Below the pieces are notes generated by a model that searched no databases, had not been told where the DNA came from, and worked only from the letters and a program-made list of their open reading frames with translations. Shown piece after piece: positions 1 through 37,292 of a DNA stretch of 37,292 nucleotides. Position numbers and translations under genes: made by a program. Numbering within the stretch: position 1 is the stretch's first letter; the number at the start of each line of letters is the position of its first letter. The stretch is from Candidatus Magasanikiibacteriota bacterium (lineage in GTDB: Bacteria; Patescibacteriota; Patescibacteriia; Magasanikbacterales; UBA922): positions 1-37,292 of the forward strand of contig JABIBU010000014.1 of NCBI GenBank assembly GCA_018652595.1, written 5' to 3'.

Positions 1-111
1 AGGGAGGCATTAAAAGAGGAGAAAAGGTTGAAAAAAAGTAAGAATAGAGAATATTATAAAAAATATCTCTTAAAGTACGGAAAGAAGTTAATTAATGAAT
101 CTCAGGGTTAG
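1..111 (+). CDS. C-terminal fragment of a protein truncated by the window edge; possibly GIY-YIG nuclease family
   Basis: Frame 1 is open from base 1 to TAG at 109-111: REALKEEKRLKKSKNREYYKKYLLKYGKKLINESQG*. The 'EALxxEKxLKxxxNRxY' pattern resembles the tail of small GIY-YIG proteins; the catalytic part is outside the window. Confidence 0.4.
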   Translation, partial: REALKEEKRLKKSKNREYYKKYLLKYGKKLINESQG

Positions 112-130
112 TCCCGATACATCGGGATAT

Positions 131-167
131 AACGTTGGGGTCGATGGTTCAAAACCATCTGCGAGCA
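131..167 (+). pseudogene. 3'-half tRNA remnant (tRNA-Ile-like): anticodon-stem 3' strand, variable loop, T arm and acceptor 3' strand
   Basis: CGTTG-GGGTC-GATGG-TTCAAAA-CCATC-TGCGAGC-A matches tRNA positions 39-73. No matching 5' acceptor strand (GCTCGCA) or D arm is found upstream in the window. Confidence 0.6.
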
Positions 168-171
168 CAAT

Positions 172-1149
172 ATGAAATATCCTGCAAAATTTACTGTAAA
201 ATTGGAAGATCAAAAGAATCGTCTTGATGTTTTTTTATCCGAAAAATTAGAAATAAGCCGATCTCAGGCTTTGAAAATGATAAAAAGAGGTCAAATACTA
301 ATAAATGACAAAAATCCCAAAAAACCAGGTGAATTACTAAAGGAAGGTTTTTTGGTATTAGTCAAAGAGGAAGAAAAGACTGAAGAAGAAGTAATTAAAG
401 ATGATAAAGCTGAAGATTTGAGATCTGACGTTAAGATTATAAAAGAAGAGCCAGATTACCTGGTGGTTGAAAAACCGGCTGGAATGTTGATACACCCAAC
501 CGAGGCGGGTGAATTAAATACTTTGGCAGATTTTTTGAAAGAAAAATACCCGGAAGTAAAAAAGGTTGGTGACACGCCAGATGTAAGACCGGGCATAGTT
601 CATCGTCTAGACAGAGAAGCTTCTGGTTTGCTTGTGGTAGCAAGGACTCAAAAAATGTTTAAGCATCTAAAAAAACAATTTCAAAATAGAACAGTAGAAA
701 AAGAGTATGGTGTGTTGGTCTATGGTAATATAGAAAAAGAACACAATATAATTGATTTTGATATAGACCGCGGAGTTTCTGGCAAAATGGTTGCCCGTCC
801 AAAAATAGATTTGTTAAAAATAAAAAATGTCGGTAAGGGTCAAGAGGGTAGGGAGTCTCTGACAGAATTTTGGGTAGAAGAAGAATTGGCACGTTTTAGT
901 TTCCTTAGGGTAAAGATTCATACTGGCAGAACGCATCAAATAAGGGTCCATATGTTTGCCTTTGGCCGTCCAGTGGTAGGTGATACTTTATATTTTAACA
1001 AAAATCTAATTAAAAGAACCGAACAAAAATTAGGCAGATTGTTCTTGCATGCAAGAAAGCTGTGTTTTGAAGATTTGAAAGGTGAAAAAGTCTGTTTTGA
1101 GAGTGAATTACCCGAAAAATTAAAAGAATACTTTGATAAATTGAAATAA
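172..1149 (+). CDS. rluD: RluA-family pseudouridine synthase with N-terminal S4 domain
   Basis: S4-like N-terminus; 'GIVHRLDREASGLLVVART' catalytic HRLD motif; 'HTGRTHQIRVHM'. Confidence 0.9.
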   Translation: MKYPAKFTVKLEDQKNRLDVFLSEKLEISRSQALKMIKRGQILINDKNPKKPGELLKEGFLVLVKEEEKTEEEVIKDDKAEDLRSDVKIIKEEPDYLVVEKPAGMLIHPTEAGELNTLADFLKEKYPEVKKVGDTPDVRPGIVHRLDREASGLLVVARTQKMFKHLKKQFQNRTVEKEYGVLVYGNIEKEHNIIDFDIDRGVSGKMVARPKIDLLKIKNVGKGQEGRESLTEFWVEEELARFSFLRVKIHTGRTHQIRVHMFAFGRPVVGDTLYFNKNLIKRTEQKLGRLFLHARKLCFEDLKGEKVCFESELPEKLKEYFDKLK

Positions 1150-1154
1150 ATACT

Positions 1155-1742
1155 ATGAACAAAGGTCTTCTCGTCGTAATATCATCCACCTCTGGTGGAG
1201 GAAAGGATTCTGTAATTAGAGAGCTTATTAAGATTTTTCCAAATTCTGCGCGCCTTGTTACTACTACCTCCCGCCCACCTCGTCCTGGTAATAAAGAAGG
1301 AATAGATTACTATTTTATTTCACGTGAAGAGTTTGAAAACAGACTATCGTCTGATGGTTTTGTGGAGCATAATGAATATGCTGGTAATCTTTATGGTATA
1401 GAAAAATCACGATTAGAGGAATCACTTACTAACAATGAAATTGTCTTTACTCAGATAGAGGTTAATGGAAAGCATAATCTAGATAAAGTTGGATTAGAGC
1501 ATTTATCAATATTTTTGATTCCAGATGACTTTGATAATTTGGCTGAGAGGATTAGGGGGCGAGGTGGAGTAAGCGAAGAAAAACTAAAAGAACGGCTAGA
1601 AATAGCCAAATATGAGGTAGAAAAGTCTGAGGATTATGATTATAAGGTGGTAAATATACAAGGTAAATTTGAGGAAACAGTAGACAAGGTGGCCAATATA
1701 ATCCGTTCACATTCTACTATTGACAAAAAAAGCCAAATATAG
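1155..1742 (+). CDS. gmk: Guanylate kinase
   Basis: P-loop 'SSTSGGGKDS', 'TTTSRPPRPGNKEGIDYYFISREEFE', 'EHNEYAGNLYG'. Confidence 0.88.
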   Translation: MNKGLLVVISSTSGGGKDSVIRELIKIFPNSARLVTTTSRPPRPGNKEGIDYYFISREEFENRLSSDGFVEHNEYAGNLYGIEKSRLEESLTNNEIVFTQIEVNGKHNLDKVGLEHLSIFLIPDDFDNLAERIRGRGGVSEEKLKERLEIAKYEVEKSEDYDYKVVNIQGKFEETVDKVANIIRSHSTIDKKSQI

Positions 1743-1775
1743 TACACTGTAGCTACTTAACTAAAGAAAAAGAAT

Positions 1776-1795
1776 GTTGGGGAACAGTACTCAAC
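1776..1795 (+). promoter_or_regulatory. Small hairpin in rplS 5' region, possible r-protein leader element
   Basis: GTTGGG-GAACAGTA-CTCAAC, 6-bp stem with one G-U pair, 22 nt upstream of the rplS ATG. Confidence 0.25.
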
Positions 1796-1817
1796 CTCTC
1801 ATAAATTATATAAAAAT

Positions 1818-2345
1818 ATGTCAGAAGATGTCAGAAGTAATTTAAAATCTGGAATGATCGTTCGTATTCACCAGAAGATAAAAGAAACCAATGCCAAGGG
1901 CGAAGAAAAAGAACGTATTCAGATGTTTGAAGGAACAATCTTGGCAGTAAAGCACGGCAATGAGCCTGGTGCAACTGTAACAGTTCGAAAAGTATCCAAT
2001 GGTGTGGGTGTAGAAAAGATTTTCCCAATCAATTCACCAATAGTAGAAAAAATCGAATTGGTTCGTGAGATGGCAGTAAAACAAAGTAAAGCATTTTATC
2101 TGCGTACTTATAAGAAGAAATTAAAAGAAATCAAAAAGAAACTTGTTGGTAAAAAGGAAGAAATAGTAAAAGAAGAAGTTGATAATCCAGTATTGGAGGT
2201 AGAAGAAGTCAAAGAAGTTGAGCCTGTAGTAGAATCCCCCTCCGCTGAAGCTACGGAGGACAAGGAAGCAAGCGAAGCGAAGTCCCCCGAAGCTAAGAGC
2301 GAAGGTGGGGAGAAGAAAGAAGAAAAAGTTGAAGAAAAGAAATAA
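1818..2345 (+). CDS. rplS: 50S ribosomal protein L19 with K/E-rich C-terminal extension
   Basis: 'SGMIVRIHQKIKETNAKGEEKERIQMFEGTILAVKHGNEPGATVTVRKVSNGVGVEKIFPINSPIVEKIELV' then low-complexity tail. Confidence 0.92.
   Translation: MSEDVRSNLKSGMIVRIHQKIKETNAKGEEKERIQMFEGTILAVKHGNEPGATVTVRKVSNGVGVEKIFPINSPIVEKIELVREMAVKQSKAFYLRTYKKKLKEIKKKLVGKKEEIVKEEVDNPVLEVEEVKEVEPVVESPSAEATEDKEASEAKSPEAKSEGGEKKEEKVEEKK
2239..2259 (+). repeat. Palindromic insert in the coding sequence of the L19 tail
   Basis: CCTCCG-ctgaagcta-CGGAGG inverted repeat, encoding part of 'SPSAEATEDKEASEAKSPEAKSEGG'. Confidence 0.5.
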
Positions 2346-2365
2346 AATAGATATTAGAATAAAGT

Positions 2366-2398
2366 AGAGACGCGATTTATCGCGTCTCTTGTTTTTTC
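2366..2398 (+). terminator. Intrinsic terminator after rplS
   Basis: AGAGACGCGA-TTTA-TCGCGTCTCT followed by TGTTTTTT. Confidence 0.85.
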
Positions 2399-2426
2399 AA
2401 CTGTATTGAGATAGAATGAGGAGTAT

Positions 2427-2516
2427 GGAGGTGTGGCTGAGTGGCTGAAGGCACCGCATTCGAAATGCGACAGACCTTAACGGGTCTCAGGGGTTCAAAT
2501 CCTCTCACCTCCGCCA
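2427..2516 (+). tRNA. tRNA-Ser(CGA)
   Basis: GGAGGTG...CACCTCC acceptor, anticodon CGA at 2461-2463, long variable arm, T-loop TTCAAAT, encoded CCA. Confidence 0.93.
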
Positions 2517-2568
2517 GATCAAAAAAACAAAGCAATCATACCTTGTTTTTCTAATCTGCCTGTGTGTT

Positions 2569-2928
2569 TTATAGGATTACTTTTTTTACTAGTTCAGATT
2601 TAAGTTCCATCGCACCAAACCCGGGAATTTTACAATCAATATTGTGATCACCATCAGTGAGATGAATATTTTTTACTTTTGTGCCAGATTTCAAAGGCTT
2701 CGAGTATCCTTTTACTGACATATCTTTCATGAAAAGTACCGTATCTCCGTCATGGAGGACGGTCCCATTCATATCTTTTACTACCAATTGTTCTGATTGA
2801 TTTTCGTCTCCTGATGTTTCTGCGCTGTTCCATTCGTGGCTACATTCGGGGCATGAATACATGGTCGTATGGAGGAGGTATGCATATGGTGATTTGCACT
2901 GTGGGCATTGCTTTGTTACTTCATTCAT
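2569..2928 (-). CDS. yjdM: PhnA/YjdM family zinc-ribbon protein
   Basis: CPQC...CPEC zinc ribbon; '[15 protein letters not shown]...[38 protein letters not shown]'. Confidence 0.88.
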
Positions 2929-3110
2929 ATATAATATGTATTATTAATAATATATATATTATTATACAGAATTTTATAAAAAATACAATGACTATATATA
3001 CTGTGAAAAAATATTAATTCTCGATAACTACAAAGGGTAAAGTGTGATAAAATTGGTTATTTATCTTCCGGTATCATTTTTTCCTCTCCGCATTATTAAT
3101 TAAGTCGAAT

Positions 3111-3722
3111 ATGATTAAAGCAATATTTTTTGATTTTGATGGTGTGCTTACAACCGATCCAAATGGATTCTATACGACTTCTAGTTTTTTTAATAAAAAA
3201 TTTGGAATAAGTATAGATTCTTTCTCTAGGTGTTATTCTATACATACAAAAGACTTTGATACAGAACCAAAATCTTTTGATGGTGTTTGGGGTGACCTGT
3301 CTAGTTGCTTGGGGTGTGATATTGATATCAAATATTTACACGAAGCATTCATGAGTGCGCCCAAAAATGACAAAATGTTTGATTTGGCAAATAATTTAAA
3401 GGGAAAATATAAACTTGGTATTATAACGGATAATAAAAAAGATAGATTTGAGATGTTGATCAAAAAGTTTGAATTGAATAATTTGTTTGAAAGTTTAATA
3501 TTGTCAGCAGATGTTGGTGCAGAAAAAAATGACAGGCTTATTTTTGATAAAGCTTTAGAATCATTTGGTGTGACAGCAGAAGAATCAATTTTTATAGATA
3601 ATACACAGAAAAATATAGATGTTGCAAAGATTCTGGGTTTTAAGACAATCTTTTTTGATGATAAAATAAATAATGTTGATAAGTTGAAAAAACAACTTGT
3701 TGATTTGGGTGCTAATATTTAA
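3111..3722 (+). CDS. HAD superfamily hydrolase
   Basis: 'FFDFDGVLT' motif I, 'GIITDNKKDR', 'ESIFIDNTQKNIDVAKILGFKTI'. Confidence 0.85.
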   Translation: MIKAIFFDFDGVLTTDPNGFYTTSSFFNKKFGISIDSFSRCYSIHTKDFDTEPKSFDGVWGDLSSCLGCDIDIKYLHEAFMSAPKNDKMFDLANNLKGKYKLGIITDNKKDRFEMLIKKFELNNLFESLILSADVGAEKNDRLIFDKALESFGVTAEESIFIDNTQKNIDVAKILGFKTIFFDDKINNVDKLKKQLVDLGANI

Positions 3723-3725
3723 TTT

Positions 3726-4526
3726 ATGCTCGGAAAATACTTTTCACACAGCGGTAAATTATTACCGGTAAAGAAGGCAAAAATAAGCATTGACAATATT
3801 GAATTCACCTATGGTTTTGGGGTATATGAAAATTTGCGGGTGAGAAAGGGTAAAATATTTTTTATAAACGAACATGTTGAGAGATTATTCAAATCAGCTG
3901 AGATGATTGAACTCAAGCATAATTTTAATTTTGAAGAGATAAAAACAGCAATAGAAAAGTTGATAAAGAAAAACAGATTAGAAGATTGTAATATTAAGAT
4001 GTTACTTATTGGTGGAGAAAAACCAGACTTATATATAATATGTCTGGCGCCAAAGTTTCTAGATAGGAAATTTTACAAACAGGGTGTGAAAGTAATTACA
4101 GAGAATCATGAGAGGTTTTTACCACAAGCCAAGACACTAAACATGCTACCAAGTTATCTGATTTTTAAGCGCGCCAAAGAGCAGGATGCTTATGATGTTT
4201 TACTTCTAGACAAAGAAAATAATATTGTAGAAGGAGCAAGATCAAATTTCTTTGCAATAAAAAATAAAACACTTTATACTACTCCGGTTGAAAAAGTTTT
4301 AGACGGTGTTACGAGAAGAACCGTGATTGATTGTGCGAAGAGGAATGGTTATGAGGTGGTTGAGAAAGACATAGAGTTAAATGATCTATTTAATTACGAC
4401 GGAGCATTTCTTACTAGTACAAGCGGTAAAATTGTGCCGATTAGAGAAGTGGGAGAGGGGGGTTTTGAGGGAATTTGTGAGGAGTTGAAAGAGTTGATGA
4501 AGTTTTATAGTGGGTGTTTGAAATAG
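3726..4526 (+). CDS. Class IV PLP aminotransferase (branched-chain aminotransferase / aminodeoxychorismate lyase family)
   Basis: 'YGFGVYENLRV', 'VEGARSNFFAIKNKTLYTTPVEKVLDGVTRRTVI', 'AFLTSTSGKIVPI'. Confidence 0.85.
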   Translation: MLGKYFSHSGKLLPVKKAKISIDNIEFTYGFGVYENLRVRKGKIFFINEHVERLFKSAEMIELKHNFNFEEIKTAIEKLIKKNRLEDCNIKMLLIGGEKPDLYIICLAPKFLDRKFYKQGVKVITENHERFLPQAKTLNMLPSYLIFKRAKEQDAYDVLLLDKENNIVEGARSNFFAIKNKTLYTTPVEKVLDGVTRRTVIDCAKRNGYEVVEKDIELNDLFNYDGAFLTSTSGKIVPIREVGEGGFEGICEELKELMKFYSGCLK

Positions 4527-4537
4527 AAAATAAATTT

Positions 4538-5830
4538 ATGAAAAAAATAGAAAATGTAAAAATAGAGAAGCTTATTTTTGGTGGTCAGGGGCTTGCCCAT
4601 GTAGATGGGAAAGTTGTTTTTGTATGGAACGCATTGCCGGGAGAAGTGGTTGATATAGAAATAGTAAAAAAGAAAAAAGACTACCTAGAAGCAATTGCAA
4701 TTAATATTGTAGAGGCATCTCCTGAGCGTGTAGAGCCAAAAGACAAACACTTTCTTTCTACTTCTCCATGGCAGATAATGTCGTACGAGACAGAGAACAA
4801 ATGGAAAAAAGAAATTTCAATTGAGACCTATAAAAAATTAGGTGGCCCAGCCTTTGAAGATGTTGATCCAGAAATTATTTTTCCTAAGGAAGAGTATGGG
4901 TACAGAAATAAAATGGAGTTTAGTTTTTATGACAGTGATGAGAATCCAAATGTTTTTTCATTGGCATTTTTTGAGCGTGGTAAGAAAAATAAGTTTCCAC
5001 TAGAAAAATCAGAGCTGGCTGATCCCATAATAAATCAAACTGCGACCGAGATTCTTAATTGGGTGAATAAACAAGGTCTGGAAAGAAGAAACATGAAAAC
5101 CTTAATCGTTCGCAGTGATGGAAAGGATAATTCAATTGCAGCTTTGTTTATAAAAGACGAAATTGAGTTTGATAATTTTCCAGAGCTTCACAAAAATAAT
5201 CTTGGTTTTCAAATATATTATTCTACACACAAGAGCCCAGCGTCTGTACCAACAAAACTACTTCACAGCGAGGGTCAGGATTTTCTTGTTGCTGATTTGC
5301 TTGATACAAAATTAAAATTTGGACTTTTAAGCTTTTTCCAAGTCCATATTCCAATTTTTACAAAGGCACTAACAGATATTACAGAGCATATTGAACCAAA
5401 TACAGAAATTATTGATTTTTACTCAGGAGTAGGATCAATTGGGTTGCCACTAGCAAAAAACCAGACCAAGGTAACGCTTGTTGACAGTAATGAAGAGGCG
5501 ATTCAATATGCAAAAGAGAATATTAAACTAAATAATCTGGATAATTGCGAAGCGCACTGTATCCCTGCCGAAAAAATGACAGAGATTATTACAAAAGACA
5601 AAACAATTATTTTAGATCCGCCTAGGGCAGGATTGCATCCCAATGTAACCAAGAAATTAATAGAAGCTGAACCTCCAAGGATTATTTATCTATCTTGTAA
5701 TTTGTCTACTCAGGCCAGAGATGTTAAAATACTAAGTGAAAAGTACAAAATTACTTTTTCTAGACTTTATAACTTCTTTCCGAGAACTCCACATGTTGAG
5801 GGATTAATTGTTTTAGAATTAAAAATATAG
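4538..5830 (+). CDS. RumA/TrmA-family RNA (uracil-5-)-methyltransferase
   Basis: TRAM-like N-terminus, 'FYSGVGSIGLPLA', 'LDPPRAGLHP', 'IIYLSCNLSTQARDV'. Start moved from 4514 to ATG 4538. Confidence 0.88.
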   Translation: MKKIENVKIEKLIFGGQGLAHVDGKVVFVWNALPGEVVDIEIVKKKKDYLEAIAINIVEASPERVEPKDKHFLSTSPWQIMSYETENKWKKEISIETYKKLGGPAFEDVDPEIIFPKEEYGYRNKMEFSFYDSDENPNVFSLAFFERGKKNKFPLEKSELADPIINQTATEILNWVNKQGLERRNMKTLIVRSDGKDNSIAALFIKDEIEFDNFPELHKNNLGFQIYYSTHKSPASVPTKLLHSEGQDFLVADLLDTKLKFGLLSFFQVHIPIFTKALTDITEHIEPNTEIIDFYSGVGSIGLPLAKNQTKVTLVDSNEEAIQYAKENIKLNNLDNCEAHCIPAEKMTEIITKDKTIILDPPRAGLHPNVTKKLIEAEPPRIIYLSCNLSTQARDVKILSEKYKITFSRLYNFFPRTPHVEGLIVLELKI

Positions 5831-5831
5831 C

Positions 5832-5867
5832 ACACGGATGACACGGATTAAATGGATTTACACAGAT
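5832..5867. repeat. Degenerate 9-bp repeat array
   Basis: ACACGGATG/ACACGGATT/AAATGGATT/TACACAGAT in tandem. Confidence 0.6.
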
Positions 5868-5886
5868 AAATTATCTTTTAAAATTT

Positions 5887-5938
5887 ATAACCTATAACCT
5901 ATCAGCCCAAGGCTGATCAGCCTTGGGCTGATAACCTA
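5887..5938. repeat. 34-bp perfect palindrome (5900-5933) within ATAACCT heptamer repeats
   Basis: TATCAGCCCAAGGCTGA|TCAGCCTTGGGCTGATA; ATAACCT at 5887-5893, 5894-5900 and 5931-5937. Confidence 0.85.
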
Positions 5939-5945
5939 AACTCTT

Positions 5946-6893
5946 ATGTCTATCCTAATTTCAGGTTCACTAGCTTACGACTATATCATGGATTTTCCAG
6001 ATAGTTTTAAGAATCATATTTTACCAGATCAGATTCATATTTTGAACGTATGTTTTGTGGTTGAGCAACTTAATAAGAATTATGGTGGTGTGGCTGGTAA
6101 TATTGGTTATACAATGAAACTTTTGGGTGGTGATCCTATTGTCTTTTCCCCAATCGGCAAAGATGGTGGGGATTATATTAGTTATTTGAAAAAAGTAGGA
6201 ATAAATACCGATCATATACCAGTATCAAAAGAGAGATTGACCTCGTCTGCTCATATTACAACTGACAAGGATGATAATCAGATTACTGCTTTTTACAATG
6301 GTGCCTTGTCTGAGGCGACCAACTTGAGTGTTGGCAATGTAAAAGAGGACATAAAGTTTGCTTTGGTCTCTCCAACAGACAAAAATGCCATGATAAAACA
6401 TGCCAAAGAGTGTTACGATTTGAAAATTCCATTTTGTTTTGATCCAGGTCAACAAATTACAGCGTTTACCCCACAAGAACTAATGGCTGTGATTGGTCAG
6501 GCCAAATTTTTGATTGGAAATGACTATGAAATGAAATTGATTCAAGAAAAGACAGGCTGGGATATGAATGAAATGCTAAATCACGTAGAAGTTTTAATTA
6601 CTACACTAGGAGACAGAGGATCTGCTATTACTATGAAGGATCAAATTTTTGAAGTAGGAGTGTGTTCTCCTATATCAGTAGATGATCCTACTGGAGCTGG
6701 GGATGCTTACAGAGCTGGGTTCTTTTCATCATACATAGAAGGACATGATTACCAGACTTGTGGGCAGATGGGTGCTGTTGCTTCTGCTTATGCAATTGAA
6801 AATTACGGAACGCAAGAGCACAGGTTTACTTTGGATGAATTTAAAGAAAGGTACAACAATGCCTTTGGTGAAGTGACTAATTTGGAGCTTTAG
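5946..6893 (+). CDS. PfkB-family carbohydrate/nucleoside kinase, adenosine-kinase-like
   Basis: 'GSLAYDYIMDFPDSFKNHILPDQIH..NKNYGGVAGNIGYTMKLLGG' resembles the actinobacterial adenosine kinase subfamily; 'DPTGAGDAYRAGF' motif. Confidence 0.82.
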   Translation: MSILISGSLAYDYIMDFPDSFKNHILPDQIHILNVCFVVEQLNKNYGGVAGNIGYTMKLLGGDPIVFSPIGKDGGDYISYLKKVGINTDHIPVSKERLTSSAHITTDKDDNQITAFYNGALSEATNLSVGNVKEDIKFALVSPTDKNAMIKHAKECYDLKIPFCFDPGQQITAFTPQELMAVIGQAKFLIGNDYEMKLIQEKTGWDMNEMLNHVEVLITTLGDRGSAITMKDQIFEVGVCSPISVDDPTGAGDAYRAGFFSSYIEGHDYQTCGQMGAVASAYAIENYGTQEHRFTLDEFKERYNNAFGEVTNLEL

Positions 6894-6911
6894 GCAGGCA
6901 GTTTACCTCAC

Positions 6912-6951
6912 TTGATTTCAAATCTAAAACAGGGTATAATAGCCCTGTTTT
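6912..6951 (+). promoter_or_regulatory. Sigma70-like promoter overlapping a hairpin
   Basis: TTGATT (6912-6917)-N17-TATAAT (6935-6940); the -10 lies in the loop of AAAACAGGG...CCCTGTTTT (6926-6951). Confidence 0.65.
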
Positions 6952-6966
6952 ACTTAACAAAATTTT

Positions 6967-7938
6967 ATGCTTATACCTATATTATTGTTACTACTTGGGC
7001 TTATCATGCTTTTGGCGGGTGGGGATACCTTTATTAAGGGTGCAGCCTCTCTTGCTAGAAAATGGAATATCTCACCCATTGTAATTGGCCTTACTGTGGT
7101 TGCCTTTGGTACATCGGCAGCTGAGCTTGTTGTTAATATTTTTGCTGCGGTTCAGGGTACGCCTGATTTGGCCATCGGTAATATTTTAGGTTCCAATATC
7201 TCCAATATTTTATTAGTTTTGGGTATTTCGGCTATTATTTATCCAATTTCAGTTAAACAGGGTACAATTTGGAAAGAAATTCCTCTTGGAATTATGGCAG
7301 TCGTGGTTTTATTTATTCTAAGTGCTGATGTTTATTTTGGAAATGGTGAGAGCAGTATAAATATTTTGACACGCGGTGACGGACTTATTTTGTTGGCATT
7401 TTTTATAATTTTCATGTATTACACATATGGTTTGTCCAAGGTAGAGGGAGAAAAAGAAGAAGATGTAAAAACATATTCTTGGTCATCAACAATATCATTT
7501 GTATTATTAGGATTAGGAGGCTTAGTTTTGGGTGGTAAATTGTTAGTTGACAACGGAACCATTATTGCGAGATTGTTTGGTATGTCAGAGTTGTTTATTG
7601 GTTTGACGGTGGTAGCCATTGGTACATCTTTGCCAGAGCTGGCAGCTTCGGGTATTGCCGCTTATAGACATCATGATGATCTAGCAATTGGTAATGTGGT
7701 CGGCTCAAATATCTTTAATGTGTTTTGGGTGTTAGGTTTGACACCATTAGTTTCTCCTATTCCAGTCAATTCACAAGCTAATACCGATGTTTTGGTTGCA
7801 ATCTTGGCAGCAACACTCTTATTTGCCTTCATGTTTGTGGGACATAAACATAAGCGATATAAACTGAGGCGTTGGCAAGGTGTTGTTTTTGTGCTACTAT
7901 ACGTTGCATACTTAGTATTTATTGGAATGAGAGGTTAA
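6967..7938 (+). CDS. Calcium/sodium antiporter, CaCA family (YrbG-like)
   Basis: Two internally repeated alpha motifs: 'GTSAAELVVNIFAAVQGTPDLAIGNILGSNISNILLVLG' and 'GTSLPELAASGIAAYRHHDDLAIGNVVGSNIFNVFWVLG'. Confidence 0.92.
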   Translation: MLIPILLLLLGLIMLLAGGDTFIKGAASLARKWNISPIVIGLTVVAFGTSAAELVVNIFAAVQGTPDLAIGNILGSNISNILLVLGISAIIYPISVKQGTIWKEIPLGIMAVVVLFILSADVYFGNGESSINILTRGDGLILLAFFIIFMYYTYGLSKVEGEKEEDVKTYSWSSTISFVLLGLGGLVLGGKLLVDNGTIIARLFGMSELFIGLTVVAIGTSLPELAASGIAAYRHHDDLAIGNVVGSNIFNVFWVLGLTPLVSPIPVNSQANTDVLVAILAATLLFAFMFVGHKHKRYKLRRWQGVVFVLLYVAYLVFIGMRG

Positions 7939-7949
7939 GAAATAAGGGC

Positions 7950-7970
7950 ACAAGAAACAAGATACAAGCA
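7950..7970. repeat. Heptamer repeat array
   Basis: ACAAGAA/ACAAGAT/ACAAGCA. Confidence 0.6.
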
Positions 7971-8022
7971 ATAATCAAGTTCCAAATTTCAAATAATATA
8001 AGCATAAATTTAAAAATAAAAT

Positions 8023-9426
8023 ATGGAAGACTATAAAATTGCGGATATGAGCCTGGCTGATTTCGGTCGTAAGGAGATCAATATTGCAGAAAAAGAAATG
8101 CCTGGACTAATGGCAATTCGAGAAAAATATGCAAAAACTCAACCCTTGAAAGATGTAAAAATCATGGGGTCTTTGCATATGACTATTCAGACCGCAGTTT
8201 TGATTGAGACTTTGGTGGCTTTGGGGGCAGAGGTTCGTTGGGTGTCGTGTAATATATTTTCTACACAAGATCATGCAGCGGCTGCGATTGCCAAAGCTAG
8301 TGTACCTGTTTTTGCTTGGAAGGGTGAGACACTGGAAGAATATTGGTGGTGCACTGAGAGAGCTTTAGATTTTGGAGACGGCGAGGGACCTGATATGATT
8401 GTGGATGATGGGGGAGACGCTACAATGATGGTGCACAAAGGTCTAGAAATTGAGAAAGACCCACAAATCTTAACACAAATCGACACGAATGCTGAACCAG
8501 ATTTTGTAGAATTGATGAAGTTGCTAGGCAAAGAGTATAAAAAGAATCCAAATCGTTGGACAAAAGTAGCCGAGAAAATAAAAGGAGTTTCAGAAGAGAC
8601 TACTACTGGTGTGCATCGTCTTTATCAAATGCATGAAAAGGGTGAATTACTTTTCCCAGCCATCAATGTAAATGATTCAGTCACAAAATCCAAGTTTGAT
8701 AATATTTATGGTTGTCGCCATAGTGTGATTGACGGGCTTAACCGTGCTATGGATGTGATGATAGGTGGCAAAGTCGCTGTGGTATGTGGATTTGGTGATG
8801 TTGGTAAGGGCTGTGCTCAGGCATTGCGTGGACAAGGTGCGCGAGTTATTATCACAGAAATAGATCCTATCTGTGCACTGCAAGCAGCAGTAGAAGGATA
8901 CGAGGTTACTACAATTGAAGATACATTAGGTAGAGCAGATATATATGTAACTACTACTGGAAATAAAGATATTATTACAGTAGAGCACATGGAAAAAATG
9001 AAAGATCAAGCAATCGTGTCTAATATTGGGCATTTTGATAATGAAATTCAAGTGGAGCCTTTGAATGCAAGAAGTGATGTAGAAAAAATTAATATTAAAC
9101 CACAGGTTGATAAGTATAGATTCAAAGATGGTCATGAAATTTATATGTTAGCCGAAGGACGACTGATGAATTTGGGCTGTGCTACGGGTCACCCCAGTTT
9201 TGTGATGAGTAATAGTTTTGCAAATCAAGTTTTGGCACAGATTGATTTGTGGGAAAATGATTATGAGATCGGTGTGTTTAGATTGGCAAAGCATCTCGAC
9301 GAAGAAGTCGCCAGATTACATCTAGAAAAAATCGGAGTAAAGCTTACCGAGCTTACAGATGATCAAGCTGATTATATTGGGATTGATAAGAAAGGTCCTT
9401 ATAAGTCGGATCATTATAGATATTAA
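8023..9426 (+). CDS. ahcY: Adenosylhomocysteinase
   Basis: '[16 protein letters not shown]', '[20 protein letters not shown]', '[43 protein letters not shown]', C-terminal '[10 protein letters not shown]'. Confidence 0.97.
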
Positions 9427-9461
9427 GTAGAATAAGCAGATAAATAGTATGCAAAATAAGT

Positions 9462-9490
9462 AAAGACCCACCAGTTTGGTGGGTCTTTTT
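9462..9490 (+). terminator. Intrinsic terminator after ahcY
   Basis: AAAGACCCACCA-GTT-TGGTGGGTCTTT then TT, 12-bp stem. Confidence 0.85.
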
Positions 9491-9495
9491 AGGGG

Positions 9496-9524
9496 TTGAT
9501 TTTTTATCAAAAATAGTGTATGCT
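9496..9524 (+). promoter_or_regulatory. Sigma70-like promoter of the AlkD-like gene
   Basis: TTGATT-N17-TATGCT, 23 nt upstream of ATG 9548. Confidence 0.55.
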
Positions 9525-9547
9525 AGAGCAGTATAGAAAATATAATT

Positions 9548-10261
9548 ATGAGAGAAATCATTTTAAAAATCAGAAAAGATTTGAAATTCCAAGTTGATTT
9601 GGACTATAAAAAAGGTTGTATAAATTTTTTCAAAGAACCAATTAAGATTTATGGCGTTAGATCTGGTAATTTGAAGGAGATTGGTAAAAAGTATTGGCCG
9701 GAGGTGAAGGATATGAATAAAAAAGATTTCTTTCTTTTTGTAGAAGAATTACTAAAGAGTAGTTATAATGAAGAGTCGGGTCTGGCCTTTAAATGGTTGT
9801 TTCGTAGAAAAAGCGAATATGTAAAAAATGATTTTAAGATTTTTGAAAGCTGGTTAAAGAAGTATGTAACGAATTGGGGTAAGTGTGATGATTTTTGTAC
9901 ACATGCATTTGGTGAATTAATCTTGCAGTTTCCTGAGCTAATATTAAAAACAAAATCTTGGTCAAAATCAAAAAACAGATGGTTGAGGCGAGCTTCTGCA
10001 ATTATTTTTATATTTCCTATTAGAAAAGATAAAAGATTTTTAAAAGATATTTTTGCAGTTTCAGATGTTTTACTTCAGGATTCTGACGATCTGGTACAAA
10101 AGGGATATGGCTGGACACTGAAAGAAGCTAGTAATATTTATCAAAAGCAAGTTTTTGATTTTGTTGTGAAAAGAAAAGATAAAATGCCGAGGACAGCCCT
10201 TAGATATGCGATAGAGAAGATGCCAAAAAATTTAAAAAAACAAGCGATGGATAGAGGGTAG
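9548..10261 (+). CDS. DNA alkylation repair protein (AlkD-like HEAT repeat family)
   Basis: 'WLKKYVTNWGKCDDFCTHAFGELI..WSKSKNRWLRRASAIIFIFPIR...LVQKGYGWTLKEASN...MPRTALRYAIEKMP'. Confidence 0.82.
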   Translation: MREIILKIRKDLKFQVDLDYKKGCINFFKEPIKIYGVRSGNLKEIGKKYWPEVKDMNKKDFFLFVEELLKSSYNEESGLAFKWLFRRKSEYVKNDFKIFESWLKKYVTNWGKCDDFCTHAFGELILQFPELILKTKSWSKSKNRWLRRASAIIFIFPIRKDKRFLKDIFAVSDVLLQDSDDLVQKGYGWTLKEASNIYQKQVFDFVVKRKDKMPRTALRYAIEKMPKNLKKQAMDRG

Positions 10262-10262
10262 G

Positions 10263-10412
10263 TGTCATTGCGCCGTGCCCGCCCCTGGAGGGAGGAGTGC
10301 GTAGCAATGACGAAGCAATCCCATTCTTTAATGGATCCAGATGTTGGACTGTGGAAGACTGAGATTGCCGCGCAACAAATCTTCTTACAGAGGTTTATTG
10401 CTTGCAATGACA
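10263..10412. mobile_element. MITE-like element, 150 bp
   Basis: 9-bp terminal inverted repeats TGTCATTGC (10263-10271) / GCAATGACA (10404-10412); starts 2 bp after the AlkD-like stop codon; locally GC-richer first half. Confidence 0.6.
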
Positions 10413-10449
10413 AAAATCAACAAACAATGTCTAAATAATAAAACATATT

Positions 10450-11670
10450 ATGTTAACAAATTTAATTATTCTAATAATTTTACTAATTCTTTCTGCTTTT
10501 TTCTCAGCCACAGAAGTGGCCTTTATTAGTCTCACAGATGCCAAAGTGTCAACAATGGTAAAAAGGCGACTTCCAAAGGCAAAGCTAATTAGAAAGCTAA
10601 AATCAAACCCAAGAAGACTTTTGGTTGCAATTTTAATAGGAAATAATATTGTAAATATTGCAGCAGCGTCTCTGGCAACTATTGTTGCGTCTGATATGTT
10701 TGATTCAGCTGTTTTGGGCATCACTACTGGTGTTATGACATTGCTGGTTTTAATTTTTGGCGAGATTATTCCAAAGTCATATGCTGCAAACTACCCAAAA
10801 AAGTTTGCTATTTTTTCTGTTCCTATTTTGTACGTGTTCCAACTTGTCACCTTACCAGTAATCATTGTATTCGAGTCGTTGACCAATATTTTTGCTGGTA
10901 AACAAAAATTAGAAAAAGTAAGCGAAGATGAGCTCAGTGCCATGGTAACAGCTGGCAAAAAACAAGGCACCATAGAAAAGGGCGAGGCATCTATGATTCA
11001 TAGATTATTTAAAATGAATGATATAAATGCTGAAGATATTATGACACCGAGAGTTCAGGTAGAAAGTATTGCTGATGATATTTCTATAGAAGAAGCAGCT
11101 AGTATAATTTTGAAAAATAATCACACTCGGTTTCCTATTAGACATGAAACAATTGATAATGTGATAGGTCTAGTTCATTCCAGAGATATTTTGGTTGCTT
11201 ATAATAAAGATAAAGAGAGCACAGCAATAAACAAAATTATTAGACCAATATTAAAAGTCCCTAAGCAGATGCTAATTGACGATCTTTTGCGTGAATTTCA
11301 AAAGAAGAAAACTCACATGGCTGTTGTGCTAGATGAGTATGGTGGTACAGAGGGGATTGTTACTCTGGAGGATGTATTAGAAGAACTTGTTGGTGAGATA
11401 GTAGATGAGCATGATGTGGAAGATAATATAATAAAAAGAGTTGGAAAAAATATTATACTTGTTTCTGGTGATGAACAGATCAGAGATATAAATAATTTTT
11501 TTAATATCAGATTGCCTGGAAATCCACTTGATACTATTGCTGAGATTATATTAGACGAAGCCAAAAAGACTCCGAGAAAGAATATGGAGGTAGTATTTGA
11601 AAATATAGTGTGTACAGTGACAGAGATAAAAGACGAGGCTATAACAAAAGTAAAAGTAGTAAAGAAATAA
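10450..11670 (+). CDS. CNNM/CorC-like (HlyC/CorC family) membrane protein with DUF21, CBS pair and CorC-HlyC domains
   Basis: 'LLILSAFFSATEVAFISL', 'IMTPRVQVESI', 'HMAVVLDEYGGTEGIVTLEDVLEELVGEIVDEHD'. Confidence 0.92.
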   Translation: MLTNLIILIILLILSAFFSATEVAFISLTDAKVSTMVKRRLPKAKLIRKLKSNPRRLLVAILIGNNIVNIAAASLATIVASDMFDSAVLGITTGVMTLLVLIFGEIIPKSYAANYPKKFAIFSVPILYVFQLVTLPVIIVFESLTNIFAGKQKLEKVSEDELSAMVTAGKKQGTIEKGEASMIHRLFKMNDINAEDIMTPRVQVESIADDISIEEAASIILKNNHTRFPIRHETIDNVIGLVHSRDILVAYNKDKESTAINKIIRPILKVPKQMLIDDLLREFQKKKTHMAVVLDEYGGTEGIVTLEDVLEELVGEIVDEHDVEDNIIKRVGKNIILVSGDEQIRDINNFFNIRLPGNPLDTIAEIILDEAKKTPRKNMEVVFENIVCTVTEIKDEAITKVKVVKK

Positions 11671-11673
11671 AAT

Positions 11674-12411
11674 ATGCCAGAAATTAGATTACAAAAATAT
11701 ATTGCAGATCAAGGGATTTGTTCACGCAGAAAAGCTGAGCAATTAATTAGTGAAGGAAAGGTAGAAGTAAACGATGAGGTAGTAAAGGAAATGGGTATTA
11801 AAATTGATCCAGAAAAAGACAAAGTAAAAGTATTGGACAGCCGTATTTTTGAAAAAAAGGATAGCAAGAAGGTCTATATCGCACTGAATAAGCCATTTGA
11901 TTTTATTAGTAGTGCCAGTAGTGAACAAGGGCAGTCAGTGTTGGATCTTATTAATGTAGAAAATTTTTGGAAACCATATAAGCCAGAAGTTGACTTTCGA
12001 GTTTATCCTGTGGGTCGCCTAGACAAAGATTCAGAGGGTTTGATTTTACTTACCAATGACGGAGATCTGACAAATAAATTGACACATCCGAGTTTTGGGC
12101 ACGAAAAAGAGTACGAAGCAACCATAACTGATAAACTAACAAAAGATGTTAAGAAGATTTTGGAGAGCGGTATGGATATTGGAGAGGGTGAGTATGCTCA
12201 AGGTATAAAGATAACAAAAGAATTTAATAAGGGTAGACGATTTATTATTACTATAATTTTGAAAGAGGGTAAGAAACGGCAAATTAGAAGAATGTTTGGT
12301 AGACTGGGTTATGACTTATTAAGTCTTAGGCGTACCAGAATTAGTAATTTGAAATTAGGTACTCTGCCAACAGGTAGGTGGAGATTTGTAAAAAAAGAAG
12401 ACATCGTTTAG
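11674..12411 (+). CDS. Pseudouridine synthase, RsuA/RluB/E/F family
   Basis: S4 domain 'IRLQKYIADQGICSRRKAEQLISEGKVEVN', 'VGRLDKDSEGLILLTNDGDL', 'KRQIRRMFGRLGYDLLSLRRTRI'. Confidence 0.92.
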   Translation: MPEIRLQKYIADQGICSRRKAEQLISEGKVEVNDEVVKEMGIKIDPEKDKVKVLDSRIFEKKDSKKVYIALNKPFDFISSASSEQGQSVLDLINVENFWKPYKPEVDFRVYPVGRLDKDSEGLILLTNDGDLTNKLTHPSFGHEKEYEATITDKLTKDVKKILESGMDIGEGEYAQGIKITKEFNKGRRFIITIILKEGKKRQIRRMFGRLGYDLLSLRRTRISNLKLGTLPTGRWRFVKKEDIV

Positions 12412-12438
12412 TGCGTTTTGGTCATCTGTGGATACCTG

Positions 12439-12467
12439 TTGACAATTTGCAAATTATGGTATACTAT
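12439..12467 (+). promoter_or_regulatory. Promoter upstream of the DsbA-like gene
   Basis: TTGACA (12439-12444), N17, TACTAT (12462-12467); alternative -10 TATACT at N15. Confidence 0.55.
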
Positions 12468-12491
12468 TAATATTCATTAAATATCTAGTAT

Positions 12492-13271
12492 ATGGGGGAA
12501 GATAATTTTTCACAAAATACAGCTGTTAATAAAATAAAAAGACCTTGGTATAAGACAGGTGTCGGGATAGTTTTTTTGGGTTTTGTCTCCTTAATTTTAT
12601 TGGTATCTGTTACTTTTGCTGGATTTGTCTCGTACTATGCTTGGCAACTAAAGTATGGTGATGCCGAAAAATTGGTTCAGCAATTCTCCACAGAAAAGTT
12701 TACTCAGGATCCAGGTCTAGCAATTTCTGGTGATGCGGACATAGCAGAAAAAGACCTGAATAAATACATAAGAGACCACAATCCTGTTTGGGGTCAGGGA
12801 GACAAGCCAGTAACCATTATTAGTTTTATTGATTTTGAATGTCCATTTTGTTTAGAATCTTATCCAATATTTAAATCAGTCACTTCCAAATATAAGCCAA
12901 TAGTAAAAGTTGTTTTTAAGCATTTGCCTTTAGAAAATCTACATCCTGGAGCCGAGATGTCGGCAAACGCAGCAGCTTGCGCTGATGAACAAGACAAGTT
13001 TTGGGATTACTATGATGGATTATTTTTAGATAACAACCATGCTCAGGTAGGCCTTACTGGTTTGGCTGAAAAGATTGGTCTAAACTCTCAAAATTTTACT
13101 GCCTGCCTAGGTACAAAAAAATATCAAAAAAATATAAATCAAGATTTGACGGATGCGGTAGAGCTGGGTTTGATTGGTACACCGACATATTTTGTAAATG
13201 GATATAAGGTAGAGGGTGCTTTGGGTGCAGAGCAATGGGAACAAATTATTTTACAAGCATATAACAATTAA
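12492..13271 (+). CDS. Membrane-anchored DsbA-family thiol-disulfide oxidoreductase
   Basis: N-terminal TM, 'FIDFECPFCLESYPIFKSV' CPFC active site, 'LGLIGTPTYFVNGYKVEGA' cis-Pro motif. Confidence 0.9.
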   Translation: MGEDNFSQNTAVNKIKRPWYKTGVGIVFLGFVSLILLVSVTFAGFVSYYAWQLKYGDAEKLVQQFSTEKFTQDPGLAISGDADIAEKDLNKYIRDHNPVWGQGDKPVTIISFIDFECPFCLESYPIFKSVTSKYKPIVKVVFKHLPLENLHPGAEMSANAAACADEQDKFWDYYDGLFLDNNHAQVGLTGLAEKIGLNSQNFTACLGTKKYQKNINQDLTDAVELGLIGTPTYFVNGYKVEGALGAEQWEQIILQAYNN

Positions 13272-13275
13272 AAAT

Positions 13276-14775
13276 ATGGTTGGAACATTTAGAAAAATTT
13301 TATTTTTATTTATACTTCTAATTTGTTTTGGTATTTTTATTCCATCCACTACCCATGCTACTGATCAGAGGTGTTTTACCAGGAGTGCCTGTGAGACAGT
13401 GGACGTGATTACAGGCCAAAGCGGTACTTTGTATGGTCCAAATTCGGAAACCATTAAGGCCTGTAAGGTTGAAACAGTTAATTTTTCTGGCAAAGACGAA
13501 GATATAGGTTTTTGTACCTCTGTTGGACCAGCAAAGACCCAAGTTGGTTTTGGTGGTGCTGATGAGGGCAAAAGAAGTTTTGAAAATTTTGGTAAGTTTA
13601 TTCAGTGGATCTATCGTTATGGGATAATGATAGCAGGAGTTTTGGCAATGACAATGATTGTGGTGGCAGGTTTGCAGTGGGTGACTTCGGCTGGTAGTCC
13701 CGAGAGAATTACCCAAGCAAAAAAAAGAATTGGCGATGCATTGATGGGGCTTTTTGTGGCAGTAGTATCTTTCTTTATTTTAAATACTGTAAATCCTTAT
13801 TTGGTTAATCTCCGCCTGCCTCAAGTATGGAAGGTAAATAATATTGGAATAGTACCAGAGTATTGTAATGAGGTGCAAGGCAAGAAAGCATCAAAATTAG
13901 AGACTGGTCCTTTTACAATTCTTCCGAAGGAAACTGTTTGTGGTGTCAAATATTTTATAGAAGGTGGTGGAGATTCTACTTGTAAAGGTCTAACTTGTAA
14001 CGATTCTGTGTGCTTAAGTTCCGGGGCGCAAGATCCAAAAACTAAAGAAGAAATATATGAATGTAAGGCGGGTATTTTGGGGGGTAGCATAGGGACCCCT
14101 CGCGCTTTAATGTGTGATGATTTGTCCTATGATATTTTTGATAATAATCTGGATTTATGGGCAGTTTGTAAAGATACTAATTGGAAAAAGAATTTGGAGA
14201 AAATAGATCATTTAGACTTATCACCTGGGGCAAAACAATATATATTTGGCCCTGAAGTAAAGACAAAGATTCAAAAGGCTTGTTCTACTAGCGGTGGTGT
14301 GGTCGGTTTTTATTTGGGTGGTGAAATAAATGACGAACAAGGCAATATTGGTAGTTTGGTGCCTTTTTGTCCTGCAAATTGGCTTAGTAGTGGGGTAGAT
14401 GATTGGTTTGCAATAGGTCGTCTTCCTGGTTCGCACAAGTGTAATATGAACTTGGCTAAGGTTGCCTTTAAATATTTTATGTCACGAGAGCCAGATTGTG
14501 AAAATCAAGGGCCAAAAGAATGTTCATGTGGAACTCTTTCTCATGCCGACGTGGTAAAAAAAATAATTAATAGTAAGGATTATGTTAGTTATTTATTTAG
14601 CCAAGACGAACTATTAAGTGGTTTAGTTTGTGATATTTTTATATCAAGAAATGAGTTTCCTCCTCTCGATAATACAACACTTTGGAATAATGTTCAATTT
14701 GAAACTAATTGTGATTTTCAACAAACCATTCTTGACATAGGAGGTTTATGGAAGACTTCATCATTGTTGGAATAA
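13276..14775 (+). CDS. Secreted/membrane Cys-rich protein with a T4SS-pilin (VirB2/TrbC)-like two-helix segment
   Basis: Signal peptide; '[59 protein letters not shown]'; about 20 Cys after the signal peptide. Start moved from 13216 to ATG 13276. Confidence 0.65.
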
Positions 14776-14851
14776 TAATTTATTATTTAGGATAGTATTG
14801 TGGTTTGGAAACGGTTGGTGATTTAATTTGTATATATAGGTAAAGATATTT

Positions 14852-17686
14852 ATGTCAAAAATAAAAATTACAAATGCTCGGGTGCATAATTTGAAAAATG
14901 TATCACTCGAGATACCAAAAAACAAACTAACAGTTATTACAGGGCTTTCCGGATCAGGGAAGTCCTCTCTAGCCTTTGACACTATTTATGCCGAAGGCCA
15001 GCGTCGTTATGCCGAGAGCTTATCAGCTTATGCTCGTCGTTTTATGGAACTTCAAGACCGTCCAGATGTAGATGAGATTTCTGGCCTGTCCCCTACTATT
15101 GCAATCGACCAAAAGACAGTCTCACAAAATCCTCGTTCTACTGTGGGTACAGTGACAGAGATTTATGATCATTTGCGTTTGTTGTTTTCTAGAATTGGTG
15201 TACAGCACTGTCCAGAATGTAATATCCCAGTGAGAAGTTATACTTTGGGGGAGATTACCGAGGAAGTAAGAAAATTGGGGCGAAGTAGTAGTGAGCTTTT
15301 GATTTTGTCACCAGTTGTGAGAAATAGTAAAGTCAAACATAGGGATTTGCTAAATCATCTAGAACAGACTGGCTACGATATGGTGAGACTGAACGGCTTT
15401 GTAATGAAGATGTTGGAATTTAGTAAGTATAAAATTGATCCAGAAAAAACTTACTCAGTAGATTTGCTACTAGGACGGATTACTGACATAAAAAAACAAG
15501 ATATAAATTCTTTGGTGGATAAGGCAGTAGATCTTTCTAATGGAGAGGTGATGGTAGTTGATGAAGAGGGTGGAGAAGAACATGAATTTTCTACTTCAGC
15601 TCTCTGTAGTAGTTGTAGTCGCAAGTTTGAGCCGGTGGAGGCTAGAAGTTTTAGTTTTAATAGCCCGTATGGTGCTTGTCCGCGTTGTACAGGCCTTGGA
15701 ATTACACTTGAGGTTGATTCAGAACTTACTATTCCCAATCCACGCCTCACATTGGCCGAAGGCGCAATACAGCCCTGGACTAGGATAGTGGGAAACCAAA
15801 ATTTTTATCACAATTTACTGACCGAAGTTTCCAAAGCACATGGTTTTTCTATGAATAAGCCAGTAAAAGATTTGCCAGCAAAGGTGATGGATTTAATTTT
15901 TTATGGTACAGATGGGCAAATCTATGATGTGGGTAGTAAAAAAGTACATTTTGAAGGTCTTGTGCCAAACTTGACACAGAGACATGCTGAGACAGACTCA
16001 GAGTATATCAGAAAAGAAATTGAACAGTATATGCACGAACGCATGTGTTCGGTATGTAAGGGGCGTCGTCTGAAAGCAGAGTCCTTGAATATAAAGATTG
16101 GTGATTATTCTATAGCTGATTTTGTAGAGATGAGTGTGGAAGAGGCGGGACTGTTTTTTGCTAAACTGGTAAACACCAAGACAAAGGGGTCAATAGTTTT
16201 TTCAAAAAATGATTCGATCATATCAACCCCAATAGTAAGAGAAATTAATAAACGCATAGAAGATTTGTTGAGGGTTGGTTTGTATTACTTATCATTAGAC
16301 AGATCAGTAAATACCTTGTCTGGTGGTGAGGCGCAACGAGTTCGGCTTTCTACCCAGCTGTCCACTGGTCTTACTGGTGTTATTTATATTTTGGACGAAC
16401 CGTCTATTGGTCTTCATCCACGAGATAATGATAAATTGATAGATACTCTGAAAACATTACGCGATCAAGGTAATACTGTGATTGTAGTAGAACATGATCA
16501 GGCCATGATTGAGTCGGCCGATTATGTGGTAGATGTGGGTCCTGGAGCGGGTGAGTATGGTGGAGAAATTATAGCTGTTGGAACATCAGCTCAAATAAAG
16601 AAAAATCCAAAGTCCTTGACCGGATTGTATTTGACTGGAAAAGAAAAAATCTCTACTCCAAAAAAGGTACACAAGGGTAACAATAAAAAAATTACTATTA
16701 TTGGAGCCAAGGCTTTTAATTTGAAAAATATTGATGTCGATATTCCACTTGGTAGACTTGTCTGTGTGACTGGTGTATCTGGATCTGGTAAGTCTACCCT
16801 GATTGATGGAATTTTGGGAAAGGCATTATCAAAGCATTTTTATCGCGCAAAAGCAGAACCAGCTGAACACAAAAAAATAAAAGGTTTGTCTAATATAGAT
16901 AAAGTTATTGCCATAGATCAGACTCCTATTGGGAGAACTCCTAGATCAAATCCAGCAACTTATACAGGTGTATTTAGTGCAATTCGTGATTTGTTTACTG
17001 CTGTTCCAGAGGCCAGAATGCGTGGTTATGATGCTGGCAAATTTAGCTTCAATGTAAAAGGTGGTGGGCGCTGTGAGGCATGTGCTGGTGAGGGGTATGT
17101 CCGTATTCCAATGCAATTTTTGTCAGACGTGTTTGTAGAGTGTGGAGAGTGCCATGGTCAAAGATATAATAAAGAAGCTTTGGAAATTCACTATCGCCAA
17201 AAAAATATTGCCAATGTCCTTGATATGACAGTGGAGGAAGCTTCTAGATTTTTTCACGATACGCCTGCTGTATCAGACAAATTAAAAATCTTGCGTGATG
17301 TTGGTCTTGGCTATGTCCATCTTGGTCAATCTGCTACGACCCTGTCAGGTGGTGAGGCTCAGCGTGTAAAGCTAGCTACTGAACTAGCTCGCCGTGCTAC
17401 TGGTAAGACTCTATATATTCTAGACGAACCAACGACTGGTTTACATTTTGAAGACATTAGGCGCTTGCTAGAAGTTTTGAATAAGCTGGTAGAGAAGGGT
17501 AATTCAGTTCTAATTATTGAGCACAATCTAGATATTATAAAGTGTGCTGATTGGGTGATTGATCTGGGACCCGAAGGTGGTAAAAAGGGTGGAGAAGTCG
17601 TAGCACAGGGAATACCAAAGGATGTGGCCAAAGTTAGTAAGAGTTATACCGGGAAGTATCTTAAAAAAGTCATAAGTAATAAGTAG
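14852..17686 (+). CDS. uvrA: Excinuclease ABC subunit A
   Basis: '[34 protein letters not shown]', '[15 protein letters not shown]', zinc-finger CxxC motifs, '[15 protein letters not shown]'. Confidence 0.98.
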
Positions 17687-17700
17687 TAAGTTTTAAGTTG
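17667..17700. repeat. Heptamer repeat array overlapping the uvrA 3' end
   Basis: AAGTCAT/AAGTAAT/AAGTAGT/AAGTTTT/AAGTTG. Confidence 0.65.
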
Positions 17701-17710
17701 TTCATATATA

Positions 17711-17742
17711 AAAATAGACCGTACTGTGGTACGGTCTATTTT
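17711..17742. terminator. Bidirectional terminator between uvrA and hisIE
   Basis: AAAATAGACCGTAC-TGTG-GTACGGTCTATTTT, perfect 14-bp stem, between convergent genes. Confidence 0.9.
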
Positions 17743-18356
17743 CTTCTCTTTTTTATTTCCCTAAGGATTTTTTCTATTTTTACATCTTTGTATACCAACA
17801 AAACCAGTAGGTGATAAAGTACATCTACACTTTCTTCTACTAAGCGCTGTTTTGTTTCTTTTTTCGCTGCTTGGCAGACCTCTTCTGCCTCCTCCATAAT
17901 TTTTTCTTCCATTTTAGATAAGCCTTGTTCAAGCATCTTTGTTGTATATGAATTCTTTGGTAGTTCTTTTTTTCTTTTTTCAATTACACTATATAGTTCC
18001 GCAATTATCCCAACATTAATTATATTTTTTTTCATGTTTTTATTATCAAAACAGGATTCTAGACCTGAGTGGCAGGTTGGCCCAATAGGTTTGACCTTGA
18101 TAAGTAGCGTGTCATTGTCACAATCCAAGTCTATGTTTTTTAGAAGCAAATAGTTTTTACTTTCTTCACCTTTCATCCAAAGCCGTTTTTTTGTGCGACT
18201 AAAAAACCAAACCTTTTTTGTTTTTATGGTTTTTTTGAGAGCCTTTTTGTTCATATATCCGAGCATAAGCACACGATTTGTTTGCTCATCTTGAATAACG
18301 GTTGGTATTAGATCATCCGTCTTTTTCCAATTGATTTTTTTTGTTACGTTTTTCAT
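17736..18356 (-). CDS. hisIE: Bifunctional phosphoribosyl-AMP cyclohydrolase / phosphoribosyl-ATP pyrophosphatase
   Basis: 'LMLGYMNKKALKKTIKTKKVWFFSRTKKRLWMKGEESKNYL', 'CDNDTLLIKVKPIGPTCH', C-terminal HisE 'KIMEEAEEVCQAAK'. Confidence 0.95.
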   Translation of the reverse strand: MKNVTKKINWKKTDDLIPTVIQDEQTNRVLMLGYMNKKALKKTIKTKKVWFFSRTKKRLWMKGEESKNYLLLKNIDLDCDNDTLLIKVKPIGPTCHSGLESCFDNKNMKKNIINVGIIAELYSVIEKRKKELPKNSYTTKMLEQGLSKMEEKIMEEAEEVCQAAKKETKQRLVEESVDVLYHLLVLLVYKDVKIEKILREIKKRRK

Positions 18357-19108
18357 AGTCTAATGTTTATCTCATTATTTATCAAATATTTTTTTAAGTC
18401 TTTAATTTCTAATTTTTTATAGTGAAATAAACTAGCTGCTAGAGCTGCACTAATGTCAGTTTTTTTAAATACTTTTAAAAAATCTTCTTTTTTACCAGCC
18501 CCACTTGAGGCAATGATGGGCAAATTAGTCACCTCGCTAATGGCTTTTAAAAGTTTAATGTCATATCCTTCATTTGTTCCATCGCGATCAAGCGAGTTTA
18601 CGAGTAATTCTCCAGCTCCGCGTTGTTCCATATCTTTACAGAATTCTATGGCATCTAGATTTGTGCGTTCACGACCACCATTTATATAAATTTTCCAAGA
18701 GCCCCCCTCTTTTTTAGGGTCAACTGAAATTATAATGCATTGCGAACCAAATTCTTTGGTTGCTTTGTTTACAAAGTCAGGATCTGTAACAGAAGTGGAT
18801 CCAATTGAGATTTTGTCGGCGCCAGCATTAAGTAGATTTCTAATATCTTCAATTGTCTTTACTCCTCCTCCTACAGCAAATGGAATATTTATTTCTTTTG
18901 CAACACGACTAACAAGTTCGAGTAGAGTATTTCGGTTTTCTACTATTGCCATTACATCCAAAAAAATCAATTCGTCAATACCATTGTCACTATATAATTT
19001 TCCGAGCTCAACAGGATCTCCGGCATCATGAAGATTTTTAAAATTAGTTCCTTTTTTAACTCGCCCATCGGCTATATCCATGCAGGCGATGATTCTTTTG
19101 GTTAACAT
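18353..19108 (-). CDS. hisF: Imidazole glycerol phosphate synthase cyclase subunit
   Basis: 'LTKRIIACMDIADGRVKKGTNFKNLHDAGDPVELGKLYSD', 'GGGVKTIEDIR', 'DGTNEGYDIKLLKAISE'. Confidence 0.97.
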   Translation of the reverse strand: MLTKRIIACMDIADGRVKKGTNFKNLHDAGDPVELGKLYSDNGIDELIFLDVMAIVENRNTLLELVSRVAKEINIPFAVGGGVKTIEDIRNLLNAGADKISIGSTSVTDPDFVNKATKEFGSQCIIISVDPKKEGGSWKIYINGGRERTNLDAIEFCKDMEQRGAGELLVNSLDRDGTNEGYDIKLLKAISEVTNLPIIASSGAGKKEDFLKVFKKTDISAALAASLFHYKKLEIKDLKKYLINNEINIRL

Positions 19109-19125
19109 AACATTGATTTCACGGA

Positions 19126-19881
19126 TTATTTAAAGATTTTACAGATTTTTTTATAAGATAAATTTCCACCGAAGATATCTAATGCACTGCCAACGGTAAA
19201 ATTTATTTTTTTATTTCCTATTTTTTTTATTTTTTCAATATCACCAACATCTTTAATTCCCCCAGCATATGTTATGGGGATTTTGGTAAAGTTTTTTAAT
19301 ATCTTAAGTAATTCTTCTTCAATACCTTGTTTTCTACCTTCAACGTCCACACCATGGATAAGGAATTCATCACAGTATTTTGCAAGCATGTTTAGGGTAT
19401 CTAAATTAACTTCTAAATTTGTGAATGTTTGCCAACGATCTATAACTATATAATATTTTCCATCTTTTTTTCTACAACTCAAGTCTAGTATTAGACGATT
19501 CTTCCCAATAGTGTCGACAAGAGTTTGGAGTTTGCCAAAGTCGAGTTTTCCATTTTCAAAAATATATGAAGTGACAATAACACGACTTGCACCGTCACTG
19601 ATAAATTTTTTTGCATTGTCTAAATTTATTTCACCGCCAATTTGTAGACCGTCTGGGAAGGATTCCAAAGCAAAGAGTGCTTGTTTTTTCGTTTTTTCCT
19701 TCTTGTCTAACATAATAATGTGTCCACCGGATAGGCCATCTTTTTTATATAGATTAGCAAAATAAGAAGCGTCTTTGTCTGCCACAAAGTTTTCCGTAAC
19801 TGAAAAATTGTTAGTGAGCGTTGAGCCAATAATTTGTTTTACTTTTCCATCGTGTATATCAATACAAGGTCTAAATTGCAT
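19126..19881 (-). CDS. hisA: ProFAR isomerase of eukaryotic (HIS6-like) type
   Basis: '[20 protein letters not shown]', '[63 protein letters not shown]', '[14 protein letters not shown]'. Confidence 0.9.
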   Translation of the reverse strand: [251 protein letters not shown]

Positions 19882-19882
19882 A

Positions 19883-20470
19883 TTATAGTTTTAAGAAGTT
19901 TTCTAATATTTTTAAGCCGATTTTTCCTGATTTTTCTGGGTGAAATTGCGTGCCATAAAAGTTATCTTTTTGAATTACTCCGGCTGCAGAGATATTTCCA
20001 TACTTGTATGTAGCTAAGGTATTTTTATCATCAGTTTCTACATAATAAGAATTAACAAAGTAAACATAGTTCTCATCTCCAATCCCATCAAACAATGGAT
20101 TTTGTTGCGTTAGTTTCAGGTTATTCCAACCAATTTGAGGAATCTTTTCATCATCTGAAAAACGTTTAACCTCTCCTTTAATAATGCCGAAGCATTTTGT
20201 ATTATCTTCTTGTGAGTGTGGAAGAAGTAGTTGCGTTCCTAAACAAATACCTAAGAAGGGCTGTTTAATTTGTTTCATTACTTTATCAAGTCCTTTGGTT
20301 TTTAGGTCTTCCATTGCTGGTTTGGCTCGGCCTTGCCCTGGAAAAATTACTTTATTTGCTTTTAGTATTTTTTCTTTATCATCAGTAATTTCGTATTTAT
20401 AACCAAATTTTTCTAGGGCATTTGCAACCGAGGCTGTATTGCCAGCATTGTATTTTATTATTGCAATCAT
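19883..20470 (-). CDS. hisH: Imidazole glycerol phosphate synthase glutaminase subunit
   Basis: 'YNAGNTASVANALEKFGY', 'FLGICLGTQLLL' nucleophile, 'YGTQFHPEKSG'. Confidence 0.96.
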   Translation of the reverse strand: MIAIIKYNAGNTASVANALEKFGYKYEITDDKEKILKANKVIFPGQGRAKPAMEDLKTKGLDKVMKQIKQPFLGICLGTQLLLPHSQEDNTKCFGIIKGEVKRFSDDEKIPQIGWNNLKLTQQNPLFDGIGDENYVYFVNSYYVETDDKNTLATYKYGNISAAGVIQKDNFYGTQFHPEKSGKIGLKILENFLKL

Positions 20471-20471
20471 A

Positions 20472-21062
20472 TTATAGTTTTCCTTTAGTGCTTGGTAGTA
20501 TATTTTTCATGCGAGGGTCATTCTCAACTGCCATTTTTATGGTTTTTGCTAGGGATTTAAAAATAGCTTCAACTTTGTGGTGTTCATTTTGACCATACTT
20601 TATTTCAATGTGTAAATTACAACTCAAACTTTGGGCAAATGCGGTGAAAAAATCTTCTAATAGTTCTGTTGGTAAATCCCCGATGTATTCTCGTTTGGGT
20701 TTATAATTAAACACTAGATAACTTCTTCCGCCAAGATCTATAGCCACTTGTGACAAGGTTTCGTCCATGGGTAAAAGAAATCCGTATCTTCTGATTCCTT
20801 TTTTGTTTCCCAAAGCTTTTTTTATTGCTTGCCCTAAACAAAGTCCAATATCTTCAGTAGTGTGGTGTTCATCTGTTTGTAAATCTCCTGTCGCTTTGAT
20901 GGCTAGGTCAATTAAGGAGTGTTTAGAAAATAGCTCTAACATGTGGTTTAAAAAACTAATTCCAGTATTTATGTTATATTTTCCAGTGCCATCAAGATTT
21001 ACCCTAATTTTGATTTGAGTTTCATTCGTGTTTCGTTCAATTGTAGCTGTTCTTTTTTTCAT
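20472..21062 (-). CDS. hisB: Imidazoleglycerol-phosphate dehydratase (monofunctional)
   Basis: 'GISFLNHMLELFSKHSLIDLAIKATGDLQTDEHHTTEDIGLCLGQAI', 'NEHHKVEAIFKSLAK'. Confidence 0.97.
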   Translation of the reverse strand: MKKRTATIERNTNETQIKIRVNLDGTGKYNINTGISFLNHMLELFSKHSLIDLAIKATGDLQTDEHHTTEDIGLCLGQAIKKALGNKKGIRRYGFLLPMDETLSQVAIDLGGRSYLVFNYKPKREYIGDLPTELLEDFFTAFAQSLSCNLHIEIKYGQNEHHKVEAIFKSLAKTIKMAVENDPRMKNILPSTKGKL

Positions 21063-22630
21063 ATATTTAATTTGAACGCTTGGTTAGTTTTTATTTTAAT
21101 AAAGTTGAGTTTTAAATTTTCTGCCAAGTCTTTATCATCATTACTATTGCCTATAACCACACTTTTTTTCCAATTAATATTGTTATCTCTGATGAAATTA
21201 TCCAATAATCCTGTTTTGGGTTTGCGACAATTGCAGTTATTTTTTGGTAAATGTGGACAAATAAAGATTTTTTCAAATTCAATTCCATTATCTTTGAAAA
21301 TTCTAAGCATTTCATTTTGCACTTCATCAAACTTTGATTCTGGAAATTTGTTAGTACCAAGTCCGTCTTGATTTGAAATTAAAACAAGTCTATAGTTTTT
21401 ATTTATTAGTTTTTGTAGACCTTCAATTACTCCTGGTAGGATTTTTAATTTTTCAAAACTATCTATTTGATAAGGTGTATCACCCGGTTTGGTTTCTGTA
21501 GGTGTGGGTTCATAAATTAAAGTTCCGTCTCGGTCAATAAAGGCATAGGTATCTTTTTTAGGCTGGTTAATTTGTCTATAAGCACTTATAAATTCAGCTG
21601 TTTGTTGGGCGGTTCCTAGTGTAACTCGAATGGTGTTATTAATAATCCCACCCTTTCTAGGGCGGGTGAAAAAGTTGTTATTTTTAAAATAATTAAAGGC
21701 TTGATTTGAATTTTTTGGTTTAAATAAAATAAAGTTTGCTTGGCTTGGATAAAATTTTATTTTTTCTTTTTTAAAATAATTTTCCAGCATTGGCTTTGAA
21801 ATATTCATGACTTCATCGACATAGTCATAGAGCAGGTTGAGATTTTTTAGGGCAGCTTTAACTGCGCAAAGGGCAGGCATATTTGTATCATAGGGACCAC
21901 GGACTTTCATTATTTCTGCTAGTAGTTTTTGATTACCAACAGCATAACCAATTCGCAATGCTGCCAAGCCAAATGCTTTCGAAAATGTCCGAGTAATAAT
22001 TAAATTTTTATATTTTTTTATCAGAGGAATTGCGGTTACTCCAGAAAATTCAGCATAAGCTTCATCTATCAATATAACGGCCTTGGGGGCTTTCTTTATG
22101 ACTGCTTCTATATCTTTTATCGGCGCCAAAGTGCCGGTTGGATTATTTGGATTGCAAATTATTATTAATTTGGTCTTAGGATTGATTTTGTCTAGAATTT
22201 CTTGTGTGGGGAAAGATAAATCTTTTCCTTGATATAAAGGGCTAATTATTTTATTACCAACGATTTCAGCGCATTGATAAAACATGGCAAAACTGGGTGA
22301 AGGAATTATAACCTCATCGTTCGTTTTAGTAAAAGTTCTAAACACCAGATCTATTGCTTGGTCTGATCCGTTTGTAATAATAATATTTTGGGGTTTTATT
22401 TTTGTATAATTAGCAATTTCTTTGGCAATGTTACTATATTCTGGATAAATCTGCATTTTGTCCTCGGTCAGCATTTTTCCTAATGCTTCTTTTATAACAC
22501 CGCCATAAGGCGTGGTTCTCTCATTAAAATCTAGAAGTAAACAACCAGAACCACGCCTACCTTCCAAAGGTGGTTTATAGGGCTTCATTTTTTGTATGTT
22601 TTTGTTAGCTAGATTAGGCATATTATTCAA
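21059..22630 (-). CDS. hisC: Fusion: histidinol-phosphate aminotransferase (N-term) + histidinol-phosphate phosphatase (HAD, HisB-N type, C-term)
   Basis: HisC: 'ITNGSDQAIDLVFRTF', 'NPNNPTGTLAPI', 'TRTFSKAFGLAALRIGY'. Phosphatase: 'YAFIDRDGTLIYEPTPTE', 'LVLISNQDGLGTNKFPE', 'CPHLPKNNCNCRKPKTGLLD'. Confidence 0.92.
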   Translation of the reverse strand: MNNMPNLANKNIQKMKPYKPPLEGRRGSGCLLLDFNERTTPYGGVIKEALGKMLTEDKMQIYPEYSNIAKEIANYTKIKPQNIIITNGSDQAIDLVFRTFTKTNDEVIIPSPSFAMFYQCAEIVGNKIISPLYQGKDLSFPTQEILDKINPKTKLIIICNPNNPTGTLAPIKDIEAVIKKAPKAVILIDEAYAEFSGVTAIPLIKKYKNLIITRTFSKAFGLAALRIGYAVGNQKLLAEIMKVRGPYDTNMPALCAVKAALKNLNLLYDYVDEVMNISKPMLENYFKKEKIKFYPSQANFILFKPKNSNQAFNYFKNNNFFTRPRKGGIINNTIRVTLGTAQQTAEFISAYRQINQPKKDTYAFIDRDGTLIYEPTPTETKPGDTPYQIDSFEKLKILPGVIEGLQKLINKNYRLVLISNQDGLGTNKFPESKFDEVQNEMLRIFKDNGIEFEKIFICPHLPKNNCNCRKPKTGLLDNFIRDNNINWKKSVVIGNSNDDKDLAENLKLNFIKIKTNQAFKLNI

Positions 22631-23918
22631 ATCTTACGTTGCAAGAATATTTGTGGGCTGGTAGTCCCTCGATTTCAGCAAAGGTTTGGATAGATTTACT
22701 TATTTTTTCCAGACCTTCCTTGCTGCATTTTTGGTATTCGACTAGTCGGACAAAATCAAGGACAGAGAGTCCGGAAAACATTTTTGCTGATCCACCAGTC
22801 GGTAAGACATGATTAGCACCAGTGGCGTAGTCTCCAGCAGATTTGCAAGTGTAATCACCAATAAATATAGATCCTGCGTTAGTGATTTTTTTAGCAATAC
22901 TTTGTGCATTTTTAGTCATAATCTGAATGTGTTCTGGTGCATAATCATTGGCAAATTCGATTGCTTCTTCAATGTTGGTAACTAACGCAAAGAGTCCGTA
23001 GCGTTTCATTGATTTTTGTATGTTTTTTTGAGTATCAAATTTGTTTATATTTTTTTTGATTTCATACCAGATTTTTTCTGCCAATTTTTTTGATGTTGTA
23101 ATTAGTATAGGAGCTGAGTCAGGTCCGTGTTCGGCATCGGCCATGAGATCGGCGGCTACAAATTTTGGATTGGCTGCTTCGTCTGCTATAACAAACACTT
23201 CAGATGGGCCAGCAGGGGAGTCAATAGCAATTTCTCCACTCATTAGTCCAGCTAGTTTTGCGGCAGTTACATAGGCATTTCCAGGGCCAACCACCTTATA
23301 TACCTTAGGCACGATTTCAGTGCCATAGGTTAGGGCTGCAATGGCTTGAATTCCACCAATTTTATAAATCTCGGTTATTCCTAGTTTATTAGCTGCTACA
23401 AGTAATTCTGGAGCAATTAGTCCGTTTTTTTGTGGAGGAGTTGTTATAATTATTTGCTTACACCCCGCAACTATTGCTGGTATAGCATTCATTAATACTG
23501 ACGATGGATAGAGAGCTCGGCCACCAGGGACATATAGTCCTACTTTTTCTATAGGTTGCCATTTTTTCCAGACGCGTATTCCTGGTTCTGGTTTTATTAT
23601 ATTTTGAGCGTTAATAGGAATTTGATTTTGGTGTACTTTAGTAATATTTTTGATCGTTTGTTCCAAGGCTCGTAAAAATTCTTTACTTACTTTTGTGTAA
23701 GCTTTTTGTATTTCTTCTTTTTTTACTTTTGTATCTTGTATATTTAATTTATCAAATCGCTCTGTGTACTTTTTTACGGCTTTGTCACCATTTTTTCTAA
23801 CATCTTTCATAATGTCTTGTACAAGTCCAAATATATCCTCGTAATTTTCTTTACCACGGTTCATTATTTTTTTATATCTGTCTGTTTTTTTAAATTGTTT
23901 GAGATTTACGATTTGCAT
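22623..23918 (-). CDS. hisD: Histidinol dehydrogenase
   Basis: 'EKVGLYVPGGRALYPSSVLMNAIPA', 'VVGPGNAYVTAAK', 'GPSEVFVIADEAANPKFVAADLMADAEHGPDS'. Confidence 0.98.
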   Translation of the reverse strand: MQIVNLKQFKKTDRYKKIMNRGKENYEDIFGLVQDIMKDVRKNGDKAVKKYTERFDKLNIQDTKVKKEEIQKAYTKVSKEFLRALEQTIKNITKVHQNQIPINAQNIIKPEPGIRVWKKWQPIEKVGLYVPGGRALYPSSVLMNAIPAIVAGCKQIIITTPPQKNGLIAPELLVAANKLGITEIYKIGGIQAIAALTYGTEIVPKVYKVVGPGNAYVTAAKLAGLMSGEIAIDSPAGPSEVFVIADEAANPKFVAADLMADAEHGPDSAPILITTSKKLAEKIWYEIKKNINKFDTQKNIQKSMKRYGLFALVTNIEEAIEFANDYAPEHIQIMTKNAQSIAKKITNAGSIFIGDYTCKSAGDYATGANHVLPTGGSAKMFSGLSVLDFVRLVEYQKCSKEGLEKISKSIQTFAEIEGLPAHKYSCNVRFE

Positions 23919-24528
23919 ATTTTTCTATTTTTTCAAATATATTATTTTTTTGAGATTTATTAATAGGACTTTCAATAAGTACTGCCTCTGACTCTAGGAT
24001 TACTTCAATTATCTGCAATTTGTTTTCTTTCAGGCTTCTGCCAGTTTGAGTAATATCGCAAATCAGATCAGCCAGCCCCATCTTTGGTGCAATTTCTACA
24101 GAACCGGATAAGTAAATCACCTTACTGTATATTTTTTTCTCTTTTAGGTATTTTTTTAGAATATTTGGATAAGAGGTTGCTATAACTTTGTTTTGAAGGT
24201 CTTCTATTTTTTTAATCTGGCTATTTTGTGGTGAGGCGATCACTAGTTCGCATTTACTAAATCCCAATGTTTTATTTGTTTTTATAGATTCCTCTCTTTC
24301 TTCTATCACATCTTTGCCTATTATTCCAAAGTCGATTAATCCTTCATTCAAGTATTTTGGAATATCATCATCGCGCAGAAAGATTATTTCAGCGTTGGTT
24401 TTTTGGCAATTTGTAGAAAGAGTTTTTTCAGTATAATCAAAATTAAGACCTAGCGAAAGTAAAAAATCGATGCTTTCCTCTCGGAGGTGCCCCTTCTTTT
24501 GTATAGCTATTTTTAATTTATTTTTCAT
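23890..24528 (-). CDS. hisG: ATP phosphoribosyltransferase, long-form-like catalytic core without C-terminal regulatory domain
   Basis: 'LKIAIQKKGHLREESIDFLLSLGL', 'RDDDIPKYLNEGLIDFGIIGKDVIEE', 'YLSGSVEIAPKMGLADLICDITQTGRSLKENKL'. ATG at 24528 preferred over the TTG at 24549. Confidence 0.94.
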   Translation of the reverse strand: MKNKLKIAIQKKGHLREESIDFLLSLGLNFDYTEKTLSTNCQKTNAEIIFLRDDDIPKYLNEGLIDFGIIGKDVIEEREESIKTNKTLGFSKCELVIASPQNSQIKKIEDLQNKVIATSYPNILKKYLKEKKIYSKVIYLSGSVEIAPKMGLADLICDITQTGRSLKENKLQIIEVILESEAVLIESPINKSQKNNIFEKIEKYANRKSQTI

Positions 24529-24557
24529 ATTTATTAATTTTTTTATCAAATCTTCAC

Positions 24558-24633
24558 TGGGGTGACTACCGGGAATTGAACCCGAATTACGAGGGCCACG
24601 ATCTCGTGTGTTGACCTATTACACTATAGTCAC
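24558..24633 (-). tRNA. tRNA-His(GTG), atypical anticodon loop
   Basis: GTGACTA...TAGTCAC acceptor, C73 plus encoded CCA, D stem GTGT/ACAC, T-loop TTCAATT; the stem ACGAG/CTCGT is centred on GTG. Confidence 0.88.
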
Positions 24634-24658
24634 TACGGTAGAGACTTTTGAAATAAAC

Positions 24659-24680
24659 AAAAAACCGCCTTTAAGCGATT
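24659..24680 (-). terminator. Intrinsic terminator between the his leader and tRNA-His (putative attenuator)
   Basis: Minus strand AATCGC-TTAAAG-GCGGTT followed by TTTT, G/C-rich stem bottom and a run of 6 T. Confidence 0.7.
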
Positions 24681-24683
24681 TAC

Positions 24684-24726
24684 AGATCTTGAAGCAAGCA
24701 CCAAAAGAGGAGCCTATTCAAGATCT
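24684..24726 (-). promoter_or_regulatory. Leader hairpin upstream of the putative attenuator
   Basis: Minus strand AGATCTTGAA (24726-24717) ... TTCAAGATCT (24693-24684), perfect 10-bp stem; inner partial pairing AGGCTCC/GGTGCTT. Confidence 0.75.
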
Positions 24727-24764
24727 TGTGTGTGATGCATTAAGTTTTGTATTTTGTTGTTCAT
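24714..24764 (-). CDS. Putative his leader peptide MNNKIQNLMHHTQDLE
   Basis: ATG AAC AAC AAA ATA CAA AAC TTA ATG CAT CAC ACA CAA GAT CTT GAA TAG; starts 8 nt after the -10 box; tandem His codons. Confidence 0.5.
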   Translation of the reverse strand: MNNKIQNLMHHTQDLE

Positions 24765-24786
24765 ATAGTACCATTGTATTACTACA
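24763..24786 (-). promoter_or_regulatory. Candidate operator (YerC/TrpR-like) over the -10 and start site
   Basis: ATGTAGTA-N8-TACTATAT, 7 of 8 arm positions symmetric (core TAGTA / TACTA). Confidence 0.4.
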
Positions 24787-24801
24787 TTGATACATTGTCA
24801 A
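24773..24801 (-). promoter_or_regulatory. Sigma70-type promoter of the tRNA-His/his operon
   Basis: Minus strand TTGACA-N17-TACAAT. Confidence 0.8.
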
Positions 24802-24819
24802 GTAGAGCTGTGGATAACT

Positions 24820-24844
24820 AAAATCCCGATCTAGTCGGGATTTT
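24820..24844 (-). terminator. Intrinsic terminator of the yerC-like gene
   Basis: AAAATCCCGA-CTAGA-TCGGGATTTT. Confidence 0.8.
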
Positions 24845-24845
24845 A

Positions 24846-25118
24846 TTATTTCTTCAAAATCTTTTTGTATCCACCCTCACCATGCTTCATCCAATGGGCT
24901 ATTCTGGTTACTGTGGTAGTACTCATTCCAGTCTTGGTTGCTACTTCACGATAGGGTAAACCTTTGTTTAGTAGCTCGGCTGCTTTCCAGCGGTTGGATA
25001 GTTCATCTAGTTCTTCCAGGGTGCACAGATCACGTAAGAAATTTTGCATGTCTACTTCTTTTTTTATAGACATCAGAGCCTTTGTAAGTTTTTTAAGCTT
25101 TGTTGTTTTCCAATTCAT
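24846..25118 (-). CDS. YerC/YecD family TrpR-like transcriptional regulator
   Basis: 'FLRDLCTLEELDELSNRWKAAELLNKGLPYREVATKTGMSTTTVTRIAHWMKHGEGGY'. Confidence 0.92.
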   Translation of the reverse strand: MNWKTTKLKKLTKALMSIKKEVDMQNFLRDLCTLEELDELSNRWKAAELLNKGLPYREVATKTGMSTTTVTRIAHWMKHGEGGYKKILKK

Positions 25119-26388
25119 ATTTGTTTGTTAAAAGTAGTGCTGGCAAGAGCCAGAAGAATATTGCAAGATCATTTTTTATATAAGGTGAATCTACTAAGCC
25201 CATTGTAAGTATCACCACCATTGAAGAAAGTATGTAGATTTTGAATTTTGAATTTTGAATTTTGAGTGAATTTTTAATTATTGAAATTAGAATTAAAATA
25301 AAAGAAACTAAACCAAGTATGCCTAAGTTTGTCCACATGGTTAAGAATATATTATGCGGATGGTGGAATATTTCTATGCCTTCTCCGTTTACAGTAGTGT
25401 GATAGGGGATGATTTTTTCTTCATAAGAGGCTAGGCCGGCACCTCTTATTGGGTTATCTTTTAAAAATTCAAATGTGTCTGACCACATGGATAGACGGAT
25501 TTGACCAGAGCGATCTTGGAAAAAGATTTCATCCTTAATACCTGAAAGGCTGGAAAAGCTTAATAGGCTGGAGAGGCAGATAATCGCGATTATTATTGTG
25601 GGCCAGCGGGTTTTTTTATAAAACAAAAGCAGAATTCCTAGACCTGCTATCAGTCCAACCAAGGCACCTGTAGATTTTGCATAAAAGATTGCAAGTGGAG
25701 ATATAATAAGGAATAAGGAATAAGGAGTAAGGAGTAAGTATTTTTTCCAATCTTTGTTTGAGAAATCTGTAATTATTTTTTTAAAACCATAAAAAGCTAG
25801 TGGCCAAATAGGGGCTAAGAACAATCCAACTCCATTAGGAAATCCATACCAAGCAGTGACACGGAAGGTTTCATTGTTTTGCCAAAAGTCCCAAGGTACC
25901 ATCCAGCCAGTGAAATGTTGGTAGATTGCTAGTAATGAAGTAAGAAGACCAGACAAGATCAATGCGAAAATAATATGTTTTATTAGTTTTGCGTTTGAGG
26001 ATTTGAGAGTTGTTATGATAATTAAAAACATTAAAACAGGTTCAATATAAAAAGCCTTCCATTCGCCTAGTGCTGATTTTATATTTGAAGAAGTGAATAT
26101 AGAAATTGTAGTAGCGAGGAGGAATAGGCTAATCCCAACAAAAAGAAACCTATTACTTTTGAGGATTTTTGACAAGTGACCTGTGATCAGTGATCGTCGT
26201 TTTATTATAAAAATTAAAAAAATGACGAAAAACATCATTTCTAAAACTGTGGTTGGTAGGGGGCCGATATTAAATCTAATTAAGTAAGTTGGTAGTAAAA
26301 AGAAAAATAAAGCCAAGGCAAAATCAAAACGATTCCATGTTATGAAAGTAAATAGTAATAAGTAGATGGTAATTAGGCCGTAGATCAT
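25093..26388 (-). CDS. O-antigen ligase/polymerase (WaaL/Wzy-like) family membrane protein
   Basis: Multi-TM; 'RLSMWSDTFEFLKDNPIRGAGLASYEEKI..EIFHHPHNIFLTMWTNLGILGL'. Confidence 0.85.
   Translation of the reverse strand: MIYGLITIYLLLFTFITWNRFDFALALFFFLLPTYLIRFNIGPLPTTVLEMMFFVIFLIFIIKRRSLITGHLSKILKSNRFLFVGISLFLLATTISIFTSSNIKSALGEWKAFYIEPVLMFLIIITTLKSSNAKLIKHIIFALILSGLLTSLLAIYQHFTGWMVPWDFWQNNETFRVTAWYGFPNGVGLFLAPIWPLAFYGFKKIITDFSNKDWKKYLLLTPYSLFLIISPLAIFYAKSTGALVGLIAGLGILLLFYKKTRWPTIIIAIICLSSLLSFSSLSGIKDEIFFQDRSGQIRLSMWSDTFEFLKDNPIRGAGLASYEEKIIPYHTTVNGEGIEIFHHPHNIFLTMWTNLGILGLVSFILILISIIKNSLKIQNSKFKIYILSSMVVILTMGLVDSPYIKNDLAIFFWLLPALLLTNKYELENNKA
25239..25266. repeat. Heptamer array (TTTTGAA)x3+TTTTGAG inside the O-antigen ligase-like CDS
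   Basis: Direct reading; encodes '..LKIQNSKFKI..'. Confidence 0.85.
25705..25739. repeat. Heptamer array AATAAGG x3, AGTAAGG, AGTAAGT inside the O-antigen ligase-like CDS
   Basis: Direct reading. Confidence 0.85.
26175..26195. repeat. Heptamer array AGTGACC/TGTGATC/AGTGATC inside the O-antigen ligase-like CDS
   Basis: Direct reading. Confidence 0.65.
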
Positions 26389-26393
26389 AATCT

Positions 26394-27818
26394 TTAAGCT
26401 TTTTTAATAGCGATTATTTCCCTGATAGTCTCTCTAGAAATTCCTTTGGTTAAAATAATCATTGTGCCATAGACGGCTATTCCCAATACTATCAATACAA
26501 AAATATTAAGATCAGATACAAGTAGTAAAACCCCACCCATTGTAGCTGAGGCAAAAATAATTTTTACAAAGGTTTTTAACTGTAGTTTTTCTTGGGAGTA
26601 GTGTTTTATTGTGGCCCAGAGTAGGAGGCCAGCGTAGAGTTCAGAAAAGACTGTCATCCAAGCAGCACCGTACATTCCATACATTGGAATAAAAATTAAA
26701 TAACCAACAAGCGTGATAACAGCATTAGAAACATAGATCCAGATAGTCTGCTTTTGTTTATTTATTGCCACAGCTGCGTGTCCAAAAACAGCCCCAAGGT
26801 AGACGCCAAAAACTGCAATGGCTAAGATTTGTAGGGGTTTGCCTGAGATAATAAATTCTTCACCCCCGACAATGTGCATTATTTTATCAGCTAAGACAAT
26901 TGTTCCCACCATCATAGGTAGCGCCAACATCATCATAGCATCAAAGGCTTGCTGATAGTATCTTTTGAAGCCATCTTTTAGTTTTCTGGACCAAGCAAAT
27001 GCTAGTAGTGGCAACATTACACCCATCAGCATCATGGCGGTCTGTGCCAAAATGTCTATTACACGATATGCTGCACCGTATATACCAACTTCAGTCTGAG
27101 TCTTAAAGAGCGATAAGATTATTATATCTCCTTTTAGATAGACCACGTTAAAAATTATAGAAATTGCGATTGGCCACATCTTGGTCATGATTGATTTCCA
27201 AATATTCCAATCAAAACCAAAACTAACAGATGTTTCTTTTTTTGCCCAGACCCAGAGTACGGCAGTATATGCCAGGCTGTTTAAAACCACAACTGTCATA
27301 AGTGGCAAAAACGATGCATTTCGTGCCATTAGTAACCACAGGCCAATTACCAAAACGATTCGGCCAACATTCTCGCCAATTACTTGGATATGCATTTTTA
27401 ATTTTGTCTGATAAAATCCCAAAAATACCTGATTCATTGCTACGCCTAGAAATGCAATTGCAGTCAGAGCAATTGCTTGCTTTACTTGTGTGGGATAGGG
27501 AAAAAGCAAAGCAATGGCTGGTGCTATTGCCAAAAAGAGTAGCGCAGTAAAAAATCTAAAACTAATTAAATTTTTAAATAATGCTTTTTTGTCATGTTGG
27601 GGTTCGCTCATCATCTGAGCTGTTACTGGAATCAGACCAAAATCAATTAGAATTCCAATAAAGCCTAGAAAAGAAATAGTGGTAATATACCAACCAAATT
27701 GTTCAGTACCTAGATATCTAGTCATCATTCCTAGAGCTAGTAAACCCAAAGCAGTAGAAAAGACTTTTCCTACGATTTGAATGATTGTGTTGTGGGCGAT
27801 TTTTCGTGTGGTAGTCAT
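26394..27818 (-). CDS. Polysaccharide flippase (Wzx/MATE-like oligosaccharide flippase family)
   Basis: 14-TM-like; 'ARKIAHNTIIQIVGKVFSTALGLLALGMMTRYLGTEQFGWYITTISFLGF'-type N-terminus. Confidence 0.88.
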   Translation of the reverse strand: MTTTRKIAHNTIIQIVGKVFSTALGLLALGMMTRYLGTEQFGWYITTISFLGFIGILIDFGLIPVTAQMMSEPQHDKKALFKNLISFRFFTALLFLAIAPAIALLFPYPTQVKQAIALTAIAFLGVAMNQVFLGFYQTKLKMHIQVIGENVGRIVLVIGLWLLMARNASFLPLMTVVVLNSLAYTAVLWVWAKKETSVSFGFDWNIWKSIMTKMWPIAISIIFNVVYLKGDIIILSLFKTQTEVGIYGAAYRVIDILAQTAMMLMGVMLPLLAFAWSRKLKDGFKRYYQQAFDAMMMLALPMMVGTIVLADKIMHIVGGEEFIISGKPLQILAIAVFGVYLGAVFGHAAVAINKQKQTIWIYVSNAVITLVGYLIFIPMYGMYGAAWMTVFSELYAGLLLWATIKHYSQEKLQLKTFVKIIFASATMGGVLLLVSDLNIFVLIVLGIAVYGTMIILTKGISRETIREIIAIKKA

Positions 27819-27824
27819 GGTATT

Positions 27825-27853
27825 ATATTATCACGCTAACACACTAAAATCAA
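27825..27853 (-). promoter_or_regulatory. Promoter of the flippase gene, apparently leaderless
   Basis: Minus strand TTGATT (27853-27848)-N17-TAATAT (27830-27825); ATG begins at 27818, 6 nt downstream of the -10. Confidence 0.55.
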
Positions 27854-27927
27854 GTTTGTTGTATCTATAAACAAAGTTTAACAGTGGTATCTATATAATT
27901 TGTAGATTAGTAAAAAAGACATAAATC

Positions 27928-27936
27928 TGGTATAAT
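27928..27936 (+). promoter_or_regulatory. Extended -10 promoter of the SpoIID gene
   Basis: TGG-TATAAT, 26 nt upstream of ATG. Confidence 0.5.
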
Positions 27937-27962
27937 TTTGAGTACTAATAATCACATTTTTT

Positions 27963-29813
27963 ATGCAAACTTTTGAAAATAACAAAAAACTTATATTAGC
28001 GACTTTTTTGCTAAGTTTAGTTTTATTTCCCTTTAAAGTGCAAGCGGCTGAGCCAGAAGTTACTATCCGTGACGCTGGATATTCTGCCAAGTTTGTGTCC
28101 CAATCAATTTCCGATCCAATTGAAATAGAAGCTGGCAAGACCAGAACCGTAGTTATTAAGTTCAAAAATACTGGAGAGTATACCTGGAATGGTAATCCGT
28201 CACACTATATCTCTGCTTATACAATGGAGCCTAGAGATAGGAGCTCACAGTTTAAGGGTGTAAATTGGCTAAGTAGCAAGCAGACAGCCAAAATTGTAGG
28301 CACAGTAGCTCCAGGGCAAATTGGTGAGTTAAGAATTGATTTAAAAGCACCAATTAAGACAGGTGATTATATAGAAAAATTTTATCTAGCATCTGAAAAT
28401 TATTCTTGGCTAGAAGATGGATATTTTTATTTAAAAATAAAAGTTATACTAGCAGTAGAGCCAGTAGCAGAATTGGCCTTGGAAAAAGAGCTGGTAGAGG
28501 GTGTGTCGCCAGTAGAGGGGTACAGTGCGCGTAGGTTAATTTTGACCCCCAAAATAGTTGAGGGTGTTCAGGGTGGTGATAAAATAAAAGTAATAGTTGG
28601 CTTTAGGAACAAAGGCGAAAATACTTGGGAGAATTTTTCTTTGAGATCTGCTGAAGAAGGATATGCTGATGTAAAATGGGATGGGGCTACTACAATAGAG
28701 AGTTGGGAAGAGGATGTTTTGCCTGGTAATTTTTTACGTCGGACTTTTTATTTTCGTGCACCAGTAGAAAAGGGTGAGTATACTGCCAAGTTTCAATTAA
28801 AAATTGATGATGTAGAGCTTGCAGAAGCTTTGGTAGGAATTTCTGTGAGCGTGTCTACTGATGCGCCGTCTAGCTATGGTGTGCCAAAGTTTGTCGGTGA
28901 AGAGGAGATTATAGTAATCCCAGAGACTTCAATTGTTGAAACTAATCGTGTCGGGGTAGAACCAAGAATAAGAGTAGGGCTAAAAGTTTCAAATTACTAT
29001 GTTCAGTTTAGGTCATATCAAGATGATTATAATGTTTTTGACGGTAGCATAAAAAAGGGAGTATTGGCAAAAGGAAGTAAAGCAGTTTTGAGAATAAAAG
29101 ATGGGGTTTATAGTTTTGATGGAAGTAGTTTGGACTTCAATGCAACAAAGTATATTCGATTAGAACCAAAGACAGACCCGCATGCAGTATTTGATTTATT
29201 AAATGTAGATCGATACATGAGTTGGGTGGGGAGCGCAGACTTCAATCGTTATCGTGGGGCATTGGAATTCCGCCAGGGTGAAATCGATGAACAATTTTAT
29301 GCAGTTAATGATTTATTTCTAGAAGACTATGTCGCTGGGATTTCGGAAGCTCACAATAACAATAACAAAGAATTTATAAAAGCCAATTTGGTGGCTGCTC
29401 GCAATTATGCCTATGTTCATTTGGGTAAGTATCCTTTTTTTGATGTTTTGGGCTCTACACATGATCAGCTATATCTCGGTTATGAGGCTGAGCTAGCTCA
29501 GCCAAATGTGGCACAGGCTGCCAAGGATGTGAGAGGGGTTATGGTTACTTATGGTAATAAAATTGTAACTACACCATATTTTGGAAATAGTAATGGTTGG
29601 ACAAAAAGCTATTCATCAGTTTGGGGTGGTGGTGCCAAACCATGGTTAGTGCCAGTCCGAGCTGAATATGATGCGGGTAGGTATAAATTTGGTCATGGAG
29701 TTGGTATGAGCCAGCGCGATGCACGACTTAGGGCCGATGATCTGGGATCTACTTTTGATGAGTTACTTAGACACTATTATACGGGCGTGGTAGTGGAACA
29801 GGTTTACAAATAA
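27963..29813 (+). CDS. SpoIID/LytB-domain protein with two N-terminal NBR1-like Ig domains
   Basis: Signal peptide; two 'VVIKFKNTGEYTWNG'/'VIVGFRNKGENTWENF' modules; 'NLVAARNYAYVHLGKYPFFDVLGSTHDQLYLGYEAE', 'GHGVGMSQRDARLRADDLGSTFDELLRHYYTG'. Confidence 0.88.
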   Translation: MQTFENNKKLILATFLLSLVLFPFKVQAAEPEVTIRDAGYSAKFVSQSISDPIEIEAGKTRTVVIKFKNTGEYTWNGNPSHYISAYTMEPRDRSSQFKGVNWLSSKQTAKIVGTVAPGQIGELRIDLKAPIKTGDYIEKFYLASENYSWLEDGYFYLKIKVILAVEPVAELALEKELVEGVSPVEGYSARRLILTPKIVEGVQGGDKIKVIVGFRNKGENTWENFSLRSAEEGYADVKWDGATTIESWEEDVLPGNFLRRTFYFRAPVEKGEYTAKFQLKIDDVELAEALVGISVSVSTDAPSSYGVPKFVGEEEIIVIPETSIVETNRVGVEPRIRVGLKVSNYYVQFRSYQDDYNVFDGSIKKGVLAKGSKAVLRIKDGVYSFDGSSLDFNATKYIRLEPKTDPHAVFDLLNVDRYMSWVGSADFNRYRGALEFRQGEIDEQFYAVNDLFLEDYVAGISEAHNNNNKEFIKANLVAARNYAYVHLGKYPFFDVLGSTHDQLYLGYEAELAQPNVAQAAKDVRGVMVTYGNKIVTTPYFGNSNGWTKSYSSVWGGGAKPWLVPVRAEYDAGRYKFGHGVGMSQRDARLRADDLGSTFDELLRHYYTGVVVEQVYK

Positions 29814-29826
29814 ATTTAATATAAAA

Positions 29827-29856
29827 CAAAAAACTAGCATTAAAGCTAGTTTTTTG
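29827..29856. terminator. Intrinsic terminator after the SpoIID gene
   Basis: CAAAAAACTAGC-ATTAAA-GCTAGTTTTTTG. Confidence 0.85.
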
Positions 29857-29968
29857 TTTTTCGATTATTTCAAATTGTTTAAAATAATTGAGCATGGGGG
29901 ATGGTAAGATCCCCGAGTTAAAAGAGCATTTGTTGTGCTTGTGTCCGCGACTTACCTCGCGGGTCTGT

Positions 29969-30685
29969 TTACTTGAGGATGGTAATGATGTCCTCACCTT
30001 CCTGATCGGTTGGATCAGCTGAGAAACCATTGCCACGACCAGAGCCGTAACCACAATCGCGCAGGGAAATCCCATTGAGACCGAGATGTCGGACCTCGAG
30101 ATCGCATCCGTCCATTTCGAGGACGTAAGTTACGACGTAGCCTACCTCGGAGTGGTCATCTGGGGTTTCGATCCGGCCGTACTTGATCGGACCGCTTTGT
30201 CCACGAAGTATGACTTTGCCCCGCACGCTGTGCAGACGCCATCCTCCGTGGAAGTTGCTGGAAAACACCCCGTTGGGTGTCATTGGAGTAACTTGGCTGC
30301 ACCAGTTGGACAGAAGCATTTTGCCCGCGATGTCCATTTGGTTTTCCTTCTTGTCACTCTTACGGACAACAATGAAGAAACCAGATCCTGGCCGTATGTC
30401 CAAGAAGGGGCCATGATACATGGTCTTCCGAGAAGGGTCGGCTCTGTAAAGAGTGTGACCCTGGGGGAAGCTTATCTCAAGATACTTACCGTCCTTCTTT
30501 GAGGTAATCTTCCATGCGAACCAGAATTGATCGCACTCCTCCTTGCTGTAGTACTGCAAGGACGGGTCGTATGTCCTCATGGCTGCTGTCTGGGTGCACA
30601 TCGGTGCGTACTCCTCAGCGTGGAGGAGGGTGGGGGTGGTGAGGCTAATCAGGGCGATGATCGCAGCAATGATGAGATTCTTCAT
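29969..30685 (-). CDS. Secreted protein of unknown function, GC-rich
   Basis: Signal peptide 'MKNLIIAAIIALISLTTPTLLHAEE', strong Shine-Dalgarno CAGGAG upstream, own promoter; several Cys. Confidence 0.75.
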   Translation of the reverse strand: MKNLIIAAIIALISLTTPTLLHAEEYAPMCTQTAAMRTYDPSLQYYSKEECDQFWFAWKITSKKDGKYLEISFPQGHTLYRADPSRKTMYHGPFLDIRPGSGFFIVVRKSDKKENQMDIAGKMLLSNWCSQVTPMTPNGVFSSNFHGGWRLHSVRGKVILRGQSGPIKYGRIETPDDHSEVGYVVTYVLEMDGCDLEVRHLGLNGISLRDCGYGSGRGNGFSADPTDQEGEDIITILK

Positions 30686-30823
30686 GGTATTCTCCTGTTG
30701 TGCCTTACCTCGTTGGGCAAGACCTTTTTGGTTTTCGATGTTGGCAAAAGCGCCTATCTAAGCGCTAAAATAACGCACAAATAGACACTTGCCAATCTTT
30801 TTAAGGAACGATTATAACAAAGT

Positions 30824-30852
30824 ATTATAGCACAAAAAAGAGGTTTTGTCAA
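30824..30852 (-). promoter_or_regulatory. Consensus sigma70 promoter of the GC-rich gene
   Basis: Minus strand TTGACA-N17-TATAAT. Confidence 0.88.
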
Positions 30853-30900
30853 GACCTTTTCTGGGTTATTTGGCTAGGTTGAGGGAAAAAGTGGTTATTT

Positions 30901-31003
30901 CCCTCTTGAGAGGGGCAAGACACGAAGTGCTTGGGGTGTGTTGGTTGGTAATTATAAGTGTTGGCGAACACACCCCACCCTTCGGGCACCACTCTCAAGA
31001 GGG
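30901..31003. mobile_element. MITE-like nested inverted-repeat element
   Basis: CCCTCTTGAGAG (30901-30912)/CTCTCAAGAGGG (30992-31003); inner GGGGTGTGTT (30933-30942)/AACACACCCC (30967-30976). Confidence 0.7.
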
Positions 31004-31010
31004 GATTTAA

Positions 31011-31033
31011 AAACCCGCCTTACAGGCGGGTTT
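31011..31033 (-). terminator. Intrinsic terminator of the Trm11-like gene
   Basis: AAACCCGCCT/AGGCGGGTTT 10-bp stem; on the minus strand it is followed by TTTTT. Confidence 0.85.
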
Positions 31034-31044
31034 GCAGTGAGAGA

Positions 31045-32211
31045 CTAGACTTTCCTAAACTTCCAAATCACCCTTGCTACATGTTGCTTTGATCTGTGAT
31101 AGGTGAGCGAGTCAGATTCTTCAGAGAGTGGAATTAGTTCAAAGCCTTCACATTTTATATCGTCAATACAATCAATCTCTACCCAATCATTTTCATCCTT
31201 AAACTTTGGAATTATGAAAATAACAGTTCCTCCTTCTTTTAGTATTTGATAAAATTCTCTGAAAGATTGTGTATAGAGCTCTGCTAATTCGCCAGTTTGT
31301 TTTTTTAGTGTGTCTTTTCTTTCATTGCCACGTAGCGGTTTGCCCATATAAGGTTCAGAGACGATTAGGTCAACCGAATCCTCATCAAGTTCTTTTGAAA
31401 GTTTGGTGGCATCAGATGTGGTGAGTTTTAGGGTGTTGGGTTTTGTATTATAAGTTTTTTCAATCCATTTTATATTTTCGTCAGTATCAGTTATGGCTTT
31501 TTCAGAAATGTCTGAGCCAATTATGTTTTTAAAACCTAAATCAAGCGCTTCAGTGAGTACTGTGCCGGAGCCACAGAAGGGGTCTAATAAAACAACGTCG
31601 GATAGAGGTGCGCCATGGCTCGTCTGTACACTATCTAATCCCAAGTTAATCATTATCCTCGCCAATTTTGGTGGTAACATGCCACTAAAGCTATCAGTGC
31701 CAGGGCGTTTGTAATCACGAGCGCCAAATTCTTCAAAGGGCTGGATGGCTTTGGTTAAATAAATTTCATCTTCAAAAATTGTTAGGTCGCCCTGTTTTTT
31801 TATTAATTTGTTGTGCAAGATCGTGGCAGTATTTTTTGGTTCAATATATCTAACAGATCGTCCCATGGATTTCAATTGTTTTTTTATAGCCATGGCTATT
31901 TTTTTGCTATTGGGACCTGAGAGAGAAAATTGGATCTTAAATTCTTCTGGGGTTTTTGAAAGAAAGTCTGTAATGTTATCCTCCTTAATTTTTTCTGCAA
32001 TCTTAATGGTTCCGCCCAAGGTATTTATTAGATCCTCGAAATTCAGTTCTTTGGTGTTTTCAACAACAAAGAAGGTGTTTTTTCCGCCCGAGGCTGATCC
32101 ACCTTGGGCAGAAATGATTTTATGTTTAATTTTTTTATGCGAAAAAACCGCCTGAATTTCGGCGATTGAGATATGGGGTTGGTGTCCCAGTTCAAATAGA
32201 TATTTGTGCAT
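31045..32211 (-). CDS. Trm11/THUMP-type RNA guanine-N2-methyltransferase-like protein
   Basis: 'LLDPFCGSGTVLTEALDLGFKNIIGSDISEKAITDTDENIKW', 'DLIVSEPYMGKPLRG'. Confidence 0.78.
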   Translation of the reverse strand: MHKYLFELGHQPHISIAEIQAVFSHKKIKHKIISAQGGSASGGKNTFFVVENTKELNFEDLINTLGGTIKIAEKIKEDNITDFLSKTPEEFKIQFSLSGPNSKKIAMAIKKQLKSMGRSVRYIEPKNTATILHNKLIKKQGDLTIFEDEIYLTKAIQPFEEFGARDYKRPGTDSFSGMLPPKLARIMINLGLDSVQTSHGAPLSDVVLLDPFCGSGTVLTEALDLGFKNIIGSDISEKAITDTDENIKWIEKTYNTKPNTLKLTTSDATKLSKELDEDSVDLIVSEPYMGKPLRGNERKDTLKKQTGELAELYTQSFREFYQILKEGGTVIFIIPKFKDENDWVEIDCIDDIKCEGFELIPLSEESDSLTYHRSKQHVARVIWKFRKV

Positions 32212-32215
32212 AAAA

Positions 32216-32548
32216 TTATTCAGTGTCTTCTTCTAAGACTTCTTTTATTACCGCATTAAAAGGGTCTCTAGTTAGTACTAATTCTTTCTCACTATACTTC
32301 TCTTTCCACAATTTGTCAACCCTGTCATATTTTGTAAAGTCTATGATTTCTATGCTCAAATTTTGATCCAAATTAATAAATGCCTGTGTTTGTCCTATAG
32401 CGGTATAAATATTGTTGTATACAAAGAATATTCCACCTATAATAACCGCACCAATAAAACCAATTATTAAAAAACTAGCTAGTCGTAAATAGGAATAGTG
32501 TTTGTACTCGGGTATGTCAATTGTATTTTTTTTATCGAACAGTGACAT
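32216..32548 (-). CDS. Small single-TM protein in the pilus cluster
   Basis: One TM 'LASFLIIGFIGAVIIGGIFFVY'; overlaps the pilO-like gene. Confidence 0.6.
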   Translation of the reverse strand: MSLFDKKNTIDIPEYKHYSYLRLASFLIIGFIGAVIIGGIFFVYNNIYTAIGQTQAFINLDQNLSIEIIDFTKYDRVDKLWKEKYSEKELVLTRDPFNAVIKEVLEEDTE

Positions 32549-33101
32549 ATATTTTTGCGTTGAAGCTGAGGGTTATTGGAGTTTTTTCTACGTCGTCAGT
32601 TATGTTGCCCCGGCGTTTTTCTAGTCTAATATTTTTTACAATAACATAATATGGTAATTTTTCTAAATCATTTAAATAATTTATGTGGTTTTCAAAGAAT
32701 GCATTGTTTAGAAAAGAAAGTTCATAGTATTCAGTACCAGGTTTTTTTATTTTGGAGCTACTACCACTAAAAGAAACATTTAGAGTTTGGTCAACGCTGT
32801 GTTTTAGTGCTAGATTTTCCAATTCGGTTATTATTTTTAGTTCATCTCCAGGCTTTATTGTGGCTTGGTCGAATTTTGCTACTTCGGTTTTTATGTTATC
32901 CAGCTCTCTCATGGTTCGACGTAATTTTTGAGAGTTTTCATATTTTTGCTCCATCTCATTTTGAATTTTTGCTATACTGTCTTTAAGTGTTCCGATTTTT
33001 TTTATTGCAGGGTATATCACACCAATACTTATCATAGTCAAAACTACTAGTATTGTTATTAGCATGCCTATCAGTTTATTTTTTATTGATGGTGAGGCCA
33101 T
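32532..33101 (-). CDS. pilO: PilO-like type IV pilus assembly protein
   Basis: N-terminal TM, coiled coil, C-terminal alpha/beta domain 'NYLNDLEKLPYYVIVKNIRLEKR'; synteny with pilM/pilN. Confidence 0.72.
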   Translation of the reverse strand: MASPSIKNKLIGMLITILVVLTMISIGVIYPAIKKIGTLKDSIAKIQNEMEQKYENSQKLRRTMRELDNIKTEVAKFDQATIKPGDELKIITELENLALKHSVDQTLNVSFSGSSSKIKKPGTEYYELSFLNNAFFENHINYLNDLEKLPYYVIVKNIRLEKRRGNITDDVEKTPITLSFNAKIYVTVR

Positions 33102-33104
33102 ATA

Positions 33105-33635
33105 TTATTCAATTATATTGGCTTGGAAAGAAAAATTTATGTTTTCTTTTTCTGTGAGTTGTGAAATAGGTATTTCGACCTCATCTATCCAACTTATGGA
33201 AGACAAACTTTCTTGTAGGTCTAGCAGTATTTCTCTGGTTGGTGAGTATCCATCAATCAAAATAGTCTTATTTCCTTTGTCTATATTTATAGTTTTTAGT
33301 AATACATCATCTGGTATTGCTATAGCTAGCTCTGGCACGAGGTAGGAAATAGGCTCAAATTCTTTTTGTATTTTGTCTATTAAGACCAGTGTTGAATTTA
33401 TTTTTTTTATTTCTTTGTTTGTGTCTGCATTTTGGTTTTGTAAGTTGCTAAGTGCGCTATTCAATTCGTTTGAAAAATCTTCCAATACCATTTGTCCGCC
33501 GAGTAGTACAATACCACCAATCGAAAGTATGATTAGTATAAATTCTAATATATTTTTTATAAATTGAAAATTAGACAAGAAGCTCAATCTTTTCATTTTT
33601 TCTGGCGAAAGTAGGTTTAGGCGTGATGGCAACAT
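33105..33635 (-). CDS. pilN: PilN-like type IV pilus assembly protein
   Basis: 'LPSRLNLLSPEKMK' N-terminus, TM, 'IDGYSPTREILLDLQESLSSISWIDEVEIPIS'. Confidence 0.8.
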   Translation of the reverse strand: MLPSRLNLLSPEKMKRLSFLSNFQFIKNILEFILIILSIGGIVLLGGQMVLEDFSNELNSALSNLQNQNADTNKEIKKINSTLVLIDKIQKEFEPISYLVPELAIAIPDDVLLKTINIDKGNKTILIDGYSPTREILLDLQESLSSISWIDEVEIPISQLTEKENINFSFQANIIE

Positions 33636-33637
33636 AT

Positions 33638-34741
33638 CTATATTATATCATTTGTAAAAAAAGGATTGTCAGCCGCTCGTAGTGCTAGGCCGATTGCACC
33701 GGCATAAGATAGTGATTTTTCTACTGGCATTGAATTTTCTCGTTTGCCCCCAAGGTTTTTCCAAGGTCTGCCAGGTCGGGCTACTACCTTTAGGCTGGTA
33801 GAAATTATTTTGTCTAAGTTTTTTAGACTAGAGCCACCACCACACATGACTATCCTGGTAACTTTGTTTGCATCTGGAAAGTGAGAATAATAAAAATCTA
33901 ACGCATCCTTTATTCCGTCGGTTAGCTGTTTGTTGAAGTCGACTACTACTTTCCAAGTTTTATCATTTCCCTTTTTGTAGGATGTGCCGTGATATATTTT
34001 TATTTTTTCAGCCTCTTCGTATGGTATGCGAAGTTTTTGAGACAGAGCGGTAGTTAGTATTTCTCCAGAGTAGGGTAATGATGTGCTAAATTGTATAATA
34101 TCATGGTCATGAATTATTAAACTAGAGCGCGTGGCACTAATGTGCAATATGGCTCTGGCCTCATTTTCGTATTTTTTTTGGGCGGTTACCATGGATCTGG
34201 CTAGTGCTAGTGCTTCAATTTCTAGTGCCAAAACACCTAGCCCCATGCTTTCCATTAAGTATGTGTAGCTGTCTGATATTGCTTTTGGTACAGCGCCAAT
34301 CAACAGGTTTGTTGTATCTTTTGTCCCTGTTTCGTTTGGCAAGAATTGCCATTGTAAATAATAATTATCCTCATCAAAAGGAATATGTTTTCGGGCTACC
34401 AACATTATGTCCTCTTCAATTAGTTCATCAGCCGATTTTTTTATTTCAATATGTTTTATAAAGCTCTGTGTTTCAGGTAGTGATGCAACTACCCAAGGAC
34501 TTTTTACAGATTTCTGAGCCTTGGTTCCTTTTAGTAGTCGCATTATTCTTTTTCGGACCTCTTCTGGTTTTTGTAATTCTCCGTTTACAATAAGACCGGC
34601 TGGGAGATCAACACTGCGACAGGTAACGAGCTTGTAATATGGTTTGCGATGCAAAAAAGAATGGTTCCTAAGCTGGACCAGCTTTACTGATAGATCTCCT
34701 ATGTCTATGCCAAATGCATCTGGAAAAGGATTGCTGAACAT
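33638..34741 (-). CDS. pilM: PilM-like actin-fold type IV pilus assembly ATPase
   Basis: 'AFGIDIGDLSVKLVQLR', 'IVMCGGGSSLKNLDKIIS', 'YAGAIGLALRA'. Start moved from 34837 to ATG 34741. Confidence 0.85.
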   Translation of the reverse strand: MFSNPFPDAFGIDIGDLSVKLVQLRNHSFLHRKPYYKLVTCRSVDLPAGLIVNGELQKPEEVRKRIMRLLKGTKAQKSVKSPWVVASLPETQSFIKHIEIKKSADELIEEDIMLVARKHIPFDEDNYYLQWQFLPNETGTKDTTNLLIGAVPKAISDSYTYLMESMGLGVLALEIEALALARSMVTAQKKYENEARAILHISATRSSLIIHDHDIIQFSTSLPYSGEILTTALSQKLRIPYEEAEKIKIYHGTSYKKGNDKTWKVVVDFNKQLTDGIKDALDFYYSHFPDANKVTRIVMCGGGSSLKNLDKIISTSLKVVARPGRPWKNLGGKRENSMPVEKSLSYAGAIGLALRAADNPFFTNDII

Positions 34742-34777
34742 ATGTTGTATTTGAGTATTTGAAAACCTTATTACTTT

Positions 34778-34818
34778 ATTATTATAGCACAAAAACTCCT
34801 TTGTGGGGAGTTTTTTAA
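34778..34818. promoter_or_regulatory. pilM promoter (extended -10) overlapping a hairpin/terminator
   Basis: Minus strand TTTTTGTGCTATAAT (TGCTATAAT); hairpin AAAACTCC...GGAGTTTT directly upstream, with T6 on the plus strand. Confidence 0.5.
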
Positions 34819-34840
34819 TTGACCAGACAGACAGCACCTT

Positions 34841-34966
34841 TACTTTTTGTAACCAAAAAGTAACAAAAAGTTTTGGGGATAAAAAACTCGCCCCATAGTC
34901 ACTAAGTAGTTAATCATTTACAGTGCGTTGGGGGCTCAAACAGTTTTCCCCCCCCCAAGCCCCCAA
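34841..34966. repeat. Composite inverted-repeat region in the pilC-pilM gap
   Basis: TACTTTTTG-taac-CAAAAAGTA (34841-34862); TTGGGGGC (34928-34935)/GCCCCCAA (34959-34966); C9 run 34948-34956. Confidence 0.6.
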
Positions 34967-35009
34967 GTTTTTTTATGTCCCTAATTTATATAAGTGATGT
35001 GATTGAGAA

Positions 35010-35041
35010 AATAAAATACCAATCGATGTTGGTATTTTATT
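35010..35041. terminator. Intrinsic terminator 3' of pilC
   Basis: AATAAAATACCAA-TCGATG-TTGGTATTTTATT, 13-bp stem. Confidence 0.75.
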
Positions 35042-35087
35042 ATGTGTATGTTGTCCCCGTAGAGGGATGCCCCGTGGGTATATTTTG

Positions 35088-36200
35088 TTAGAATGCTTGC
35101 ACCAAAGTATACATCGGCATGATTACAGCTACAGCCATGCCAGCTACAGCTAGGCCTAGGGCTAGGATTATGACTGGTTCGATTATAACAGTAAAGTTTT
35201 TCATTGTTTTGTCTACCTCATTGCCATAAAAAATTGCCAATTCATCTAGAAGTTGGTTTACTTCACCAGTTTTTTCTCCTACCATAATCATTTCTGTTAC
35301 CATGGCCGGAAAAAGATGTGTGTTGTCTCTTAATATTTCTGATAGTGGGGACCCGGTTTTTATTTTTTCAGCAGTCTCTCTAAGGCAGTCTCTATATAGT
35401 ACATTACCACAAGTCTCGCTAGTAATTTCTACTGCTTGTACTATTGGAATAGTGCTTTTCAAAAGTGAAGAGAGAGTCAACGAAAATCTAGCTAAGTTTA
35501 TTTTTTTTATAACTTTCCCAAAGATAGGCAAATGGAGATTTATATTATGAACTAAGCGTTTAAATTTTGGATATTTTTTTAGGGAAAAGACAAATAAAAT
35601 TATAAAAGCTATCAATAGTATAATAATTATTACCATGTTTATTGGGTCACTAGCAAAGTCGGTAACAGCAATTAATATTCTGGTTGCCAGTGGTAGTTCG
35701 GCATCAAATTCTTTGAACATCAACATTAATTTTGGCAAAACTACTGTGACCATCATGATGCCAATTGCAACCATCGCTACTATAATTACAGATGGATAGA
35801 TCATAGCTCCGCGAACGGTAGAGATTAGTTTTTCATTTTTTTGCATTTGGTTTACTACCTGCTTTAGGGATTCCTCTAGTTTTCCGGCTATTTCACCCGC
35901 CTCTATCATTTTTACATAAATAGGAGGAAAGGCTTTTGGGTGTTTTGCTAGTACTTCAGCCAGGGGCTGACCTTTTTCAATGTCTGTTTTTATTTCACCA
36001 ATTATTTTTCTTAGTTTTTTATTTTCAATTTCTTTGCTCAGGGTATTTAGTGATTCTACCAATGATAATCCAGCATGTATCATCGTGTGCATATGTTCTA
36101 CAAAAAATATTTTTTGCATCAAAGGAATTCGGGTAAGGTGGTCCGTTACAAAGTTATTTAGTTTTACCTCGAAAGGGGATAATTTTTTTTCCTTTTTCAT
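35088..36200 (-). CDS. pilC: Type II secretion/type IV pilus inner membrane protein PilC
   Basis: 'FFVEHMHTMIHAGLSLVESLNTLSKE', 'AGEIAGKLEESLKQV', 'MIMVGEKTGEVNQLLDELAIFY'. Confidence 0.93.
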   Translation of the reverse strand: MKKEKKLSPFEVKLNNFVTDHLTRIPLMQKIFFVEHMHTMIHAGLSLVESLNTLSKEIENKKLRKIIGEIKTDIEKGQPLAEVLAKHPKAFPPIYVKMIEAGEIAGKLEESLKQVVNQMQKNEKLISTVRGAMIYPSVIIVAMVAIGIMMVTVVLPKLMLMFKEFDAELPLATRILIAVTDFASDPINMVIIIILLIAFIILFVFSLKKYPKFKRLVHNINLHLPIFGKVIKKINLARFSLTLSSLLKSTIPIVQAVEITSETCGNVLYRDCLRETAEKIKTGSPLSEILRDNTHLFPAMVTEMIMVGEKTGEVNQLLDELAIFYGNEVDKTMKNFTVIIEPVIILALGLAVAGMAVAVIMPMYTLVQAF

Positions 36201-36212
36201 ATTTGAGTGCGC

Positions 36213-37292
36213 TTATTCTTTGGTTACTCTCAAAACTTCTTCTATGGTTGTTATTCCTTGTTTGGCTTTTATTAGTCCATCTTCTAGCATTGTTGCCATA
36301 TTGTTTTTTCGGGCCAAGGTTTTTATTTCGGCTGCTGAGGCGTGCTCATTAATTTTTTTTATCATGGCTTCGTCAATTTCCATTACTTCGTAAATACCAA
36401 TTCTGCCTTTGTATCCAGTTTTGCCACAGTGTCTACAGCCTTCGCCGTGGTAAAATGAAATGCTTTGTAAATTTTTTTCTCCCTTTTTTAATTTTATGTC
36501 GTGATTTTTTAGTAGGGTCGATATTTTCTTTACATCAGTGGCCTTTTGTAATTCCGAAATAGCCTTTTTCTCCAGGTGAAATTCTTTTCTGCATTTGTCA
36601 CAAATTTTTCGGACCAATCTTTGGGCAACAATTATATTTGTAGTAAAAGCAATGAGAAATGGTGGTATACCCATATCTAGTAGACGAGGTATTGTGGTGG
36701 GGGCATCGTTGGTGTGTAGAGTAGAAAGCACCAAGTGCCCTGTCATGGCAGCGTGAATAGCAATTTCAGCTGTTTCTTGGTCGCGGATTTCTCCGACCAT
36801 AATAATATCAGGATCTTGGCGCAAAAAGGCTCTAAGACCTGACGCAAAGGTAAAATCAGCCTTTGGATTAATTTGACTTTGATTTATCCCATCCACATGA
36901 TACTCAATCGGGTCTTCAATAGTAGATATATTTACATCTGGTTTGTTTAGTAATCCCAAAAGTGAGTACAGTGTTGTGGTTTTTCCAGATCCAGTCGGAC
37001 CAGTAACCATAATAGTACCATGTGGTTTGGATATGGCATGTTCTACAAGTTTTCTTGGGCGAGGTAGGAATCCTAGTTGATCCAGCGTAAGAGGTTTTTG
37101 GCCTTCGTGCAAGATACGCATAACAATCTTTTCACCGTCATAGACTGGAATAATAGAAACACGGAATGCAAGTTTTTCATCTTGTATTTTAATCTTAAAT
37201 CTTCCGTCTTGGGGTTTCATGTGTTCGTCGATTTTTAGATTTGAGAGAATTTTTATTCTAGCAATAATTCCGTTCTTTACAGTCTTTGGGAG
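36213..37292 (-). CDS. pilB: Type IV pilus assembly ATPase PilB (5' truncated by window edge)
   Basis: 'GPTGSGKTTTLYSLLG', 'GEIRDQETAEIAIHAAMTGHLVLSTLHTNDA', tetracysteine 'CDKC..CRHC'; the frame stays open to 37292 (LPKTVKNGIIARIKILSNLKIDEHMKPQDGR..). Confidence 0.95.
   Translation of the reverse strand, partial: LPKTVKNGIIARIKILSNLKIDEHMKPQDGRFKIKIQDEKLAFRVSIIPVYDGEKIVMRILHEGQKPLTLDQLGFLPRPRKLVEHAISKPHGTIMVTGPTGSGKTTTLYSLLGLLNKPDVNISTIEDPIEYHVDGINQSQINPKADFTFASGLRAFLRQDPDIIMVGEIRDQETAEIAIHAAMTGHLVLSTLHTNDAPTTIPRLLDMGIPPFLIAFTTNIIVAQRLVRKICDKCRKEFHLEKKAISELQKATDVKKISTLLKNHDIKLKKGEKNLQSISFYHGEGCRHCGKTGYKGRIGIYEVMEIDEAMIKKINEHASAAEIKTLARKNNMATMLEDGLIKAKQGITTIEEVLRVTKE

Follow-up and report, generated by a model that had tools for sequence, protein, structure and literature searches.

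How does a bacterium with a genome of 0.96 Mb adjust the expression of its histidine operon, and what part is played in this by a short open reading frame with two adjacent histidine codons? Patescibacteria are mostly uncultivated organisms with tiny genomes, and little is known about their gene regulation. In the open-licence literature, we found no paper on attenuation with a leader peptide in the Candidate Phyla Radiation, nor one that deals with his regulation and riboswitches in Patescibacteria. The window analysed here is a stretch of 37,292 nt from a Magasanikbacteria-like patescibacterium, whose close GTDB relatives are titled Candidatus Magasanikbacteria and other Patescibacteria. Its minus strand carries, in this order, a hisR/yerC-like gene, a terminator, a promoter with a palindrome, a leader ORF, a hairpin (P1), an intrinsic terminator, a tRNA-His and the his operon. 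The first-pass annotation had read part of this region as a classical histidine attenuator, and every element that it named was found in place on the minus strand.

We argue that the his operon is probably under dual histidine control, by a HisR-like repressor at the promoter and by ribosomes stalling at the His-His codons of the leader, and put the probability of this reading at about 0.7. It builds on what we observed at this and related loci, namely a conserved anatomy, selection on the His codons, covariation in P1, a fixed spacing, the absence of an antiterminator and the co-occurrence of the operator with hisR.

The leader, its hairpin and its terminator

The leader peptide ORF (MNNKIQNLMHHTQDLE, 24714..24764, minus strand) has 16 codons, with its ATG at 24764 and its stop codon TAG at 24716-24714. 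The control codons CAT CAC are found at 24732..24737 on the same strand. No Shine-Dalgarno sequence is evident before the ORF. The his operon (17736..24528, minus strand) consists of hisG, hisD, hisC fused to a HisB-type phosphatase, hisB, hisH, hisA, hisF and hisIE; hisG, hisD, hisC-phosphatase and hisIE were identified by NCBIfam, and the remaining genes by position, ORFs and blast clusters. Immediately downstream of the attenuator/tRNA-His region is hisG (E 1.4e-60). The HisC and HisB-type histidinol-phosphatase domains form a single ORF of 523 aa (21059-22630 of the window), and are encoded by separate neighbouring ORFs in the related locus L037.

We compared the region with 61 related genomes, 15 of which have a close TrpR-like gene (at least 60% identity); hisG is present in three, each time adjoining that gene. 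A core set of 23 leaders was read downstream of the TrpR-like gene in those genomes and in 67 GTDB loci, and five leaders found later (L167, L168, L169, L171 and G024) brought the orthologous short ORF to 28 patescibacterial loci. Each species among the relatives is represented by a single metagenome-assembled genome. We ran a covariance model of the segment from the His codons to the terminator against the order: 21 of 88 genomes had a match at E <= 2.6e-8, one in each, and the next match was at 2e-5. Among leaders outside its training set, this model found L167, L168, L169 and L171, while G024 came from the tRNA-like search described below; four of these five have His-His. Since leaders were found through the hisR-like gene or through RNA models trained on some of them, those far from that gene are under-sampled. 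The HisR-like gene adjoins the leader in 23 loci. Both the covariance model and the comparison of leaders show that related genomes keep the short ORF, its His codons and the terminator, so that the loss of these elements, which the first-pass annotation had named as a refutation, was not what we observed.

His-His is retained in 21 of the 23 aligned leaders and 25 of all 28. Taken one at a time, the two positions are each His in 22 of the 23 leaders, and the neighbouring codons vary. That the constraint is on the His codons and not on a DNA motif came from the observation that all four synonymous spellings (CATCAC, CATCAT, CACCAC and CACCAT) occur. A single His is found in three of the 28 leaders, which read HY (L049), AH (L095) and HQ (L171), and among the aligned leaders only L047 has HHH. 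The window leader has two His codons and no run of three or more. The first-pass annotation had counted the presence of only two as a weakness; as two is the conserved state, it is no defect of this copy.

In 19 of the 23 core leaders, the distance from the first His to the stop codon is seven codons. With start, stop and length thus nearly constant, it could be argued that the ORF encodes a functional micropeptide and that the hairpins are incidental. When the 23 leaders are aligned on the first His, the sole other peptide position that nears the conservation of His is a Leu in the P1 arm. The residues that recur besides His-His, D and L, fall in the 5' arm of P1, where they covary as RNA, and the remainder of the peptide is variable except where P1 constrains it. 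A functional micropeptide is therefore very improbable.

P1 (24684..24726, minus strand) has its 5' arm in the last three sense codons and continues through the leader stop codon. It contains the perfect inverted repeat AGATCTTGAA/TTCAAGATCT (24726-24717 / 24693-24684). The intrinsic terminator (24659..24681, minus strand; stem 24662-24681, T-tract 24659-24664) follows only 2-3 nt past P1. The joint fold of P1 and the terminator has a predicted energy of -27.3 kcal/mol, and the 108-nt segment singled out by the first-pass annotation folds at -29.2 kcal/mol (z = -4.6), with one of 200 shuffles equally good. In an alignment of 22 sequences, seven of the eight lower pairs counted in P1 have compensatory changes on both sides. 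The whole structure is paired in 93% of the cells of this alignment; the figure is 86.7% for shuffles and 22-48% for slid controls. None of 500 shuffles reached the covariation score of the P1/terminator alignment. The aligned leaders have a conserved terminator stem and a T-tract between the leader ORF and the first gene.

The spacing of these elements is also conserved. As masked folds partly impose the offset of P1, we took the spacing from unmasked folds, in which a contiguous P1 starts 12-15 nt from the first His codon (His1) in 17 of the 23 leaders, or in 19 of 23 when the outermost pair is used. The gap between P1 and the terminator is 0-5 nt in all 23. We conclude that the combination of leader, hairpin and terminator is real and beyond chance. 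Its counterparts in Rfam were not found: the leader matches no known RNA family there, the his leader family (RF00514) had no match in the window at E <= 10, nor any in relatives at E <= 0.5, and the T-box model gave none in either.

A HisR-like gene and a putative operator at the promoter

Upstream of the leader lies a hisR/yerC-like gene of the TrpR family (24846..25118, minus strand), which encodes a 90-aa putative histidine-responsive repressor. The protein matches TIGR02531 (yecD_yerC) with 59.6 bits, above the cut-off of 42.2, and scores below the cut-off of the TrpR model. The solved structure closest to it is 3g1c, named HisR of E. eligens in PMC9413887. The gene ends in an intrinsic terminator (24819..24845, to which we assign no strand) that separates it from the leader transcript; the 12-pair stem and T-tail of this terminator are listed on the plus strand, and being near-palindromic it reads on the minus strand too. 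Several relatives likewise have a hairpin and T-run at the end of the hisR-like gene.

The leader promoter has the -35 hexamer TTGACA (24796..24801) and, after a 17-nt spacer, the -10 hexamer TACAAT (24773..24778), both on the minus strand. Judging from this spacing, the transcript is predicted to start 1-3 nt ahead of the leader ATG and to be near-leaderless. Overlapping the promoter is a 20-bp palindrome, the putative HisR operator TGTATCAATGTAGTAATACA (24775..24794, minus strand), which agrees at 18 of 20 positions with TGTATTAATGTATTAATACA, the family consensus. The palindrome overlaps the promoter in all 23 leaders, at an offset of 18 nt from the start of the -35 hexamer in every one except the window, where it is 7. 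When the 61 genomes were searched for TGTATTAATGTATTAATACA with one mismatch permitted, matches came from 12 of the 15 that have a close hisR-like gene, and the other 46 gave none (Fisher p 2.6e-10). G028, a genome without the leader, has the palindrome immediately upstream of its hisR-like gene, a position consistent with autoregulation by the HisR-like protein. The consensus closely resembles the one given for proteobacterial HisR and TrpR in PMC9413887, and in more distant relatives (L016-L020) the hisR-like promoter carries an ACTTTA..TAAAG(T) palindrome like the Firmicutes HisR consensus of that study.

Binding of R. gnavus HisR to an operator site has been demonstrated to be stimulated by histidine (PMC9413887). 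Homology, position and co-occurrence suggest that the HisR-like protein, with histidine as co-repressor as in characterised HisR, would bind the promoter palindrome and block initiation when histidine is plentiful. Both the repressor gene and the putative operator had been overlooked by the first-pass annotation and were identified in this study. The strong conservation of the operator, together with the shortness of the terminator stem (6-8 pairs), would also suit a simpler scheme in which histidine acts through HisR repression alone, the leader ORF and P1 serve to brake the ribosome or to stabilise the RNA, and readthrough of the terminator is a constant leak. We consider this scheme unlikely, for it leaves the selection on His codons across synonymous forms and the fixed spacing of His codons, P1 and terminator unexplained.

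A DnaA-box-like motif, TTATCCACAG, is located 7 nt upstream of the -35 hexamer (24808..24817, minus strand). A his-specific role for such an element is an idea from PMC10989985 for E. coli. In the 61 related genomes, the motif TTATCCACA sits 7-10 nt 5' of TTGACA at more than 70 sites, compared with none in the reversed control. We rejected a his-specific role because many promoters of the lineage have this motif ahead of TTGACA; it is possibly a general promoter element there.

Ribosome position and the fate of the terminator

In the classical scheme, the hairpin's 5' arm lies under a stalled ribosome, and the freed loop or 3' arm acts as an antiterminator. The first-pass annotation had proposed such refolding, with the loop segment CCUCUUUU pairing with AAAGGCGG in the terminator. 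The list of parts is indeed the same as in the enterobacterial and Firmicutes attenuators (PMC9413887), and in three distant relatives (L069, L091 and L018), in which the His run is in the tail of the regulator, segments that could compete with the terminator by alternative pairing are apparent by inspection only. In the window, the proposed pairing has a probability of at most 0.0004 even with the entire 5' arm of the hairpin masked, and under the same masking the terminator is still formed with a probability of 0.998. Duplex energies of the whole P1, its loop or its 3' arm against either terminator arm gave complementarity above shuffles in none of the 23 leaders at p < 0.05. With the terminator itself barred from forming, essentially nothing replaced it in any leader, and no conserved 2:3 antiterminator of the classical, mutually exclusive kind was found across the 23.

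The position of the ribosome also argues against the classical scheme. P1 formation depends on ribosome position in silico: a ribosome at the stop codon abolishes P1, one with His1 in the A site lets P1 form completely, and one at the second His codon (His2) leaves it short of about three pairs. While a ribosome waits at His1, P1 begins at its leading edge, outside the footprint, so that the stall should leave P1 formed and not covered. The terminator, moreover, is predicted at all ribosome positions tested, which means that mutually exclusive folding does not explain readthrough. Taken together, a classical attenuator is improbable here: the leader with His codons, the hairpin and the terminator stood as a conserved unit before his genes, while the refolding mechanism did not.

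Another way past the terminator would be starvation-induced frameshifting at His-His, with P1 as the stimulator and ribosomes passing the stop codon into the terminator. The 6-nt spacer from His-His to P1 resembles the geometry of -1 frameshift sites. CAY CAY is not a slippery sequence, however, and in most leaders neither shifted frame stays open to the end of the terminator. As the shifted frames are not conserved as open, we rejected frameshift bypass of the leader stop, and hold this explanation to be the least credible of all.

How, then, could dual control by HisR and by stalling at His-His work? Transcripts that start would be tested by translation of the near-leaderless 16-codon leader. 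When charged tRNA-His is plentiful, the ribosome would reach the stop codon and its footprint would keep the 5' arm of P1 open, so that the terminator forms and RNA polymerase stops. When charged tRNA-His is scarce, the ribosome would wait at His-His. P1, about 12 nt after the first nucleotide of His1, would then be at the mouth of the mRNA channel and stay folded. It is from this arrangement that we infer regulation by histidine and the direction of the response.

A folded P1 at the channel mouth should further hinder tRNA from entering at His2. Binding of tRNA to the A site is blocked by stem-loops that lie 11-12 nt from the codon in the P site (PMC7282821). A ribosome that holds His1 in its P site has His2 in its A site, and would put P1 at this distance; P1 may thus sharpen the stall at His-His.

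Folded P1 might also block the abutting terminator. A hairpin of 13-20 bp, flush with the 5' strand of the terminator, would bar that strand from the RNA exit channel. What leads us to such a steric block, which we offer tentatively, is that P1 is present when the ribosome stalls and that no conserved competing pairing exists. We found no precedent for this step in the open-licence literature, and a survey treats closely spaced hairpins as favouring termination, contrary to it (PMC8355165).

Related loci and known systems

The hisR-leader-his order of the window is one case of a recurrent module. A his operon follows the leader in eight loci (the window, L037, L040, L043, L047, L075, L095 and L082); hisS heads two of these operons, and one of the two also has tRNA-His. 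Many genomes have the leader ahead of genes without obvious tie to histidine synthesis, such as those for alanine racemase (L039), phosphorylase-superfamily enzymes (L050, L051 and L053), an aspartoacylase-like protein (L045 and L055), an S66 carboxypeptidase (L052), an aromatic amino acid lyase (L041, and the third gene in L054) and, in other loci, radical SAM proteins. An M20 peptidase gene is second in L054 and directly follows the leader of L049 (L049:8281-8408), in which His-Tyr-Tyr replaces His-His; this leader might reflect tyrosine sensing or a switch of specificity.

A second layout is found in Gracilibacteria, Peregrinibacteria and some Parcubacteria, where the HisR-like protein itself ends in the His run, with C-terminal tails such as GAHHHTNT, LGHHHHNS, RTHHSSS, AQHHTHHHT and RLHHL. 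His-rich tails occur in L069, L077, L091, L093, L017, L018 and L019/L170, mostly just before a terminator and the target genes; in L091 and L093 the tail is followed by a terminator and then hisG. The coding sequence of the regulator may double as its own leader peptide in this layout.

Between the attenuator and hisG, the window has a tRNA-His (GUG; 24558..24633, minus strand), the second of the genome. Its anticodon arm is atypical, with C33 and an A-C mismatch in the anticodon stem, and a canonical copy is found elsewhere in the genome (G000:C18:38391-38462). A tRNA-His lies between the terminator and the first gene in the window and in L047. In the same place, L035, L036, L037, L039, L063 and L169 have a cloverleaf of 70-75 nt, which neither ARAGORN nor Rfam called where tested. 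It aligns end to end with tRNA-His and in most cases has GUG in the anticodon loop, and is without the usual D- and T-loop signatures. Among these six alone, 93.5% of cells are paired, and the covariation score is beyond all 500 shuffles. A model of the cloverleaf gave eight strong matches in the 88 genomes, all within about 160 nt downstream of a leader, and its weaker matches were ordinary tRNAs. Cloverleaves are located at L039:6899-6972, in L037 (G081:C38:15352-15425), L035 (G031:C1:82213-82285), L036 (G032:C42:12410-12479) and L063 (G040:C8:7889-7960), and at G066:C7:6711-6785, G024:C50:278-352 and G075:C41:32185-32261. In L234 and L237, a 68-nt stretch (GCTGA..TCAGCCGTTCGGG..ACCGCCACCGTGGGCGGCTCT) about 10-80 nt past the cloverleaf has 81% identity between G066 and G075, and is possibly another structured RNA.

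A tRNA-His-like cloverleaf after a His attenuator is previously undescribed. It would be produced only on readthrough, and our guesses at its role are a decoy that binds HisRS or a signal for processing by RNase P/Z. One can combine these elements into an attenuator free of antiterminators, in which P1 at the leading edge of the stalled ribosome would stiffen the stall and sterically block the flush terminator, HisR would act at the promoter, and the readthrough-only cloverleaf derived from tRNA-His would add a possible second regulatory layer in eight relatives. That all of this holds together is rather unlikely.

Dual control by HisR-type repression and His-codon attenuation at one locus would mean that tiny genomes can keep a control like that of the trp operon. 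The fixed spacing of His codons, P1 and terminator without an antiterminator is a specific and testable departure from the textbook model. In relatives without hisG, the leader marks genes that are likely tied to histidine status, namely those for peptidases, racemases and aromatic amino acid lyase.

The enterobacterial his leader (RF00514, hisL) shares with the present locus a short ORF with His codons, a hairpin, an intrinsic terminator and a his operon downstream. In contrast to its run of His codons, there are two here; the hairpin begins past the ribosome footprint, whereas the enterobacterial hairpin includes the control codons; and the present leader has no antiterminator pairing and is coupled to a HisR-like repressor. 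The E. coli trp operon combines the TrpR repressor at the promoter with ribosome-sensed attenuation at trpL, which uses a 2:3 antiterminator. The logic proposed here, a TrpR-family repressor plus attenuation, is the same, but it serves histidine, with another hairpin geometry and without the 2:3 antiterminator.

Histidine attenuators of Firmicutes (Bacillus cereus group, Peptostreptococcaceae and Erysipelotrichales; PMC9413887) also place His leader peptides before his operons. They were predicted by comparative genomics, with 3-5 consecutive His codons and predicted antiterminators, in a study whose main text does not name Patescibacteria (PMC9413887). These attenuators were sought only in genomes without HisR (PMC9413887), whereas here the HisR-like gene and the attenuator are found at one locus. 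With the HisR (YerC) regulon of the same study, the locus shares a YerC/TrpR-family gene beside his genes and a 20-bp palindrome at the promoter. The difference is that the putative site here would control a leader transcript that is attenuated too.
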